Positions 1 to 64,000 of a stretch of DNA of 64,000 nt are shown here, piece after piece; position 1 is the first letter of the stretch; every line of letters begins with the position of its first letter. The DNA is taken from the NCBI RefSeq assembly GCF_019216885.1, contig NZ_JAAQRC020000001.1, positions 1,550,001 to 1,614,000 of the forward strand, in the 5' to 3' direction. The notes beneath the pieces were generated by a model that made no database searches, was not told the DNA's origin, and saw nothing but the letters and a program-made list of their open reading frames with translations. Origin of the DNA: Methylobacterium sp. SyP6R (GTDB lineage Bacteria; Pseudomonadota; Alphaproteobacteria; Rhizobiales; Beijerinckiaceae). The position numbers were made by a program, and so were the translations under genes.

Positions 1-1303
1 AGATCGCCCGGGCGTCGTAGCGGCCGAACACCACGGCACTGCGCAGGTCGGGCCGGCGCCGGGCGATGCGGGCGGCGAGGCTCGACTTGCCGAGCCGGCC
101 CATGCCGCGCACCAGCACGCCGGCCGGCCCGTCGAACGCCGAGAAGGCCCGCAGGACCGCCTGCGCCTCCCGCCGCCTCCCGACATAGAGAGCGGGGGCC
201 GCCACCGGCACCTGCTGCTTGCGGTCGAGGAACGGCTTGTCGCCCAGCGGCCGCGGCCGCGGCGGCTGGCCGTTGGCGCAGAGCGGCCCGCCGCCATGCG
301 GCCCGAGATGGACCCGGGCGAGGTGCCAGTGCCGCCCGGTGCCCTCCGGGTCCCGTTGCAACGCCTCGACCAGCGCCCGCCGGGCGATTGCCGCGGCGGC
401 CGGCACGGTCTCGCGTCGGCCGAGTGCTTCATAGAGCGCGCGGGCGAACACGATGGCATCGGAATCGTAGACCGAGCCGGCCCAGCCGATCACTTGCGGC
501 AGGCCGGCTTCCATCAGGGCAAGCGCCAGCGGCACGGCGGCGCCGGCCTGCTCGGCGCTGCGGCAGGCCGAGACCATGGCCAGCGGCGGCCGGTGGCTCC
601 CCATCGCCTCGCAGAGCCGACCGGCGGTGACGGGGTCGAGCCCGCCCTTGTCGTCCTCCAGGGCGAGCACGCCGCGCCCTTCATCGAGGTCGCCGTGGCA
701 GGTGAGGTGCAGCACCTCGAACGGGCCTTCCAGGGCGAGGCGGTCGGCCAGGGGCCCGAGCGCGCCGCTCTCCTCCACGGCGAGCTGCACCGGCAGGCGC
801 TCGACCGCGTCGAGGATCAGCGCCTCCTCGCGCTCGTAATCGAGGTCCGACACGCCCTCCGGCGCCGCCGCCATGAACAGCACCGAGAGGTCGCGGTGGG
901 CCGGTTCCCACGGCGTGCCGGGGGCGCCGAAGCGCCGGGCCGGGCTGTAGGCGCGGGTGGCGTCGAAGGCGAGGTGGAGGCCGCTCGCGTCGGTCAGGAG
1001 TTCCCAGGGTGCCGCCACGAAGGCGCGGGCCTTCGCGTCGGGCCGAACCGCCACCGCCAGGTCGAGGGAGACCGGCCCGCTCTCACCGATGATCGGCGCC
1101 AGCAGATCCTTGCGGTCGAGCCAATCGTGCAGGGCCTTGCCGATCGCCAGAAGCGTCCCGGCCGGCTTCGGAAGCGTCAGCGCCCTGGTATAGGCGGCAC
1201 TCTGGTCATTGAGGAAATCCGCGTCGGCGGCCTCGAACGGGCGGCGCTCCTCGCGCGCGCCGTCGAGGATGATCTGGCCGTCCCTGCACCACAGTACCGC
1301 CAT
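1..1303 (-). CDS. CHAT-domain / STAND NTPase protein, C-terminus off window
   Basis: The gene starts at ATG 1303 and runs off the left edge, so only about 434 residues are visible. The N-terminal half fits a caspase-like CHAT domain: HLTCHGDL near residues 199-206 supplies the candidate catalytic His203 and VSACRS near 244-249 supplies Cys247. A P-loop, GMGRLGKSS (about 400-408), follows, so the architecture is CHAT protease followed by a STAND/NB-ARC-like ATPase. Such fusions are known as regulated proteases in bacterial signalling and immunity. Substrate and sensor domain cannot be seen, because the C-terminal part, where repeats usually sit, is missing. The frame is open throughout. Family call is firm, function inferred. 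Confidence 0.8.
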   Translation of the reverse strand, partial: MAVLWCRDGQIILDGAREERRPFEAADADFLNDQSAAYTRALTLPKPAGTLLAIGKALHDWLDRKDLLAPIIGESGPVSLDLAVAVRPDAKARAFVAAPWELLTDASGLHLAFDATRAYSPARRFGAPGTPWEPAHRDLSVLFMAAAPEGVSDLDYEREEALILDAVERLPVQLAVEESGALGPLADRLALEGPFEVLHLTCHGDLDEGRGVLALEDDKGGLDPVTAGRLCEAMGSHRPPLAMVSACRSAEQAGAAVPLALALMEAGLPQVIGWAGSVYDSDAIVFARALYEALGRRETVPAAAAIARRALVEALQRDPEGTGRHWHLARVHLGPHGGGPLCANGQPPRPRPLGDKPFLDRKQQVPVAAPALYVGRRREAQAVLRAFSAFDGPAGVLVRGMGRLGKSSLAARIARRRPDLRSAVVFGRYDARAI

Positions 1304-1434
1304 CGACGACCGCCCATCACCCTGTGCGACTCAACCAGGATCGCATGGGGGAAGGACGACCGCCAGGGGCGATGGACGCGGTGGTCTGCAGCCTTCGTCT
1401 TAAGGGAGACGATCCGGAGTGGGCGGATGGACTG

Positions 1435-1920
1435 TCAGTGCAAGGCCGCCGGCCGCTCCGTCTCGGGCGGCATCACCGCCTCGTCGATGAGCGCCGCGCG
1501 GATGCGGGTCAGGCGGGCTTCCGCCGCCTCGCGGCGGGCTTCCGCGGCGGCGGCGGTCTCGCGGGCGGCGCGGGTGTCGGCCATCACCTCGGCCAGGCGC
1601 TCCTCCAGCCGGCGCACCCGTGCCCGCTCGGCGGACACCTTGGCCTCGGCCGCGCCGGCCTGGGCCTGCGCCTCCTCTGCGGCGTGTCGGGCCTCGGCGG
1701 CGGCCTCATGGGCCTCGGCGGCGGCCTGTCTCGCCTCGGCGGCCTCGGCAGCGGAGGCCCGCAGCGCCTCCTCGACCCGGCCGAGCAGGGCGCCGACCTC
1801 GCGGCCGAGCCGGTCGGCCCGGGCCTCGGCCGCGACGGCGCGGGCAGTCGTGGCGCGCACCGTCTCGGTCGCGCGGCGCAGCAGGTTCAGGATGGTGCCG
1901 GTGTCGAACGGGGTGGCCAT
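1435..1920 (-). CDS. Ala/Glu/Arg-rich coiled-coil hypothetical protein
   Basis: The 161-residue product begins MATPFDTGTILNLL and then becomes one long Ala-Glu-Arg-rich stretch (about residues 20-145) typical of a continuous coiled coil. There is no signal peptide or membrane segment. ATG 1920 was preferred over an upstream in-frame TTG at 1977 because the coiled-coil protein begins naturally there. It lies upstream of and on the same strand as the CHAT gene (131 nt gap), so they could be co-transcribed. I do not recognise a family; composition and periodicity are the only evidence. Confidence 0.6.
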   Translation of the reverse strand: MATPFDTGTILNLLRRATETVRATTARAVAAEARADRLGREVGALLGRVEEALRASAAEAAEARQAAAEAHEAAAEARHAAEEAQAQAGAAEAKVSAERARVRRLEERLAEVMADTRAARETAAAAEARREAAEARLTRIRAALIDEAVMPPETERPAALH

Positions 1921-2216
1921 CGGGTCCGTATCGTCGGGATCCGCCGAAAACCCGGGATCCGGGCGGCGATTCCCCAAGGGGGACCTGCCGACCCCTCGCG
2001 GTCAAGCGCCATTGCTCCGCTTCCCACGGCTCCCCGTACTTTACCGCGCGATGCGGCGCGGATGCCCCAGGCCGAGCCTTCCGTGCCCGATCCACCCCTG
2101 CGACCGATGCGCCCGTACGCTCGGGCACACGGGAACCCATCATGGCTCGAACCGATGCCCCCCGGGACTATCCTGGATGGACCGGGGGAGTATCCCGCCG
2201 AAGAAGGGGCCGTGCC

Positions 2217-3131
2217 ATGTTCATGAGGATCGATCGCCTGCAGGCCGAGCTGCCGCAGCCCAAGAGGCCCGACCCGAATGCCGCCGCCGCCCTGCAGGAG
2301 CTGCTCGGCGGCAAGTACGGCGAGATGTCGACGCTCGGCAACTACATGTTCCAGAGCTTCAATTTTCGCGACAAGTCCAAGCTGCGGCCGTTCTACAGCC
2401 TGGTCTCCAGCATCTTCATGGAGGAGCTCGGCCATGTCGAATTGGTCTCGACCGGCGTGGCGATGCTCAACAACGGCCCCGGCGACCCGACGCCGGATGT
2501 CGACGTGTCGAAGGCGCCGTTCCACGACATGCAGGACGTGCGGCTGGCCGGCAGCTTCCTCAGCAACGGCGGCGGCGCGATGCCGATGAACGCGAACGCC
2601 GCGTCGTGGAACATGGACATGGTCACCACGACCGGGAACATCATCATCGACCTCCTGCACAACTTTCACCTCGAATGCGGCGCGCGCATCCATAAGCTCA
2701 GGGTCTACGAGACGCTGAAGGACCCGACCGGGCGCGAGGTCTGCGGCTACCTGCTGGTGCGCGGCTCGGTGCACGCCCACGCCTATGCGCTGGCGCTGAA
2801 GAAGCTCACGGGGGTGGCGATCGAGCAGATGCTGCCGACGCCCAACATCAACCTCGACCGCATCCCCGAATGCCAGAAATACCTGCAGGAGGGCAGCCAC
2901 CGCCGGCTCTACCGCTTCAACTCGCCGGATTATCCGGAAGCCGCCGGGGTGTGGTCGAACGACGAGGTGGCCTTGCCGGGCGATCCGCCGGGCAAGCTGG
3001 AGGTGGTCGACGGCGCGCCCGAGGGCGGCAAGATCCCGGAGCTCGACGGCAATTACGGCGCCTTCGCGCCGAACTACAAGCCGGAGGAGATCTTCGAGAT
3101 CGCGAGCAAGCTCTACAAGAAGAGCCGCTGA
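2217..3131 (+). CDS. Manganese (non-haem) catalase
   Basis: The 304-residue protein matches the di-manganese catalase family, which dismutates hydrogen peroxide to water and oxygen in the cytoplasm. Ligands are visible in order: Glu36 (in YGEMSTL), Glu70 and His73 (in MEELGHVEL), Glu153 (in HLECGAR) and His188 (in GSVHAHAY), with spacing like characterised family members. The C-terminal tail (IFEIASKLYKKSR) is also typical. Start ATG 2217 has AGAAGGGG nine bases upstream. It is a single gene ending in a hairpin shared with the convergent LRR-kinase gene. A role in peroxide stress follows from the family. Confidence 0.93.
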   Translation: MFMRIDRLQAELPQPKRPDPNAAAALQELLGGKYGEMSTLGNYMFQSFNFRDKSKLRPFYSLVSSIFMEELGHVELVSTGVAMLNNGPGDPTPDVDVSKAPFHDMQDVRLAGSFLSNGGGAMPMNANAASWNMDMVTTTGNIIIDLLHNFHLECGARIHKLRVYETLKDPTGREVCGYLLVRGSVHAHAYALALKKLTGVAIEQMLPTPNINLDRIPECQKYLQEGSHRRLYRFNSPDYPEAAGVWSNDEVALPGDPPGKLEVVDGAPEGGKIPELDGNYGAFAPNYKPEEIFEIASKLYKKSR

Positions 3132-3138
3132 GACGAGG

Positions 3139-3165
3139 ATCGGGGCCGGTCAGGCCGGCCCCGAT
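3139..3165. terminator. Bidirectional hairpin between convergent genes
   Basis: An 11-bp GC-rich stem (ATCGGGGCCGG / CCGGCCCCGAT) with a 5-nt loop lies just after the Mn-catalase stop and overlaps the last codons of the convergent LRR-kinase gene. There is only a weak U-tract. Confidence 0.6.
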
Positions 3166-4496
3166 TCCCTGATGAGCCCGTCGAGGGCACCCAGCACCTC
3201 GGCCATGCCGGGGCGCGCAGCAGGCTCCCCGGTGCAGGCCTGCGCCAGGGCCTCGGCGGCCGGGTGGGCGAGGGGAGCGATGGTCCGCAATTCCTCGAGG
3301 AGCAGCCCGAAGGCCCGCACGTCGAGCCGTTGCAGGACCTCGCCCTCGGGCCCCGAGGGCAGGGCGGAGGCCGCGCCGAGATCGCTCAGCACTGCCTCGC
3401 CGTGCGTTCCGTCCCACAGGACGTTGTGGGCATAGAGGTCGCCGTGGCCGAAGCCGCTGGCGTGCAAGTGGACAGCGCCCGATGCCACCCCGCGGGCGAG
3501 GCGTAAGGACGCCGCTTGCGTGAGCCGGAGGCCGGGCTCGTAGACGTCGCGGCTGCAGCTCTCCAGGCTCGGCGGCCCGGCGAGCACCCGCCAGCCCTCC
3601 GGCAGGAGCGGCATCAAAAGCCCTTGCGTCCCGTCCGGATGGTCGGCGAGGCGGCCGAGGCCGCCGGTGAGGTGCGGATGCGCGCCTGCCGCCAGGCAGG
3701 CCGCCATCTCGCGCTCCGGCAGGCCGTCGCTGGTCATCGCGCCCTTGAACAGCTTGAGGGCGACGGGTCGTGCCTCACCGGTTCCCTCTGGCCGCCATGC
3801 CGCCCGCATCACCCGCCCGGAGGCGCCCTCGCCGAGGAGAGGGCCGATTGTGAGATCGCGCCAGGCGACCGGTATCGCCGCCACCGCGGACGGCGCCGCC
3901 CGATCCTCGAACGGGTTGCCGGCCCAGGACAGCCAGGCGAGGCGCGGCAGGGCGGTGAGGCAGGCGGGCAGCGCCTCGAATCCGTTGGCGGCGATGCGCA
4001 GGAGTTCGAGGTTCTGCGCGTCCCTCAAGCTCTCCGGCAGGGCGCGCAGGCGGTTGCCCGCCAGCATCAGCTTCTGCAGCAGCGGCCGGTCGCCCAGGGA
4101 AGCGGGCAGGGCGGCGATGCGGTTGTCGGTGAGGGTGAGCCAGCGCAGAGCCGGGGACAGGGATTCCGCCGGCACCTCGGCGATGCCGGAGCCGCGAAAC
4201 CCCACCTGGCTCAAAGCCGTACAATCGCCCAGCACCGGCGGCAGCCGGTCGAAGCGGTTGCCGGAGCAGAACAGCACCCGGAGCCGGCGCAGGCGGCCGA
4301 GATCGGCAGGCAGCGCGGTCAGGTCGTTCTGGCCGAGATCGAGCAGTTCGAGCGTGTCGGCGAGACCGAGGATCTCGGGCGGCATCTCGGAGAGGCGACC
4401 CTCCGGCCCGCCGGGAAGCCGCAGCTCCCGGATTCCGGCGAGGTCGCCCCGGCGCAGGGCTTCGAGGCGTGCCGCCGTCGCGGGCGGCAGGGTCAT
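3150..4496 (-). CDS. Leucine-rich-repeat / protein kinase fusion
   Basis: The 448-residue protein has about seven leucine-rich repeats (residues 40-197, repeating LxxLxLxxNxLxxLP) followed by a complete kinase-like fold. The kinase shows a glycine loop GEGASGRV (222-229), VALK with Lys248, catalytic loop HGDLYAHN (351-358) and a metal site DLG at 372 in place of DFG. It is probably a cytoplasmic Ser/Thr kinase with the LRR as recognition module; substrate unknown. Start ATG 4496 has no strong Shine-Dalgarno and an in-frame TTG lies 6 nt upstream. It converges on Mn-catalase. No transmembrane segment is seen, unlike plant receptor kinases. Confidence 0.88.
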   Translation of the reverse strand: MTLPPATAARLEALRRGDLAGIRELRLPGGPEGRLSEMPPEILGLADTLELLDLGQNDLTALPADLGRLRRLRVLFCSGNRFDRLPPVLGDCTALSQVGFRGSGIAEVPAESLSPALRWLTLTDNRIAALPASLGDRPLLQKLMLAGNRLRALPESLRDAQNLELLRIAANGFEALPACLTALPRLAWLSWAGNPFEDRAAPSAVAAIPVAWRDLTIGPLLGEGASGRVMRAAWRPEGTGEARPVALKLFKGAMTSDGLPEREMAACLAAGAHPHLTGGLGRLADHPDGTQGLLMPLLPEGWRVLAGPPSLESCSRDVYEPGLRLTQAASLRLARGVASGAVHLHASGFGHGDLYAHNVLWDGTHGEAVLSDLGAASALPSGPEGEVLQRLDVRAFGLLLEELRTIAPLAHPAAEALAQACTGEPAARPGMAEVLGALDGLIRESGPA

Positions 4497-4636
4497 GCCC
4501 AAGAGTTCATGCCCGCGGGCCCGCGCGAAAGTGTGTCGGCATGGTCGTCTCCCGGCGGCGCATCGGGGCCGCCGGGTGCTGGTCGCCGGGAAAGGCGGCC
4601 GGATCAAGGGGGCGGCGCAAGGGTCCCGCGGCGGCC

Positions 4637-4912
4637 TCAGTACGGATAGCCGTAATAGCCGGGCGGGGGCGCCGGGCGGTCGTAGCCATAGCCATAGCCG
4701 GCCGGTGGGCGGCCGTAGGTGCGCAGGTAGGGGTCGTAGCGCGGCTGCCGGTAATTTCCGTTGTTGACGCCGGCCGAGCGGTCGTTGCCGCTGAGCGCCG
4801 CGTAGGGCGAGAGCCCGCTGCCGGCATCGCCGCCGTTGCGGGCGAGCGCCGCGCCCGCCGTCCCGAGGACGAGGGCGGCCGCGACGGAGACCCGGACCGT
4901 GAGAGCACGCAT
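4637..4912 (-). CDS. Small secreted Gly/Tyr/Pro-rich protein
   Basis: The 91-residue product starts MRALTVRVSVAAALVLG and has a clear Sec signal peptide ending near ALA (residue 24). The mature part is rich in Gly, Tyr, Pro and Asn and ends in GYGYGYDRPAPPPGYYGYPY. A strong AGGAGG seven bases upstream of ATG 4912 decides the start. It is probably periplasmic or exported. No family is recognised, although small secreted proteins of this composition are common in rhizobia-like bacteria. Confidence 0.72.
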   Translation of the reverse strand: MRALTVRVSVAAALVLGTAGAALARNGGDAGSGLSPYAALSGNDRSAGVNNGNYRQPRYDPYLRTYGRPPAGYGYGYDRPAPPPGYYGYPY

Positions 4913-5014
4913 GGAAGGCCTCCTGGTTGAGGGGCGAGAGCCTGGGAACGGCAACCGGCCGGCCGGGGTTCCGGCGCGGGCGGCGCGGCCTTTCGGCACC
5001 CGCCGCCCGGACCG

Positions 5015-5908
5015 TCAACCGCCGGCCAGCAGCGTCGCGGTCCGGCGCTGCTGCGCCAGGACGCGGCCGAGATGGTCGATCGCCCCCTCCTGCAGCCGGC
5101 GTAAGGCGCCGGGCTCCTCTTCCCCGTCGCGCCGCATCGAGACGTAGAACTCGAACCCGCCCACCTCCGTCGCGCCGATCCGGTTCAGCACGAACGGGAA
5201 CAGCCCGAGCCGCGTCGCTCCCGCCACCAGGTCCAGGAACGCCTCCGGGGTGAACACCCAGCAATGGCACGGCACGTAACGGTTTTCGGCGAGCGCCGCG
5301 GAGGCCTCCGCATGGGCGTGCGCCAGGGCCGTGCCGCCGGCGAGGCGCGGCGCGGCCGCCGGGTCCTCGCCGGCCCAGATCTGCGCCGGCGCCACCGCCC
5401 GCGCCTCGCTCGCATGGGCGAAGACCTGGCGCGGGCTCGGCCGCGTCAAGCCGACGAGGTCCGCCTCGACCAGCTCGGCCAGGGTGCTCACCGGCCGCGC
5501 GGCGTCGAACATGAAGCGCTTGTCCGGCAGCGACAGGTTGAGCACGCCCCCGGCCCGCAGCACCCCGTGGATGCCCTTGAGCCAGCCGAGGAGGTTCGGC
5601 ACGTATTGGGCCACCTGCGCGGCGATGGCGACGTCGTAGGGCTCCGGCCCGACGATCGCCGCGAGGGAGCCGGATCCCGCCCAGGCATGGTCGATCGGCG
5701 CGGCGCCGGGCAGCCCGGCGCTCGCGTCGAGGGCGTGGTCGACATAAGCGACCTGCACGCCCGCGGGCAGGGGGACGGGGTTGTCCCCGGGCCCGAATTC
5801 CAGCCCGCGCGCCTCCGGCAGCGTCATGTCGTGGGTCAGCCGCGCCAGCCGCCGGTCGGCGGCGCGGCGGGCCAGGAAGGCGTCGAGGGAGAGGGAGCCG
5901 GGTCTCAT
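5015..5908 (-). CDS. SAM-dependent methyltransferase-domain protein
   Basis: The 297-residue protein contains ARGLEFGPGDNPVPLP (a glycine-rich SAM motif I, about residues 33-48), YVDHALDAS (motif II acid) and GVLRAGGVLNLSLPDKRF, the usual post-motif III region of class I methyltransferases. The C-terminal half (HCWVFTPEAFLDLV) resembles sugar- or glycan-linked methyltransferase proteins. Substrate cannot be told. Start ATG 5908 is 25 nt downstream of the neighbouring protease gene stop, so the two may be one transcript. Start choice is moderately secure; no strong ribosome site is visible. Confidence 0.75.
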   Translation of the reverse strand: MRPGSLSLDAFLARRAADRRLARLTHDMTLPEARGLEFGPGDNPVPLPAGVQVAYVDHALDASAGLPGAAPIDHAWAGSGSLAAIVGPEPYDVAIAAQVAQYVPNLLGWLKGIHGVLRAGGVLNLSLPDKRFMFDAARPVSTLAELVEADLVGLTRPSPRQVFAHASEARAVAPAQIWAGEDPAAAPRLAGGTALAHAHAEASAALAENRYVPCHCWVFTPEAFLDLVAGATRLGLFPFVLNRIGATEVGGFEFYVSMRRDGEEEPGALRRLQEGAIDHLGRVLAQQRRTATLLAGG

Positions 5909-5933
5909 GACCCGGCTTGTCGCACGATCGCCC

Positions 5934-7853
5934 TCACGCGGCGAGCCAGTCGAAGCACCCGGCCGCGTCCCAGGCGCAAGCGGCGCCGAGGCTTTCGGCG
6001 AACACGCCGGACAGGCGCGCCCGCTCGGCCTCGACCACCGGACCGTCGACCGCCACCGGCCGGCAGCGGGCGGCGAGACCCGGCACGACGAAGTCGGGGT
6101 TGTGGAGCGCGTGGTCGGAGGCTTCGGTGAAGAACGGGCGGTCGCCCCAGTCGAGGTAGCTCTCGGCGGCAAGACCCTCGGCGAGCAGGATGTCGTGGGC
6201 GTCGAGCTCGACGTGCCAGTAGGTCACCGACGCTGCCGGCTCGCGCAGGATGCTGGTGCCGTTGATGAGGCACATGACCGGCACGAGGTGGCCGCCCGCA
6301 CCGTCCGTACCGGCGCCGACGAGGACCGGATGGCCGGGAGAGAGGCGGAGATCCCGGGCCGGCAGCCCCGGCCCGAAGGCACCGGCGCGGATGCGGACCG
6401 GCTGCTGGGATGCCGGCAGGGGCCGGCCGCGTCCGTCGAGGTCGCGATGCCCGATCCAGGTGACGGGCCGCAGGGCGCCGGAGGCGGTCGCCGCCCGGTC
6501 GCCGACCCGCAGATCCTCGACCGCCACCTCGCCGCGCGCGGTGCGCAGGCGGGTGCCCGTCGTGAAGCAGACGGCGACGGCCTGGTCGTCGAAGCGCAGG
6601 GCCTGGAAGTTGGTCAGGGTGTCGGTGACCCCGGTCGGCCGCGCGGCGAGGTTCGCGCTCAGCGTGCGCGTGACGATCGTTGCGCCGTTCGCCTGGGCGA
6701 TGGTGTAGTCGGCCCGGTTGCCGGAGAAGACCGCGGTGTTGGTGCCGGCCCCGCCGTCGATCGTGTTGTCCTTGGCCAGGTTGACCGTGCAGACGTCGTT
6801 GCCCGAGCCGCAGACGAGCCGCTGGATGTAGGTCTTGTCGTAGATCGCGATGTTGTTGGTCATCCCGAAGGCACTGCTGTAGGTGCCGGCATTGAGGTTG
6901 ACGATCGCGGTGTCGCTGCTCTGCGAGAGGTCGAGGGCGTTGCCGCTCGCGGCGGTGTCGTAGAGGGTCAGGACCGGCTTGGTGTTGACGGTGAAGTCGA
7001 AATACGGCTTCAGGCTGCCGGTGATCGTGGTGTTGTAGCCGAAGGTCTGGGCCTGGTTCAGCGGGCCGCTGGTCTGGGCACCGTAGAGGCGCTGGATCGC
7101 GTCGATATCGACCGGCATCCAGGTAGTCGGAACATGATCGACCCCGTCCGTGGTCCTCCAGTTGGTCCCGGTGATGGGGCTCTGGTACGCCAGCTCTTGG
7201 CCTGGGTTGAAGTACGACATGATCGTCGAGATCCTGTTGTCGTAAGGCCCCAATTGCTGGCTGGGGACCTTCTCCCCGTTATAGGGACCGCCATGGCCGA
7301 GCCCGAGCGCGTGCCCCGCCTCGTGCACCGCCGTCATGGCGCCGTAGCCGCTACCGCCGTTCGTGAAATCGTTGAGAAATCCGTGCTTGGAGGTCGCCGG
7401 CTCGACCTCGCCGGTATCCAGCGAGATCAGAGCATTGCCGTCGGAGGGCGGGGTGATCACGCTGCTGCCGACCGGGTGCGGCGTAGAATTATGGTACTCT
7501 AAGGCGTCGCCTTTGTTGTTCCGCATGAACCCGATATTGGCGTTGTCGCCCGAGGTCGTCAGCTTGAAGGAGATGTTCGCGACGGCGGACCACATGTCCA
7601 GGCTGGAGGCCAGGGCGGCCTGCTCGACCGGGGTCCACTTGGAATCCGGATCGAAGGCGTAAGTCAGGGTGCCGCCGGCCGTCCCGGCTGCGTTGTTCGG
7701 GCCCCAGTGGATCGAGCTCGACGATGTCCCGTAATTATCCGGGGTTTTGCCGTCATACGTCGCAAAGGAGGGATTTGCGAGGGTCCCGTCCGCATTGACG
7801 CCCGACAGGTACGTGACTTCCTGCTCCCGCGTCATCCCCGTGGCGTTCGCCAT
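5934..7853 (-). CDS. M10 (serralysin-like) metalloprotease fused to C-terminal Hint domain
   Basis: The 639-residue protein carries the zinc motif HEAGHALGLGH (residues 177-187) and Met-turn IMSY (Met212) of metzincin M10 peptidases. A short degenerate RTX-like stretch follows (GSGNDVCTV, DGGAGTN, about 349-371). The last 210 residues start CFTTGTRLRTARGEVAVEDL at Cys429 and match the bacterial Hint_2 (Hedgehog/intein-type) domain. There is no N-terminal Sec signal, as expected for type I secretion, but the RTX region is minimal. Start ATG 7853 follows AGAGGGGGC; a GTG lies one codon upstream. The fusion suggests autocatalytic release of the protease or attachment of its C-terminus. Domains are firm, processing inferred. 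Confidence 0.88.
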   Translation of the reverse strand: MANATGMTREQEVTYLSGVNADGTLANPSFATYDGKTPDNYGTSSSSIHWGPNNAAGTAGGTLTYAFDPDSKWTPVEQAALASSLDMWSAVANISFKLTTSGDNANIGFMRNNKGDALEYHNSTPHPVGSSVITPPSDGNALISLDTGEVEPATSKHGFLNDFTNGGSGYGAMTAVHEAGHALGLGHGGPYNGEKVPSQQLGPYDNRISTIMSYFNPGQELAYQSPITGTNWRTTDGVDHVPTTWMPVDIDAIQRLYGAQTSGPLNQAQTFGYNTTITGSLKPYFDFTVNTKPVLTLYDTAASGNALDLSQSSDTAIVNLNAGTYSSAFGMTNNIAIYDKTYIQRLVCGSGNDVCTVNLAKDNTIDGGAGTNTAVFSGNRADYTIAQANGATIVTRTLSANLAARPTGVTDTLTNFQALRFDDQAVAVCFTTGTRLRTARGEVAVEDLRVGDRAATASGALRPVTWIGHRDLDGRGRPLPASQQPVRIRAGAFGPGLPARDLRLSPGHPVLVGAGTDGAGGHLVPVMCLINGTSILREPAASVTYWHVELDAHDILLAEGLAAESYLDWGDRPFFTEASDHALHNPDFVVPGLAARCRPVAVDGPVVEAERARLSGVFAESLGAACAWDAAGCFDWLAA

Positions 7854-8150
7854 CACTTGCCCCCTCTTGGACTTTTCGGCTTAGATCGGCTTAGATCGAT
7901 GTGTGCATTGCAGCGAAGCGCGTGATCCGCTGTGTCGCCGGAAGCCGTACTCTGGCTTCCATTTCATTTCTGCTATCACACGGCCGAAAAAATCGTTGAG
8001 GGCGCGCGTCTCAAAAACCGGCGTTTCGGTCTCAGGCCCCGGGGTTTCGCGCAATCGGATCCTGCATGTGGTCCGCCCGCCACAGGCACCGGCCTCGGCC
8101 GCGCGGCCACGGGCGCTCCGCGCGACGCGCCCGGTGGGGAACGGCAGGAA

Positions 8151-8906
8151 TCAGGGCGGGATCGGCTGCCCGTCCCAGGCGAACACGCCCCCGGAATCCC
8201 GGCTCCGCAGCCCGTCCAGGACGCGCAGGAGATGGGCCGCGCTCTCCTGCGGCGGGAACAGGCCGGGCCCCGGATCGGGGCGGAACGGCCGCGACAGGGC
8301 CGTCTGCACGGTGCCGGGATGAAGCCCCGCCACGATCAGCTCCGGATGAGTGCGCGCGGTCTCGACCGCCAGCGTGCGCAGGACCTGGTTCAGCGCCGCC
8401 TTCGAGGCCCGGTAGGCGTACCATCCCCCCAGGCGGTTGTCGCCGATCGAGCCGACCCGGGCCGAGAGGGCGGCGAAGACGCTCCGCCCGCGGCGCGGCA
8501 TCAGGGGGAGGAGGTGCTTGGCCACCAGGGCCGGACCGATCGCGTTGACGGCCATCACGGCGGCCATCGCGGCCGGGTCCAGGGCCTTGAGCGCCTTCTC
8601 GGGCGAGACGCCCGGCCCGTGCAGGATGCCGCTGGCGACGAGGACGAGCCCCACCGGCCCGGCCGCCTCGATGGCCTGCGCCGCCGCCGCGATGGACTCC
8701 TCGTCCGTGACGTCGACGGGCAGGGATTTGACGGGCAAGGGCTGCACGAGACTGGGCTGCACGAGACTGGGCTGCACGAGACCGGGGTGCGGCGCGGCCG
8801 AGCGCGACAGGGCGAACACGGTTTCGTGCGCCCCGCCCGCGGCGAGCGCCGCGACGAGGGCGCGGCCGATCCCGCCCGAGGCGCCGACGACGACCGCGCT
8901 CGTCAT
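8151..8906 (-). CDS. Short-chain dehydrogenase/reductase (SDR)
   Basis: A Rossmann-fold SDR of 251 residues. VVVGASGGIGRAL at the N-terminus is the TGxxxGIG cofactor motif, followed by VNAIG, the LSARVGS serine region and the YRASKAAL YxxxK active site. It most resembles the C-factor-like subgroup; substrate unknown. A 15-bp tandem repeat (8739-8783) adds repeating LVQPS residues between beta strands near residues 40-55, an unusual insertion. ATG 8906 is used; ATG 8915 in the same frame is an alternative. The 297 nt between this gene and the upstream protease start hold no gene. Confidence 0.85.
   Translation of the reverse strand: MTSAVVVGASGGIGRALVAALAAGGAHETVFALSRSAAPHPGLVQPSLVQPSLVQPLPVKSLPVDVTDEESIAAAAQAIEAAGPVGLVLVASGILHGPGVSPEKALKALDPAAMAAVMAVNAIGPALVAKHLLPLMPRRGRSVFAALSARVGSIGDNRLGGWYAYRASKAALNQVLRTLAVETARTHPELIVAGLHPGTVQTALSRPFRPDPGPGLFPPQESAAHLLRVLDGLRSRDSGGVFAWDGQPIPP
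8739..8783. repeat. Three 15-bp in-frame tandem repeats in SDR gene
   Basis: Three consecutive copies of GGGCTGCACGAGACT (last copy with one change) expand the protein by repeating LVQPS. The unit length is a multiple of three, so the frame is kept. Confidence 0.9.
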
Positions 8907-9060
8907 GCGGAGCATCGCTCACGGGGGGCTTGGGAACGGCGCATGCTGGCATCCGGGTGAGCCCGGACGGGGGGCCCGGGCCGTGCGGGAACCGCGCGCC
9001 GCCCGCACCGGTTCCGCGGGAGCAGGCCGGGGCCGGCCGGACGCTCCGTTTCGCCGGCGC

Positions 9061-10269
9061 TCAGCCCCGGTCGTCGGCCCGGGGCGCGGCCCGCAGGGTG
9101 AAACGGGTCATCTCGGAGGGCCGGCCGAGCCGGAGGGCGAAGCCCGGCCAGATCCCGGTGCCGTTGCCGACGTAGAGAACCATGCCGGCGACCTCGTAGC
9201 GGCCCGACACGAAGCCGTTGTTGCCCCGCGCCACCAGCCGGTCGAGGCCGAGGATCATGCCGCCATGGGTGTGGCCGGAGAGCTGGAGCGCGACGCCCCG
9301 GGCCGCCGCCCGCTTCGCGGCCCGCGGCTGGTGGTCGAGGAGCAGGATCGGCGCGCCGGGGGGAGCGCCCTCGAGCGCCGCCGCGAGGTCGGGGCCGGCC
9401 TCGCCGGCGGTGGGGGCCGAGGAATCGGTGACGCCGGCGAGCACCAGGCGGGCCTCGCCGCGGGTCAGCACGGTATGGGCGTTCGGCAGCATCGTGAGAC
9501 CGAGGCCGGCGAGGTGGCGCATCCAGGCCGGGTAATCGAAGAAGTATTCGTGGTTGCCGGGGATCGCGAAAGTCCCGTCCGGCGCCCGCAGGCCGGCGAG
9601 CGGCGCCACGTCGTCGCGGCGCATCGCCACCGAGCCGTCGATGAAGTCGCCGGTGACCACGATCAGGTCGGCGCCCGCCCCGTTGGCGCGTGCCGCCACG
9701 GCCCGGGCCCAGGGGGCCGGGAAGAGGCGGCCGAGATGCAGGTCGGTGAGCTGGAGCAGCCGGTAACCGTCGAAGGCGGGCGCCAGGCCGGGGATCGCCA
9801 CCTCGACGTCCCGGACCGGCGGCACCCGCACGGCCTGGGCGACGCCGATTGCGGCCAGCAGGCCTGCGAGCCCGGCCGCCCCGAACCGCACCCCGTCCGG
9901 GATGGCCACGAAGCTCCGGTGCAACGCTGCGACCGCCAGGGCGCCGAGATCGAGCGCGATCTGGAGCACGGCGAGCAGCAGGATCGCCCCGAAGGCCCAG
10001 TTGAAGAGCAGCACGATCCCGCGGGGGAATTCGGGCGCGAAGACCGAGCCGGAGGAGAGCCGGTTCCAGAGGTGGAACTGCGAGGCGAGGAGCAGCAGCA
10101 GGGCGATGACGCCCTTGGCGGGAAGCGGCAGCCCGAGGGGCGTCAGCCAGCGGGCGATCACGTAAGCGCACGGCGCCGCGAAGATGAGGTGGAAGATGGC
10201 GGGTCTCCTGTCGTCCGTCGCGCCGGATGCCCACGTGTCCCATGACACGTGAGCCTTGGCACGTGCCAT
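9061..10269 (-). CDS. Membrane-anchored metallophosphoesterase
   Basis: The C-terminal two-thirds is a calcineurin-like phosphoesterase with all metal motifs: DLHLGRL, GDFIDG, GNHEYFF and SGHTHGG. The N-terminal part has three or four hydrophobic helices, as in membrane metallophosphoesterases related to YkuE; the substrate is unknown. The start is doubtful. ATG 10269 lies inside a large hairpin with no ribosome site. GTG 10248 has AAGG upstream. Homology-like sequence (IFHLIFAAPCAYV) begins at an ATC codon at 10197 that is preceded by AGGAGA at ideal spacing. I give the longest conventional frame and consider 10197-10248 likely. Confidence 0.85.
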   Translation of the reverse strand: MARAKAHVSWDTWASGATDDRRPAIFHLIFAAPCAYVIARWLTPLGLPLPAKGVIALLLLLASQFHLWNRLSSGSVFAPEFPRGIVLLFNWAFGAILLLAVLQIALDLGALAVAALHRSFVAIPDGVRFGAAGLAGLLAAIGVAQAVRVPPVRDVEVAIPGLAPAFDGYRLLQLTDLHLGRLFPAPWARAVAARANGAGADLIVVTGDFIDGSVAMRRDDVAPLAGLRAPDGTFAIPGNHEYFFDYPAWMRHLAGLGLTMLPNAHTVLTRGEARLVLAGVTDSSAPTAGEAGPDLAAALEGAPPGAPILLLDHQPRAAKRAAARGVALQLSGHTHGGMILGLDRLVARGNNGFVSGRYEVAGMVLYVGNGTGIWPGFALRLGRPSEMTRFTLRAAPRADDRG

Positions 10270-10279
10270 GGGACACGTG
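10232..10279. terminator. Large CACGTG-containing inverted repeat
   Basis: CACGTGTCCCATG (10232-10244) is perfectly inverted at 10267-10279, and the next CACGTG pair (10246-10251 / 10260-10265) extends the stem to about 20 bp with one mismatch and an 8-nt loop. It begins 34 nt downstream of the LLM oxidoreductase stop on the same strand, so it is probably its terminator, although no U-tract follows; an operator role is possible. Confidence 0.6.
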
Positions 10280-10312
10280 CCGACGCCCGCCCCGCCCCGC
10301 GACCCCGAAAAA

Positions 10313-11338
10313 CTATCCCAGCATCTCCCGCACCATCGGCGCCACCTTGGTGCCGTAGAGCTCGATCGAGCGCATCAGCCGCTCGTGCGGCAGCGGGCCG
10401 GCGCTGTACTTGAGCTGGAACCGGCCGAGGCCGAGCCCCTTCACCGTCGCGGCGATCTTCCGCGCCACCGTCTCCGGCCCGCCGATGTAGAGCGAGCCGT
10501 GATCGGCCTCGCGGTCGAATTCCTGGCGCGTCATCGGCGGCCAGCCGCGCTCGGCGCCGATGCGGTCGCGCATGCGCTTGTAATCGGCGAAGAACTCCTC
10601 CCGTGCGCCCGCGTCGGTCTCGCCGACATAGCCCGGGGAATGGACGCCGATCGGCCGCACCGTCCGGCCGAGCTGGGCGCAGGCCCGCTGGTAGAGATCG
10701 ACGTAAGGCCGGAAGCGCTGCGGCTCGCCGCCGATGATGGCGAGCATCAAGGGCAGGTCGTGATGGACCGCCCGCACCACCGAGTTCGGGCTGCCGCCGA
10801 CGCCGATCCAGGTGGTAGGCGGCGTCTCCGGGGTCGGGAAGACCGACTGGTTGTCGAGCGGCGCCCGGGTGGTGCCCTGCCAGGTCACCTTCCCGCCGGC
10901 GAGAAGCGCGGCGAACAGCTCCAGCTTCTCCTCGAACAGGGTCTCGTACTGGTCGAGGGGGTAGCCGAAGAGCGGGAACGATTCGGTGAACGAGCCGCGG
11001 CCGAGGATCACCTCGGCGCGGCCGTGCGACAGCCCCTGCAGGGTCGAGAAGCGCTGGTAGACCCGGACCGGATCGTCCGAGCTGAGCACCGTCACGGCCG
11101 AGCCGAGGCGGATGCGCTCGGTGCGCGCCGCGATCGCCGCCAGGACGATCTCGGGCGAGGAGACGGAAAAGTCCTCCCGGTGGTGCTCGCCGATGCCGAA
11201 GAAGTCGAGGCCGACTTCATCGGCCAGGATGCCTTGCGCGACGACGTCGCGGATCACCTGGCCGTGAGGCAGGAGCTCACCGTTCCGGGCGGTGACATCC
11301 CCGAACGTGTCGAGGCCGAATTGCAGGGTCTGTGTCAT
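10313..11338 (-). CDS. LLM-class flavin-dependent oxidoreductase
   Basis: The 341-residue protein belongs to the bacterial luciferase-like family: EVGLDFFGIGEHHREDF is the characteristic N-terminal barrel segment and ILGRGSFTESFPLFGYPL and TTWIGVGGSPNSVVRAV are later family signatures. It likely uses FMNH2 or F420-like cofactor to oxidise a small organic molecule; the substrate is not evident. ATG 11338 was chosen because family members start directly with MxxxLxFGLDTF. It is 80 nt downstream of trpS on the same strand. Confidence 0.85.
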   Translation of the reverse strand: MTQTLQFGLDTFGDVTARNGELLPHGQVIRDVVAQGILADEVGLDFFGIGEHHREDFSVSSPEIVLAAIAARTERIRLGSAVTVLSSDDPVRVYQRFSTLQGLSHGRAEVILGRGSFTESFPLFGYPLDQYETLFEEKLELFAALLAGGKVTWQGTTRAPLDNQSVFPTPETPPTTWIGVGGSPNSVVRAVHHDLPLMLAIIGGEPQRFRPYVDLYQRACAQLGRTVRPIGVHSPGYVGETDAGAREEFFADYKRMRDRIGAERGWPPMTRQEFDREADHGSLYIGGPETVARKIAATVKGLGLGRFQLKYSAGPLPHERLMRSIELYGTKVAPMVREMLG

Positions 11339-11418
11339 GGAGGCCAAGATGGACGCGCGGGGGCGGGTTTGAAATGCGCGGAACTGCAAGGACGGGCTTG
11401 CAGGCGTGCATGCGGCGC

Positions 11419-12423
11419 TCAGAGACGGAACAAGCCGAGGGCGTCCTGCACCGCGTCCCGGGTCTCTGCAGTGAGCTCCCTTGCCCGCGCCGTGCCGGTG
11501 CGCAGCACGTCCATGACATGATCCGGATCGCGGGCGATCCCGGCCCGCCGCTCGCGGATCGGCCCGAGGAGGTCGCGCAGGATTGCCGTGAGGCGGTCCT
11601 TGAGCACGGAATCGCCGAGGCCGCCGCGCCGGTAATGGGCCTTCAGGTCCGCGACCGCTTGCCGGTCGGGGTCGAAGGCGTCGAGATAGGTGAAGACCAC
11701 GTTGCCCTCGACCCGGCCCGGATCGGAGGCGCGCAAGTGGCCGGGATCGGTGTACATCCGCTGCACAAAAGCGGCGATCTCGGAGTCGGAGGCCGAGAGC
11801 GGCAGGGCGTTGCCGCCCGACTTGCTCATCTTCGCCCGTCCGTCGACACCCGGCAGCCGCCCGATCTCCGGGATCAGCGACCGAGCCTCGGGCAGGAGGT
11901 CGTGGCCCACCTGCCGGTTGAGGCGGCGGACGATCTCGTTGGTCTGCTCGATCAGGGGCGCCTGGTCCTCGCCCACCGGCACCAGGGTGGCCCGGAACGC
12001 CGTGATGTCGGCGGCCTGGGCGGCGGGGTAGCACAGGAAGCCCGCCGGGATGTCGCGGCCGAAGCCGCGGGCCTGGATCTCGTCCTTGATCGTCGGGTTG
12101 CGTTCCAGCCGGGCCACCGTGACGAAGTTGAGGTAGAGCAGGGTCAGTTCGGCGAGCGCCGGAAGGGCCGATTGCACGCAGATCGTGGTGACCGCCGGAT
12201 CGATGCCGACCGCGAGGTAGTCGGTCGCGACCTCGATCACGTTGCGGGCGATGCGGGCCGGGTCGTGGGCGTTGTCGGTCAGCGCCTGCGCGTCGGCGAG
12301 CAGCAGGTATTGGCGGTGGCTGTGCTGCAACGCCACGCGGTTGCGCAGCGAGCCGGCGTAGTGGCCGAGATGCAGGGGACCGGTGGTGCGGTCGCCGGTG
12401 AGGATGACGGGTTTGGGCGGCAT
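11419..12423 (-). CDS. trpS: Tryptophanyl-tRNA synthetase
   Basis: The 334-residue class Ic aminoacyl-tRNA synthetase charges tRNA-Trp. The HIGH-like motif is PLHLGHYAG (about residues 16-24) and the KMSKS loop is AKMSKSGG near 195-202. [14 protein letters not shown] and the [11 protein letters not shown] region are typical TrpS segments. Its length equals the usual bacterial enzyme. ATG 12423 is preceded by GGAAAGAG. It could be the housekeeping or a second copy; I cannot tell from one window. Confidence 0.95.
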
Positions 12424-12621
12424 CGGGGGGCTCTTTCCGGAGGAAAGCCGCCGCGCCGAAGGGTGCCGGAACCGAAGAACGACCGTGCCCACCGGACGGC
12501 GGCATCGGTCGTGACGAGAATGACGACGGGCCGCTTCCTTAACGGAAGCGCCACCAGGTGGTCGCGCGGGGGGAGCGGCTCTCGATCATCGGGGACAGGG
12601 TAAGCGGGATTCAGCGCCCGC

Positions 12622-13590
12622 TCAAGCCGGTCGCGCCGCCTCGAGGCGGTCCGCCTCCGCCATCTCCTCCACCCCCACCCACAGGTTCCAGGCCGGTGCC
12701 AGGCTCCAGCCCGCCAAGCCCACATGCGCCTGCGGCATCCGGTAATGCAGCACGGGCCGAGGGCTCACCTTCTCGTCCGGCGGCAGGGCCGCCCGGACGC
12801 CGTCCTCGTCGCGATGGGCGAGGAGCGGCAGGAGATCGAGGCCGCGGTGGCGGGTCGGGTTGGCGGCGAGGTAGTCGCGGGCGAGGCCGTCGAGGTCGGG
12901 CCGGTAGCCGGGATCGAGCACCCGGGCGACGTAAGCCGCTGGGAAGGGCGGCGGCAGGCCGCGGGCGGCCAGGAACCCGCCCGCCGCGGTGGCCCGGCGC
13001 AGGTCCGGCTCGGACCGGAGATAGGCCCGCAGCAGGCCGGTGAGGGTGGCGGCCTCGAGGTCCGGCGGCTCGACGTTGAAGTGGAGGCCCAGCGAGCCGA
13101 GCAGCACCGCCCCGCGCCCCCGCCCGCCGGCCCCGTGCAGCAGGGCGGCGAGGCGGTCGGTCTCGGGCAGGCGGTCGAAGGCGAGGGGGCCGGTGATCAC
13201 CTCGCGCGGCACCACCGGGCCGAGGAGGGCAGCGAGAGAACGTCCGGCGGCGCGGACCGGCAGTCCCGGACCGGCACCGTGTTCCGGCATCCGGCGCTGC
13301 GGATGGGCGGCGCGCAGGTCGAGTTCGACCCGGAGGTCGCCGAGCGCCGTGCCCTCGAGCCGGAAGGCGTGCGGGTCCTCCTCGGCGAGGCGCCCGCCGA
13401 GCCCGGCGGCGAGCGCCCCGGCGGCGGCCCTGGCCGAAGGCCCCATGAACTCGATCTCGACGCCGACCCGGCGCGGGGTCCCGTCGCTCCGCAGGGGCCG
13501 GGGCGGCGAGCGGAACTCGGCCGTGCGGGTCTCGGGCATGGGACGCTCTGTCATAGGGGCGCTCGTGGGGGCGCTCGTGGGGGCGCTCAT
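12622..13590 (-). CDS. Putative amidoligase-family enzyme
   Basis: The 322-residue protein has the ATP-grasp-related amidoligase opening RRVGVEIEFMG (about residues 40-50) and the LGLHFNVEPPDLEA and PTRHRGLDLLPLL segments found in the family, which is predicted to form peptide-like amide bonds. Substrate unknown. It starts 22 nt after the nucleotide cyclase gene, so the two are probably one operon. Three 12-bp repeats at the 5' end encode SAPTSAPTSAP. If translation begins at ATG 13554 (MTERP) instead, the repeats are leader sequence. Confidence 0.75.
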   Translation of the reverse strand: MSAPTSAPTSAPMTERPMPETRTAEFRSPPRPLRSDGTPRRVGVEIEFMGPSARAAAGALAAGLGGRLAEEDPHAFRLEGTALGDLRVELDLRAAHPQRRMPEHGAGPGLPVRAAGRSLAALLGPVVPREVITGPLAFDRLPETDRLAALLHGAGGRGRGAVLLGSLGLHFNVEPPDLEAATLTGLLRAYLRSEPDLRRATAAGGFLAARGLPPPFPAAYVARVLDPGYRPDLDGLARDYLAANPTRHRGLDLLPLLAHRDEDGVRAALPPDEKVSPRPVLHYRMPQAHVGLAGWSLAPAWNLWVGVEEMAEADRLEAARPA

Positions 13591-13612
13591 GGGGGGCTCA
13601 CGGGGCCGCTGC

Positions 13613-14935
13613 TCACGACGCCACCGCCGGCAGGGGTGAAGGCGTCTGCGGCGAGGGTGTCTGCGAGGGGGCCGGCGCGGCGGCGGGATCGAGGCCGAAC
13701 AGGTCCGGGCAATCCTCCTCGCCCGGGCGGCGCGGCAGGCGGCGGGCCGGCGGCGCGGCGGGGCCGAGGAGCCGCATCACCCGCTTCGAGACCGCGACCG
13801 GCAGGTTCTCGCGCTTGGCCCGGGCCTCGACCCGGGCGAGCGCGTTCATCGCCGGGCCGAGCACCGTGAACTCGGCCCGTGCCCCGTCGTCGAGCACCCC
13901 CACCAGCACCTCGCCGGCATGGAGCGAGGCGGTGAAGGCGAGCGGCGGCAGGTCCTGCCGCCCCCGGGTCTCGTTCATCCGCCGCACCCGCGCCTCGATC
14001 TCCCGTACGCAGGCGAGCGCTGCCGCCGCCTGCTCCGCCGGTGCGCCGTCGAGGAACTGGGCCAGCACCCCGTCGCCGACATACTTGTCGACGAGGCCGC
14101 CCTGCGCGGTGACCGCGCCGTGGGCGAGTGCCCGGAACGCCAGCAGCCAGTCGAGCACCCGGGCCTCGCCCCAGCGCCGGGTCAGGGCCGAGAAACCCCT
14201 GATGTCGAGGGCGAGCAGGCAGGCGTGCCGCGGCTGGAGCGCCGTCGGCCCGTCATGCCGCACGAGGTCGATTCCCGCCGGCACGAAGCGCGCCAGGGCC
14301 GCCCGCTCGTGCTCCAGGCGCAGCATCGCGGCAAAGCCCCGGCGCAGGCGCAGCGACCCCTCGATCACGAAGGCGGCCGCCACCAGGAAGGAGAGGAGCC
14401 CGAAGACGTTCGGCCCCGCCGGCGGCAGGCCGAGGCCGGGCTGGAGGAGGCCGAGGCCGAGCGCCCCGGACCACACCCCCGCCACCAGGGCGGCGAAGAC
14501 CGCGGTGTGGCGCGGCCGCAGGGTCAGGCCGGATTCGAGCAGCAGCAGGAAGGCCGGCAGGCGGCTCGCCAGGGTGCCGGGCTCGTCGGCGGCCTCCGCC
14601 GCCGCCATCATGTATTCGAGCACGATATAGGCCGCGAGCGCGGCGTCGAGCAGCGTCGCGATCCAGGCCAGGCGCTCGCTGTCGCGTCGCCGCGCCGTGA
14701 CGGCGAGCCAGAGCGAGGAGGCCGCGTAGCCGCCGAGGATGAACCAGTGGCTGCCGGCATGCAGCACGCCGTCGCTGAGATGGGCCGAGACCGCCAGCAC
14801 CCCCAGCATCACCAGCCGCATCGCCAGGACGCGCGTGGCGGTGCCCGCGGCGAGGCCGGCGGCCAGGGTGTGCTCGTCCCCGGCAGGGCGGGGCGCCGGG
14901 CCCCGGTCCGGCGGGGTCGGATGTCGTCTGCTCAT
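13613..14935 (-). CDS. Membrane adenylate/guanylate cyclase (class III)
   Basis: The 440-residue protein has about six hydrophobic helices (residues 25-210) followed by a class III cyclase domain. LALDIRGFSAL carries the first metal Asp, DKYVGDGVLAQF the second, and ASLHAGEVLVGVLDD and FTVLGPAMNALARVEA complete the catalytic core. It should make cAMP (or cGMP) from the nucleoside triphosphate at the inner membrane. The Pro/Ser/Thr-rich C-terminal tail (SQTPSPQTPSPLP) is repetitive. Transcribed ahead of the amidoligase gene. Confidence 0.88.
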   Translation of the reverse strand: MSRRHPTPPDRGPAPRPAGDEHTLAAGLAAGTATRVLAMRLVMLGVLAVSAHLSDGVLHAGSHWFILGGYAASSLWLAVTARRRDSERLAWIATLLDAALAAYIVLEYMMAAAEAADEPGTLASRLPAFLLLLESGLTLRPRHTAVFAALVAGVWSGALGLGLLQPGLGLPPAGPNVFGLLSFLVAAAFVIEGSLRLRRGFAAMLRLEHERAALARFVPAGIDLVRHDGPTALQPRHACLLALDIRGFSALTRRWGEARVLDWLLAFRALAHGAVTAQGGLVDKYVGDGVLAQFLDGAPAEQAAAALACVREIEARVRRMNETRGRQDLPPLAFTASLHAGEVLVGVLDDGARAEFTVLGPAMNALARVEARAKRENLPVAVSKRVMRLLGPAAPPARRLPRRPGEEDCPDLFGLDPAAAPAPSQTPSPQTPSPLPAVAS

Positions 14936-15099
14936 GCGGGCCTTATCGCGGGGCACGGGGATGCATCGAGGCAAGATGGTCGTTCACCGGCCGCCGGCGA
15001 AGGCCCCCGATTGGTCCGGGTCGCGACGACGCCGGTGCCGGAGAGCCGAACGGGCCGGACGGCGCATCGTTCCGCCGGATCGGCCCCTTGCGGAAAGGG

Positions 15100-15153
15100 A
15101 TGCCCATCGCCATCTCCAGACCATCCAACGGGATGGTCTGGAGATGGCGATGA
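15100..15153 (+). CDS. Possible 17-codon leader peptide overlapping RHH start
   Basis: ATG 15100 opens a 17-codon frame (MPIAISRPSNGMVWRWR) whose TGA overlaps the ATG of the RHH gene as ATGA at 15150-15153. It spans both arms of the hairpin. Purines GGAAAGGG precede it but directly abut the ATG, so spacing is poor. It may be translated to open the hairpin, or be chance. Confidence 0.25.
   Translation: MPIAISRPSNGMVWRWR
15105..15152. promoter_or_regulatory. Perfect 22-bp inverted repeat covering ribosome site and start of RHH gene
   Basis: Bases 15105-15126 are the exact reverse complement of 15131-15152, with a 4-nt AACG loop. The right arm contains both the GGAG ribosome site (15140-15143) and ATG 15150 of the RHH regulator. 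It can act as a DNA operator for that protein, as an mRNA hairpin blocking its translation, or both. Confidence 0.8.
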
Positions 15154-15584
15154 CGGAGAGCGTGCACGAGTTGAGGCCCAAGGGGCCCGGACCCAAGCTG
15201 CCGGAGAGCGAGAAGGTCACGGTCAATCTCGGCTTCGTCGATCTCGGCCGCGTCGACCTGATGGTGCGGGACGGGTTCTACGCCAACCGGGCCGACTTCA
15301 TCCGCACGGCGGTCCGCAACCAGCTCGACCGTCAGGAGGAGGCGTTGCGCCAGTCGGTGGCACGCCGGCAGCTCAGCCTCGGCCTCACGTACATCACGAG
15401 GGCCGAGCTGGAGGCGGCGCGGGATTCCGGCACGCCCCTCAGCATCCAGGTCCTCGGGCTCGCCAGCATCGCCGACGACGTCACGCCGGAGCTCGCCCGG
15501 GCGGCCATCGCGTCGATCCACGTGCTCGGCGCCTTCCATGCCAGCGCCGCCGTCAAGGCCGCGCTCGCCGACCGCATCGCCTGA
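15150..15584 (+). CDS. CopG-like ribbon-helix-helix regulator
   Basis: The 144-residue protein has an RHH DNA-binding region around residues 20-60: KVTVNLGFVDLGRVDLMV supplies the beta strand and first helix, and ANRADFIRTAVRNQL the second. A C-terminal domain of about 80 residues follows, rich in Ala and Leu. ATG 15150 was chosen because GGAG lies six bases upstream; ATG 15144 is in frame. The start sits in a perfect inverted repeat, suggesting autoregulation. The esterase gene follows 27 nt later, so the regulator probably controls polyester or esterase metabolism. Confidence 0.82.
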   Translation: MTESVHELRPKGPGPKLPESEKVTVNLGFVDLGRVDLMVRDGFYANRADFIRTAVRNQLDRQEEALRQSVARRQLSLGLTYITRAELEAARDSGTPLSIQVLGLASIADDVTPELARAAIASIHVLGAFHASAAVKAALADRIA

Positions 15585-15611
15585 AACCCCTCCTCGCACA
15601 GGACCACGCTC

Positions 15612-17060
15612 ATGAGCGCATTCAGGAACTTTCCCCCGGGCGGGCCCCTCGGCGGCCTTGGTGCCAATGTCGACATGGCCGAGGTGACCCGCCTCACCCG
15701 CGCCGGCCGGCTGACCGAGGCCGTGGCCCTGATCCAGGGCCACGCGGTGCCGGCCGAACCCGCCCGCCCGGCGGCGCCGACGGCGACCGGGCGAGGGGCC
15801 GGCCCAGGAACCGGGCCAGGAACCGGGCCAGGAACCGGCCCAGGAACCGGGCGAGGCACCGAACCCGCCATCGACCTCGAGGCCCCGACCGAGCCGGGCG
15901 GCGCCTGGACGGTCCCGGGACAGGCCGGTGCGCCGGATCCGTCCGAGGCGCTGCGGGCGATGCCCGATGCGCTGAAGGGCTTGCAGGAGACCCTGCTGGG
16001 GATGCCGGCGGCCCTGAAGACCTTTCGCCCGCCGGGCGGGCTGGCCGACCTGCTGCGCGAGGGAGCGTTGGATGGCTTGGCGGGCAACTTGGCGGGCAAC
16101 TTGGCGGGCAACTTGGCGGGCAACTTGGCGGGTAACTTGGCGGGTAACTTGGCAAGCCATTTGCCCGGCGGTCTCGGCGAGGGCCTGAAGCCTCGCCGGC
16201 CCGTGCCGGTGCCGGATGGGGCGCGGTTCGAGGAACGGAGCTTTTCCGATGCTGCGGGCCGCCGGACCTACAAGGTCTACGTCCCGAGTGGCCGAGAGGG
16301 CCAAAGGCTGCCGGTCGTGGTGATGCTGCATGGCTGCACCCAGGACCCCGACGACTTCGCCCTCGGCACGCGGATGAACGCGCTCGCCGAGGCGCAAGGC
16401 GCGATCGTCGTCTATCCGCGCCAGGAGCGCTCCGCCAACGCGCAGAAATGCTGGAACTGGTTCCAGCCCGGCGACCAGGGCCGCGGCGCGGGCGAGCCGG
16501 CGCTGATCGCCGGGATCGCGCGGGCCGTGGTGGCGGAGTTCGGGGCCGATCCGACCCGGGTCTACGTCGCCGGGCTCTCGGCCGGCGGCGCGGCGGCGGC
16601 GATCCTGGCGGCGACCTATCCGGACGTGTTCGCGGCGGCCGGCATCCATTCGGGCCTCGCCTGCGGCGCGGCGCGGGACATGCCCTCGGCCTTCGCGGCG
16701 ATGAGCCAGGGGGGAGCCGCCCCGACGCGGCCGGGCCCGGCCGTGCCGACCATCGTCTTCCACGGCGACGGCGACAGGACGGTGCATCCGCTCAACGGCG
16801 AGCGGGTGGCCGCCCAGGCGATGCCGGGGGCGCCGCTGCGGGAGACCGTGACCCGGGGCGAGGCACCGGGCGGGATCGCCTATACCCGCACGATCCACGC
16901 GGATGCGGCGGGGAAGGGACAGGTGGAAGCCTGGGTGCTGCACGGGGCGGGCCACGCCTGGTCCGGCGGCAGCCCGGACGGCTCCTACACCGAGCCGCGC
17001 GGGCCCGATGCCAGCACCGAGATGCTGCGGTTCTTCCTCGAGCATGCCCGCGTGGCTTGA
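15612..17060 (+). CDS. PHB-depolymerase-family esterase with repeat linkers
   Basis: The 482-residue protein has an alpha/beta-hydrolase domain (about 200-480) of the LpqC/PHB depolymerase family: oxyanion region MLHGCTQDPDDF, nucleophile elbow GLSAGG (Ser323), FHGDGDRTVHP with the acid and GAGHAWSGG with the His. It should cleave polyhydroxybutyrate-like or other esters. The N-terminal 200 residues are a linker with two expanded tandem arrays, (GTGP)n and (NLAG)n. No signal peptide is seen, so it may be intracellular. AGGA precedes the ATG. Confidence 0.88.
   Translation: MSAFRNFPPGGPLGGLGANVDMAEVTRLTRAGRLTEAVALIQGHAVPAEPARPAAPTATGRGAGPGTGPGTGPGTGPGTGRGTEPAIDLEAPTEPGGAWTVPGQAGAPDPSEALRAMPDALKGLQETLLGMPAALKTFRPPGGLADLLREGALDGLAGNLAGNLAGNLAGNLAGNLAGNLASHLPGGLGEGLKPRRPVPVPDGARFEERSFSDAAGRRTYKVYVPSGREGQRLPVVVMLHGCTQDPDDFALGTRMNALAEAQGAIVVYPRQERSANAQKCWNWFQPGDQGRGAGEPALIAGIARAVVAEFGADPTRVYVAGLSAGGAAAAILAATYPDVFAAAGIHSGLACGAARDMPSAFAAMSQGGAAPTRPGPAVPTIVFHGDGDRTVHPLNGERVAAQAMPGAPLRETVTRGEAPGGIAYTRTIHADAAGKGQVEAWVLHGAGHAWSGGSPDGSYTEPRGPDASTEMLRFFLEHARVA
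15803..15852. repeat. 12-bp tandem repeat encoding GTGP
   Basis: About four copies of CCAGGAACCGGG give repeating Gly-Thr-Gly-Pro in the esterase linker. Confidence 0.85.
16078..16152. repeat. 12-bp tandem repeat encoding NLAG
   Basis: Six near-identical copies of GGCAACTTGGCG encode repeating Asn-Leu-Ala-Gly. Late copies carry a synonymous change (GGT), so the array is not purely recent. Confidence 0.9.
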
Positions 17061-17064
17061 GGAT

Positions 17065-18768
17065 TCACGCCTTCGGGGTCGAGACCCGCAGCAGCAGCGC
17101 GACCGGCAGGAGCCCGACCGCGACGATCAGGAGGGCGGCGACCGCGCCGTCCTCGTAGGTGCCGCGGGCGGCCTCGCCGTAGAGGTGGGTCGCCAGGGTC
17201 TCGACGTTGAGCGGACGCAGGATCAGCGTCGCAGGCAGTTCCTTGACGCAATCGACGAAGACCAGGAGGGCGCCGCCGAGGAGCGCCGGCCAGGTCAGCG
17301 GCAGGTGGACCTGCGCCAGGGCGCCGGCCGGACCCCGGCCGAGCACCCGGGCGGCATCGCCGAGCGAGCGCGGCACCCGGGCGAGGCCCGCCTCGCTGCT
17401 GCCGGCGGTCACGGCGAGGAAGCGCACCACGTAGGCGTAGACGAGCGCCGCTCCCGTGCCGAGGCCCATCGCAGCGAGCGGAACCCCGGTCAACGCCCGG
17501 CTCAGGCCGTCGAGCAGGCCGTCGAGGGCGGAGAGCGGCGGCAGGAGGCCGATCGCCAGGATGGCGCCGGGCACCGCGTAGCCGAAGGTGGCGCAGCGCA
17601 GGAGCACCCCGTGCCAGCGCCCGCCGAGCACAGCTGAGCCTGCCGCCATCACGAGGCCGAGGGTGGTGGCCACCACGGTCGCGAGGCCGGCATAGAACAG
17701 GGTGTTCAGGCTCTCCGACAGGATCGCCCCGGACAGGCCGGCGAAGTGCAGGCGCTTCCCCGCCTCGACCGCGAGGTAGCCTGCCGGTGCCAGGAAGCCG
17801 ATTGCGACCGGCACGAGGCCGAGACCGAGCGCCATGAAAGCCGCCGGGCCGGCGAGCCGCGTGCGGCTCATCCGCCGCGGGCGCTGCGCCGCCCCGGCAT
17901 AGCCGCGCCCGCGCCGGGCCCGGCGCTCGACCGCGATCAGGCCGAGGCAGGCGGCGAGCATCACCAGCGCCAGGCCGGCGGCGCCGGGCAGGTCCGAGCG
18001 GTTGATCCAGGTGTCGTAGATCGCGACCGTGAGGGTGCGAACGCCCAGAAATTCCGCCGCCCCGATGTCGTTGAGCGCTTCCAGCAGCGCCAGGCTGGCG
18101 CCGAGCGCGATGGCCGGGCGGGCGAGCGGCAGGGCGACCCGGAGGAACACCGCCCCCGGCCCGGCCCCGAGGCTGCGCCCGGCCTCGACCAGGTTCGCCG
18201 ACTGCATCAGGAACAGCGCCCGGGTCGGCAGGTAGACGTAGGGGTAGAGCACGAAGCCGAGCAGCAGGATGCAGCCCGGCAGCGAGCGCAGGTCCGGCAG
18301 GATCAGGTCGCGCGGGCGGGCATAGCCGAGGAGGGCGCGGATCGCGCCCTGCACCGGGCCGACCGGGTGCAGCAGGTCGAGATAGGCGTAGGCCCCGATG
18401 TAGGTGGGGACGGCGAGCGGCAAGAGCAGCGCCCAGTCGAGCAGGCGCCTCCCCGGGAACTCGTAGGCCGCGACGAGCCAGGCCGCCCCGGTGCCGACCA
18501 CGACGACCACGATCCCGACCCCGGCGAGCAGCAGTCCGGTCTCGACGAGGGCGGGGGGCAGGACATGGGCGAGGAGATGCGGCCAGAGCCCGCCGGAGCC
18601 GTGCAGCGCCTCGAGCCCCAGCGCCGCGACCGGGGCCAGGACCAGGAGGGCGGTGAGGCCGGCGGCGAGCGTCCAGGCCAGAAGCCAGGGAGACCCTCCG
18701 CCGGAGGTGGAACGAGGCAGGAGCGGCCTTGCCGCCCGGCGCGCGGCCGCCGATGGGCGCGGCGGCAC
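17065..18768 (-). CDS. Fe(III)-type ABC transporter permease (fused double domain)
   Basis: The 567-residue protein has about 12 hydrophobic helices arranged as two copies of the binding-protein-dependent transport fold, as in FbpB/AfuB/ThiP proteins. Each half has the EAA loop: EAGRSLGAGPGAVFLRVALP (first) and DAARVLGRGPAGALAQVHLP (second). It forms the inner-membrane channel for ferric iron or a similar ligand. GTG 18768 follows GGAGGGAAGAG; an upstream GTG (18786) is possible. The binding-protein gene lies upstream on the same strand. No ATPase gene is adjacent, so one must be supplied from elsewhere. Confidence 0.88.
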   Translation of the reverse strand: MPPRPSAAARRAARPLLPRSTSGGGSPWLLAWTLAAGLTALLVLAPVAALGLEALHGSGGLWPHLLAHVLPPALVETGLLLAGVGIVVVVVGTGAAWLVAAYEFPGRRLLDWALLLPLAVPTYIGAYAYLDLLHPVGPVQGAIRALLGYARPRDLILPDLRSLPGCILLLGFVLYPYVYLPTRALFLMQSANLVEAGRSLGAGPGAVFLRVALPLARPAIALGASLALLEALNDIGAAEFLGVRTLTVAIYDTWINRSDLPGAAGLALVMLAACLGLIAVERRARRGRGYAGAAQRPRRMSRTRLAGPAAFMALGLGLVPVAIGFLAPAGYLAVEAGKRLHFAGLSGAILSESLNTLFYAGLATVVATTLGLVMAAGSAVLGGRWHGVLLRCATFGYAVPGAILAIGLLPPLSALDGLLDGLSRALTGVPLAAMGLGTGAALVYAYVVRFLAVTAGSSEAGLARVPRSLGDAARVLGRGPAGALAQVHLPLTWPALLGGALLVFVDCVKELPATLILRPLNVETLATHLYGEAARGTYEDGAVAALLIVAVGLLPVALLLRVSTPKA

Positions 18769-18865
18769 GAAAGCTCTTCCCTCCACGTTGGTCGCCGGCT
18801 CCCGTCCGCTTCAGAATGGGTCGTGGTTTCCACCTGATCCGTCCCGAACAAGATCAAGCGCGAGC

Positions 18866-19063
18866 TCTCTCCTCTCCCCGCGGGCGGGGAGAGGGCTGTG
18901 TTCCCGTTCAGGGAACGCAGCGAGGCGGCAGCCGAGGGTGAGGGGGTGTTTCCGGAGGAGCCTCACTCGTCGAGACCCCCTCACCCTCGCTCCGGCTGCG
19001 CCTCCGCTTGCCGACGACACGACAAGGTGTCGTCGGCCCTCTCCCCGCCCGCGGGGAGAGGGG
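18866..19063. repeat. Intergenic palindromic element, about 200 bp
   Basis: Outer arms at 18866-18895 and 19036-19063 are each GC hairpins (CTCTCCCCGC/GCGGGGAGAG) and pair with each other. Inner arms with GAGGGTGAGGGGGT and ACCCCCTCACCCTC also pair. The layout resembles REP/BIME-type or MITE-like dispersed elements. It fills most of the 344-nt gap between the iron permease and its binding-protein gene; no coding frame is convincing there. Confidence 0.75.
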
Positions 19064-19112
19064 AAACCCGCGCCATCATCGGCCATCGGAACAGATCACA
19101 CGGCCTCCGGCC

Positions 19113-20132
19113 TCACCGGTCGAACCCGACCTTGTCGACGAGCAGGCTCGCCGCCTTGCGGTTGCGGGCGATCTCGACGAGCGGGGTGGTGTCGACCGTG
19201 AGCGGGCCGAGCGCCGTGAGCAGCGGGTCCGCGGCGACGCCAGGCTTCACCGGGTACTCGTAATCGGCCTTGGCGTAGAGGCCCTGCGCGTCGTCGGAGG
19301 CGAGGTATTCGAGGAGCTTGACGGCGTTGTCGCGGTTCGGGGCGTTCTTCGCCACCACCGCGCCCGAGACGTTGACGTGCGTGCCGCCGCCCTGGAACGT
19401 CGGTAGCACCACCTGGATGCCCTCGCCCCATTTCTTCTGTTCCGGGCCGCCCCGGCCGCTGCGCATCAGGCCGACATAGTAGGAATTGCCCAGGCCGATG
19501 TCGCAGAGGTCGGCGACGATGTCGCGGGCCACGTCGCGGTCGCCGCCGCCGGCCTTGCGGGCGAGGTTGTCCTTCACGCCGCGCAGCCAGGCCTCGGTCT
19601 TCGCCTCGCCGTGCTTGACCAGGTAGGCGGCGATCAGCGCGGTGTTGTAGGGGTGCTGGCCCGCCCGCAGGCAGACCTTGCCCTTCCATTTCGGGTCGGC
19701 CAGGTCCTCGTAGGTCAGCCCGGCGAGGTCGCGGAGATCCGGATCGGCATAGGCGACCCGGGCGCGGGTCGAGAGGGCGAACCAGCGCCCCTCGGGATCG
19801 CGCAAGCTGGCGGGAACCGCCGCCTCCAGGGCGGCCGAGCGCACCGGTTGGGCGAGGTCGCGGTCGACGAGTTCGATCAGGTTGCCGATATCGACCGTCA
19901 TCACCACGTCGGCGGCGGAGCGGGCGCCCTCGGCGGCGACGCGCTCGGTCAGGCCCTTGTCGACGAACACCGTGTTGACCTTGACGCCGCTCGCCTTCGT
20001 GAAGGCGTCGAGGAGCGGACGGATCAGGCCGGGCTCGCGGGTGGTGTAGAGGTTCACCTCGCTCTCGGCCCGGGCGGGGGCGGCGAGGGCGACGAGACCG
20101 AGGAACGCGAACGCGGTGCGTGACAGGGACAA
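19113..20132 (-). CDS. Fe(III) ABC transporter substrate-binding protein
   Basis: The 339-residue product has a signal peptide (MSLSRTAFAFLGLVALAAPARA) and the family segment EVNLYTTREPGLIRPLLDAF, then RVAYADPDLRDLAGLTYEDL, as in FbpA/FutA periplasmic iron-binding proteins. GNSYYVGLM matches the tyrosine motif used as ferric ligands. TTG 20132 was chosen: GGGAGA precedes it and it gives a compact signal peptide; upstream frames would give an unlikely 63-residue extension. It works with the permease gene 345 nt downstream. AT-rich sequence at about 20,185-20,225 is the probable promoter. Confidence 0.88.
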   Translation of the reverse strand: MSLSRTAFAFLGLVALAAPARAESEVNLYTTREPGLIRPLLDAFTKASGVKVNTVFVDKGLTERVAAEGARSAADVVMTVDIGNLIELVDRDLAQPVRSAALEAAVPASLRDPEGRWFALSTRARVAYADPDLRDLAGLTYEDLADPKWKGKVCLRAGQHPYNTALIAAYLVKHGEAKTEAWLRGVKDNLARKAGGGDRDVARDIVADLCDIGLGNSYYVGLMRSGRGGPEQKKWGEGIQVVLPTFQGGGTHVNVSGAVVAKNAPNRDNAVKLLEYLASDDAQGLYAKADYEYPVKPGVAADPLLTALGPLTVDTTPLVEIARNRKAASLLVDKVGFDR

Positions 20133-20409
20133 GGGGCGTCTCCCGAGGATGGCGCACCCCTTGAGAAGCAATCCCGAAACAAAAGCAAGCGCGTTAGATT
20201 TTAGTTGTTTCAATGTAAAAACGAGATCCAGTGTCGGCGATCCTGCATCGATCGCGAAGCCGAGCCTGCGCTGGGTCATCGGCGTCCGGGAAGGCCGGTC
20301 GATCTGCGCACGGGCCGACATCGTCCCCTCTCATCCCGAGGCCGCGAAAGCGGAACCCGGGATGACATCGAGGGTGTCAGGTCCGTCGAACGGGCTTCAA
20401 GCTCGACGA

Positions 20410-21213
20410 TCATCGGGCAGACGTCAGTCGCCCCCCGCCGAGCCGGTGCAGGGCCACCGCTCCCGCCACCGCGACGTTGAGCGAATCGACCCCCGGCGCC
20501 ATCGGGATCGCGACCCTTTGGGCGCGGGCCATCAGCGCCTCGGGCAGGCCGGGGCCTTCGGTGCCGAGCAGCAGGAGTGAGCGGGGCAGGGGCGGCAGGG
20601 TCGCGATGTCCTCGCCCCGGGGCGAGAGGGCGACGGGCGTCAGCGCATGGCGCGCGCAGAGATCCAGCAGGTCGTCGCCGGTGGGGAGCCGGCCGAAGGG
20701 AACGGTGAGGCTCGTCCCGGCCGAGACCCGGATCGCCTTGCGGTAGAGCGGATCGCAGGTCCCGGCGTCGAGGAGCACCGCGTCGGCGCCGAAGGCGGCG
20801 GCGTTGCGGAAGATCCCCCCGACATTGTCGTGGTTGGCCAGCCCCACGAGGCCGACGAGCAGGGCCGGGCCCGGCGGCACCAGGGCGTCGGGCGGCGGCT
20901 CCTCGCCGCGCAGGCCCACCGCCAGCACGCCGCGATGGATCGGAAAGCCCGCCACCGCCCCCATCACGCCCTTGGCGGCGAGGTAGACCGGGGCGTCGAG
21001 GCCGGCCAAAGCCGGCGCCAGCCCCGGCCAGCGCTCGGGCGCGAGCAGCACCGATTCGATCCGGAACCGGGCGTGTCCAGAGAGCAGCACGCGGAGCACC
21101 ACCTCGCCCTCGGCGATGAACCGGCGCTCGCGCCCGACGAGGTCGCGCTCGCGCATCCGCGTATAGGCGGCAAGGCGCGGGTCGTCGGGATCGTCGATCG
21201 GGAGGGGCGTCAT
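20410..21213 (-). CDS. SpoU/TrmH-family RNA 2'-O-methyltransferase
   Basis: The 267-residue protein shows the three SPOUT motifs: NHDNVGGIFRNAAAFGAD (motif 1), LLLGTEGPGLP (motif 2) and IPMAPGVDSLNVAVAGAVAL (motif 3), with an N-terminal substrate-binding region. It should methylate a ribose in rRNA or tRNA with SAM through a trefoil knot; the exact nucleotide is unknown. It ends 277 nt upstream of the iron-binding-protein start and follows the MaoC gene by 16 nt on the same strand. Confidence 0.9.
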   Translation of the reverse strand: MTPLPIDDPDDPRLAAYTRMRERDLVGRERRFIAEGEVVLRVLLSGHARFRIESVLLAPERWPGLAPALAGLDAPVYLAAKGVMGAVAGFPIHRGVLAVGLRGEEPPPDALVPPGPALLVGLVGLANHDNVGGIFRNAAAFGADAVLLDAGTCDPLYRKAIRVSAGTSLTVPFGRLPTGDDLLDLCARHALTPVALSPRGEDIATLPPLPRSLLLLGTEGPGLPEALMARAQRVAIPMAPGVDSLNVAVAGAVALHRLGGGRLTSAR

Positions 21214-21229
21214 CGCGCCCCGGATAGCA

Positions 21230-21691
21230 TCACCCCTTGCGGGCGGCCAGCGGATCGGATTCGGCCCTGGTCGGCACCTTCACCAGGGCCTCGCCGTCGA
21301 GCACCGTCTCGCCGTTGACCGCGCAGATGCAGGTCAGCCGGGCGCGGCGGCGGTCGGGCACCAGCTCGGCCACCGACACCGTGACGTCGACCGTGTCGCC
21401 GATGCGCACCGGCGCGCGGAAATTGAGGCTCTGGCTGATGTAGATCGCGCCCGGCCCGGGCAGGCGGGTGCCGAGCACCGCCGAGATCAGCCCGGCGGTG
21501 TAGAGGCCGTGGGCGATGCGGGTGCCGAACGGCGTGCGGGCGGCGAAGTGCTCCGAGAGGTGGATCGGGTTGCGGTCGCCGGTGATCTCGGCAAAGCCGA
21601 CCACGTCGGAGGCCGCGATGGTCTTCGACAGCGTCTCGGACAGGCCGACGCTCAGGTCCTCGAAGTACAGCACGCGCAGTTCGGGCATCAT
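21230..21691 (-). CDS. MaoC-like (R)-specific enoyl-CoA hydratase
   Basis: The 153-residue hot-dog-fold protein contains FAEITGDRNPIHLSEHFA with catalytic Asp and His, followed by GTRIAHGLYTAGL, the MaoC/PhaJ signature. It hydrates enoyl-CoA to (R)-3-hydroxyacyl-CoA, a possible link between beta-oxidation and PHB synthesis. ATG 21691 is followed by a second ATG. Its last base is 16 nt from the SpoU gene. Confidence 0.9.
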   Translation of the reverse strand: MMPELRVLYFEDLSVGLSETLSKTIAASDVVGFAEITGDRNPIHLSEHFAARTPFGTRIAHGLYTAGLISAVLGTRLPGPGAIYISQSLNFRAPVRIGDTVDVTVSVAELVPDRRRARLTCICAVNGETVLDGEALVKVPTRAESDPLAARKG

Positions 21692-22140
21692 CGGCGTCGC
21701 TCCCGGTCGATTCTCGTGCCGCGGCCGAGGCGGCCGCGCGCGCGCGGCGCCGCAATCCCGGCCCGGGTTCCCGGGGGTCGCACGGGAGGGGGGCGGAAAT
21801 CCAGTGGCGAAAGGTCGGACAGCCCAAAGGAGGAGACGCCGCGGGACGAGGCGCCGTGGACCGGGTTCACGCGCCGGCCCCGGGGCGCCGCGATGGATCG
21901 GACCGTCGAGCGCCCGGTGCCGTGCGCGTTCCGTCGGCTCGCCGAGACCGTCTTCTGGACTTTCTCCTTCCGCAACGTCGTCGCCTGTCGATCCGTCCCG
22001 TCTGGCGATCTTCTGCGGTCATGACTTGGACTTATCTTTATGGCGCCAGGATTGGAGGAGGCGGGCGTTTTAATTAAATTTTAGCGATATCTGGAGGAAG
22101 GATGTGAGGTCTTCCGAAGCGATCACCAGCGGTCCCCGTC
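21692..22140. other. Gene-free gap with probable promoter
   Basis: I see no supportable gene in this 449-nt gap between divergent MaoC and chemoreceptor genes. An AT-rich patch near 22,065-22,090 (TTTTAATTAAATTTTAGCG) followed by TGGAGGAAGGATG is likely the chemoreceptor promoter region. Confidence 0.5.
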
Positions 22141-23811
22141 ATGCGCATGTCCCTGAAGAGCAGCCTGAGCGGCCTGTTCGGGATCCTCCTGTTGCTGTCC
22201 CTGTCGCAGGGCGCCGTCTCCCTGTGGAAGCTCGACGCGATCGAGAGCCGCATCGCCACCCTCGCCGACGACGCGATGCCGTCGATCACCGAGGCGCATG
22301 CCCTCAACACCCTGGTGATGCGCGCCCGGCTCTGGCAGTTCCGCTTCATCACGGCGGAGGGCGAGGCCGAGAAGGCGCTCTCGGCCAAGAGCTTCGCCGA
22401 GATGGACGCCGCGCTCGACGCCGGCATGGCGCAGTACCGCAGGCTGATCAGCTCCGCCGCCGAGCGGGAGATCTTCGATGACGTCACGGACAAGCTCGCG
22501 GCGTTCCGGGCCGACTGGGCCCGCCTCAAGGCGCTCCCGAGCCAGGCCGAGATCGACGCCTTCTTCCGTGGGCCGATGAACAAGACCTACCGGGCGATGA
22601 TCGACACGACGACGAAGCTCGTCGGCCTCAACGTCGCCGCCGGCAAGGCGGCGGGCGAGGCGGCCCGGGCCGAGCGGGTGGAGGCCACCCGCACCACCGT
22701 GGCGATGTTCTCCGTCTCCGTCCTCGTCACCCTGGCGGCGGTGCTGTTCTGCCTTCTCGGCGTCGTCCGGCCGCTCGGCCGCATGACCGGGGCGATGCGC
22801 CGCCTCGCCGAGGGCGATGCCGGGACCGCGATCCCCGGCGCCGCCCGCCGGGACGAGCTCGGAGCGATGGCAGGGGCGCTGGCGGTGTTCCGCGACAACC
22901 TGATCCGCACCCGCCGCCTGGAGGAGGAGACCGCGCTCGCCCGGGCCGGGGCGGAGGCGCAGCGCCGGCAGGCGATGCGCGAGATGGCCGACGCCTTCGA
23001 GCGGGCGGTCGGCGGCATCGTCGGTGCCGTCACCGCCGCGGCGACCGAACTGCAGGCCACCGCCCAGACCATGACCGCCACCGCGCAGGAGACCGCCGGC
23101 CAGTCGAGCGGCGTCGCCGCGGCCGCCGCGCAGGCCGCCGCGAATGTCGGCACCGTCGCGGCGGCGGCCGAGGAACTGGGGGCCTCGGTTCAGGAGATCG
23201 GCCGCCAGGTCGACGGCTCGGCGCGGCTCGCCGGCGCCGCCGTCCGGGAGGCCGGCGAGAGCGCGGCCCAGGTCCGGGCGCTGACCGAGGCGACCGCCCG
23301 CATCGGCGACGTGGTCGGGCTGATCTCGTCGATCGCCGCCCAGACCAACCTGCTCGCGCTCAATGCCACGATCGAGGCGGCCCGGGCCGGCGCGGCGGGC
23401 CGCGGCTTCGCGGTGGTGGCGGCGGAAGTCAAGGAACTCGCCGGCCAGACCGCGAAGGCCACCGAGGAGATCACCGGCCAGATCGCGGCGATCCAGGCCT
23501 CGACCGGCCAGGCGGTCGGCGCGATCGGGGCGATCACCGCCCGGATCTCGGAGATCTCGACCGTGGCCACCTCGATCGCGGCGGCGGTCGAGGAGCAGGG
23601 CGCGGCGACGCAGGAGATCGTGCGCAACGTCTCCGAGGCCGCGTCCGGCACCGGCGAGGTGACGACGACCATCGCCGGCGTCGCCCGGGCCGCGGACGAG
23701 ACCGGCGCGGCGGCGAGCCAGGTGCTGGGGGCGGCGAGCGAGCTGTCGCGCCAGTCCGAGCACCTCTCGGCCGAGGTGGCGCGCTTCCTCGACACGGTGC
23801 GGGCGGCCTGA
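22141..23811 (+). CDS. Methyl-accepting chemotaxis protein
   Basis: The 556-residue chemoreceptor has an N-terminal membrane helix (about 9-28), a four-helix-bundle sensor with no obvious ligand pocket (30-190), a second helix (190-215), HAMP ([17 protein letters not shown]) and a long signalling coiled coil. The highly conserved hairpin [20 protein letters not shown] contacts CheA/CheW. It should regulate motility in the inner membrane. A single gene with a terminator; ligand unknown. Confidence 0.95.
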
Positions 23812-23852
23812 GCCGCCCGGTTCCAGCCGATTCTCGAACCAATTCGTCGGTC

Positions 23853-23880
23853 GCGCCGCCCTGGACCACCGGGGCGGCGC
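23853..23880. terminator. Shared hairpin terminator
   Basis: A 9-bp stem GCGCCGCCC / GGGCGGCGC lies between the convergent chemoreceptor and alpha/beta hydrolase genes. Confidence 0.6.
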
Positions 23881-23898
23881 TCGCCGTTTCGGCCCCGG

Positions 23899-25017
23899 TC
23901 AGTTCAGCGCCTGCGGGTCGGCCTCGGTCAGGAAGGCGGCGACCTCGCGGAAGAACTGCATCCGGTTCTTCTCCATCATGACCGTGTGGGTGCCCTCGCC
24001 GAGTTCGACGAAGCGTCGGTAGGGCGCGCGGGTGAGCCGGGCGAAGTATTCCTGCGCCTGGTAGCTCGGCAGGTCGGCGTCCCACTCGGCGTGGATGACC
24101 AGCGTCGGCACCCGGATCTCGCCGGGATCGTAGAGCGGCTTGCCGGCCTGCCAGTAATCCTGCGCATCCGCCACGACGCCGTTCGGCGCGCGCAACACCG
24201 GCGGCGCTTGCGCGGCGCCGGCTTTGTCGGTCGCGAAGGTGGCGTCGGCCCATTGCTCGAACCAGCCGGGCGGGATCAGCGCCGCCTGCTTGTCCTCCGG
24301 CACGCCCTTGAGCCAGCGCGCCTTCGCGCTGTCCCGGCTCACGCTCCGGTAGGCCCCGAGCGCGCCGCCGCCGGCGCCGATGAGCGAGGGCGTGCGCGAG
24401 AGCCATTGCGGCGCGTAGAGGACGAGGCGGTTGACCTTGTCGTTGTGGGTGCTGGTGTAGAGCCCCATCGTCGAGGTGCCCCAGGACCAGCCCATCAGGT
24501 CGATCTTGTCGACGCCGCGCCGCTGGCGGATGAAGTCGACGACCTGGCCGACGATCGCGGCGGCGTCCTTCGTCCGCATGAAGGGCTGTCCGTCGGCGGC
24601 CGGGCGGCTCATCGCCGCCGGACGGCCCGAGAGCCCGTAGCCCGGCAGGTCGACGAGGTAGACGTCGAAGCCGAGGCCCGCCAGGTACTCCATCATCGAC
24701 AGGCCGGCGAGCGGCAGGTCGAAGGCGGTCGAGGCCGGGTAGGTCGCGCCGTGGACGTAGAGCAGGATGCGGTCGGCCGCGAAACGCTCCGTTCCGGCCG
24801 GGCGCTTGTTGCGCACGTAGATCGAGACGCCGTCCTCCGGGCCAGGCAGGCGGAACTCTTCCGTGTGGAGCGCCGGCCGGTCCGGCGAGGCCTGCGGCGC
24901 GGAGTCGGGGGCTGCCGCGGCCTGCGGGATCGCCGCGAGGGCGCCGAGGCCGGCGAGGACGAGCCGGCGGGGCACCCGCCCCGGCCCGGATGCGGTTGAC
25001 CGTGATGAACGCGGCAT
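23899..25017 (-). CDS. Secreted alpha/beta hydrolase
   Basis: The 372-residue protein begins with a twin-arginine-like signal (PRRLVLAGLGALAAIPQAAAA), so it may be exported folded. The hydrolase core shows LYVHGATYPAS (oxyanion), GWSWGTSTMG (nucleophile Ser in GxSxG), HAEWDADLP (acid) and GEGTHTVMM (catalytic His). GAGGGAGGAA before ATG 25017 decides the start. Substrate unknown. Divergent from the CDF-like gene. Confidence 0.88.
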   Translation of the reverse strand: MPRSSRSTASGPGRVPRRLVLAGLGALAAIPQAAAAPDSAPQASPDRPALHTEEFRLPGPEDGVSIYVRNKRPAGTERFAADRILLYVHGATYPASTAFDLPLAGLSMMEYLAGLGFDVYLVDLPGYGLSGRPAAMSRPAADGQPFMRTKDAAAIVGQVVDFIRQRRGVDKIDLMGWSWGTSTMGLYTSTHNDKVNRLVLYAPQWLSRTPSLIGAGGGALGAYRSVSRDSAKARWLKGVPEDKQAALIPPGWFEQWADATFATDKAGAAQAPPVLRAPNGVVADAQDYWQAGKPLYDPGEIRVPTLVIHAEWDADLPSYQAQEYFARLTRAPYRRFVELGEGTHTVMMEKNRMQFFREVAAFLTEADPQALN

Positions 25018-25231
25018 GGCGTGTTCCTCCCTCCCGCCTGTCGTCGGCGGGTAGCCCCAGTCAAGCCGGCGCCGCCCGTCGGCACAACCGCCGGTGGGGC
25101 ATGGCGCGGATGCGGCCCCCTCTGGCGCAAGCCCCTCTGGTCCAGCCCACTTTGGCCCAGCCCCCTGGCTCATGCCGCCCGATCGGGGCATAGACGCCGC
25201 GTCCTGCCGCTGCCGTGCGAGCCCGCTCCCC

Positions 25232-25852
25232 GTGACCTCCTCCGACACCGATCCCGGCCTGCGCGAGACCGTGGCCTCCGTCGCCCTGCTCAATCTCGGC
25301 TATTTCGGGGTCGAGGCGGCGGTGGCTCTGGCGATCGGCTCCGTCGCCCTGGTGGCCGACAGCGTCGATTTCCTGGAGGATGCGGCGCTCAACCTCCTGA
25401 TCGTCGCCGGCCTCGGCTGGCGGCCCGCCGCGCGGGCGCGGCTCGGTGCGGCGATGGCCGGCATCCTGCTGCTCCCGGGGCTGGCGGCCGCCTGGACCGC
25501 CTGGCAGAAGATCGGCGCCTTCACGGCCCCGGCGCCTTTGCCGCTGACCCTGACGGGTCTCGGTGCGCTCGCGGTCAACCTCGCCTGCGCGGCGATGCTG
25601 GCCCGCCACCGCGAGGGGCGCGGCAGCCTGACCCGGGCGGCCTTCCTGTCGGCCCGCAACGATGCGGTGGCCAACGTCGCCATCGTGGCGGCCGGGCTCG
25701 TCACCGCCGCCACCCTGTCGCGATGGCCCGGCTTCGCGCCCTGGCCCGACCTGGTGGTCGGCCTCGGCATCGCGGTGATGAACGCGGAGGCCGCCCGGGA
25801 GATCTGGCAGGCCGCCGCGGCCGAGCGCCGGGCGGCGCGCGAGGGGGGGTGA
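25232..25852 (+). CDS. CDF-like cation transporter (short)
   Basis: The 206-residue membrane protein has five or six hydrophobic helices. Helix 2 contains VADSVDFLEDAALN and a later helix SARNDAVANVA, matching the metal-site helices of cation diffusion facilitators, although the cytoplasmic C-terminal domain is missing. It probably exports a divalent metal by proton antiport. GTG 25232 was chosen because family members begin with a short polar leader before ETVASVALLNLGYFGVE; longer frames add a repetitive unlikely extension. Confidence 0.75.
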   Translation: MTSSDTDPGLRETVASVALLNLGYFGVEAAVALAIGSVALVADSVDFLEDAALNLLIVAGLGWRPAARARLGAAMAGILLLPGLAAAWTAWQKIGAFTAPAPLPLTLTGLGALAVNLACAAMLARHREGRGSLTRAAFLSARNDAVANVAIVAAGLVTAATLSRWPGFAPWPDLVVGLGIAVMNAEAAREIWQAAAAERRAAREGG

Positions 25853-26123
25853 GATGGGCGGGGATCGGGGCTCGATTCACACGACGACGAGAGGACTGCT
25901 CGCGACCGAGCCTGTGTGAAAACTCGGACACGCCCTGAACTTACGGAACAATCTTCCTCGCTGCAGCCATCCGAGCATCCTGGGTGGCCGCCGAGGTGCC
26001 GACAGGATGCCCCTGCCGGGTTGCCCAGCGTGCGCGGGGGGAAATTCTTCTGCAAACCCTGCGGTTTCACGCAGCCTCGACCCGTTGCAGACGAGCAGCC
26101 CCTTTGCCGGTAGAGCGTCCCGT

Positions 26124-26597
26124 ATGACGGACCACACGAGCATCCATGTGCGGCGCGCCGATCATGTCGGCTTCGCGGTCGGCTCCCTCGACGAGGCACT
26201 TCGGTTCTGGATCGATGGGCTCGGCGCACGCCTCGTGCGGACGGGCGAGATGGAGGGCGAGTTCCTCGGTCAGGTCACCGGAGCGCATGGGGCGAAGGTG
26301 CGCCTAGCGATCGTTTCGCTGGCGGATCAGACCATCGAACTCCTGGAGTATCAGGGTCCGGACCGACCAAGCGTGCCAGCCAAGCCGTTCGACCCAGGCT
26401 TCGCGCATCTGGCCCTTGTGGTCGATGACATCGACGCGCTCCTGGTGCGGATCGCCGCCCACGGCTGGAAGGCGCAAGGTACGCCGCAGCCGATCGCGAG
26501 CGGTGCGCGGGCTGGAACGCGGGTGATCTACGCTGTCGGTCCTGACGGCGCGACGATCGAATTCATGCAGCCGCCAGCGACCGCCCAGGATCACTGA
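26124..26597 (+). CDS. VOC-family (glyoxalase-like) protein
   Basis: The 157-residue protein has two vicinal-oxygen-chelate half-domains. RADHVGFAVGSLDEALRFW supplies the first metal His and FAHLALVVDDIDAL the second, with IELLEYQ and ATIEFMQPP the Glu ligands, close to methylmalonyl-CoA epimerase or lactoylglutathione lyase members. Substrate not assignable. The 270 nt upstream contain no gene I can support. Confidence 0.82.
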   Translation: MTDHTSIHVRRADHVGFAVGSLDEALRFWIDGLGARLVRTGEMEGEFLGQVTGAHGAKVRLAIVSLADQTIELLEYQGPDRPSVPAKPFDPGFAHLALVVDDIDALLVRIAAHGWKAQGTPQPIASGARAGTRVIYAVGPDGATIEFMQPPATAQDH

Positions 26598-26668
26598 TCC
26601 CGCTGGGCGAGGGCCCGCTTCCCACCTCCAGCGGTCCTTCATACGGCCAGCCCAACCAAGGAGCGGCC

Positions 26669-27130
26669 CTACGAACCCGGCTCCGCCGCCCCGTCGGCCT
26701 CCCGCCCGATCATCTCCCGCAGGGCCGCCCCGGTCGGCCCGGCGAGGACGTCGGCGAGGGTGAAGCGGTCGAGTTCGCGCACGAAGCTCCGCTCGGCCGC
26801 GTCGAGGGCGTGCTTGAGCAGGCAGCGGCCGGCGAGCGGGCAGGGGCCGCGGGCGCATTCGACGAGGCAGCCGAGACCTTCGAGTTCCGCCACCACGGCG
26901 CCGAGCCGCACCGCCTCCGGCGGCAGGGCCAGGCGCACGCCGCCGGCGCGGCCCTGCCGCGCCTCGATGTAGCCGGCGCCGGCGAGCCCCCGCGCCACCT
27001 TCTGGAGATGGTGCAGCGACACCCCGAAGGCGCGGGCGACGGCCGGCGTCGTCGTCCAGGCGCCGGCCTCCACCGCCGCGAGGTAGAGCAGCAGGCGCAG
27101 CGACAGGTCGGTGTAGAGCGAGAGCCGCAG
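26669..27130 (-). CDS. nsrR: Rrf2-family iron-sulfur repressor, NsrR-like, CTG start
   Basis: The 153-residue protein aligns in order with NsrR: N-terminal RLSLYTDLSLRLLLYLA, a winged helix (HHLQKVARGLAGAGYIE) with Gly-rich wing, and cysteines 92, 97 and 103 in the spacing C-x4-C-x5-C, as in NsrR. It should bind a [4Fe-4S] or [2Fe-2S] cluster and repress NO-stress genes. No ATG, GTG or TTG exists upstream of codon 20; CTG at 27130 fits the conserved N-terminus exactly and is preceded by GGAAGGA. It converges on the VOC gene. No NO-detoxifying gene is next to it. Confidence 0.75.
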   Translation of the reverse strand: MRLSLYTDLSLRLLLYLAAVEAGAWTTTPAVARAFGVSLHHLQKVARGLAGAGYIEARQGRAGGVRLALPPEAVRLGAVVAELEGLGCLVECARGPCPLAGRCLLKHALDAAERSFVRELDRFTLADVLAGPTGAALREMIGREADGAAEPGS

Positions 27131-27585
27131 GGGTGCCGTCCTTCCTTCGCGGCCGTCCGTGCCTTCGCGGCCGTCCTTGGCGGATGCCGCCCCGCTGCCC
27201 GCCCCCGGGCCGTCGGGACCGCGCGGTCGCTCCCGGCCGAAGCGCGGCCGTCGCGGGGCGCCAGCCTATCGTATGTCGGGCCGGCCGAGAAAGCCACGGG
27301 CACGGTTGTATCGTGGCCGAGCGGATGCAACCTCGCGACCACGGCCGCAGCGGAGGACCGGCCGCCGGCATGCGCTGACGCAAGCGGGCGCCAGTCGATG
27401 GTGGCATAATCTGGTAATTTTCATACTTGTTTGAAGCGAGAGGGAAAATCGCGTTCGATAAACATTTGCGAGGGCGGGGATTGTCGGGTCGGCCTAGTCA
27501 ATCGTCACCGGGCCCCGATCGGCAGGGCCGGCCGGTGGGCTCCGGAGATTCGGTCCGGAGGCCCCCTCACACATTGGGGCAACCC

Positions 27586-27822
27586 GTGCCGCACTACTTC
27601 TTCGACATCAACGACCACGACCTGTCGCATCGCGACGACGAGGGCAGCGACTGGCCGAGCCGCGAGGCCGCCCAGGCCCATGCCATGCGGATCCTGGCCG
27701 ACATCGCCCGCGACGAGGCCCGCCGCCAGGACCGGCTCCACCTGTTCGTGACCATCCGCGACGAGCGCCGCACCGTCCTCGCCATCGCGTCCCTGGCCGT
27801 CGCCTGCACCTGGCTGGATTGA
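27586..27822 (+). CDS. DUF6894-like small protein
   Basis: The 78-residue protein begins MPHYFFDINDHD (GTG start) and contains SREAAQAHAMRILADIARDEA, the pattern of the DUF6894 family that is abundant in Methylobacterium and rhizobia. Function unknown. The 3' end and following bases contain imperfect CTGGATTGA repeats (27,811-27,870). Confidence 0.8.
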   Translation: MPHYFFDINDHDLSHRDDEGSDWPSREAAQAHAMRILADIARDEARRQDRLHLFVTIRDERRTVLAIASLAVACTWLD

Positions 27823-27969
27823 CCCTGGCTGGATTGAGTCTGACTGGATCGAGCCCCATCGGATCGGCCGATGGTCCCTCGCGGCCCGGCACATACCGTC
27901 GCGCCCCGAAACCGCCCTCCCGGCGGACCGTTACCCCCGCGCTTTAACCCATGTTGGCAGCGAGGCGAC

Positions 27970-29847
27970 GTGACGGACCGGCCGATCGAGGACTACGCCA
28001 TCATCGGCGATACCTGCACGACGGCGCTCGTCGCCCGGGACGGGTCGATCGACTGGCTGTGCTGGCCCTGCCACGACAGCCCGGCCGTCTTCCTGCGCCT
28101 CCTCGACGAGGAGAAGGGCGGGGCCTGCGAGATCCTGCTCGAGGGGTTGCGCGAGACGCATCGGCGCTACCGGCCCGGCACCACCATCCTGGAGACCACC
28201 TTCGTCACCGCGACCGGCCGCCTGACGCTCACCGATCTCATGCCGCTGCACCCGCTCGACGCGGTCCCGGACGAGGGCCCGGACGGCGCGCCCCACGGCC
28301 GGATCCTGCGCCTCGCCACCTGCGAGGCCGGCACGGTGACCGGCCGCTTCCGGGTCCGCTCGACCTTCGACTACGCCCGCGACGGCGCCGTCCTCGACGC
28401 GGAAGCGGGCGGGACGGTCCTGTGCCGGCGGCTCTCGAAGCCCGAGGGCGTGCGCGTCGCCGCCACGGTGCCGCTGACGATCGCCGGCGACCGGGTCGAG
28501 GCGGCATTCTCCTTGGCGGCCGGGGAGGGGGCGACGCTGGTCCTCTCCCACCGCGAGGACGACGACGGCGATATCGGGCAGGCCGCCGCGAGCCTGTCGG
28601 CGACGGAACGCTACTGGCAGGAATGGTCCGGCCGCTGCACCTATGACGGGCCGCACCGCGACGACGTCGTGCGCAGCGCACTCGTGCTCAAGCTCCTGAC
28701 CCACGCCCCCTCCGGCGGGATCATCGCGGCCGCCACCACCAGCCTGCCGGAGGCGGTGCCGGGCACCCGCAACTTCGATTACCGCTACGTCTGGATGCGG
28801 GATGCGAGCTTCACCGTCACGGCCTTCGTCAATCTCGGCTACCTGCGCGAGGCGGCGGAGTTCCTGCGCTTCCTGCGCGACGCCGACGGGACCCGCGGCC
28901 GCGACCTGGAACTGATGTACGGCATCAACGGGCGCGTACCCGAGGAGGAGATCCTCGACCACCTGCGCGGCTGGCGCGGCTGCGCGCCGGTGCGGATCGG
29001 CAACGCGGCCTCGGGCCAGCACCAGTACGACATCTACGGCGAGTTCCTGGTGGCGCTCCACGCCTTCCTCGACGCCGTCGACTACGACCCGCCGGTGAAG
29101 GTCAACGACCATCTGCCCGAGGTGCTCGGGCACCTCACCGATCACGTCATCCGCTGCCGCCACGCCGCCGATCACGGCATCTGGGAACTGCGCGACGAGA
29201 CGCGCCAGATCCTGCACACCAAGGGCATGCTCTGGGTCGCCCTCGACCGGGCGGTGCAGATCGCCGGGGTCCTCGACGTGGCGGCGCCCGAGCGGGTCGA
29301 GGAATGGCGAAGGGCCGCCGCCGAGATCCGGGCCGAGTACCACGAGAAGGGCTGGAACGCCCACGTCGGGGCCTACACCCAGTCTTATGGCTCCGACGAC
29401 CTCGACGCGGCGGTTTTGCGCACGGTGCTGTTCGGCGCGTTCGACGCCGGGTCGCCCCGGGTCGCGGCGACGCTTCGTGCGGTGAGCGAAGGCCTCGGCG
29501 ACGGCGACCTGATCTACCGCTACCGCAACGCCGACGGGTTCGAGCACCCGGAGGCGACCTTCGCGGCCTGCGCCTTCTGGCGCGTCGGCTGCCTGGCGCT
29601 CGCCGGGCGCACGGAGGAGGCCGAGCCGCTCTTCGCGCGGCTGCTGGCGCGGGGCAACGACCTCGGGCTGTTCGCCGAGGAGATCGACGCCGGGACGGGC
29701 GAGCAGCGCGGCAACGTCCCGCAAGGGTTCACCCACATGGCGATCATCAACCACGCGGTCCGCCTCGACCGGGCGGCGCGGCACGCCGAGGCGCAGGCCC
29801 GCGGGACGATGACGGACGAGCCGTGCCGGTGGGCGGTGGGCGCCTGA
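27970..29847 (+). CDS. Glycoside hydrolase family 15 (glucoamylase/trehalase-like)
   Basis: The 625-residue enzyme starts at GTG 27970 ([21 protein letters not shown]), the usual N-terminus of the family, behind a GAGGCGA ribosome site. The beta-sandwich domain (about 1-240) precedes the (alpha/alpha)6 barrel with VWMRDASF (275-281), [13 protein letters not shown] and GLFAEEID (Glu570 or 571 as catalytic residue), then [13 protein letters not shown]. It should hydrolyse alpha-glucosides such as trehalose or starch fragments in the cytoplasm, as no signal peptide is present. 136 nt precede metG. Confidence 0.92.
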
Positions 29848-29983
29848 GCGCCGGAGTGAGCGGCGGCGGAGGAAGAGCCGTCCCGGGGGGTGGGCACCGC
29901 CGCCCGAATTTGCTCTAAGGCTCGGATGGGCGCCCCGCGGGCGCCCCGACCGATCCGAAGCCTCCTATCCGGGAACCCAAGTC

Positions 29984-31531
29984 GTGGCGGGCGAGCCGTA
30001 CTTCATCACCACCGCCATCTCGTACCCCAACGGGGTGCCGCATATCGGGCATGCCTACGAGGTGATCGCCGCCGATGCCATCGCGCGCTTCAAGCGCCTC
30101 GACGGTTACGACGTGTTCTTCACCACCGGCACCGACGAGCACGGCCTCAAGATCCAGCAGACCGCCGCCAAGGCCGGGATCAGCCCGCGCGCCTTCGTCG
30201 ACGATATGGCGCCGCGCTTCCGCGCCATGGCCGAGCGGCTCGACTGCTCGTTCGACCGCTTCATCCGCACCACCGATGCCGACCACATCGCCTCCGCTCA
30301 AGCCCTGTGGCGCCGGATGGAGGAGAACGGCGACATCTACCTCGCCAAGTATGCCGGCTGGTACTCGGTCCGCGACGAGGCCTATTACGACGAATCCGAG
30401 CTCGTCACCTCAGCCGACGGCAGCCGCCGGGCCGAGAAGACCGGCACGCCGGTCGAGTGGGTCGAGGAGGAGAGCTATTTCTTCCGGCTCTCGGCCTATG
30501 GCGAGCGCCTGCTCGCCCTCTACGAGGCGAACCCGGACTTCATCGGCCCCGATTCGCGCCGCAACGAGGTGACGAGCTTCGTCCGCTCCGGCCTCCAGGA
30601 TTTATCCGTCAGCCGCACCACCTTCGACTGGGGCGTCCCGGTGCCGGGCAACCCGGCCCACGTGATGTATGTCTGGGTCGACGCGCTGACCAACTACATC
30701 ACCTCCTGCGGCTTTCCCGACGAGGGCGACCCGCGCTGGCGCCACTGGCCGGCCGACCTCCACGTCATCGGCAAGGACATCATCCGTTTCCACGCGGTCT
30801 ACTGGCCGGCCTTCCTGATGTCGGCCGGTCTCCCGGTGCCCAAGCGCGTCTTCGGTCACGGCTTCCTCCTCAACAAGGGAGAGAAGATGTCGAAGTCGGT
30901 CGGCAACGTCGTCGACCCGGTGGGGCTGGCCGACATCTACGGCGTCGATCCCCTGCGCTACTTCGTGCTGCGCGAGGTGCCGTTCGGCCAGGACGGCAGC
31001 TACTCGCACGAGGCGATCGTCAACCGGCTCAATGCCGACCTCGCCAACGACCTCGGCAACCTCGCCCAGCGCTCGCTGACCATGATCGCCCGCAATTGCG
31101 GGGGGCAGGTGCCTCAGGCCGGCGAGCCGGCCGCCGCCGACCGGGCGCTGCTGGCGCTCGCCGACGCGCTGCCGGAGAAGGCGAGGGGGCTGATGCAGGA
31201 TCTCGCCCTGCACGCGGTGCTCGCCGAGATCTGGGCCGTGGTGGCGGAGGCCAACCGCTACTTCGCCGGTCAGGAGCCGTGGGCCCTGCGCAAGACCGAC
31301 CCGGCCCGGATGGAAGCAGTGCTCTACACCACCGCCGAGGTGCTGCGGGCGGTCGGCATCCTGGTCCAGCCCTTCATCCCGAACGCCGCCGCGCGGCTCC
31401 TCGACCTGCTGGCGGTGGCGCCGGACGCGCGCAAGCTCGCCGATGTCGGGCCGGAGCATCGCCTCGTGCCCGGCACGAGCCTGCCGGCGCCGAGCCCGAT
31501 CTTCCCGCGCTACGTGGAGCCCGAGGCGTGA
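29984..31531 (+). CDS. metG: Methionyl-tRNA synthetase
   Basis: The 515-residue class Ia enzyme charges tRNA-Met. GTG 29984 begins [17 protein letters not shown]; the HIGH motif is PHIGHAY (19-25) and KMSKS is EKMSKSVGN (300-308). It is the shorter MetG form without a four-cysteine zinc knuckle. The TGA stop overlaps the tatD GTG (GTGA), implying translational coupling in a metG-tatD-MBL operon, a common alphaproteobacterial order. Confidence 0.97.
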
Positions 31532-32322
31532 GCCTGGTCGACAGCCATTGCCACCTCGACTCGCCCGGCCTCGCCGAGCGGCTGCCCGAGGTGCTGGCCC
31601 GCGCCAAGGCCGCCGGGATCGACCGGATGGTGACGATCTCGACCCGTGTCGCCCGGTTCGAGACCTACCGGGCCCTGAGCGAGGCCCACCCGGAGGTTTT
31701 CTTCACGATCGGCACCCACCCGCATCAGGCGGGCGAGGAGCCGGACGTGCCGGCGAGCGAGATCGTCGCCCTGTCGCGCCATCCGCGCTGCATCGGCATC
31801 GGCGAGGCGGGGCTCGACTACCATTACGACACCGCGCCCCGGGACGTTCAGCAGAAGGTCTTTCGCACCCACATCGCGGCCGCGCGCGAGAGCGGGCTGC
31901 CGCTCGTCATCCACGCCCGCGAGGCGGACGAGGACGTCGGCCGCATCCTCACCGAGGAGATGGCGCGCGGGCCGTTCAAGGCGGTGCTGCACTGCTTCTC
32001 GTCGGGGCGGCGGCTGGCCGAGATCGGGGTCGAGCTCGGCCTCTCTATCTCGTTCTCCGGCATCGTCACCTTCCGCAACTCGGACGAGATCCGGTCGATC
32101 GCCAAGGGAGTGCCGCACGAGCGCCTTCTGGTCGAGACCGACGCGCCCTATCTGGCGCCGGTGCCGCATCGGGGCCGGCCGAACGAGCCGGCCTTCGTCG
32201 CCGACACCGCCCGGGTGCTGGCCGAGACCGTGGGGCTTGCCCCCGACGCGCTGGCAAGCCTCACCACCGCCAATTTCGATCGCCTGTTCGACAAGGCCGC
32301 CGCGCACAGCCGAGGGCTCTGA
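31528..32322 (+). CDS. tatD: TatD-family metal-dependent DNase
   Basis: The 264-residue TIM-barrel hydrolase has all metal ligands: DSHCHLD (5-11), [25 protein letters not shown] and [10 protein letters not shown]. TatD proteins are 3'-5' exonucleases acting in repair. GTG 31528 overlaps the metG stop. The MBL gene starts 5 nt after its stop. Confidence 0.95.
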
Positions 32323-32326
32323 CCGC

Positions 32327-33136
32327 ATGCCGACCCTGACCCTTCGCATCCTGGGCTGCGGCTCCTCGGGCGGCGTGCCGCGGGTCGGCTATGGCTGGGG
32401 CGCCTGCGACCCGGCCGATTCGCGCAACCGGCGCCGACGCTGCTCGCTCCTGGTCGAGCGCCGGGACGCGGAAGACCAGGCGACCACCGTTCTCGTCGAC
32501 ACCTCGCCGGACCTGCGCGAGCAGCTCCTCGACGCCGGGGTGCAGCGCCTCGACGGCATCCTGTTCACCCATTCCCACGCCGACCACACCCACGGCATCG
32601 ACGACGTGCGCCCGCTGGTGATCCACATGCGCCGGCGCATCCCGGTCCATGCCGATGCGGACACCTCGGCCTTGCTGCGCGCCCGCTTCGCCTATTGCTT
32701 CACCTCGCGGGAAGGCAGCCTCTACCCGCCGATCCTCGACCTGCACGCGCTCGAGACCGGCACGCCGGTGACCGTCGCGGGCCCGGGCGGGACGGTGACG
32801 GCGACCGCCTTCACGATGGAGCACGGGCCCGAGGAGAAGGCGTTGGGCTTCCGCTTCGCCGATGCGGCCTACGCGCCCGACGTCAGCACCATGCCCGACG
32901 CGGCCAAGGCCCGTTTGCGCAACCTCGACCTCCTGATCGTCGATGCGCTGCGCGACTCGCCCCATCCGACCCATTTCTCGGTGTCCGACGCCCTGGCGCT
33001 GATCGAGGAGGTGGCGCCGCGCCGCGCCATCCTGACCAACCTCCACACCGACCTCGATTACGAGACCTTGCGCCGGCGCCTGCCGCCCGGGGTGGTGCCG
33101 GCCTATGACGGGCTGTCGGTGACGGTCGACGGCTGA
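32327..33136 (+). CDS. MBL-fold hydrolase (PhnP-like)
   Basis: The 269-residue metallo-beta-lactamase-fold protein has FTHSHADHTHG (His82, His84, Asp86, His87), HGPEEKALGFRF and TNLHTDLDY, and the LGCGSSGGVPRV opening typical of cyclic phosphodiesterase PhnP-like proteins. It likely cleaves a phosphodiester. It is the third gene of the metG operon. Its last 34 nt overlap the 3' end of the opposing cupin gene. Confidence 0.9.
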   Translation: MPTLTLRILGCGSSGGVPRVGYGWGACDPADSRNRRRRCSLLVERRDAEDQATTVLVDTSPDLREQLLDAGVQRLDGILFTHSHADHTHGIDDVRPLVIHMRRRIPVHADADTSALLRARFAYCFTSREGSLYPPILDLHALETGTPVTVAGPGGTVTATAFTMEHGPEEKALGFRFADAAYAPDVSTMPDAAKARLRNLDLLIVDALRDSPHPTHFSVSDALALIEEVAPRRAILTNLHTDLDYETLRRRLPPGVVPAYDGLSVTVDG

Positions 33137-33489
33137 TCCGCCGGCCGGAGATGGACCGCGAGCCAGAGCGTCGGTTCGTCGGGGCTGGTCCACTCGACCC
33201 GGTGGCGCAGCCGCGCCGGGATCAGCAGGTGGTCGCCGGGGCTAAGCCGCCGGGGCGCCGTCTCGCCGTGCAGGTGCAGGCCGGCGCTCCCTGAGAGCAG
33301 CACGACCCATTCGTCCCAGGGCTGGTCGTACCAGAAGCCCGGCGGGCTGGCCTGGCCGGTCGAGACGATCCGCTCGATGCGAGCGTGCGGGGTTTGGGCC
33401 AGGAGGTCGACCCGTTCATCGGGCTGAGGCGTGGCGGGCAGGCCGGAAAAGAGGTTGGCGGTCGGTGGGTACACCGGTTCAGAGGTCAT
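33103..33489 (-). CDS. Cupin-domain protein
   Basis: The 128-residue single-domain cupin contains WDEWVVLLSGSAGLHLHGE and SPGDHLLIPARLRHRVEWT, the two conserved cupin motifs with metal-binding His. Its activity cannot be predicted. It starts inside the upstream antitoxin-like gene (11-nt overlap), so translation is coupled. It overlaps the opposing MBL gene. Confidence 0.85.
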   Translation of the reverse strand: MTSEPVYPPTANLFSGLPATPQPDERVDLLAQTPHARIERIVSTGQASPPGFWYDQPWDEWVVLLSGSAGLHLHGETAPRRLSPGDHLLIPARLRHRVEWTSPDEPTLWLAVHLRPADQPSTVTDSPS

Positions 33490-33697
33490 GTTTCGCCCAG
33501 ATCGCTGCGACCTCCTCGTCGCTGGCGAACTCGCCCCGCTCGGCCTGCGCGAGGGACGTGGCGAACGACGCCTTCTCCTCGGGGCTGAGAACGACGAGGC
33601 TCCGCTCGTCGTCGATGACGGCCAGCATGGCACGAGCGACATCGTCCTGCGCTTGCGAGCGGACGCGCGCGACGGCTTCTTCGAGAAGGTCGGTCAT
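33479..33697 (-). CDS. Small acidic antitoxin-like protein
   Basis: The 72-residue product (MTDLLEEAVARVRSQAQDDV... AIWAKHDL) is helical and acidic, and resembles short antitoxins found before RelE-type toxins, but the gene that follows is a cupin. ATG 33697 or ATG 33706 may start it. It overlaps the cupin by 11 nt. Confidence 0.65.
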   Translation of the reverse strand: MTDLLEEAVARVRSQAQDDVARAMLAVIDDERSLVVLSPEEKASFATSLAQAERGEFASDEEVAAIWAKHDL

Positions 33698-33970
33698 AAC
33701 CGGCATCCTGCACCTGATTCGCGTCGGACAGAAGGATATCCGAAGCACGGGCCGACGGGCCTCGGACACGCCCGGAGAATACTCCCGTCAGGCCCCACTC
33801 GGCATTCTGGTTCCATAAGATTCCTTATGCGAATTGCGGATCATGGCTCCGTGCGGGGGGATCGGGCGAGCGGACCGGCCCCTCGCCCGGCGACGATGGA
33901 CGCGACTCGGCCTTCGGGACGGAACGCCCCGAAAACCGTGTCGCCCCCAAAGCCGCGTCGCCTGGACGGT

Positions 33971-34483
33971 TCAGCGCGGTCCACCGCCCCGGCGCATCGC
34001 GATCTCCTGTCCCTCCTGCTGGAGCGCGCCGGACGGGGCCAGGCTCTCGTTCGGGATCGGGGTCATGCCCTCGTGCGCGGTGCGCGATTCCGGCCGGTCG
34101 GCGGCCGGATCGCCGGCCTCCCGCCGCAGCGCCAGGGCGCGCCGGGCATGGGAGACCAGGCTGCCGCGGGCCTCGGCGGTGCGGCGGCGCTCCCGCTCCT
34201 TGTTGGCGCGCTTGACGGCCGAGGCGAGCAGCCCCGCCTTCTGCCGCGAGCCGGTGTCGTCCGAGGCCGGCCGCGCGCCCGAGGGCGCCGCCCGTCCGCG
34301 GATCTCGCGGCGCTGACGGTGGGCGATCCCGCGCGCCCGGTCCCGGCGCTCGCGCAGGCGGTGGATCAGGTCGTCGAGGTCGCGGTCGGCGATATCCTGG
34401 ATGCGGGGATGATGCGACCGGCCGACGAGCTCGGCCTCGTCGGCGGTCAGCAGGCGGGCTTCCTGGCGGCTCGAGATGGTCAC
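33971..34483 (-). CDS. Hypothetical basic protein
   Basis: The 170-residue product (GTG start, GGAGCAG upstream) is rich in Arg, Ala, Glu and His. MTISSRQEARLLTADEAELVGRSHHPRI opens it, and the middle (residues 40-60) is a probable helix of alternating charged residues. No domain is recognised. Regions on both sides (33,698-33,970 and 34,484-34,775) appear gene-free. Confidence 0.55.
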   Translation of the reverse strand: MTISSRQEARLLTADEAELVGRSHHPRIQDIADRDLDDLIHRLRERRDRARGIAHRQRREIRGRAAPSGARPASDDTGSRQKAGLLASAVKRANKERERRRTAEARGSLVSHARRALALRREAGDPAADRPESRTAHEGMTPIPNESLAPSGALQQEGQEIAMRRGGGPR

Positions 34484-34775
34484 AGGGCTGCTCCGTCGAT
34501 GCGTGGGCTGGGGCAGTCCGGAGCGCGGCTCGTTGGGCGCACCCCGTCCTCGTGCAGAGGAAGCCCAGGGAGAAAGCGTGGTTCCGCGGTGCTTGATCGT
34601 GACGCAGAGGCCGAAAATCCGGGATTAAGTGTCGATTTCGGGCGTCGCGCCCGGCGCGGCGCATCGTGAACAGCCTACCGGCTGCCAATGTGCGCGAGAT
34701 GGTCTGACCAAAAGGTATCCGGACGCCAAGAATATCCGGACGAAGAGTCGTCCGCTCGACGAGGCGCATCTTCTT

Positions 34776-35180
34776 TCAGCGCGCTTTGAATGGTGCGACG
34801 GCCGGCAATTCGCGCGAGACAGGCATGCCATTGATGACGGAGTGGATGATACGTCGCCCATCCAGGCCGATGACGACATGCTCGCCCGGCTTCGCGTGCG
34901 TGATCGTGTCCGCGATGGCCTCGACTCGCTCCAGGATCAGGCGTCGCTTGTTGTATGGCAGGGCCACGACCGCGATGGAGCGGCCCTGGAGGCTCTGCTG
35001 ATAGGCCATGTTCTTGTCGTTGGTGACGAGCACCGAGAAGCCGGCCTCCTCGATCGTCTTGAGCAATGCGCCGTTGCCGAGCGCTGCCCATGGTCGGGGA
35101 AAGCGGTTGGCGTCGATCCCGTGATCGCGCAAGGCCTGGACGAGCTGGCGTGGAACGCCCTCGTCGACGACCGTCTTCAC
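34776..35180 (-). CDS. DUF5615-type PIN-like toxin
   Basis: The 134-residue protein begins VKTVVDEGVPRQLVQALRDHGID (DEG with acidic PIN residue) and contains VLVTNDKNMAYQQ, the NDxD-like segment of DUF5615 PIN-like ribonucleases. GTG 35180 overlaps the DUF433 stop by four bases (GTGA), giving a standard antitoxin-toxin operon. It should cleave RNA when free. Confidence 0.8.
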   Translation of the reverse strand: MKTVVDEGVPRQLVQALRDHGIDANRFPRPWAALGNGALLKTIEEAGFSVLVTNDKNMAYQQSLQGRSIAVVALPYNKRRLILERVEAIADTITHAKPGEHVVIGLDGRRIIHSVINGMPVSRELPAVAPFKAR

Positions 35181-35425
35181 GCCGCCCTCGGGCCGGCGAC
35201 CGCCTGCGCGGCGAATTCGAGCACGGCCACGACGTCGTCCCGGTTCAAGGCCTCGTAGGTATCCAGGATCTCGTCCAGAGACAGGCCGTCGGCCAGGTTC
35301 TCGAACACGACCTCGACCGGCACGCGCGTGCCGCGAAAGACCCGGCGGCCCGCGAGGATGGCCGGGTTCGAGACCACGATGTCGTCCAGTGACTGGGGCG
35401 TGCCAGGCGATCGGGGGGGCGTCAT
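35177..35425 (-). CDS. DUF433 antitoxin
   Basis: The 82-residue protein has VSNPAILAGRRVFRGTRVPVEVVFENLADG and LDEILDTYEALNRDDVVAVLEF, the complete DUF433 pattern (HTH-like antitoxin). It precedes and overlaps the DUF5615 toxin, so it should neutralise it and repress the operon. Confidence 0.88.
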   Translation of the reverse strand: MTPPRSPGTPQSLDDIVVSNPAILAGRRVFRGTRVPVEVVFENLADGLSLDEILDTYEALNRDDVVAVLEFAAQAVAGPRAA

Positions 35426-35604
35426 CGTACGGCTCCTGCCGTGTCGCATGCGGGAGGTGCTGCTCCTGAGGTGCACGATAACCCCTTCCGGTACCTGCGT
35501 CAGGCCCCCGCCCCCGGCGCTTCGGTTTTACCGCACTACCTGATGCGCGTCGTCGGGACGCCTTCACGGGCGCAGCGCGCAACGAATGGCCCGAGACACG
35601 AGAA

Positions 35605-35628
35605 CGCCGGCCCCTCGCGGGGCCGGCG
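35605..35628 (-). terminator. Rho-independent-like terminator of htrA
   Basis: A perfect 10-bp stem CGCCGGCCCC / GGGGCCGGCG with a 4-nt loop lies 27 nt after the HtrA stop on the same strand. Confidence 0.6.
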
Positions 35629-35654
35629 CTCGCTTTCGTGACCGAAAGCCGGGA

Positions 35655-37205
35655 TCAGCCGTTCTTGGTCTGCAGGCCGATCGCCACGAAGCGGGTGCCC
35701 TTGTCGTTCTTGATCCGCATCAGCACCGCCTTGCGGCCGTCGCTCTCCGCGGCGCGGATGCGACCGGCGACGTCGGACAGGGTCGAGACCGGCTGGCCGC
35801 CGACATCGAGGATGACATCGCCCTCCTGGATGCCCTTGGCCGCCGCCGGGCCGTCCGGATCGACGCCGACCACCGCGACGCCCTCCTGGCCGGCGCCGAC
35901 CTGGGCCGCCGGGGCGAGGCTGAGGCCCAGCCGCGGCTGGCTGTCGCCGCGGCTGCCACCATTGTCGTTGGCGCTCGCCACCTTGGTGTCGTTCGGCAGC
36001 GTGCCGAGGGTCACCTGGGCGGTCTCGGTCTTTCCGCTCCGGACATAGGTGAGGTCCACCTTGGTGCCGGGCTTCAGCGAGGCGATCTTGCGCGACAGCT
36101 CGCGGGCATCGGTCACCGGCTCGCCGTTCACCGCCTGCACCACGTCGCCGGCCTTGAGCCCGGCCTTGGCGGCGGGCGTGCCGTCCTGGGCGCTGTTCAC
36201 CAGCGCGCCCTTGGCCTTGTCGAGGCCGAGGCTGTCGGCGATGTCCTTCGTCACCGGCTGGATCTGGAGGCCGAGATAGCCGCGGGCGACCTTGCCGTCG
36301 GCGCGCAGCTGGTCGACCACCGCCTGCACCGTCTCCGAGGGAATCGCGAAGGCGAGGCCCACATTGCCACCCGACGGCGAGGCAATCGCGGTGTTCACGC
36401 CCACCACCTCGCCCTTGACGTCGAAGGTCGGCCCGCCGGAATTGCCCTTGTTGATCGGCGCGTCGATCTGCAGGAAGTCGTCGTAGGGGCCGGCGCCGAT
36501 GTCGCGGCCGCGGGCCGAGACGATGCCGGCGGTGACCGTGCCCCCCAAGCCGAAGGGATTGCCGATCGCCACCACCCAGTCGCCGACCTGCGGCGCGCCG
36601 TGCGACAGCTTCACGTAGGGGAATGGTGCGCCGTCGGTGACCTTGAGCAGCGCCAGATCGGTCTTCGGGTCGGTGCCGATGATCTTGGCCGGCAGGGTGC
36701 GGCCGTCGTCGAGGGTCACTTCGACCGACTTGGCGTTGTTCACCACGTGGTTGTTGGTCACCACGTAGCCGTCGGCCGAGATGAAGAAGCCGGAGCCCTG
36801 CGCCGCGCCGCCGCCGTGGCGCTGCGGGCGCTGCATGCCGCCGGGCCCGCCCTCGCCGAAGCGGCGGAAGAAGTCGCGCAGCTGCGGCGGGACGTTCTGG
36901 AGGTTCGGCTGGCCGCCGCCCTCCTCGTCGTCCGAGGCGTCGTCCTTCAGCTTCACCTTCACCGAGACCACGCCCGGCTTCACCCGGTTGACGATCGGCG
37001 CGAAGCTGCCCGGCGGGTGCTCGGTCGTGGTGATCGGGGTCTGCGGCAGGGCCTGGGCGTAGGCCGGGGTGCTGGAGGGCAGGATGGCGGTGCCGAGCGC
37101 CCCGGTGGCGACGAGGGTGACGGCGGCCACGGAGGCGAGGGCCTTGCGGTGGAAGCGGCTGGGCTCGCGGCGGGTCTCGCGGGAAGTCTCGGTGGTCTGG
37201 GACAT
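35655..37205 (-). CDS. HtrA/DegP periplasmic serine protease
   Basis: The 516-residue protein has a membrane/signal segment (residues 22-50), trypsin-like triad His153 (NNHVVN), Asp183 (TDLALL), Ser256 (GNSGGP), and two PDZ domains (about 300-390 and 430-510). It degrades or holds misfolded envelope proteins. Gly-rich, acidic linker (90-135) precedes the protease. Length equals the family's usual. Confidence 0.95.
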   Translation of the reverse strand: MSQTTETSRETRREPSRFHRKALASVAAVTLVATGALGTAILPSSTPAYAQALPQTPITTTEHPPGSFAPIVNRVKPGVVSVKVKLKDDASDDEEGGGQPNLQNVPPQLRDFFRRFGEGGPGGMQRPQRHGGGAAQGSGFFISADGYVVTNNHVVNNAKSVEVTLDDGRTLPAKIIGTDPKTDLALLKVTDGAPFPYVKLSHGAPQVGDWVVAIGNPFGLGGTVTAGIVSARGRDIGAGPYDDFLQIDAPINKGNSGGPTFDVKGEVVGVNTAIASPSGGNVGLAFAIPSETVQAVVDQLRADGKVARGYLGLQIQPVTKDIADSLGLDKAKGALVNSAQDGTPAAKAGLKAGDVVQAVNGEPVTDARELSRKIASLKPGTKVDLTYVRSGKTETAQVTLGTLPNDTKVASANDNGGSRGDSQPRLGLSLAPAAQVGAGQEGVAVVGVDPDGPAAAKGIQEGDVILDVGGQPVSTLSDVAGRIRAAESDGRKAVLMRIKNDKGTRFVAIGLQTKNG

Positions 37206-37395
37206 CGGTTTCTTGAGGCTCCGTGTGGCGAAGGCGGCGCTCGCTGCCGTTCGATGGGGCCATTATGGTCGGCGGGCCTGACTGCGCCGTGGCCCGTAGA
37301 TTACGGTTTGGTCAGGCACCGGACGCCCGGCCGGGCCGAAGGGGCCGCGCCCCGGCCCCTCGCACCCCATCAGCCCCCGCACCCCAAGGATTCCC

Positions 37396-37566
37396 ATGGA
37401 CATCGCCGTCTCGGTCATCTCCCTGCTGCTGGTGCTCGTGCTGATCGCCCGGGGCGTGCCGGGCCGCAACCTGCTGGTCGCCCTCGCGGTGGCGCTCGCC
37501 GTGGTGGTGCTGGTCGTCGGCATCGAGCGGGCCGGCCTGTGGCCCGACTCGTTCCACACCCGCTGA
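37396..37566 (+). CDS. 56-residue two-helix membrane protein
   Basis: ATG 37396, preceded by CAAGGA, encodes MDIAVSVISLLLVLVLIARG... and a second hydrophobic helix VALAVALAVVVLVVGIE, ending DSFHTR. It lies 14 nt before the deformylase-like gene and is probably co-transcribed. No family recognised. Confidence 0.6.
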   Translation: MDIAVSVISLLLVLVLIARGVPGRNLLVALAVALAVVVLVVGIERAGLWPDSFHTR

Positions 37567-37580
37567 AAGACGGACCCCCG

Positions 37581-38078
37581 ATGACCGCCCTCCCCCTGGT
37601 GCTCTACCCGGACCCGCGCCTGCGCCTGGCCCCGCCCCCGGTTACGGTCTTCGACGAGGCCTTGCGGGCCGTCGCGGGCGACCTGCTCGACACGCTGCGG
37701 TCGGTCTCGGCGCTCGGCCTCACCGGCCCGCATGTCGGCGCGCCGGTGCGGGTGACCGTCATCCGGGCGACGCTCGACTTCGCGCCGCGGACCTACGTCA
37801 ACCCGGAACTGGTCTGGGCCTCACCCGAGACCGCCCGCCACCGCGAGGGCAGCGTCTCGATGCCGGGCGTCGACGAGGAGGTCGAGCGCCCGGCCCGGGT
37901 GCGGGTCCGCTTCCACGACCTCGACGGCACGGCGCACGAGGCCGAGGAAGAGGGTTTCGCCGCCGCCTGCCTGCAGCACGAGATCGACCAGCTCGACGGC
38001 CTGTTCTGGATCGAGCGCCTGTCGCGCCTCAAGCGCGAGCGGGTGCTCAAGCGCTACGCCAAGCTGCGGCGCGGCTGA
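37581..38078 (+). CDS. Degenerate peptide deformylase-like protein
   Basis: The 165-residue protein has the length and order of peptide deformylase, but all three catalytic motifs are altered. Motif 1 is GLTGPHVGA (46-54) instead of GxGxAAxQ. Motif 2 is EGSVSMPG, with Ser91 where the metal-ligand Cys should be. Motif 3 is QHEIDQLDG, keeping His133 and Glu134 but with Gln137 replacing the second His. So it probably no longer binds the metal normally. Inference: a pseudoenzyme or new activity. It follows the small membrane protein. Confidence 0.85.
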   Translation: MTALPLVLYPDPRLRLAPPPVTVFDEALRAVAGDLLDTLRSVSALGLTGPHVGAPVRVTVIRATLDFAPRTYVNPELVWASPETARHREGSVSMPGVDEEVERPARVRVRFHDLDGTAHEAEEEGFAAACLQHEIDQLDGLFWIERLSRLKRERVLKRYAKLRRG

Positions 38079-38243
38079 CGCCGCCTGCCGGGACGCCTCG
38101 ACCGAAGCCTTAACCGGGCCGGCCGCAGGGTGGCGCATCCCTGCCGCACCGGAACGGCGGACCCAGCCTGGCCGTTAACCCGGCAATCGGGCCGTCCCCG
38201 GCCCGAAACCCCTCGGACGAAAAGCCCCTCGGAAAGGATGCCG

Positions 38244-38528
38244 ATGCGCCCCCTCCGGATTCTCCTGATCCCCGCCGCCCTGCTGGCGACGACGCTCGCG
38301 GCCTCCGCCCAGCCCAGCCCGTATGACCGCTACGGCCCGCGCGACATCGACGCCACCGGCACCGTCGGCGGCCGCGCGCCCTGGTCCGCGCCCTGGGTCT
38401 ACGATACCGGCGGCGACAACGACCGCCGCCCCGAACTGCCCGCCTACCAGCAGGGCGGCGGCCAGCAGACCGGCGGCCCGGCCCGCAACCTGCTGCCGGA
38501 TGACGGGCTGCACATCGTCCCGCGTTGA
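38244..38528 (+). CDS. Small secreted hypothetical protein
   Basis: The 94-residue product has a signal peptide (MRPLRILLIPAALLATTLAASA) and a polar, Gly/Pro/Gln-rich mature part. ATG 38244 has GGAAAGG seven bases upstream; ATG 38238 is too close to it. Function unknown; probably periplasmic. Confidence 0.65.
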   Translation: MRPLRILLIPAALLATTLAASAQPSPYDRYGPRDIDATGTVGGRAPWSAPWVYDTGGDNDRRPELPAYQQGGGQQTGGPARNLLPDDGLHIVPR

Positions 38529-38601
38529 ACGGAATCCCGGTGGCCGGCCACACGCGACACAACAGGACCGTTGCCGCGCGGCTCCGGTCCTTGCCACCTT
38601 C

Positions 38602-38660
38602 GACCTCATCCTGAGGTGTCGGTCGATCGAAGATCGCCTTGCGCGCATCTCAGGATGAGG
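38602..38660. repeat. Intergenic inverted repeat
   Basis: GACCTCATCCTGAG (38602-38615) is perfectly inverted at 38647-38660, around a 31-nt centre containing TCGATCGAAGATCG. It resembles small dispersed palindromic elements; the IS insertion lies 80 nt further on. Confidence 0.65.
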
Positions 38661-38739
38661 TCCGCGGGGAGGACGGACGGTGACCGTCGCAGATTTTCGT
38701 CGCAGAACCGGCCACCGCTGAAACCTGCTCGGGGCCCTA

Positions 38740-39596
38740 GGCGGTGTGGACAGTTACCTGAGCCATAGGACGATGGCGGCGATGGTGACCACTGCGGCAT
38801 AGTTGCGGGCTGTTTTCTCGTAGCGTGTGGCGACACGCCGGAACTGCTTGAGCTTGGAGAAGCAGCACTCAATCAGGTGCCTCTCGGTATAGAGCGCCGT
38901 GTCGAGCTCGTACTTCTTGGCGCGTGAGGGATTGTTCGGGATCACAGCCGTGGCGCCCTTGCCGGCAATCGCCTCGCGCAGCCGATTACTGTCGTAGGCC
39001 GCATCGGCCAGGACCACCGCAGCAGGGAGATCCGCCAGGAGCGCCTCGGCCTGGGGCGCATCGCCTTTCTGCCCCGCCGTGAGGGCAAACCGGATCGGAC
39101 AGCCAAGGCCGCGTACGACCAAGTGGATCTTGGTGCTCAGGCCGCCGCGGGACCGGCCCAGTGCCTGATCGGGCGGATCATCAGACCCCCTTTTTTTGCG
39201 CCCGCCGCATGTTGGTGAGCGCGCACGATCGTGGAGTCGACGATCAGGTACTCAAAGTCGGGATCGTCAGCCATCGCCTCGAAAATGCGCCACCACACGC
39301 CCTTCTGGCTCCAGCGACTGAAGCGGCGGAACACGCTGTTCCAGTCGCCGAACGCCTCGGGCAGGTCGCGCCACGGTGCGCCGGTGCGCACGATCCAGAG
39401 CACGCCCTCCACGAACATGCGGTTGTCGCGTCCGGTCGAGCCGCGTTGATCCGGCCGGCCGATGATCAGGGGGGATAAGCGCTCCCACTGACCATCGCTG
39501 AGAACGAGACGATCCAGAACTCCCAAGGCGGCCCCCCAAAAAGCAGCCTTGAATCACTCCCCACCCGCAAAGGGAACCCCAAGAGTCCACACCGCC
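38740..39596 (-). mobile_element. IS5-family (IS427-type) insertion sequence, 857 bp
   Basis: The ends carry inverted repeats beginning GGCGGTGTGGAC and are flanked by TA at 38738-38739 and 39597-39598. Transposase genes lie on the minus strand. The right end falls on the TAG stop of the HNH gene. Confidence 0.88.
38754..39526 (-). CDS. IS5/IS427-type transposase (orfA-orfB frameshift)
   Basis: OrfA (39137-39526, TTG start) contains LSDGQWERLSPLI and VDSTIVRAHQHAAG; orfB (38754 to about 39190) carries the rest of the DDE domain including AEALLADLPAAVVLADAAYD and the C-terminal RHLIECCFSKLKQFRR. A 7-A, 5-G slippery run at 39186-39197 (minus strand) puts orfB in the -1 frame, giving the fused protein by programmed frameshifting. 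It appears intact. Confidence 0.87.
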
Positions 39597-40576
39597 TAGT
39601 CCGCGCCGGCAGCGGGGTCGCCCGCCTCCGGCTCGCTCGCCCTCCGCCGCACGCTCGCCCGCTCGCCGGCCTCCGCCGCGCATTTGTCGGCGTGGATCGC
39701 CCGGTTGACCACCTGGAGGTTCGGCAGGCCCCAGTAACCCAGGAGTTCGGGCCAGGGCCGCGCCCGCTCCTCGCGCCAGATCCGGTAGAGCGGCACCCGG
39801 TGGTCGACCTCGGCCGTCTTCAGGAGGCGCTTGCCGGACTGGGCGCAGCGATGGCCCTGGCGGCGCTTCAGCTCCTTCACATGGTCGGCCGGCGCGATCC
39901 AGAACTTCCAGGCGGTGACGCAGGCCGCGTGCCACGCGGCGTTGCGGTTGGGCGTCCCCGTCCCCCACAGGTCGCGGTGCCAGCCGAAGCGGTAGACCGG
40001 CTGGCCGCAGATGCAGCAATGCCCCTTGCCCCGGGCATGGGGCGCCTCGCGGAACGGCGCCGGCGGCATCCGGAAGCTGAAGGCCAGCCCCTTCTCGGCG
40101 AGCGCCGTCTCGGACAGGCCCTCCACGGCCTTGCCGCGGCGCCTTTTGTCGAGGCGCCGTTCCTCCGGGTTCCAGGTGCCGAGGCGCCAGGTCCAGCCCT
40201 CCGGCTGGCCGGAGGCGGCGGCGAGCGCCCGCGCCAGCCGGTCGGCCCGCAGGATGTGGTGGCGCCAGTAGCTCTCGACGGCGAGCCGCGGCGTCGGCGG
40301 CACCAGGGGCCGCGACAGGGCGTGGCGCAGCACCGGGAGCGGGAACACCGCCGGCAGGGACTTTTCCAGCCGCGCCCGGGCGGCGGCGTTGCGCGCCTCG
40401 CGCCACAGCGAGGCCGCCGAGGGCGGCTGGTCCGCCGGGCCGTCCGCCGGCGCCGCCAGCGCCGGCAGCCGGTCCGCGAGGGTCGGCTTGGGCGTCTTCG
40501 CTGGTTTCGCCTTGGCCGGCTTCTCCTTGGCCGGTTTCGCCTTGGCCTGGGTCGTTGTGGCCGCTCGCTTCGCCAT
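39596..40576 (-). CDS. HNH endonuclease-domain protein
   Basis: The 326-residue protein has a Lys/Ala/Pro-rich low-complexity N-terminus (KPAKEKPAKAKPAKTPKP) followed by a zinc-type HNH core: HCCICGQPVYRF, TAEVDHRVPLYRIWREE and NLQVVNRAIHADKCAAEAG. It may cut DNA; partners unknown. The IS ends within its TAG, but the stop codon remains and the protein is not altered. ATG 40576 decides the start. Confidence 0.83.
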   Translation of the reverse strand: MAKRAATTTQAKAKPAKEKPAKAKPAKTPKPTLADRLPALAAPADGPADQPPSAASLWREARNAAARARLEKSLPAVFPLPVLRHALSRPLVPPTPRLAVESYWRHHILRADRLARALAAASGQPEGWTWRLGTWNPEERRLDKRRRGKAVEGLSETALAEKGLAFSFRMPPAPFREAPHARGKGHCCICGQPVYRFGWHRDLWGTGTPNRNAAWHAACVTAWKFWIAPADHVKELKRRQGHRCAQSGKRLLKTAEVDHRVPLYRIWREERARPWPELLGYWGLPNLQVVNRAIHADKCAAEAGERASVRRRASEPEAGDPAAGAD

Positions 40577-40780
40577 GCCGGTCCCGAATCGGCCGCACCG
40601 GCCACGGCCAGGGCATAACGCCGAAGCGTCGCCGCACAAAATCCCGCGCGTCGTACGGGCCGATCCCGGGGCTCCCGACGCTGGTCCGCGGCGGAATGCC
40701 GCCTATGTGACCACGGCAACGCTCGCGGCGCCGGCAGGCGCCGCCCAACCGTGCATCGCCCCAGGAGCTTCGCCGCCACC

Positions 40781-41386
40781 ATGACCGCCTCTCTCCTCGG
40801 CCGCCTGCGCCTCGCCCTCGTGGCGCTCAGCCTCGCCACCACCCTCACGGCCTGCGACGCGGTCAACCGGGTGCCGACCCTGGAGGAGGCGGCGAAGTCG
40901 CGCTGGGGCGAGGTGCAGAACCAGTACCAGCGCCGCGCCGACCTGATCCCCAACCTCGTCGAGACCGTGAAGGGCTACGCCCAGCAGGAGAAGGACGTGC
41001 TGGTGCAGGTCACCGAGGCCCGCGCCAAGGCGAGTTCGGTCAAGGTCGACGCCTCGACGGTGAGCGATCCGCAGAAGTTCCGCGAGTTCCAGGACGCCCA
41101 GAACCAGCTCTCCGGGGCGCTCGGCCGGCTCCTCGTCACCGTCGAGCGCTATCCCGACCTGAAGTCGAACGCCAATTTCCTCGCCCTGCAATCGCAGCTC
41201 GAGGGCACCGAGAACCGCATCGCGGTGGCGCGGCGCGACTACATCCAGGCGGTGCAGGCCTACAACACCGAGATCCGCACCATTCCCGGCCGCTGGATCG
41301 CCTCCACCCTCTATCCCGATGCCAAGCCGATGGAGGCCTTCACCGCCACCCCCGATGCCAGCCGCCCGCCGAACGTGAAGTTCTAG
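40781..41386 (+). CDS. LemA-family protein (lipoprotein-like)
   Basis: The 201-residue protein has a hydrophobic N-terminus with a lipobox LTAC, so it is probably a lipoprotein. The LemA core follows: NQYQRRADLIPNLVETVKGYAQQE and VERYPDLKSNANFLALQSQLEGTENRI. It is the first of three genes with two TPM-domain proteins, a common arrangement of unclear function (membrane quality control has been suggested). GTG 40751 is an alternative start. Confidence 0.9.
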   Translation: MTASLLGRLRLALVALSLATTLTACDAVNRVPTLEEAAKSRWGEVQNQYQRRADLIPNLVETVKGYAQQEKDVLVQVTEARAKASSVKVDASTVSDPQKFREFQDAQNQLSGALGRLLVTVERYPDLKSNANFLALQSQLEGTENRIAVARRDYIQAVQAYNTEIRTIPGRWIASTLYPDAKPMEAFTATPDASRPPNVKF

Positions 41387-41390
41387 GGCG

Positions 41391-42164
41391 ATGCGCAGCC
41401 CTGCGGGCGCGGTCCTCGCCCTCCTGCTGATCCTCTGGACCGGGGCGGCGTGCGCCCTCGACCTGCCGCCGCTCACCGGCCGGGTGGTCGACAATGCCGG
41501 GCTGCTGCGCCCGGAGGACAAGGCGGCGCTCGCCGAGACGCTCAAGGCGCACGAGGACAAGACCACCGACCAGGTCGTGGTCGCCACCGTGCCGTCGCTC
41601 CAGGGCACCTCGGTCGAGGATTTTGCCAACCGCCTGTTTCGCGCCTGGGGCCTCGGCACCAAGGCGCGCAACAACGGCGTCCTGTTCCTCATCGCCCCCA
41701 CCGAGCGCAAGGTGCGGATCGAGGTCGGCTACGGCCTCGAAGGGGCGCTCACCGACGCCCTGACCAAGGTGATCATCGCGAGCGCGGTGGCGCCGAAGTT
41801 CAAGGCCGGGGATTTTCCCGGCGGCATCCGGGCCGGCATCGACGGGATCCTCGGCATCCTCTCCGGCGACGCCGCCGAGTGGCAGCGCCGCGCCGAGGTG
41901 CGGGAGGATTCCGGCGGCGGCCTCGATCCGGTCCTGGTGCTGATCCTGCTCGTGGTGATCGGCTTCGTGCTCGTCCGGCTCCTCACCGGAGGCGGTGGCG
42001 GCCCGGGGCGGCCGCATCGCCGCAGCGGCGGCAACTGGATCGTCGTGCCCGGCCCGCCGAGCGGCGGTTTCGGCGGAGGCTTTGGCGGGAGCTTCGGCGG
42101 AGGTGGCGGCTTCTCGGGCGGCGGCGGCTCGTCCGGCGGCGGCGGCGCCTCGGGAGACTGGTGA
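41391..42164 (+). CDS. TPM-domain (YgcG-like) membrane protein
   Basis: The 257-residue protein has a signal peptide, a TPM domain with VVDNAGLLRPED and GNNGVLFLIAPTERKVRIEVGYG-like sequence (about 28-165), a membrane helix (LVLILLVVIGFVLV) and a long Gly/Ser tail. The tail of repeated GGGF/GGGS is typical. Its stop overlaps the next ATG by one base (TGATG). Confidence 0.9.
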   Translation: MRSPAGAVLALLLILWTGAACALDLPPLTGRVVDNAGLLRPEDKAALAETLKAHEDKTTDQVVVATVPSLQGTSVEDFANRLFRAWGLGTKARNNGVLFLIAPTERKVRIEVGYGLEGALTDALTKVIIASAVAPKFKAGDFPGGIRAGIDGILGILSGDAAEWQRRAEVREDSGGGLDPVLVLILLVVIGFVLVRLLTGGGGGPGRPHRRSGGNWIVVPGPPSGGFGGGFGGSFGGGGGFSGGGGSSGGGGASGDW

Positions 42165-42805
42165 TGCCCGAATTGGGGAACCCGATGACGACCCTGAGCG
42201 AGGCGGAGCGCACCCGCATCGCCGCGGCGATCGCGGCGGCCGAGCGCGGCACGGCGGGCGAGATCGTCGTGATGGTGGCGGCCCGCTCCGGCGCCTATCG
42301 CAGCCTGCCGCCGGCCCTGGCGCTGGCCGGCGCCCTCATCGTGCCCTGGCCGCTGATCCTGCTGACCGGGCTCTCCGCCACCCGGATCTTCCTGGTCCAG
42401 CTCGTCGTCGCCCTGGCGTTGTTGCTGAGCCTCGCGGCGGCCCCCGCCCTCGCCCGCCTACCCCGCGCCCTGCCCCGCTTCCTCCGCCGCGCCCGCGCCC
42501 GGGCCGCCGCCCAGCACGAGTTCCACGCGCGGGGCCTTGCCCGCACGCGCGGCCGCACCGGCGTGCTGATCTACGTCGCGCTCGCCGAGCGCTACGCCGA
42601 CGTGGTGACCGATATCGGGGTCGGCGCCGTCCCCGATTCCTGGCGGCCGGTGCTGGACGACCTCGTGGCGGCCTTGCGCCGCGACGCCCTGGCGGAAGGC
42701 CTGGTGCGGGCGGTGGCGGCGGCCGGCGCGATCCTGGCCGAGGCCGCCCCGCCGCAGCCCGGCGACACCGACGAGTTGCCGAACCGGGTGATCGTGACCG
42801 AGTAG
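42164..42805 (+). CDS. Second TPM-domain membrane protein
   Basis: The 213-residue protein contains an acidic TPM-like start (EAERTRIAAAIAAAERGTAGEIVV), two membrane helices (about 50-105) and a C-terminal part with TRGRTGVLIYVALAERYADVVTDIG. It is translationally coupled to the preceding TPM gene. It is usually paired with LemA. Confidence 0.85.
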   Translation: MPELGNPMTTLSEAERTRIAAAIAAAERGTAGEIVVMVAARSGAYRSLPPALALAGALIVPWPLILLTGLSATRIFLVQLVVALALLLSLAAAPALARLPRALPRFLRRARARAAAQHEFHARGLARTRGRTGVLIYVALAERYADVVTDIGVGAVPDSWRPVLDDLVAALRRDALAEGLVRAVAAAGAILAEAAPPQPGDTDELPNRVIVTE

Positions 42806-42896
42806 GCGAGCCGTCACGCGATGACCTGCGAGGTCATCGACGGGCGCCCGCTCCCCCGTCCATTCTCCTCTCGCTCCCTGGAGGAAGGACGAACCG

Positions 42897-43256
42897 ATGA
42901 CCGACCCCGCCGCCCTCGCCGCCCGCTACCTCGACACCTGGAACGAGACCGACCCCGCCCGCCGCCGCGCCCTCCTCGCCGAGACCTTCACCGAGGGCGC
43001 GCGCTATCGCGACCCGCTGATGGCCGGCGAGGGCCATGACGGGCTCGACGCCCTGATCGGCGCCGTGCAGGCCCGCTTCCCCGGCCTGCGCTTTCGCCTC
43101 GCCGGCCGGCCCGACGGCTACGGCGACCGCCTGCGGTTCTCCTGGGCGCTGGCGCCCGAGGGCGGCGAGGGCGTGGTCGAGGGCACCGACTTCGCCACCC
43201 TGGAGGGCGGTCGCCTCGCCGAGGTGACCGGCTTCCTCGACCGGGTGCCGGCCTGA
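42897..43256 (+). CDS. SnoaL/NTF2-like protein
   Basis: The 119-residue alpha+beta protein (MTDPAALAARYLDTWNETDPARRRALL... GTDFATLEGGRLAEVTGFLDRVPA) has the NTF2-like fold pattern. It may be a small hydrolase or isomerase; no catalytic residue can be named. GGAGGAAGGACGAACCG precedes ATG. It begins the operon with the XRE gene. Confidence 0.8.
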   Translation: MTDPAALAARYLDTWNETDPARRRALLAETFTEGARYRDPLMAGEGHDGLDALIGAVQARFPGLRFRLAGRPDGYGDRLRFSWALAPEGGEGVVEGTDFATLEGGRLAEVTGFLDRVPA

Positions 43257-43274
43257 CGCGCGGGAGCGCCCCCC

Positions 43275-44105
43275 GTGATCCTCGGCACCGCCGGCCCGCC
43301 GGGCGACATCCTGCGGGCCTGGCGCCGGCGCCGGCACCTGAGCCAGCTCGCCCTGGCGCTGGAGGCGGAGATCTCCCAGCGCCACCTGAGCTGCCTCGAG
43401 AGCGGCCGCGCCCGGGCGAGCCGGGCGATGCTGCTCCATCTCGCCGAGCGCTTGGGGATCCCCTTACGCGAGCGCAACGCCCTGCTGCTCGCCGCCGGCT
43501 ACGCCCCGGTCTTCGCCGAGCGCGCCCTCGACGATCCGGCTTTGGCCCCGGCCCGCCGGGCGGTGGCGCGGATCCTCGACGGCCACGCCCCCTACCCGGC
43601 CCTCGCCATCGACCGCCACTGGACCCTGCTCGCCGCCAACGCCGCCCTCGCCCCGCTCCTCGACGGGGTCGATCCCGCCCTCCTCGCCCCGCCGGTGAAC
43701 GTGCTGCGGCTCAGCCTGCATCCCGGCGGCCTGGCGCCGCGCATCCTCAACCTGGGCGAATGGCGCGCCCACCTCCTCGACCGCCTGCACCGGCAGGGCA
43801 CGGCGAGCGGCGACCCCGGCCTCGCCCGGCTCCTGGACGAGCTCTCCGCCTACCCCGCGCCCGAAGCCCCGGATGGTCCGGGCGACGGCGCCGGGGTGGC
43901 GGTCCCCCTCGTCCTCGCCGTCCCGGCGGGCCGCCTCTCGTTCCTGTCGACCACCACGGTGTTCGGCACGCCCGTCGACATCACGCTGGCGGAGCTCGCC
44001 GTCGAGGCCTTCTTCCCCGCCGATCCCGAGACCGCCGCCCTGCTCCACCGCCTCGCCCCGCCGCGCAAGCAGGCTCGAACAGAACCAGGAGAGACGCCCC
44101 CATGA
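43275..44105 (+). CDS. XRE-family regulator with MmyB-like ligand domain
   Basis: The 276-residue protein has an N-terminal helix-turn-helix (RHLSQLALALEAEISQRHLS) and a C-terminal MmyB-like domain (HWTLLAANAALAPLLDG... LRLSLHPGGLAPRILN). GTG 43275. Its TGA overlaps the next ATG as ATGA, so it probably regulates this SnoaL-XRE-DUF1330 operon. Ligand unknown. Confidence 0.88.
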   Translation: MILGTAGPPGDILRAWRRRRHLSQLALALEAEISQRHLSCLESGRARASRAMLLHLAERLGIPLRERNALLLAAGYAPVFAERALDDPALAPARRAVARILDGHAPYPALAIDRHWTLLAANAALAPLLDGVDPALLAPPVNVLRLSLHPGGLAPRILNLGEWRAHLLDRLHRQGTASGDPGLARLLDELSAYPAPEAPDGPGDGAGVAVPLVLAVPAGRLSFLSTTTVFGTPVDITLAELAVEAFFPADPETAALLHRLAPPRKQARTEPGETPP

Positions 44106-44431
44106 CGCGCCCCGCCTACGCCGTCGCCCATCTGCGCCGCGTCACCCTCGGCCCGGCGATCGCCACCTATCTCGCGCGCATCGACGCCACCCTGGCGCCG
44201 TTCGGTGGCCGCTTCCTCATCCACGGCGCCCGCCCCGAGCCGCTCGAGGGCGACTTCTCCGGCGACCTCGTCGTCATCGCCTTCCCGGACCGCGCCCGGG
44301 CCCGCGCCTGGTACGAGTCCCCGGCCTACCAGGCGATCCTGCCCCTGCGCACGACCCATTCCGACGGCGTCGCCTTCCTGATCGACGGCGTCCCCGCCGA
44401 CCACCGCGCCCCCGACGTCCTCGCCGGCTGA
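44102..44431 (+). CDS. DUF1330 protein
   Basis: The 109-residue ferredoxin-like fold protein contains PAYAVAHLRRV, GGRFLIHGARPEPLEGDFSGD and AWYESPAYQAILPLR, the DUF1330 signature. Possibly a small monooxygenase-like or stress protein; function not established. Last gene before tRNA-Pro. Confidence 0.85.
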   Translation: MTRPAYAVAHLRRVTLGPAIATYLARIDATLAPFGGRFLIHGARPEPLEGDFSGDLVVIAFPDRARARAWYESPAYQAILPLRTTHSDGVAFLIDGVPADHRAPDVLAG

Positions 44432-44503
44432 CGCCGCCGGCACGAAGGGGCTTGCGCGGACGCGAGCGCGGCGCTAATACCCCGCTCGCCCTCTCGGGGG
44501 CGT

Positions 44504-44581
44504 CGGAGCGTAGCGCAGCCCGGTTAGCGCACTAGTCTGGGGGACTAGGGGTCGGAGGTTCGAATCCTCTCGCTCCGACCA
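44504..44581 (+). tRNA. tRNA-Pro (GGG)
   Basis: A 78-nt cloverleaf including an encoded CCA. The 7-bp acceptor CGGAGCG/CGCTCCG with discriminator A, the anticodon stem CTAGT/ACTAG with loop CTGGGGG (anticodon GGG), and the T-arm GGAGG-TTCGAAT-CCTCT all form. Immediately downstream the base composition becomes AT-rich and phage- and IS-like, so it is a probable integration site. Confidence 0.95.
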
Positions 44582-45012
44582 TTAAAATCAAGCACTTAGC
44601 TGTTGATGCATGTGCTGGTGGCTTCCGGAGATCCGGGACTAGGAAGCCAATCGGAAGCCACAAGCCGAACTTCCTCTACAACGATAAGCTTGCCCACTGA
44701 ACGGTTCATGTGAGCTCAGTGGGCGCTCGTTTTTGGCTGATGCGCCTTGCTCTATAAAATTCGACGCCAAGCAGCTTCGAGCGCAGCCGACACGCACTTG
44801 CCGATCCTACCTGATCAGGCAGCCTGGATGCCGAGTGCGGCGCCAATCGAGCTAGCGACGCGCCCGGCTCGATAGCGGTCCACCGTCATTACAGTATGGG
44901 CGGGCCGCTTACACAACCATGCCATCAGCAGATGCAAGCCCCCCAGCGGCGCACTATCTCCGTTGTGTAGACATTATGCGGCAGTTTGCACCTTACACAG
45001 CCGCCTTTGCAT
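44582..45012. other. Gene-free AT-shifted gap after tRNA
   Basis: No frame is convincing. It contains GGAAGCCA direct/inverted copies (44,618-44,665) and the terminator at 44,692; it may be the remnant of an integrated element. Confidence 0.4.
44692..44735. terminator. Intrinsic terminator
   Basis: GCCCACTGA (44692-44700) pairs with TCAGTGGGC (44716-44724), followed by GCTCGTTTTT. The strongest U-tract terminator in the left part of the island. Confidence 0.75.
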
Positions 45013-45015
45013 TAA

Positions 45016-45874
45016 GAGCGCCTAACAGAACCGCTCGATCTGGCGGAGGGTGATGCGGCTGGCCTGCAGGACTGTGAAGGCCTCGTAGATGTCGGCGCGG
45101 CGCTCATAGCGGATGGGCAATCGGCGGGCGCGGTTGAACCAAGCGTGGCTGCGCTCGACTACCCAGCGATGCCGTCCGAGCCGGTCACTTCTCTCGATGC
45201 CGCGTCGGGCGATCCGCGGCCTGATCCCGCGTGCCCGGCACTCCTGCCGCCGCACGCGGGCATCGTAGGCCTTGTCGGCGTGCAACTTGTCGGGGCGCCG
45301 GCGCGGTCGTCCACGCCGCCCGCTGCGCACAGGCGGGATCGCGTCCAGCGTCGGGGCCATCAGCGGGCTGTCGTGACAATTGGCGCCGGTCAGAACGAGG
45401 CTGAGCGGCGTGCCGCGTGCGTCGGTGACGAGGTGGCGCTTGGTCCCCGCCTTGCCCCGGTCCGTCGGGTTCGGGCCGGTGGCAGCCCCCCTTTTTTCGC
45501 CGGCACGCTCGCGCTGTCGACGCTCGCTCGGCTCCAGTCGATCTCGCCCGCCGCATGCAGGCGTTCAAGCAGCACCTGATGCAGGCGCCGCCACACGTCG
45601 GCCGCTTGCCAATCGCGCAGCCGGCGCCAGCAGCTCATGCCGCAGCCGCAGTTCATCTCGGCCGGCAGCATCTCCCAGGGGATGCCCGAGCGCAGCACGA
45701 ACAGGATGCCCGTCAGGGCAGCCGATCGTCCAGCCGCGGACGCCCGCCCTTGGGGCGAGGCGGGTGCGGCGGCAGAAGTGGGGCAATCGCAGCCCAGAGA
45801 TCGTCGGGAAGAAGCGGGCGAGCCATACCAGACAACGCCCAACCGCGCCGATCGTGCCGTTCTGTTAGGCGCTC
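45016..45874 (-). mobile_element. IS5-family insertion sequence, 859 bp, transposase damaged
   Basis: Ends are inverted repeats GAGCGCCTAACAGAAC, flanked by TAA at 45013-45015 and 45875-45877. It has orfA/orfB with a 6-A, 6-G slippery run (45486-45497), but orfA carries an extra 1-nt loss near 45,722. It differs from the 38.7 kb copy, so it is a different IS. Confidence 0.87.
45022..45826 (-). pseudogene. IS5-family transposase, frameshifted
   Basis: OrfA starts at ATG 45826 (MARPLLPDDLWAAIAPLLPP) and should run into AALTGILFVLRSGIPW. After GRPRLDD the frame changes: the sequence reads DDRLP-stop, but one additional G would restore DDRAALTG. Further on the normal -1 slippery site links to orfB (to 45022), which ends ITLRQIERFC. 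So one accidental deletion disrupts orfA in addition to the programmed shift. Confidence 0.8.
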
Positions 45875-45877
45875 TAA

Positions 45878-46913
45878 ATGTACAATGGAGCCCTGTGCCG
45901 CGGCAGCGGCCAGCGCCAGAGACGATACTATTGGAGTAGAAAGGTCAGTAGAGGCGCGAACACTGCCCACTCAAATAAACTTGAGAAGGTATCGCAAGGC
46001 AGGCTCTCACGCGAAAAAATCGGCGCCGGCTGCAAACATGCAGCATAATACCTCTTGTATAAGGATTAAAAAATACACCGCTAATCACAGTTTCCGCTGC
46101 TTATTCGATAGCAATGCTGCCCAACCATTACCAATGCGCGGTCATAGCACCTTGTGGCCATTTGGGAATACGTAGCCATGCTTGGTGTACCGAAGCGAGC
46201 CTATCAGATAGGCTAGTGGCATCCCCGCCAGAACCCGTCGGCGCGCCACCACGGGCGCCTCCAAATTATGAGCTGTGCGCGAGAGCAGGATCTCGTCAAC
46301 CTTCACCGCATCTACAACCGGACGGCGTGGTGCTCCGGCAGCCGCATCCTGCTCACGCTTCTGATCTTCGCGCTCGCCCTATATAATGCGATAACGCTCA
46401 CCGTAGACAACATAATCGAGCAAATTGCGAGGTCGGCGCATCCGGGCGCGCCGCATCTATTGTAATCACACACACTTATCCGATGCCACTTCGGTAAAGC
46501 GAGTGGTTTGCGGTGTATTAGACTGATTTTACTTGCCCTTACCCCATAGTCGGATCTGTGGGCGACCATTCCTCACGGCCATGGAGCCGCCTTAGCATTC
46601 TTGCAAGGAGCCGGCAGCTCTAACAAAAGCTCGCTTAAGCCTGCCTTCGTCCTGGAGCTATACCCTCTACTACGGCACATGAACGGCTAATTTCGAGCTA
46701 AGGATATTAGCATAGCTCTCGTGAGAAGGCCTTTTCGATATTCGATACACATGCTAATGATGCCCACAAATCGATCAACGCTCGCTCGAAGTAACAAGAC
46801 ATGAACAATCTAACCCACCATAGAACCCAAAATAATTCGTCGAAGCAAGATTTGCCAAGCTAAGAACGGTCGCAAAAACATTACTTTTAGCAAAAATCGA
46901 GAATACGGAGCTA
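45878..46913. other. AT-rich 1-kb stretch without convincing gene
   Basis: Frames here are short and have no recognisable product; a 65-codon frame at 46,268-46,465 with one hydrophobic helix is the best but unconvincing. The region precedes the ATPase operon and probably holds its promoter. Confidence 0.4.
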
Positions 46914-46916
46914 GTG

Positions 46917-48872
46917 ATGCTTAAAAGTTGGGCCATTTCAAATTTTAAATCGTTCGGAGATAGAACTGAGATCGATCTTGCACCAATAACAGTGATAGCG
47001 GGGGCAAATAGTAGTGGAAAAAGTACTATTTTACAAAGTATCCTCCTCTTAAAGCAAACCGTGCAATATGTTCCGGTGAGTAGGGCGATAGGTCTTAATG
47101 GTCCTATATTAAAGCTTGGACGATTTGACGACATAAAAAACGCAACTAGTAAGTCAAATTCGATATCTCTCGAGTGGGAACTTACGGAAGTAGGTGCTTA
47201 TAAGCCGCAGGGCGGACAAGAAAATTTAGGTTTTATGTATTATGGTATGTACACAAACATAGACGTTGAGAATGTGAAGTACGGAATATCTTTTGCAGTT
47301 GATGACGATTTAAGTAGGGAGCAGTCATCAAGCGAAGGATTAAAAATAACAGGTGAGCTCAGGCAGCTCCAGCCGGTCCTTGAGCAGGTCTACGTCTACG
47401 CAGATTACCATAATAAAGATAACGATAATCGGTTTTTGAGCAGTGCGAGGCTAAAACTTAGTAGAAAATCAAGCGATATTATGAGCCACGACGAGAGCAG
47501 GACGGGATCTCACGAGGCAGCAAAACTCCTCAGCTATAAAATTGACTATATAGATAGCAGCACAAAGAGCGAAATCAGTCAGCAGCGCCCAGACCCTCGC
47601 CTATTGGGTGCAAACGTTCAACATTTTCTGCCTTATCAGATCGGCATGTCTTATAATAAGCGTCGAGACTTATCCTATAAGGCAGCCGTCGTCATAACTT
47701 CTACTCCGCACTCTCATCAGTATCAATTTGACAGAGAGGCTATCTCCGTAATAATCGATAGGGAAGTAGCACTGTATATTTTAGAAATTATTGAAGATAA
47801 GTTTGCACAAGAGAGTTTTCCTCAATTTCGTCCTAGCCCACATGCACGGTTAATCGAAGCTAAGCAGTCAGTGGTGGCCCGTAGCTATACGGCAGGTGAT
47901 TTTTCGGCGCTGCTAGATTCGACCTTAAGATGGCTTGATGCAAGAAGCCGCGCAGCTGTTAGGGCCACTCTGAATGATTGTTTGGTAAATATTCAAGAAA
48001 AAATTGGGCGATCGCTCGAACTCAGTACCGATATTGGATTTCAAGCAAGCTCGCCCAGAGTTATGTGGCATGTTGCTGATCAAGCAAATAATTTTTTCCG
48101 ACATTCTATAAGATATTTAGGTCCACTACGAGATGAGCCTAAGCCTATCTATCCGCTCGAAGCTGTAGCCAATCCAACAGACGTAGGCTACAAAGGAGAG
48201 CACACTGCCGCAGTTCTTGACTTAAATCGGGATCGTCAAGTTACCTACATTTCAAGCTCCAATGCGCAACTTCCTATTGGCGCGAGACCAATCACAACTT
48301 CTTTACATAGCGCAGTAGTGGACTGGCTCACCTATCTGGGTGTGGCAGAGGGAGTACGCACTAGTGATCTGGGCAAAATGGGACATCAACTTCAGGTAAA
48401 GACTGGAGGTATCGCCAAAGAGCACGACTTAACAAACGTTGGCGTTGGAGTTAGTCAGCTTCTGCCAATCATCGTCATGGCTTTATTATCTCCGATCCCA
48501 TCAACATTAATTTTTGAGCAGCCAGAATTGCACCTTCATCCAAGAGTTCAAACAAGATTAGCGGATTTTTTTATTAGTTTGGGTCTTTCCAGGAGGCAGT
48601 GCATCTTAGAAACTCACAGCGAATATATGATTGAGCGACTGCGGCGTAGGATTGCTGAAGCTGAAGAAGACCTTCTGCAATCAAGCATAAAAATATATTT
48701 TACTCATCGAGTAGAAGGAAATACCGTGTGCGAAGCGATCCAAGTCACAAAATATGGTGCAATAAAAAATTGGCCGCCAGATTTCTTTGACCAAAGCCAA
48801 GAAGAGACTGCTGAAATATTGAAAGCAGCTCAACGAAAACTAAAAATAGACCGACAAAATAGCAAGAAATAA
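46917..48872 (+). CDS. AAA15/OLD-like ATPase (DUF3696-type)
   Basis: The 651-residue protein starts MLKSWAISNFKSFGDRTEIDL with Walker A GANSSGKST (29-37), long insertion, and a C-terminal ABC-like region: LTNVGVGVSQLLPIIV (signature) and LIFEQPELHLHP (Walker B, Glu534-537), then ILETHSEYMI. This is the SMC/RecF-like ATPase of OLD and DUF3696 proteins, often found in phage-defence loci with an effector partner. GGAG six bases upstream chooses ATG 46917. The gene is AT-rich, unlike the chromosome. The next gene is 21 nt on. ATPase is firm; defence role is inferred. Confidence 0.88.
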   Translation: MLKSWAISNFKSFGDRTEIDLAPITVIAGANSSGKSTILQSILLLKQTVQYVPVSRAIGLNGPILKLGRFDDIKNATSKSNSISLEWELTEVGAYKPQGGQENLGFMYYGMYTNIDVENVKYGISFAVDDDLSREQSSSEGLKITGELRQLQPVLEQVYVYADYHNKDNDNRFLSSARLKLSRKSSDIMSHDESRTGSHEAAKLLSYKIDYIDSSTKSEISQQRPDPRLLGANVQHFLPYQIGMSYNKRRDLSYKAAVVITSTPHSHQYQFDREAISVIIDREVALYILEIIEDKFAQESFPQFRPSPHARLIEAKQSVVARSYTAGDFSALLDSTLRWLDARSRAAVRATLNDCLVNIQEKIGRSLELSTDIGFQASSPRVMWHVADQANNFFRHSIRYLGPLRDEPKPIYPLEAVANPTDVGYKGEHTAAVLDLNRDRQVTYISSSNAQLPIGARPITTSLHSAVVDWLTYLGVAEGVRTSDLGKMGHQLQVKTGGIAKEHDLTNVGVGVSQLLPIIVMALLSPIPSTLIFEQPELHLHPRVQTRLADFFISLGLSRRQCILETHSEYMIERLRRRIAEAEEDLLQSSIKIYFTHRVEGNTVCEAIQVTKYGAIKNWPPDFFDQSQEETAEILKAAQRKLKIDRQNSKK

Positions 48873-48893
48873 TTAGATGGGGTGCGTTGATCT

Positions 48894-49949
48894 ATGAAGC
48901 CGGTTGTAATTTTTGATGCAAGTCTGTTCGCGATACCTAACGCTGCCGAACAGCCCGCAGATATAGAACTCATTCTAGGCAGGATCAATACTTGGGCGGA
49001 ACGGACAGAGAAGCAAAACTGCGTTGATTTTGCTGTTTTAAGTGACATTATTGAAACATTAACATCGTCGAACTGCTTCCCGGCAACTCATAATATCCAG
49101 TCGCTACTCGATTTATATGAATTATCTCACGTATTTAGCGCGCATGAATTGAATGGTAGAATATTTAGCATTCTGAGCCGCTCCGATTACGTCCATGAGA
49201 TATTAAATATCGAAATAGGAGAAATTTGTACACCACTGTTGCCGGAAATCGATACCTCCACATCTCATAGTACCATACTCGTTGAAGCACTTCATAAGAC
49301 TATAGCTTCCGTTGTTACTTCTGCTAAAAAAGATATATCTCGGGTCGTAATAGGGTATCCGGCAAAAAAATCTGAAATTGACGTATCATTTGGCTACAAG
49401 TCATATATTGATAGCGAGAACAATTTTAATAAAATAGATGATTGGATTATGGTTGCGGAAAAAATTAAAATCGTAGATAACCCAGCTGAATTTCTGACAA
49501 GTCTCGATCCAGATGTCATGTGGAGCTATGCAGAAACAAGTGTGGAAATTAGCCTTTCTATAAATTTAAAAATAGCCTCAACCCTCAACATAAATATTGA
49601 TAAAATCCCCCTGTCTGCGCCTTACAGTTTTGTTGTTGGCACTGAATTTTTGTCGTCTCTACGCCGAAACCAAGCGTACGGTATCGCGCCGTTTTCTGCT
49701 ACAGTCTTGGAAAAATGCGTAGAGGCCGTAACGCAAACAAAGGGCACCTTCGTTCGAGATTTTAACATAAAACGCATCGCCGATGACGCCGACGGAAGAC
49801 GCATGCACATTACAAAAAGCCATGAGGCTCTGCGTCTGTTGTTTTGGGTAAAACAAAACAACATCGTCGAATTAGCAAACATTGGACCTAAAAACGAGCT
49901 AAAAATAGTGCCCGGCGATCACAAATTTGCTGTCCACGCAATATTTTAA
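48894..49949 (+). CDS. Unrecognised 351-residue partner of ATPase
   Basis: I do not recognise this protein. It begins MKPVVIFDASLFAIPNAAEQ, an early hydrophobic strand followed by Asp that is PIN-like in pattern, but no further acidic PIN residues are clear. The middle has ADIELILGRINTWAE, DISRVVIGYP and SFVVGTEFLSSLRR; the end is KIVPGDHKFAVHAIF. It is acidic, without membrane helices or signal peptide. It is co-directional with the ATPase (21-nt gap), equally AT-rich, so the two are one operon. Probably the effector or accessory of the ATPase. Confidence 0.7.
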   Translation: MKPVVIFDASLFAIPNAAEQPADIELILGRINTWAERTEKQNCVDFAVLSDIIETLTSSNCFPATHNIQSLLDLYELSHVFSAHELNGRIFSILSRSDYVHEILNIEIGEICTPLLPEIDTSTSHSTILVEALHKTIASVVTSAKKDISRVVIGYPAKKSEIDVSFGYKSYIDSENNFNKIDDWIMVAEKIKIVDNPAEFLTSLDPDVMWSYAETSVEISLSINLKIASTLNINIDKIPLSAPYSFVVGTEFLSSLRRNQAYGIAPFSATVLEKCVEAVTQTKGTFVRDFNIKRIADDADGRRMHITKSHEALRLLFWVKQNNIVELANIGPKNELKIVPGDHKFAVHAIF

Positions 49950-50145
49950 TTTATTATTACATAGAAAATACACTTAAAGTACCTGTGTAGAGATATGCGA
50001 TGAGGTAGGCGGCGTGGGACGCGATCAGGCGTTGATGGTCTTGAGCAGGGCTGTGAAGGTGCAAGTACCCAATAGGCAGCGATGTTGGCTACCGCGCGCA
50101 CGTCCGCATCGCTGACGGCCGTCCACATAGCACGATAGCTGTTTA

Positions 50146-50247
50146 TCAGCAGATACGAGCGCCAAGGTCGAGTGCAACGTAGGACGCCAACACCGCGATG
50201 ACGATGGAAAGCGCGGCGAAGGCGACGTTATAGCTGGTATTGACCAT
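50146..50247 (-). pseudogene. N-terminal fragment of MHYT-domain signalling protein
   Basis: Minus-strand ATG 50247 with AGGAAG upstream encodes MVNTSYNVAFAALSIVIAVL then ASYVALDLGARIC-stop (33 residues), matching the first helix of MHYT-domain proteins. The rest of a normal MHYT-GGDEF protein is absent; only the start survives. Confidence 0.6.
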
Positions 50248-50394
50248 GGGACTTCCTGCTGGTTATCAGATTAACCATGAAACAAAATCGCATTTATGTT
50301 GAATAAATCCCCTATTTTTGAATACAACGAGCGGTGCGGCACGCTGGCGAGAGTGCATGCTCGCGCCTCTTAGACCTGATTCGGCCGCATACCT

Positions 50395-50487
50395 TGCAAC
50401 GTGGTGATTCCTCGCATCGCTGCCAGCTGCGGGCTCGAGTAGGGACGTGGCGCCCTCTGCCCTCAGTTCCGCGGTTTTGCGCGCCAA
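50395..50487 (-). pseudogene. Short remnant of recombinase C-terminal module
   Basis: Minus-strand residues LARKTAELRAEGATSLLEPA resemble the segment LARDIAELRAEGATSLRKLA of the recombinase at 61,430-62,101. Similarity stops within about 25 residues, so it is a decayed fragment. Confidence 0.4.
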
Positions 50488-50496
50488 ATCTTTAGC

Positions 50497-50766
50497 TCAG
50501 TGCCTCGCCAGCCGGCGGACTACACCGAGGCGCTGGCGAGGGCTGAGCGATGGCGCTCGCCCTCCAATCCAGAAGCCGCGCGCTGCCAGACACCCTCGAC
50601 CGGGGCGCAGCACCGCGACCACCACATCCAGCCGGCGGGCGGCAGCCTCGAGCGCCACCAAGTCGGCGCCGCAGGCCTCGAACGTGCCGGTCACCAGCGC
50701 CTCACGCCGCCGGGCCTCACCCTCACCGATGCCGGCTTCCTCCGGGTCGCCTCGAGGTCTAAGCAC
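50497..50766 (-). CDS. Possible small hypothetical protein
   Basis: An 89-residue frame (GTG 50766, AGGGTGG upstream) reads VTGTFEACGADLVALEAAARRLDVVVAV, a plausible globular opening, and it follows the minus-strand operon below by 96 nt. No family is recognised; it may be spurious in this GC-rich DNA. Confidence 0.35.
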   Translation of the reverse strand: MLRPRGDPEEAGIGEGEARRREALVTGTFEACGADLVALEAAARRLDVVVAVLRPGRGCLAARGFWIGGRAPSLSPRQRLGVVRRLARH

Positions 50767-50862
50767 CCACCACCCTGGCGGCTTCAGGTCCCGGGCGGCG
50801 GCACGTCGGCCACCGATGGCGGGGCGAGGTCCGCGACCGCGGCGCCCGCCCGTTCAAGGCCT

Positions 50863-51381
50863 CTACGCGGCGCTAGCGAGCGCCTGACGTAGCAGCGCCA
50901 CCACGTCCTCATGCGCGGTCTCCGGCCAGTCGTTGAACACGGCCGGCCCGGCCATATCAGGCAGCAGGGCGCACAACCGGTCCTCAACGACGTCGCCGAT
51001 CGCCGGATCCTGGCCGGCCGCCCGATCGATGGCGCCTTCCAGGCTCCAAGCCACGGCCCGGGGGCTGGTGGGCGAGCACGGCCGCCCAACGGCATCCCGA
51101 GCACCTGCGCCGCGGCACCACCGCGCCGGGTCGGCGAGCAGGGCGATCATCCGGGCGATGACCTGGTGCGCCGCGACGGGGCTACGGTCCTCAAGCTCAA
51201 GGTCCCGGTCCCCACCACGCATCCACCCGACCTGCGAGCCGTACCCCTCGGGAGCGCCAAGCGACGGCTCGGCGTCGGCACCGTCCTCGAGGTCCGGGTC
51301 TTGGTCGAGCTGGTCAAGGATGCTGATGATGCGCTCGGCGGCCAGCTCGAGGCTGGCGCGCATGGTCGGGCTGACGGGCAT
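50863..51381 (-). CDS. Hypothetical protein, acidic
   Basis: The 172-residue product begins MPVSPTMRASLELAAERIISILDQLDQDPDLEDGADAEPSLGA-like acidic sequence; LDQDPDLEDG and EPSLGAPEG are segments seen in hypothetical proteins of rhizobia-like genomes. GGAG eight bases upstream. Second gene of the operon facing the XRE repressor. Confidence 0.65.
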   Translation of the reverse strand: MPVSPTMRASLELAAERIISILDQLDQDPDLEDGADAEPSLGAPEGYGSQVGWMRGGDRDLELEDRSPVAAHQVIARMIALLADPARWCRGAGARDAVGRPCSPTSPRAVAWSLEGAIDRAAGQDPAIGDVVEDRLCALLPDMAGPAVFNDWPETAHEDVVALLRQALASAA

Positions 51382-51399
51382 GTTATGTTCTCCGTTGGT

Positions 51400-51726
51400 T
51401 CAGTGGGTGGCGGCGCGGCGAGCGGCATGAGCCGCCGCCCAAGCGGTCTTGAGCCCGTGCGCCATCGCGGTGCGCCAGCAGCCGCGGGCGAGGCAGCCAT
51501 TCAGGACGGCACGAGCGTGGTGGACGGCGAAGGCCATGATGGCCCGGCGATCGAAGCCATCCGCCGCCGTCCAGAGCCCGGCCTTGGTGCCGCTCGCGGC
51601 CCGCAGGGCCTCCACCCTGGCGGCTTGCACGCTCTCCAGGTAGGCGCGGCGGGCCACCGCCGGCCGGCGCTCGGCCTGAAGCTCGTGCATCGCGATGGAC
51701 CAGGAGAGGGATCGGCACGCGGCCAT
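51400..51726 (-). CDS. Hypothetical protein controlled by operator
   Basis: The 108-residue helical, Ala-rich protein (MAACRSLSWSIAMHELQAER) starts at ATG 51726 with AGGTGA upstream. It faces the XRE repressor gene; operator site 1 lies 16 nt upstream of it. Function unknown. Next gene follows after 18 nt. Confidence 0.6.
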   Translation of the reverse strand: MAACRSLSWSIAMHELQAERRPAVARRAYLESVQAARVEALRAASGTKAGLWTAADGFDRRAIMAFAVHHARAVLNGCLARGCWRTAMAHGLKTAWAAAHAARRAATH

Positions 51727-51741
51727 GGGCGTTCACCTATT

Positions 51742-51756
51742 GGTGATAAAATCACC
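51742..51756. promoter_or_regulatory. Operator site 1 (GGTGATAAAATCACC)
   Basis: Perfect dyad GGTGAT-AAA-ATCACC, 16 nt upstream of the minus-strand operon start. Identical to site 2; six bases after it (ATATGA) also match. Confidence 0.8.
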
Positions 51757-51798
51757 ATATGAGGTGTAGCCGTCACTGGTTTGATGTCAACCTCTTAA

Positions 51799-51813
51799 GG
51801 TGATAAAATCACC
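51799..51813. promoter_or_regulatory. Operator site 2 over XRE ribosome site
   Basis: Second identical dyad, ending two bases before ATG 51816 and covering its AAGG ribosome site. It implies autorepression by the XRE protein. Confidence 0.8.
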
Positions 51814-51815
51814 AT

Positions 51816-52055
51816 ATGAAGCCATTTCAATCCCGCATGGCCCGGGCAGCACTCGCCTGGAGCACACAGGATCTCGCGCGAGAGGCCGAGGTTGGTGTAA
51901 ACACCGTTAACCGCTTCGAGGCGGGACAGGACGCGCGCGTGAGCAGCGTCGAAAAGATGCAACGGGCCCTGGAGAAGGGCGGCGTCGAGTTCATCCCGGA
52001 GAATGGCACCAGCATGGGCAGCGGTGCCGGCGTGCGGATGCGCGACAGCGGGTGA
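51816..52055 (+). CDS. Small XRE-type repressor
   Basis: The 79-residue protein is essentially a helix-turn-helix domain: WSTQDLAREAEVGVNTVNRFEAGQD, followed by VSSVEKMQRALEKGGVEFIPENG. It resembles prophage immunity regulators. The two operators, on both sides of the divergent promoter region, suit it as their binder. It likely controls the opposing operon. Confidence 0.82.
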   Translation: MKPFQSRMARAALAWSTQDLAREAEVGVNTVNRFEAGQDARVSSVEKMQRALEKGGVEFIPENGTSMGSGAGVRMRDSG

Positions 52056-52141
52056 CTGCCGGCGGTAGCCGGTCCAATCGAGGCTCAAAACAACAAATAA
52101 TTGACCCCCGAATTGCTCCGTAGGAAGCAGGACGCGAAAAT

Positions 52142-52318
52142 TCACACCTCAAAATTAGGCAGGTATTTTTCCACGAATTCTTCGACAATCTCATCTATGC
52201 TTCGACCTGTGGTTTCCGATAGATGCTCTAATTTACGAACGATCTCCTCATCAAGCTGGAGGCGAATTCTTCTTTTGTTGTGTTCCGTCACAACGCTCAA
52301 GTGGTTGTTCTCAGCCAT
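52142..52318 (-). CDS. 58-residue ribbon-helix-helix protein
   Basis: Minus-strand ATG 52318 (GAGGGGGAAC upstream) encodes an RHH: RRIRLQLDEEIVRKLEHL then TTGRSIDEIVEEFVEKYLP. It is a probable antitoxin- or Arc-like DNA-binding protein. No toxin gene adjoins. Its codons are more AT-rich than chromosomal genes. Confidence 0.65.
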   Translation of the reverse strand: MAENNHLSVVTEHNKRRIRLQLDEEIVRKLEHLSETTGRSIDEIVEEFVEKYLPNFEV

Positions 52319-52651
52319 TGTTCCCCCTCGCGCCTGGCCTAGGCGGCAAAGCAGTCTACTGAGCCAGCGGCCACGCTTGAAGTAGCGGCGGCAGCCCTAT
52401 AATGCGCTGCCGACCGAGAATTGCATTATGCTCTGATGGCTGCCGCTGGACAGTGAGTGGATGGGCGCCTAAGCCTTCATCCGAGGGCTGCTACGCTCTT
52501 GGTGGATGAGCGCATCGATCAGCCGCGCGCTCAATGACCGGACTACCGCACGCTCAACGGCCGGGGTCACCCGTGTCACAGCGCGTCGCATCGCATCGGC
52601 GGCAACCCGAACGACTGACGCGCTTCAGGCGCATCAGCGGAGCCATACGCG
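52319..52651. other. Gap without recognised gene
   Basis: Nothing supportable is seen; it separates the RHH gene from the small plus-strand gene. Confidence 0.4.
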
Positions 52652-52831
52652 ATGACAACCACCTCAGCTCAGAACCGTGACCGTGAACACGCCGTCCTCT
52701 CGGCGGTGACCGCGGCCTTCGTCTACTCGGACCACCTCTCGGGCAAGGCCCGGATCGGGGGCCTATCCGACGATGACGCGCGCCGCCTGCTGGCGGAGGC
52801 CCGGGAGGCTCAGGCGCGCCTCGCCGGTTGA
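52652..52831 (+). CDS. Possible 59-residue helical protein
   Basis: ATG 52652 (GCGGAG upstream) opens a frame MTTTSAQNRDREHAVLSAVTA and ends DDDARRLLAEAREAQARLAG. The acidic helical pattern is plausible for a small phage protein. The strong hairpin follows 33 nt after its stop. Confidence 0.5.
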   Translation: MTTTSAQNRDREHAVLSAVTAAFVYSDHLSGKARIGGLSDDDARRLLAEAREAQARLAG

Positions 52832-52863
52832 GGTACAGGCCGCGGCCAGGGCTCGGCCTTCTA

Positions 52864-52900
52864 CGATCCCGAAACGATTGAGGACATCGTTTCGGGATCG
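52864..52900. terminator. Strong bidirectional terminator
   Basis: CGATCCCGAAACGAT (52864-52878) and its perfect inverse (52886-52900) form a 15-bp stem with a 7-nt loop, 36 nt past the end of the leftward tail-gene block and near the convergent small gene. Confidence 0.8.
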
Positions 52901-52935
52901 TTCGGGGATCGGTACCCCAACAAGAGCGCCGGGGC

Positions 52936-53493
52936 TCAAACCACTCCGGTATCGACAGCGTCAATGTTGAACGAGAGGTAGTGCCCGCCAATCTTGTCCT
53001 CGCCACAGAGGATCGGGATGCGGGTACCGATCTCCACCGTGTTCTTCGGTGGACCCAGGTAGTGGGACTTCTTCTCGTCCTTGTCCCTGTTGTCGCGCTT
53101 CGGCGTGTTGAACATCTGGAGGATGCCACCGATTACCAGCATGATGCCAAGCTTCATCAAGATCGGCGCGAAGGTCGGCATGACCGGACCAAGAACGAGG
53201 CTCGCCGCGATCAACACGGCCCCGATGACGATCTGGAAGAAGCCCCCGTTCTTGCCACCGTTGAGCTGAGGGAAGATGTGGATGTCCTGGGCGTCGGTCG
53301 GAGCAAGTAGGCTCTCCAGGGTCTCGTGCCCGACCACCTTGACCCGCAGGGGGCCGGTGATCGCGTTGCCGCCGAAACCAGGCAGCTGCCGGCTGATCGC
53401 CTTCAGCGCCTCGGCGACAGTCGACGCACGGATTTCGATCGGCTCAGGATGGATGCTCTTCAAAGAGCCGTGAAGATGAATACGCCGCAGCAT
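52936..53493 (-). CDS. Phage tail assembly protein (lambda I-like)
   Basis: The 185-residue product begins MLRRIHLHGSLKSIHPEPIE with VAEALKAISRQLPGF, then two glycine-rich hydrophobic segments (90-125), as in lambda tail assembly protein I. It ends with a hydrophilic domain. It starts 4 nt after the tape-measure stop. In lambda the tail-tip J gene follows; here a terminator follows instead. Confidence 0.75.
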   Translation of the reverse strand: MLRRIHLHGSLKSIHPEPIEIRASTVAEALKAISRQLPGFGGNAITGPLRVKVVGHETLESLLAPTDAQDIHIFPQLNGGKNGGFFQIVIGAVLIAASLVLGPVMPTFAPILMKLGIMLVIGGILQMFNTPKRDNRDKDEKKSHYLGPPKNTVEIGTRIPILCGEDKIGGHYLSFNIDAVDTGVV

Positions 53494-53497
53494 GGTC

Positions 53498-56400
53498 CTA
53501 ACCTCCTGCCGACACCCGCTTGATGAGCTGCTTGATCGCCCCGCCGCGCTGGATGTCGCTGCCGATGATGTGGACGATCTCGTTGGGGCCGGGCGGCGGC
53601 ACCTGGTCCCGGTCCACCACATAGACGCTGGTCTCGGCCCGGGCCGAGTTCCCGAACCGGGTCGGCTCCACCTGCGGGGCCTTCGCCATCACACCCGCGC
53701 CCATGGCGTTCATGCGGTCCAGGCTCTCCCGGCCGATCACATCCACCGCGCTCCGCTTCAGCACGAACTCACCCGGCATCAGGGTCCGGGGCACGCTGTC
53801 CCGGTTCGGCACCCCGCCCGTGACCAGGCCGCCGGTCGCCATGCCGGGCGCGGCCGGCGCTCCGGTGAAGGCACCGATGACACTGGTCACAATACCCGCG
53901 AGGCCGCCCGAGCTGCTGCCCGCACTCGTGGACCCGGTGAGCAAACTCCCGAACAGGGCCTTCATGATCTCGTTCGAGGCGGCCTTGCTCGCGATCTGGA
54001 GCATGTCGGTGAGGATCGACGTGGTGAAGGTCTTGAAGGCGTCCTTCCCCTTGACGGTGCCCGACGCGAGCCCGGTGAACAGGTTCGTCATGCTGTTCGA
54101 CATGCCGCCCATCGCCTGCTGCCAGTAGCCAGCCATCTCCTGCGCCGCCGTCTTGAACTCGCCGGTCTTGCGGTCGATCATCCCGGCCGACGTGAAGAAG
54201 TCGAGGGACCCGCGACTGAGCGCGGCCCCGAAGTCGTCCTTCCGCGCCTCCACGCCGCGCTGGAGACCCGCGTTGGCCGCGTACTCGGCCTCCTTCTTCT
54301 TCAGCTCGGTGATGCGCTCCTGGATCGCCGCGCGCCCGGTCTCGGACATCAAGCCCTTGTCCCGGAGCTGAGCGAGCTGCTGTTCGAGCGCCAGTTCCTC
54401 TGCCCGCACCGCGGCGGCCTGGCCCTCCAGCTTCAGCCGGTCGGCCGCCTGGCGCGCCGCGGTGTCAGCGGCCTGCACCTCGCCGGCCGACACCTTGCCT
54501 GAAGTCTCCTCACCCTTCAGGAAGTCGGCCCGGGCCTTGGTGCGCTCGGCCTCCTCCCGGTAGGTCTTCAGCGTGGCCTCACCGATGGCCTTGGCGTTCT
54601 CCTCTACCAGCCTGGCGGCGCGGTCGGCATAGCTGCGCTGGATGCGCGCCACCTGGTCCGTCTTCTCGTCGGGCGCGAGGGACGTGAAGCGGTCGCTGGC
54701 CTTCTCCCGCTCCAGCTCCTTATCCCGGAGGGCCGCCAGGTCGGTGATGGTGCGGGTGGCCGGCGCGAGGTCGGCCGTCCGGCCCACCGCCCGCTTGTCG
54801 AGCGACAGCCGGTCGGACAGGTCCTGTTCGTCACGGGCGAGCTGCCGTTGCTCCAGCGCCAACCGCTTCTGGCGGATGGCCCGGGCGTTGGCCTCCTCCG
54901 TCGCCGTGGCTTCCGCCCGCGCCTTCCGGCCAGCGGCCTCACCCTCATCGAGCGCATCCCCGGTGGGGGCCACCAGGCGGTCGGCCCGGGAGGCCTTGGC
55001 GTTGAAAGCGGCCAGCAGCCGGGCGACGAACTCGGCCGACGTGTCATCGGCCCGGCCCCCATTCGCAAGAATGGCTTCCCGAGCACGGGCGTCCTTCACG
55101 CCCGCGTCGATGAGAGCCTGGATTGCACCCTGGTTCGGATTACGAAGTAATGCCGAGCCGCCGCCCTCGCCCTGGTTGTAGAGCACGTACCTGTTGTCGT
55201 CGGACAGGTTCAAGCCCTTCGAGCGAAGGGTCTTGTCGATCTGGTCGAAGTACCGGATCGCGGCCAGTGCCGACTGAGCCACATTGGTGGGATCGGACAG
55301 GCCGAAATCGGAGGCGGTGCCCCTAGTGAACTGGAACACGCCGCGCGCCCCGGTGGAGCTGACGGCCTGCGGGTTGAAGTCGCTCTCGAACGACCCGAAC
55401 CGCAGCAAGGTCCGCAACCGGTCGTTCCGGCCCGCGCCCTCCGCCGCGTCCGCGACCTGGCGCGCCACCGCGTTGGCGCTCTCGGACAAGGCCGAGGTCC
55501 GGTTGAACCCGATCGGGGCCGTCACCGCCTCCCGAGCAACCCGCAGCTGCCCCTGCTGGTCCACGATGCCAATGGCCTGCTGCAACAGCTCGCGCACCTT
55601 GGCGGCCAGCTCGGCGGCCTTGTCCACGGTGGTGGCCGGGTCGCGGATTTGCTTGTCGAGCTGCGCCACCTGCGCGTCGATCACGGCCTTCTGCCGGCCG
55701 AGCGCCCGTTCCTGCGCGGTGAGCACCGCTTCCGTGACCCGCTTGCGAGCCTCCACCAGGCGGTCGGTGTAGCCGGCCAGGCGCGCGTCCAGCTCCTCAT
55801 TCGCGGCGGCCAGCCGGTCGCGCAACTCGGCCCGGTTCACCACCTCATCCGGGTTGGCGGTCTCGGCCTCGATGAGCTGCCGGGCGATGGCGCGCTGGCG
55901 CTCCACCAGCGCCTTCACCTGCGCTTCGATCTCGCCCGGCTCGGCCACGTCGCGCGTGGTGCCGGCGCGCTTCATGAGCGTGTCGATCTGCGCCGCGGTC
56001 GCCTTCCGCTCGGCCTGAAGCTCGCGCGTCAGGTCCGGCCGGATGCTGGACGCGATCTCGTCCAGCTCCTTCGTGACGCCGTGCCGGAGGCTCTTGAGCT
56101 GGTCCGCGATGCGGGCACCAGCCTCGGTGACCGTCTTGTCGGCCGCGCCGGCTGCCCGCAGGCCGTCCAGGTACTGGCCGAACTCGGCCTCCAGGCGCGC
56201 GGCATCGCCCTGCGCCTCCCGGATCGCGGCGACGATCCGGTCCTTCTTCTCGGTGCCGGACAGACCGCGGTCCGCGTCCACCGCGCGGCTGCGCTCGGCC
56301 AAGCCAGAAGCCATGTCGGCAGCCCGCTGGCCGAAGGCCTGGAACTCGGGGGCCTGCTGGAGGCGCGACACGTCGGCCCGGGCCGACAGCTCGGCCAGCT

Positions 56401-58792
56401 TGCCCTGCGCCGCCACCGCGTTGCTGTTGGTCTTCACCGCGTCCGCGAACAAGGCCGCGATCTTGTCGAGCCGGTCCAGGGTGTCGGTGATCCCCGCGAG
56501 CCGCACCGGGCTGGCGCCGCTGAGCCGCAGCGGTGCGGCCTCGCGCTCCAGGCGCTGGCGCTCATCCAGGATGAGCTGCTGGTAGCGGGACACCCCGAGC
56601 GGATCGTCCTGGCCGAGCGAGGCCGGGTTGCGGATCACGTCCAGCAGGGGCTTCAGGGCGGTGAGGCCGGCGCGGGCGAGCGCCGCGTCATCCGTCCGGG
56701 GGCCGGTGACCGGCCGCACCGGGTACCGGGGGTCGGCATACTCGGGAGCCCCTCCGCCGAGCGCATCCGCAATGCGCTGGTCCGCCGAGCGCCGGTCCAC
56801 GTTGCCTTTCGTGACCAGGGCGTCCAGCTCCTTCGCCGTCACCGCGAACTGGCGCTGCAACAGCTCGGTGTTCTGGCCCTGAAGCTCGGTGCGGAGCCGG
56901 CGGTAAGCCGCAATCAGCTCGTCGATGCTGGCCGCGTTGGCCGAGATGGACAGCCCGAGGTCGCCGAACGCCTTCTGCGCCTCCAGGATGGTGTTGCGCC
57001 GCAGGACCGGATCAGCATTCAGCTTCTCCCGGCGCTCCAGCAAGAGGCCGAGCTGCTGGTCCACGCCCGAGATGCCGGTCTCGATGGACTGCTGTTCGGA
57101 CAGCACCTCGTTGCGGACGGCGCGCACCTGGTCCAGGGCGGCCTTCGCGCGTTCGGTGTCCGACAGGATGCGGGCGAGGTAGGCCCCGCCGCCGATCGCC
57201 GCGCCGGTCGCCGCGATGGCGAGCACCGCCGGGTTGGCGAGGCCGGCGAGAAGCGGGGCGAGGCTGGCCGCGAGCGCCCCGAGGCGCAGGCCGGCGGCGG
57301 CCACCGCAATGGTGCCGAGCCCGGTGCCGACGATGGGGAGCACCACGCCGAGCTTGTCGGCGGCGGCGGTGAGCGCAGCGGCCCCGTCCACCGCGCTGGT
57401 AAGGCCGGTGACCATCGGCCGAAGGCTCTTGTCGAGCACCCCGAAGGCCACGTTGTTGAAGCGGGTGAGGCTCGCCGTCAGGCTCTCGTTGGCCTTGGCC
57501 GCGCCCTCGGTCGCCGCGCTCGACAGCGTGAGGTCGCCCCCGAGCCTCTTGATGGTGTCGAGCTGGCCGAGCATGGCCGAGAAGGCGGAGGCCGCCCGCA
57601 GGTCGAGCGAGCGCAGGGCCTCGGACGTGCCGAAGCCGGCCCGGCGCAGGTTCTCGATGACGCCGATGAGGCCGTTGGCCCGCAGGTCCACATCGGCGAG
57701 GCTGAGCCCGACTTGGCGCAGGCCATCCTTCAGCTTGTCGGTGGGGGCGGTGAACTCCTGGAAGAACTGCCGCAGGCCGGTGCCGAGCGTCGAACCCGAC
57801 TTGATGCCGGCCTGCGCCATGCCGCCGAGCGCCGCCGTCAGCTCGGTGAACGACACGCCGCTGTCACGGGCGACATTCGCCGCATACGAGATACCGAGCT
57901 GGAGCTGGTCCATCCCGAGCTTGGTGCGGTTCAGGGCACCCACGAACACGTCGGCCACGTCGCCCGAGCGGCTGGCCTCCAGGTTGTAGGCCCCGAGCAC
58001 CGAGGTGATGGCCTCCACAGACTGCTGGAGGGTGGACCCGGACGCGGCGGCCAGGTCGAGCACCGGCTTCAGCGTCTGGCCCACGCCCTTGGCGGACAGC
58101 CCGATTTGGCCGAGCTGGATGGAGACGTTGGCCAGCTCGATGACGCTGAAGCGCGAGGTCGACGCAACGCTCAGGAGCTGGTCCCGGAAGCCGCCCAACT
58201 CGGTGTTGGTGGTCTCGGTGATGGCCTGGAACTGGCGAAGCCGGTCATCGAACTCGGCAATGTCCCGGAGGCCGGTGCGCAGCACCGCGATGCCCGCGCC
58301 GATGGCAGCGTAGTTGGCTGCGATCTGAGCCTGAAGCCCGAACAGGTTGCCGCCCGAGCCGCCGGCACCGGCACCGCCGGGTGAACCACTAGGTGGGAGG
58401 GGCGGGAAGCCCGAGCCGCCGGCGGCACCGCCCGAACCCGAGCCCGAGCCGCCCCCGGAAGCCGGTGCAGGCGACGGCGACGGGGCCGAAGCGGCCTGCC
58501 GGGCCGCCGTCAGGGCCGCGGTCGCGGCACGAAGGTCGGTCTCGGCCTGGCGGAGCTGGTCCCGGAGCCCGGCCTGGACCGGGCTCGCGGCCAGCTCCGC
58601 CTTGAGCTTCGTGACCATGGTCAGCAGCGGTTCGACGGATCGCACCGTCCCCGCGAACTGCTCCTGGAGCGCGCGAGCGCCCTGGACCGTCTCGCGGATA
58701 CCCTGCGCCGTGCGCTGGAGGCCGGAGTTCAGGGCGGCATCGTCCAGGACGATGTCCACACCCACCTGGCCGTTGTCGCTGCTGTTAGCCAT
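53498..58792 (-). CDS. Phage tail tape measure protein with transglycosylase-like domain
   Basis: The 1764-residue protein starts MANSSDNGQVGVDIVLDDAA. After a Gly/Ser/Pro linker (105-155) come TMP signature segments (FDDRLRQFQAITETTN, LAAALGGMAQAG-like TMP core at 185-430) and very long coiled coils. Around 1120-1230 SFESDFNPQAVSSTGARGVF begins a lysozyme/transglycosylase-like (SLT) domain with Glu in SFESD. The C-terminus contains GGLVTGGVPNRDSVPRTLMPGEFVL. It sets tail length and may make a hole in peptidoglycan during infection. Confidence 0.93.
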   Translation of the reverse strand: MANSSDNGQVGVDIVLDDAALNSGLQRTAQGIRETVQGARALQEQFAGTVRSVEPLLTMVTKLKAELAASPVQAGLRDQLRQAETDLRAATAALTAARQAASAPSPSPAPASGGGSGSGSGGAAGGSGFPPLPPSGSPGGAGAGGSGGNLFGLQAQIAANYAAIGAGIAVLRTGLRDIAEFDDRLRQFQAITETTNTELGGFRDQLLSVASTSRFSVIELANVSIQLGQIGLSAKGVGQTLKPVLDLAAASGSTLQQSVEAITSVLGAYNLEASRSGDVADVFVGALNRTKLGMDQLQLGISYAANVARDSGVSFTELTAALGGMAQAGIKSGSTLGTGLRQFFQEFTAPTDKLKDGLRQVGLSLADVDLRANGLIGVIENLRRAGFGTSEALRSLDLRAASAFSAMLGQLDTIKRLGGDLTLSSAATEGAAKANESLTASLTRFNNVAFGVLDKSLRPMVTGLTSAVDGAAALTAAADKLGVVLPIVGTGLGTIAVAAAGLRLGALAASLAPLLAGLANPAVLAIAATGAAIGGGAYLARILSDTERAKAALDQVRAVRNEVLSEQQSIETGISGVDQQLGLLLERREKLNADPVLRRNTILEAQKAFGDLGLSISANAASIDELIAAYRRLRTELQGQNTELLQRQFAVTAKELDALVTKGNVDRRSADQRIADALGGGAPEYADPRYPVRPVTGPRTDDAALARAGLTALKPLLDVIRNPASLGQDDPLGVSRYQQLILDERQRLEREAAPLRLSGASPVRLAGITDTLDRLDKIAALFADAVKTNSNAVAAQGKLAELSARADVSRLQQAPEFQAFGQRAADMASGLAERSRAVDADRGLSGTEKKDRIVAAIREAQGDAARLEAEFGQYLDGLRAAGAADKTVTEAGARIADQLKSLRHGVTKELDEIASSIRPDLTRELQAERKATAAQIDTLMKRAGTTRDVAEPGEIEAQVKALVERQRAIARQLIEAETANPDEVVNRAELRDRLAAANEELDARLAGYTDRLVEARKRVTEAVLTAQERALGRQKAVIDAQVAQLDKQIRDPATTVDKAAELAAKVRELLQQAIGIVDQQGQLRVAREAVTAPIGFNRTSALSESANAVARQVADAAEGAGRNDRLRTLLRFGSFESDFNPQAVSSTGARGVFQFTRGTASDFGLSDPTNVAQSALAAIRYFDQIDKTLRSKGLNLSDDNRYVLYNQGEGGGSALLRNPNQGAIQALIDAGVKDARAREAILANGGRADDTSAEFVARLLAAFNAKASRADRLVAPTGDALDEGEAAGRKARAEATATEEANARAIRQKRLALEQRQLARDEQDLSDRLSLDKRAVGRTADLAPATRTITDLAALRDKELEREKASDRFTSLAPDEKTDQVARIQRSYADRAARLVEENAKAIGEATLKTYREEAERTKARADFLKGEETSGKVSAGEVQAADTAARQAADRLKLEGQAAAVRAEELALEQQLAQLRDKGLMSETGRAAIQERITELKKKEAEYAANAGLQRGVEARKDDFGAALSRGSLDFFTSAGMIDRKTGEFKTAAQEMAGYWQQAMGGMSNSMTNLFTGLASGTVKGKDAFKTFTTSILTDMLQIASKAASNEIMKALFGSLLTGSTSAGSSSGGLAGIVTSVIGAFTGAPAAPGMATGGLVTGGVPNRDSVPRTLMPGEFVLKRSAVDVIGRESLDRMNAMGAGVMAKAPQVEPTRFGNSARAETSVYVVDRDQVPPPGPNEIVHIIGSDIQRGGAIKQLIKRVSAGG

Positions 58793-59437
58793 TGACCATC
58801 TTCGCGAAGGCCAGCATGTCGTCCACGCTGGATAGGTTTTTCTCAGGCCCGGACTGCTTCGCCCCGAAGAGCTGGCCCGCCGTGTAGAGAAGGCTCTCGG
58901 TGAAGGACATGGCCCTCACCATCTCGGACTGAGCCTTCAAATCGGTGAGCGTGATTAAATCTTCGAGTGTGTGCGACCAATACACGGCCGGTAGGGCGCT
59001 CGGCTTGACGCCGAGCGTGAAGATTACCGTGTCTCGGAAGCTGAGCCCACCAAGCCACTCAGCGACGACCCGACACCCGTCAGTCGATCCCCGTTCGCCT
59101 GGAGGCTGAGCAGGTGCTTCTCCAGCCGCCCGAGAAAAAAATCCGACAGGTGCTCTTTCGCGAAGTCGAGCACCGCCGCCCCGTCCTCGATGGTGAGCCG
59201 GTGGAGGATGCCGGCGGCGGTCTCGCCGTCGATCCGCCGGCCGCGCTCGTCGCGGGGAGCCAGGCAGATGTCCAGGACGGCCTCACGAGTGGGGGCGTGG
59301 AAGTCCACATCAGGCAGCCGCTCGAAGCTGCCGACCACCTCAGCCAGCTCGTTGAGACGGCCGAAGTACATCGTCACTTCGTGCGGCTCGCCGCCGATCT
59401 TGATGTTGATGGTCGGGGCGGGGGAAGTTGCCGTCAT
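58785..59437 (-). CDS. Tail assembly chaperone G/GT by -1 frameshift
   Basis: The G product alone ends at 59024 (137 residues), in its own frame. At a run of seven T's (minus strand, 59135-59141), positioned exactly as T-TTT-TTT across codons 99-101, a -1 shift leads into a second open frame that ends at 58785. The T part has no good start of its own. The predicted fusion is 101 + 116 = 217 residues. This is the familiar tail-chaperone layout; it precedes and overlaps the tape-measure start by 8 nt. Confidence 0.85.
59135..59141 (-). promoter_or_regulatory. -1 frameshift slippery site T TTT TTT
   Basis: Seven T's in the phase GAT-TTT-TTT-CTC, at codons 99-101 of the chaperone. The downstream -1 frame is open for 116 codons. 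Confidence 0.8.
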
Positions 59438-59504
59438 CTTACATTCTCCGGGATGGCTGTCGGAGAAATGGGTATTGTACAGCCCCGTTCAATACGGGAT
59501 CAAC

Positions 59505-59768
59505 TTACGTATCGATCGCCTGCGAGGGGATCAACTTCAGCATCCGCAGAACAGCGACGTGAGACCAGACCACGCCGCGAGGCGCCGGGATGCCGGCGCG
59601 GGTGAGCCCAGCCGCCAAGGCCGGGAGGCTGGTGGCGCCGGCCGCGCGCAGCTCGGCAATGATGGGCGCGAGGGCCGCCGCGCGCTGGCGCGCCCGCTCG
59701 GATCGGGCAACGGCAGAGGCGCGGCTGGCCCGGTGCGCGAGGGCGGGGAGGTGCTGGTAGCGTGGCAT
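59505..59768 (-). CDS. Stand-alone recombinase C-terminal-like protein
   Basis: The 87-residue product has LAPIIAELRAAGATSLPALAAGLTRAGIPAP, the same helical module that ends both recombinases in this region, without their catalytic domain. ATG 59768. Repeated GGAA/TTCC array lies 75-116 nt upstream. It may be a DNA-binding competitor or a remnant. Confidence 0.6.
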   Translation of the reverse strand: MPRYQHLPALAHRASRASAVARSERARQRAAALAPIIAELRAAGATSLPALAAGLTRAGIPAPRGVVWSHVAVLRMLKLIPSQAIDT

Positions 59769-59842
59769 AGTACAGAGGTGGGCGCCGGCTTGGCGGCGAG
59801 CAAGGCAGTGGTAACTGGTGCGCTGGAGTGGCCGGCTCTCTA

Positions 59843-59884
59843 CCCCGGAAATGCCACGGAAATTCCGGGGAAGTTCCGTGGAAG
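59843..59884. repeat. GGAA/TTCC iterated array 1
   Basis: CCCCGGAAATGCCACGGAAA followed by TTCCGGGGAAGTTCCGTGG: alternating GGAA and TTCC blocks, upstream of the stand-alone recombinase-module gene. Confidence 0.7.
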
Positions 59885-60044
59885 CGCGGCCTCTACCCAC
59901 GCCAGTGACAGCTTATGTTTCTGAGTTGTAAAAATTGCGCAATATGCACTCGGAGTTGCATTTCTCCGTTGTGCCCGCCCCGTTTCCACCGATAGCTTGA
60001 CCGTACCACCTCAACTCAACTCGGGGTGGTTCATGGGGGAAAGC

Positions 60045-60197
60045 ATGAAGAAGGTGTTCACGGTCTGCGCCTTGGCTCTGACCATCGCATCGGTTCTCGG
60101 AACTGTCGCTGCCGAGGCACGCGGGCGCTCCGGCAGCCACCGGGTCGGCGGCAGCAACAGCCACGGCAAGGGTAGCCACTACGTCGGCGGGCGCTGA
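60045..60197 (+). CDS. Small secreted Gly/Ser/His-rich peptide
   Basis: ATG 60045 (GGGGGAAAGC upstream) encodes MKKVFTVCALALTIASVLG, a clear signal peptide, then a 28-residue basic, Gly/Ser/His-rich mature peptide ending GKGSHYVGGR. Total 50 residues. A secreted peptide in a prophage region is unusual; function unknown. Confidence 0.65.
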   Translation: MKKVFTVCALALTIASVLGTVAAEARGRSGSHRVGGSNSHGKGSHYVGGR

Positions 60198-60348
60198 CCG
60201 GCCGGCCCGGTGCGTGCCATCTCGACACGGCGCGCGGCGGTGCAGGTCAGCGGCGATGCCCCGGGCGCCGGTGATCCCAGCCGCTCAGATCGTGGCGACG
60301 AAGGCAAGGCTGGTCGCTGCCTTGCCTATGGAACGCCGCGGAATCTAG

Positions 60349-60380
60349 GGGGCATTTCACCGGAGTTTCCAGGGAAGTCG
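60349..60380. repeat. GGAA/TTCC iterated array 2
   Basis: GGGGGCATTTCACCGGAGTTTCCAGGGAAGTC-type sequence, 54 nt past the end of recombinase 1; related to arrays at 59,843 and 61,374. Confidence 0.6.
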
Positions 60381-60433
60381 AGGTAGCGAGGCGGTAAGCC
60401 CGCCAGTCAAGGCTGGTCGCCAGCTCGCGAGCT

Positions 60434-61111
60434 TCAGGCTCCGATCCGGGCCAGGGTCCGGCTCACCGCCATCGGTGACCAGGTGGTGCCCCGAGGCGGG
60501 GCGATGCCGGCCCGGTTCAGGCCAGCCGCCAGGGCGCGGAGGCTTGTGGCCCCGGACGCGCGCAGCTCGCCGATGATCGGGGCGAGGTCGGTGGCTCGGG
60601 CTTCGGCCCGGGCCTGGACAGCGGCAACCCCCTTCACCTTGGCTTCGGTGGAGAGGGTGGCACCCCGGTCACCCCCGAGCTTCACCCCGTGCGCCTTCGC
60701 TGCCGCGAGCGCGGCCTTGGTGCGGGCCGAGATAGCGCGGCGCTCCTCCTCCGCGACCATAGCCATCACCCCGACCGTGAGCCGGTTGGCGTTCGGCATG
60801 TCGGCGGCCACGAACTCGATGCCGGCCTTCTCCAGCCCGAGAAGGAAGCCGGCATCGCGGCTGAGCCTGTCCAGCTTCGCGATGAGGAGCTTGGCCCCAT
60901 AGACCCGGCACGCCGCGATGGCGCGCTGTAGCTGAGGCCGGTTCGTGTCGGACTTGCCGCTCTCCACCTCCACGAACTCGCCGGCCACCGTCCAGGCCCC
61001 ACCGTTCAGGTAGTCCGTCACCGCCCGCTGCTGCGCCTCCAGGCCAAGGCCGCTGTCGCCCTGACGCTTGGTGGAGACGCGCAGGTAGGTGACGAACTTG
61101 CCCTGAGCCAC
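60434..61111 (-). CDS. Serine recombinase (resolvase/invertase-type)
   Basis: The 225-residue protein has intact catalytic motifs: FVTYLRVSTKRQGDSGLGL with nucleophile Ser in RVST, LLIAKLDRLSRD, AADMPNANRLTVGVMAMVAEEER and the SARTKAAL helix. The C-terminal module LAPIIGELRASGATSLRALA is DNA-binding. GTG 61111 with AGGGG upstream. A perfect inverted repeat lies 9 nt upstream. Probably catalyses integration, resolution or inversion. Confidence 0.88.
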   Translation of the reverse strand: MAQGKFVTYLRVSTKRQGDSGLGLEAQQRAVTDYLNGGAWTVAGEFVEVESGKSDTNRPQLQRAIAACRVYGAKLLIAKLDRLSRDAGFLLGLEKAGIEFVAADMPNANRLTVGVMAMVAEEERRAISARTKAALAAAKAHGVKLGGDRGATLSTEAKVKGVAAVQARAEARATDLAPIIGELRASGATSLRALAAGLNRAGIAPPRGTTWSPMAVSRTLARIGA

Positions 61112-61119
61112 GGCCGAAC

Positions 61120-61165
61120 CCCTGTCACGAACCAATCATCGAACGTCGATTGGTTCGTGACAGGG
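61120..61165. promoter_or_regulatory. Perfect 18-bp inverted repeat upstream of recombinase
   Basis: Bases 61120-61137 are the exact inverse of 61148-61165, with a 10-nt centre. It lies 9 nt from the GTG of recombinase 1, so it is an operator or a recombination site. Confidence 0.75.
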
Positions 61166-61429
61166 ATGGCAGAAGCCGACCTTGTTGGTCAACCAAACAA
61201 AGACATGAGCAACTCAGATAAAATTCTTGACATCCAACTTAGAAGGGGTGGGTCTTTTTTCTGTATACCTGTTTCACCACAATAACACTAAGTGCAGTTT
61301 ACATTTCCGGAAAATTTTACTTTTCCCCTTATGGTAGCAATACGTCGAAGTATCGCCGTCCAACCAGTGGCGGGGGAATGCCCGGGAAATACCCTGGAAT
61401 TTCCCCGGAACTCGTGCCGGTCGGAGTGC
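61166..61429. other. Gap with array 3; no gene
   Basis: No coding frame is credible. AT-rich 61,195-61,320 probably contains promoters (a TTGACA at 61,229). GGAA/TTCC array occupies 61,374-61,411. Confidence 0.4.
61374..61411. repeat. GGAA/TTCC iterated array 3
   Basis: GGGAATGCCCGGGAAATACC then CTGGAATTTCCCCGGAACT, 18 nt past the end of recombinase 2. Confidence 0.7.
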
Positions 61430-62101
61430 TCAGCCCTCAATCCGCTCGAGCACCCGCTGCACGGCCGTTGGGGTCCAGGCCGCACCTCGACGCGTAGTAA
61501 GCCCTCGCCGGTTGAGGCCGGTCGCCAGCTTGCGCAGGGACGTGGCGCCTTCGGCTCGCAACTCGGCGATGTCACGCGCCAGGGTCTCGGCCCAGTGACG
61601 GGCTTTGGCCGACCGCACCGAGGCGCTGACGGCGGCGGCTCGCCTGGCCTGAGCCGGGAGGTGGTGGTGGGTCGGGCCGCCGAGCTTCACGCCCTGCTCT
61701 TTCGCGGCAGCGAGCGCGGCCTTGGTGCGGGCCGAGACCGCCGCACTTTTCGCCTGCGCCACCTCAATCATGGTGTGGATCGTCATCCTGTTGGCTCCGG
61801 GCATATCGACTGCAATGAAATGCACCCCCGCCCGCTGAAGCTCCTGGAGGAAATAGACATCATCCGACCGCCGGGCCAGCTCGGCGATGACCAGCGTAGC
61901 ATCGTCACGGCGACAGAGCTGAATGGCCTCAGCCAACTTCGTCCGGGTAGCCCGCCTGCCGGTCTTGACCTCCACCACCTCTACCTCAGTCACTAAGTAC
62001 CGCTGATCGTCGTTCAAGAAGTCAGCCACGGCCCTGCGCTGCGCGTCCAGCCCGGGGCCGGAGGTGCCTTGCAGGTAGGTAACGAACTGGCCCCTGGCCA
62101 T
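61430..62101 (-). CDS. Degenerate serine-recombinase-like protein
   Basis: The 223-residue protein matches recombinase 1 throughout, but the catalytic N-terminus is FVTYLQGTSGPGLDAQ instead of FVTYLRVSTKRQGDSGLGLEAQ-type, losing RVSTKRQ, and DRLSR is replaced by ARRSDD. The SARTKAALAAAKEQGVKLGG helix and C-terminal module (LARDIAELRAEGATSLRKLA) are kept. It probably binds DNA without recombining. ATG 62101. Confidence 0.8.
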   Translation of the reverse strand: MARGQFVTYLQGTSGPGLDAQRRAVADFLNDDQRYLVTEVEVVEVKTGRRATRTKLAEAIQLCRRDDATLVIAELARRSDDVYFLQELQRAGVHFIAVDMPGANRMTIHTMIEVAQAKSAAVSARTKAALAAAKEQGVKLGGPTHHHLPAQARRAAAVSASVRSAKARHWAETLARDIAELRAEGATSLRKLATGLNRRGLTTRRGAAWTPTAVQRVLERIEG

Positions 62102-62132
62102 GGCTTGGTACTCCACCCTCAACGTATCACCA

Positions 62133-62233
62133 GCCTGTACGGGTTAAACGGGCTAAGGATACGAACACTAGAACCCGGACGCGCCGTCACGGAGGACTGA
62201 CCCAGCTTCCCCGTACAGGCTAACGATACGAAA
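62133..62233. repeat. Mixed inverted and direct repeat
   Basis: GCCTGTACGGG (62133-62143) is inverted at 62210-62220, and GGCTAAGGATACGAAC (62151-62166) is directly repeated as GGCTAACGATACGAAA (62218-62233). It sits between recombinase 2 and the excisionase-like gene. Confidence 0.65.
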
Positions 62234-62339
62234 CCGCGCCTGATTGGCCGTCTTCTCGGGCTACGCCGCGGGGCTGAGGCTGAGCAGGTACTGCCGCCAG
62301 CCGGGGGAGGTGAAAGGCACACCGCCAGGCCCCGCACGC

Positions 62340-62711
62340 TCAGCGAGGCGCCGAGCCCACACGGGGTCCGCAGGCAGCCCCACAGCGGCCAGCGAGGCCT
62401 GCCAGGCACCCCGCCCGGTCGAACGGCTCGCCGCGCCGGCTGGCGAGCCACTCCAGCACGGTATCGGCACGGTAGTAGCAGGGGCCACCGGTTGTGCGCC
62501 GGAACCAGCCGGCGGGCAGCTCAACCGGACCGATGCCCCGTCCCCGCCAGCTCCCCCAGTTGCCCCGGTCAATGTCGAGGCTGCTGACGACGGAGCTGGT
62601 GGGGAGAACGGCCCAAGGCGGCAGCCCCCCGAAGTCCACTTCCGAAGGCGCCGGCAGCGTCGCCAAGGTGGTCGGCAGCTTCTTAATAATAGTGCTGGCG
62701 AGCCCGATCAT
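62340..62711 (-). CDS. Excisionase/AlpA-like DNA-binding protein
   Basis: The 123-residue protein has the segment GPVELPAGWFRRTTGGPCYYRADTVLEWLAS, typical of MerR/AlpA-like small DNA-binding folds (WxxR...YxxxxVxxWL). A hydrophobic N-terminus (IGLASTIIKKLPTTL) precedes. It starts 1 nt after the next gene's stop. A directionality factor is plausible, unproven. Confidence 0.55.
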   Translation of the reverse strand: MIGLASTIIKKLPTTLATLPAPSEVDFGGLPPWAVLPTSSVVSSLDIDRGNWGSWRGRGIGPVELPAGWFRRTTGGPCYYRADTVLEWLASRRGEPFDRAGCLAGLAGRCGAACGPRVGSAPR

Positions 62712-62712
62712 C

Positions 62713-63357
62713 TCAATCTTCCTCTGGATTTTCTACAGTCCAAGAAACGTAAGCATCCCAGGTTTCTATAGATATAGAGCCGCGCTCAAAGCCGTATTCT
62801 TCCTCAGCTATATCAACGCCTCCCCAGTTAGTGGGCCTGCACTCTTTAAGCTTATCCAGTACATCTTCCTGAAGGCCGGCTTGCCTCTCGGCTTGTGCAG
62901 TTTCAGGTTGAGCTTTCTCAGAAGAGTAGAAGCCTTCGGCATCCCTTGCTCGAGCCTGCGCCAACTTTTGCTGAGGCGGGACGTCCATCTCGACGACGTG
63001 ATGAGGGCTCACGCAAGTGTCGCAGCCACATCGCGACAGCGTCGGCACGTCCCCGTAATCGAGCCCGGTGAGCAGGCCGTAGATGTACCGCCAAGCCGAG
63101 ACCGACCACCCTTTTCCTGGGTGTCGAACCTGCGGAGCGCCGCGCTCGCGTTGGTAGGACCCACTGAAGTTGCGGGTGCCTTCGTAGTCCTTCGGAACCC
63201 GGTACATCTTGGGCCGCGTGCGCGCCGCTGTGACCGTGCCGGTCCAGTGCCAGCAGCCGTCATCCTGGATGACGATCTTCTTCCGGATGTTGGCCGGCAG
63301 GTCCGCAAACTCGCCGATGGGGCGCGTCTGCCCCGGCTGAAACGTAGTGGGGAGCAT
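62713..63357 (-). CDS. HNH-like phage endonuclease
   Basis: The 214-residue protein has CWHWTGTVTAARTRPKMYR, then AWRYIYGLLTG and CDTCVSPHHVVEMD, the HNH_3/homing-endonuclease-like arrangement of Cys and His. The C-terminal half is acidic and Glu-rich. AGAGGG precedes ATG 63357. It may be a packaging or homing nuclease. Confidence 0.65.
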   Translation of the reverse strand: MLPTTFQPGQTRPIGEFADLPANIRKKIVIQDDGCWHWTGTVTAARTRPKMYRVPKDYEGTRNFSGSYQRERGAPQVRHPGKGWSVSAWRYIYGLLTGLDYGDVPTLSRCGCDTCVSPHHVVEMDVPPQQKLAQARARDAEGFYSSEKAQPETAQAERQAGLQEDVLDKLKECRPTNWGGVDIAEEEYGFERGSISIETWDAYVSWTVENPEED

Positions 63358-63614
63358 GGCCCTCTTACCCTCTTTATAGAGAAAGGAACATCCTATTGAT
63401 GTTACATCCTATTGATGTTCCTCTCTCTCCCCCTTAGCCAATCTCTCTTTACCCCCCACTACGTTTTCCCTTCGGAGGAAAAGAATGAAGAAGATAGAAA
63501 GAGAAGGGGGAGAGACTGAACAGCTTGACGTGGTCGACCCTCTTGCGTTTCGCCGGGACCCAGGCCGATGGGACCAACACCATCGGCCTACCCGGCCGGG
63601 GTGCCTCCACCGGC

Positions 63615-64000
63615 CTACCGCCGCGGCGCCCGGCGGAACCGCTTCGGCATCGAGCGTCCACCCGGCCCGTGGCGAACCCCGACCGGCACCAGGCCGCCCC
63701 ACGGTTCGCGGGCCAGGGTCTCCAGCCGCTCGCGCAGGACAGTGCCGGCCGGCCCCCCGCGCTCAGGGCGGTACCTCACCAGGTAGGCCGTGAAATCCGA
63801 CGTCAGCCGGAACCTGCCTTTACCGTCCATCTCGTTGCTCTCGTGGGCGCTCTCTTCCGGCATGTCCAAGCTGTACTCGAATAGAATATTCGATATTAAA
63901 TCCGTTATTTCACACCGTAGTTGATCGGTAATATTATCTCGACCATCGAACAGATAGCTGAACACAAGATCAGCCAGTTTATACTGACGGAACCTTAAAG
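63615..64000 (-). CDS. Hypothetical protein, N-terminus off window
   Basis: The frame is open to the right edge; the visible 128 residues read LRFRQYKLADLVFSYLFDG... and end AREPWGGLVPVGVRHGPGG-RSMPKRFRRAPRR. The first half is less GC-rich and the last 30 residues very basic. No domain is recognised. GTG 63965 is the only visible start candidate, but upstream in-frame sequence suggests the gene continues beyond the window. Confidence 0.6.
   Translation of the reverse strand, partial: LRFRQYKLADLVFSYLFDGRDNITDQLRCEITDLISNILFEYSLDMPEESAHESNEMDGKGRFRLTSDFTAYLVRYRPERGGPAGTVLRERLETLAREPWGGLVPVGVRHGPGGRSMPKRFRRAPRR

What the first reader, a model, noticed from the sequence alone, without database searches (positions are those of the whole stretch)
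46917..49949. AT-rich two-gene ATPase plus unknown-partner operon next to tRNA-Pro
An OLD/AAA15-type ATPase (Walker A, signature, Walker B visible) is followed after 21 nt by a 351-residue protein I cannot assign. Both are AT-rich in a GC-rich genome and lie in a tRNA-associated island with IS and prophage genes. ATPase-effector pairs of this kind are frequent in phage defence (PARIS, Septu, Abi systems), but the partner does not look like AriB, PtuB or RloB.
Basis: partly seen in the sequence, partly recalled or inferred. Interest (0 to 1): 0.85.

Follow-up and report, generated by a model that had tools for sequence, protein, structure and literature searches.

The report
ATPase plus RelE-like nuclease defence pair
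A prophage-like element carries a rare, tightly linked pair of genes, an ATPase and a protein whose tail is predicted to fold like the bacterial RNA-cutting toxins RelE and YafQ; it is probably an anti-virus system that stops protein synthesis in infected cells, a combination I did not find described.

The parts
44504..44581 (+). tRNA-Pro(GGG); its last 48 nt (44534-44581) are the likely attL. The likely attR (98% identical over 48 columns, last 25 nt exact) lies outside the window at 66217-66264 in window coordinates
45016..45874 (-). IS5-type insertion element (split transposase, terminal inverted repeats, TAA target repeat) between attL and the operon; bystander, does not break the operon
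   Evidence: sequence; Pfam DDE_Tnp_1_2 and DUF4096
46917..48872 (+). OLD/AAA15-type ABC ATPase (651 aa) with C-terminal DUF3696; predicted sensor and gate
48873..48893 (+). 21-nt intergenic gap; in 12 of 12 other loci measured the genes overlap by 4 to 23 nt (first possible start codons, or the annotated ones)
48894..49949 (+). partner (351 aa): predicted effector, N-terminal PIN-like and C-terminal RelE/YafQ-fold domains; matches phrog_25609 (function unknown)
48894..49502 (+). PIN-like domain, residues 1-203; D8 kept in 15 of 20 members
49617..49904 (+). RelE/YafQ-fold domain, residues 242-337; R303, H305, R314, W318, G331, K333 conserved

Best explanation
A two-gene, mobile-element-borne anti-phage (abortive infection or phage-exclusion) module. 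The OLD/RecF-like ABC ATPase senses an infection cue and normally holds the partner inactive. On triggering, the partner's C-terminal RelE/YafQ-fold domain enters the ribosomal A site and cleaves mRNA, shutting off translation. The N-terminal PIN-like domain is mostly non-catalytic and serves to dock on the ATPase or bind RNA. Shown here by computation: the operon, ATPase class, strict pairing, mobile and defence settings, the two predicted folds, and where conservation lies. Inferred: defence, gating by the ATPase, and ribosome-dependent mRNA cleavage.
Confidence: 0.55

Rival explanations
1. The PIN-like domain is the working endoRNase and the RelE-like domain only binds RNA or the ribosome or helps assembly; the pair is then an instance of the OLD-ABC/PIN pairs reported in BREX loci.
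Against: D8 is N or S in 5 of 20; in the N-domain only one other column is acidic in at least 15 members (position 85, 17 of 21); 13 of 16 best-kept positions lie at 242-338.
Confidence: 0.2
2. A toxin-antitoxin-like addiction module that keeps mobile elements in place, the ATPase acting as antitoxin; any phage effect is secondary.
For: RelE-type fold; found on a conjugative Acetobacter plasmid between two copies of an IS5 transposase gene, on prophages and in the window's integrated element.
Against: P2 hotspot and BREX embedding; in the analogous PARIS pair either gene could be deleted without toxicity (PMC9122126, passage).
Confidence: 0.13
3. The C-terminal domain is ParE-like (acts on gyrase) rather than an mRNA interferase.
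Against: YafQ scores higher in both lists, and basic residues are conserved at RelE's catalytic places, which ParE lacks (recalled).
Confidence: 0.08

Closest known systems
Nsn (PADLOC-DB candidate system, models NsnB and NsnC)
   Same: The ATPase's best PADLOC hit is NsnB (4.6e-72). A DUF3696 ATPase in a same-order genome (L006) is followed by an NsnC protein (8.7e-90). A 13-member NsnC alignment runs end to end with the partner (columns 28-341 to 1-345) and ends on a like pattern: H 13/13, R 12/13, then G-x-K/H 13/13.
   Different: No NsnC model is listed for the partner at E<=1. hhalign NsnC against partner: probability 0.85%, P 0.065, score 20.9 against at most 17.1 in 40 shuffles; NsnC against RelE/ParE and YafQ: 0.5% and 0.2%. 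So kinship is suggested, not shown. The ATPase next to the L006 NsnC falls outside the partner-bearing branch. My searches found no paper on Nsn.
PARIS (AriA/AriB)
   Same: Two-gene layout, OLD-type ABC ATPase with an effector gene, in a phage-satellite defence hotspot (PMC9122126, passages); an AriA model hits the ATPase (1.6e-30).
   Different: AriB is a DUF4435/Toprim tRNase (PMC9122126, PMC12409363, passages); the partner has no DUF4435 or Toprim hit and a different predicted fold.
OLD-ABC paired with PIN, HNH or PD-(D/E)XK nucleases in BREX loci (PMC12839542)
   Same: ATPase type, setting within BREX operons, a PIN-like domain.
   Different: RelE, ParE, YafQ, YoeB and HigB do not occur as whole words in that paper's main text; its supplements could not be read here, so overlap with its PIN set is possible.
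Cami1 (CRISPR-associated RelE-type protein)
   Different: Cami1 is gated by cA4 bound to a CARF domain (title and recall); here the N-domain is PIN-like and an ATPase is encoded beside it.
RelE/YafQ type II toxins
   Same: Predicted fold and spacing of basic residues.
   Different: Fused to a PIN-like domain, paired with an ATPase gene, no significant sequence similarity.
HEC-03 (PADLOC candidate)
   Same: DUF3696 ATPase followed by a coupled small gene.
   Different: Shorter ATPase (469 aa) and a different partner (HEC-03A, 177 aa) in L013.

Membership tests
OLD/AAA15-type ABC ATPase (DUF3696 branch) | AAA_15/AAA_21 match, Walker A, signature, Walker B, C-terminal DUF3696 | tested here: met
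PARIS | AriB-type DUF4435/Toprim partner | tested here: not met
   no Pfam, PADLOC or NCBIfam family listed for the partner at E<=1
PARIS | OLD-type ATPase gene beside an effector gene | tested here: met
Septu / retron Ec78 PtuAB | PtuB HNH partner and PtuA-grade ATPase | tested here: not met
   ATPase 26 bits against a cut-off of 500 for NF041760; partner no hit
Nsn | NsnB-type ATPase | tested here: met
   PDLC03878 4.6e-72, the best of 123 models matched; PADLOC gives no cut-off here
Nsn | NsnC-type partner | tested here: inconclusive
   no model listed; end-to-end but non-significant profile alignment
RelE/YafQ mRNA interferase superfamily | RelE-type fold | tested here: met
RelE/YafQ mRNA interferase superfamily | significant sequence-profile similarity | tested here: not met
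RelE/YafQ mRNA interferase superfamily | basic catalytic residues at RelE positions | tested here: inconclusive
   conserved and spaced alike but mapped without superposition; 2 of 21 differ
RelE/YafQ mRNA interferase superfamily | ribosome-dependent mRNA cleavage | not testable with these tools
   needs biochemistry
PIN endoRNase | PIN fold | tested here: inconclusive
PIN endoRNase | conserved acidic active site | tested here: not met
   D8 in 15 of 20; acidic at 85 in 17 of 21; no other N-domain column acidic in 15 or more
Prophage / integrative element | att repeats at a tRNA and an adjacent integrase | tested here: met

The most novel reading that the evidence does not exclude
A family of immune modules in which an OLD-type ABC ATPase, not a small antitoxin, controls a PIN-RelE fusion that cuts mRNA on the ribosome; the candidate Nsn system would belong to the same broad family, so that DUF3696 ATPases form a sensor platform with exchangeable RNA-cutting effectors, also recruited as a back-up arm inside BREX.
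Probability: 0.4. Interest if true: 0.78.

Novelty: new variant of a known kind. Interest (0 to 1): 0.64.

Why it matters
It proposes an effector type for a protein family without annotation (phrog_25609), ties it to a defined branch of DUF3696 ATPases, and places it in two established defence settings. If right, it joins the OLD-ATPase immune systems to the RelE toxins and gives a testable case of a ribosome-targeting toxin gated by an ATPase. It also gives a concrete hypothesis for the candidate Nsn system.

Tried and rejected
Pfam, NCBIfam and PADLOC scans of the partner listed nothing at E<=1; 13 members against Pfam gave five families, each in one member, best E 0.01. hhalign against RelE/ParE and hmmsearch against PDB sequences were not significant. 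Foldseek against viral models had no match below 0.001, nor had either Foldseek search of the PDB. No Toprim, HNH or OLD chain is among the rows shown by VIA; this does not exclude such kinship. The downstream proteins of ten lower-scoring ATPase loci showed no clear kinship to the partner (best 5.7 bits). Literature searches: DUF3696 with defence, none; DUF3696 alone, one unrelated paper; NsnB, NsnA/NsnC and 'PIN-RelE', nothing relevant in the lists. 'RelE' as a word start also matches 'release', so the lists are inflated; of the papers listed there I searched five by passages or more (PMC12839542, PMC10568477, PMC10853773, PMC8297831 with 'RelE' as a whole word, none found; PMC9252829 and PMC12409363 by word start only), and left the others unopened. 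RelE with AriA and phage gave two papers on toxin-antitoxin systems, seen as a listing only. An Rfam scan of 44400-53000 found only the tRNA. Rarity counts are lower bounds: the PHROG profile hit 1 of 385 class genomes, the window's own, while the ATPase query on a class sample of the same size led to two more with divergent partners. The L002 contig holds only a partner tail near a contig end and was not counted.

Full report
What is there. The ATPase gene runs 46917-48872 (651 aa), the partner 48894-49949 (351 aa), same strand, 21 nt apart. Their GC is 0.43 and 0.41 in a window of 0.69. The ATPase matches AAA_15 (5.6e-26), AAA_21 and, at its end, DUF3696 (1.8e-10), and carries Walker A, signature and Walker B motifs. 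No Pfam, NCBIfam or PADLOC family is listed for the partner at E<=1, but it matches the phage family phrog_25609, of unknown function, as do all 13 members first aligned.

Where it sits. tRNA-Pro(GGG) ends at 44581. Its last 48 nt recur at 98% identity 21.7 kb downstream, at 66217-66264 in window coordinates, just outside the window; the last 25 nt are exact and, at up to 2 mismatches, occur only at these two places in the genome. A tyrosine integrase gene (64886-66076, minus strand) lies beside that copy, and a phage tail tape-measure gene and two resolvase genes lie between. So the pair belongs to an integrated prophage-like element, 2.3 kb inside the likely attL, with an IS5-type element between.

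How common and how linked. The partner is rare: 7 proteins, then 11 with a profile, the window's own included, in a database of 5.8 billion (in one search only the 7997 best candidates were scored). The only hit in 61 related genomes, in 397 of the order and, with the PHROG profile, in 385 of the class was the window's own genome. It is in 1 plasmid record of 72,556 and 12 near-identical Klebsiella phage records of 50,697. At DNA level 2 of 5426 E. coli genomes match the Klebsiella pair, over 18% of the query in the ATPase gene; both carry the whole pair. These counts are lower bounds: the ATPase query found two more class members with divergent partners. Linkage is strict. I took 29 separate loci with an ATPase hit. 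All 11 that score 430 bits or more with my ATPase profile, the window included, have the partner directly downstream; none of the 18 that score 288 bits or less does. Caveats: the cut was set after seeing the gap; the profile (14 ATPases) includes three of the 11; among the 18, L024 and L033 end at the ATPase so that the place is not visible, and L028, L029 and L030 look like near-copies. Six of the 11 were found by the ATPase alone. In 12 of 12 other loci measured, two of them the E. coli loci added later, the genes overlap by 4-23 nt. With 15 pairs, ATPase and partner distances correlate at r = 0.861, 0 of 5000 permutations as high, and partner-bearing ATPases are one side of a branch with modest support (80/87; one change in 84% of 200 bootstrap trees; the program warns of long branches among the short-form rows). 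For that test I left out L011 (its ATPase is split over two frames), L085 (its partner is the same as L084's), duplicates, and L029, L032 and L033; four of the 15 pairs were matched only by equal contig length.

Defence settings. In two E. coli genomes the pair lies between the P2-type replication endonuclease (followed by two small genes, one DinI-like) and the portal gene. In a Klebsiella P2-like phage (L035) and one viral contig (L018) it lies between a GPA gene and a portal gene, confirmed by Pfam (in L035 another open frame lies before the portal gene); L019 looks the same by eye. PMC9122126 (passages) states that the region between gpA and gpQ of P2-like phages holds old and tin in phage P2 and is a hotspot of genetic diversity with anti-phage systems. 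In two alphaproteobacterial genomes the pair lies inside BREX operons: BrxF-BrxC-PglXI-pair-PglZ (G504) and BrxC-PglXI-pair-BrxHI, with PglZ just beyond on the same contig (G509). A conjugative Acetobacter plasmid carries it too.

Active-site reasoning. Over 21 members, 16 positions are kept in at least 19, and 13 of them lie at 242-338. R303, L315, W318 and F252 are invariant; H305, R314, N329, G331 and K333 are kept in 19 of 21; D8 in 15 of 20. In E. coli RelE the recalled catalytic residues K52, K54, R61 and R81 are at those positions in the fetched gene, and YafQ has H50, H63, D67 and H87. R303-x-H305 ... R314 ... G331-x-K333 lines up by spacing and secondary structure with K52-x-K54 ... 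R61 ... G79-x-R81; this is my reading, not a superposition. The two BREX-embedded members (L010, L011) have D, H and H at the places of H305, R314 and K333, the last like YafQ H87; whether they are active is open. The uneven conservation of D8 argues that the PIN-like part is not the main catalyst.

Mechanism. By analogy with PARIS, where the AriA hexamer sequesters AriB and frees it on sensing a phage protein (PMC12409363, passages), I propose that the ATPase senses infection and releases or activates the partner, whose RelE-like domain stops translation. Supported by computation: pairing, setting, folds, conservation. Inferred: gating, substrate, defence.

Known or new. The ATPase's best PADLOC hit is NsnB. 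A same-order DUF3696 ATPase (L006) is followed by an NsnC protein (8.7e-90). Thirteen NsnC-type proteins align end to end with the partner and finish on a like pattern (H 13/13, R 12/13, G-x-K/H 13/13), but the score (20.9 against at most 17.1 in 40 shuffles; probability 0.85%) only suggests kinship, and NsnC against RelE/ParE is not significant either. One NsnC model hits 18 of 339 genomes of the phylum. PMC12839542 (section 35 part 1) reports OLD-ABC ATPases paired with HNH, PD-(D/E)XK or PIN nucleases in BREX loci, together 594 taxa; RelE and four kindred names do not occur in its main text, and its supplements were not readable here. So this is a new variant of a known kind: an OLD-ATPase/effector module with a PIN-RelE effector. 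I found no paper that describes it, within an open-licence library only and with most listed papers unopened.

Noticed in passing
L013:6001-8629 and L014:6001-8619: In an Aeromonas and an Azotobacter plasmid a short-form DUF3696 ATPase is followed by a small gene (HEC-03A in L013) and then an RNA ligase gene (Pfam RNA_ligase 2.2e-33 in L013; by annotation in L014); an RNA ligase beside a putative RNA-cutting pair is suggestive.
   Followed up: partly
L008, L015, L022, L023, L025, L026, L027, L028, L031, downstream of the ATPase: Other DUF3696 ATPases are followed by coupled genes that look different from each other: short proteins that read like PIN (L026, L027, L031), ones with an HKD-like motif by eye (L008, L028), and L022's with a weak YafQ match (E 0.038). 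Pfam gives none of them a match over its cut-off. The ATPase may be a platform with exchangeable effectors.
   Followed up: partly
window 60434-61135 and 61430-62122, minus strand: Two tandem resolvase-type recombinase genes; the second lacks a six-residue stretch near the N-terminus where the catalytic serine is expected (recalled), so it may be inactive.
   Followed up: partly
window 44534-44581: The tRNA-Pro 3' end may be an integration hotspot in the genus: several relatives show further 37-46 nt near-perfect copies (for example G012:C95, G022:C185, G019:C1:818039).
   Followed up: no
L011:939-2844: The BREX-embedded ATPase of G504 is split over two overlapping frames, while its partner is one open frame; a sequencing error or a true lesion.
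   Followed up: no
window 46000-46900: About 0.9 kb of comparatively AT-rich sequence between the IS element and the ATPase start has only short open frames, which I did not scan against protein families, and no Rfam match.
   Followed up: partly
L012:6780-13437: On the Acetobacter plasmid the pair lies between two copies of the same IS5 transposase gene in opposite orientation (same protein accession), a possible composite transposon.
   Followed up: no
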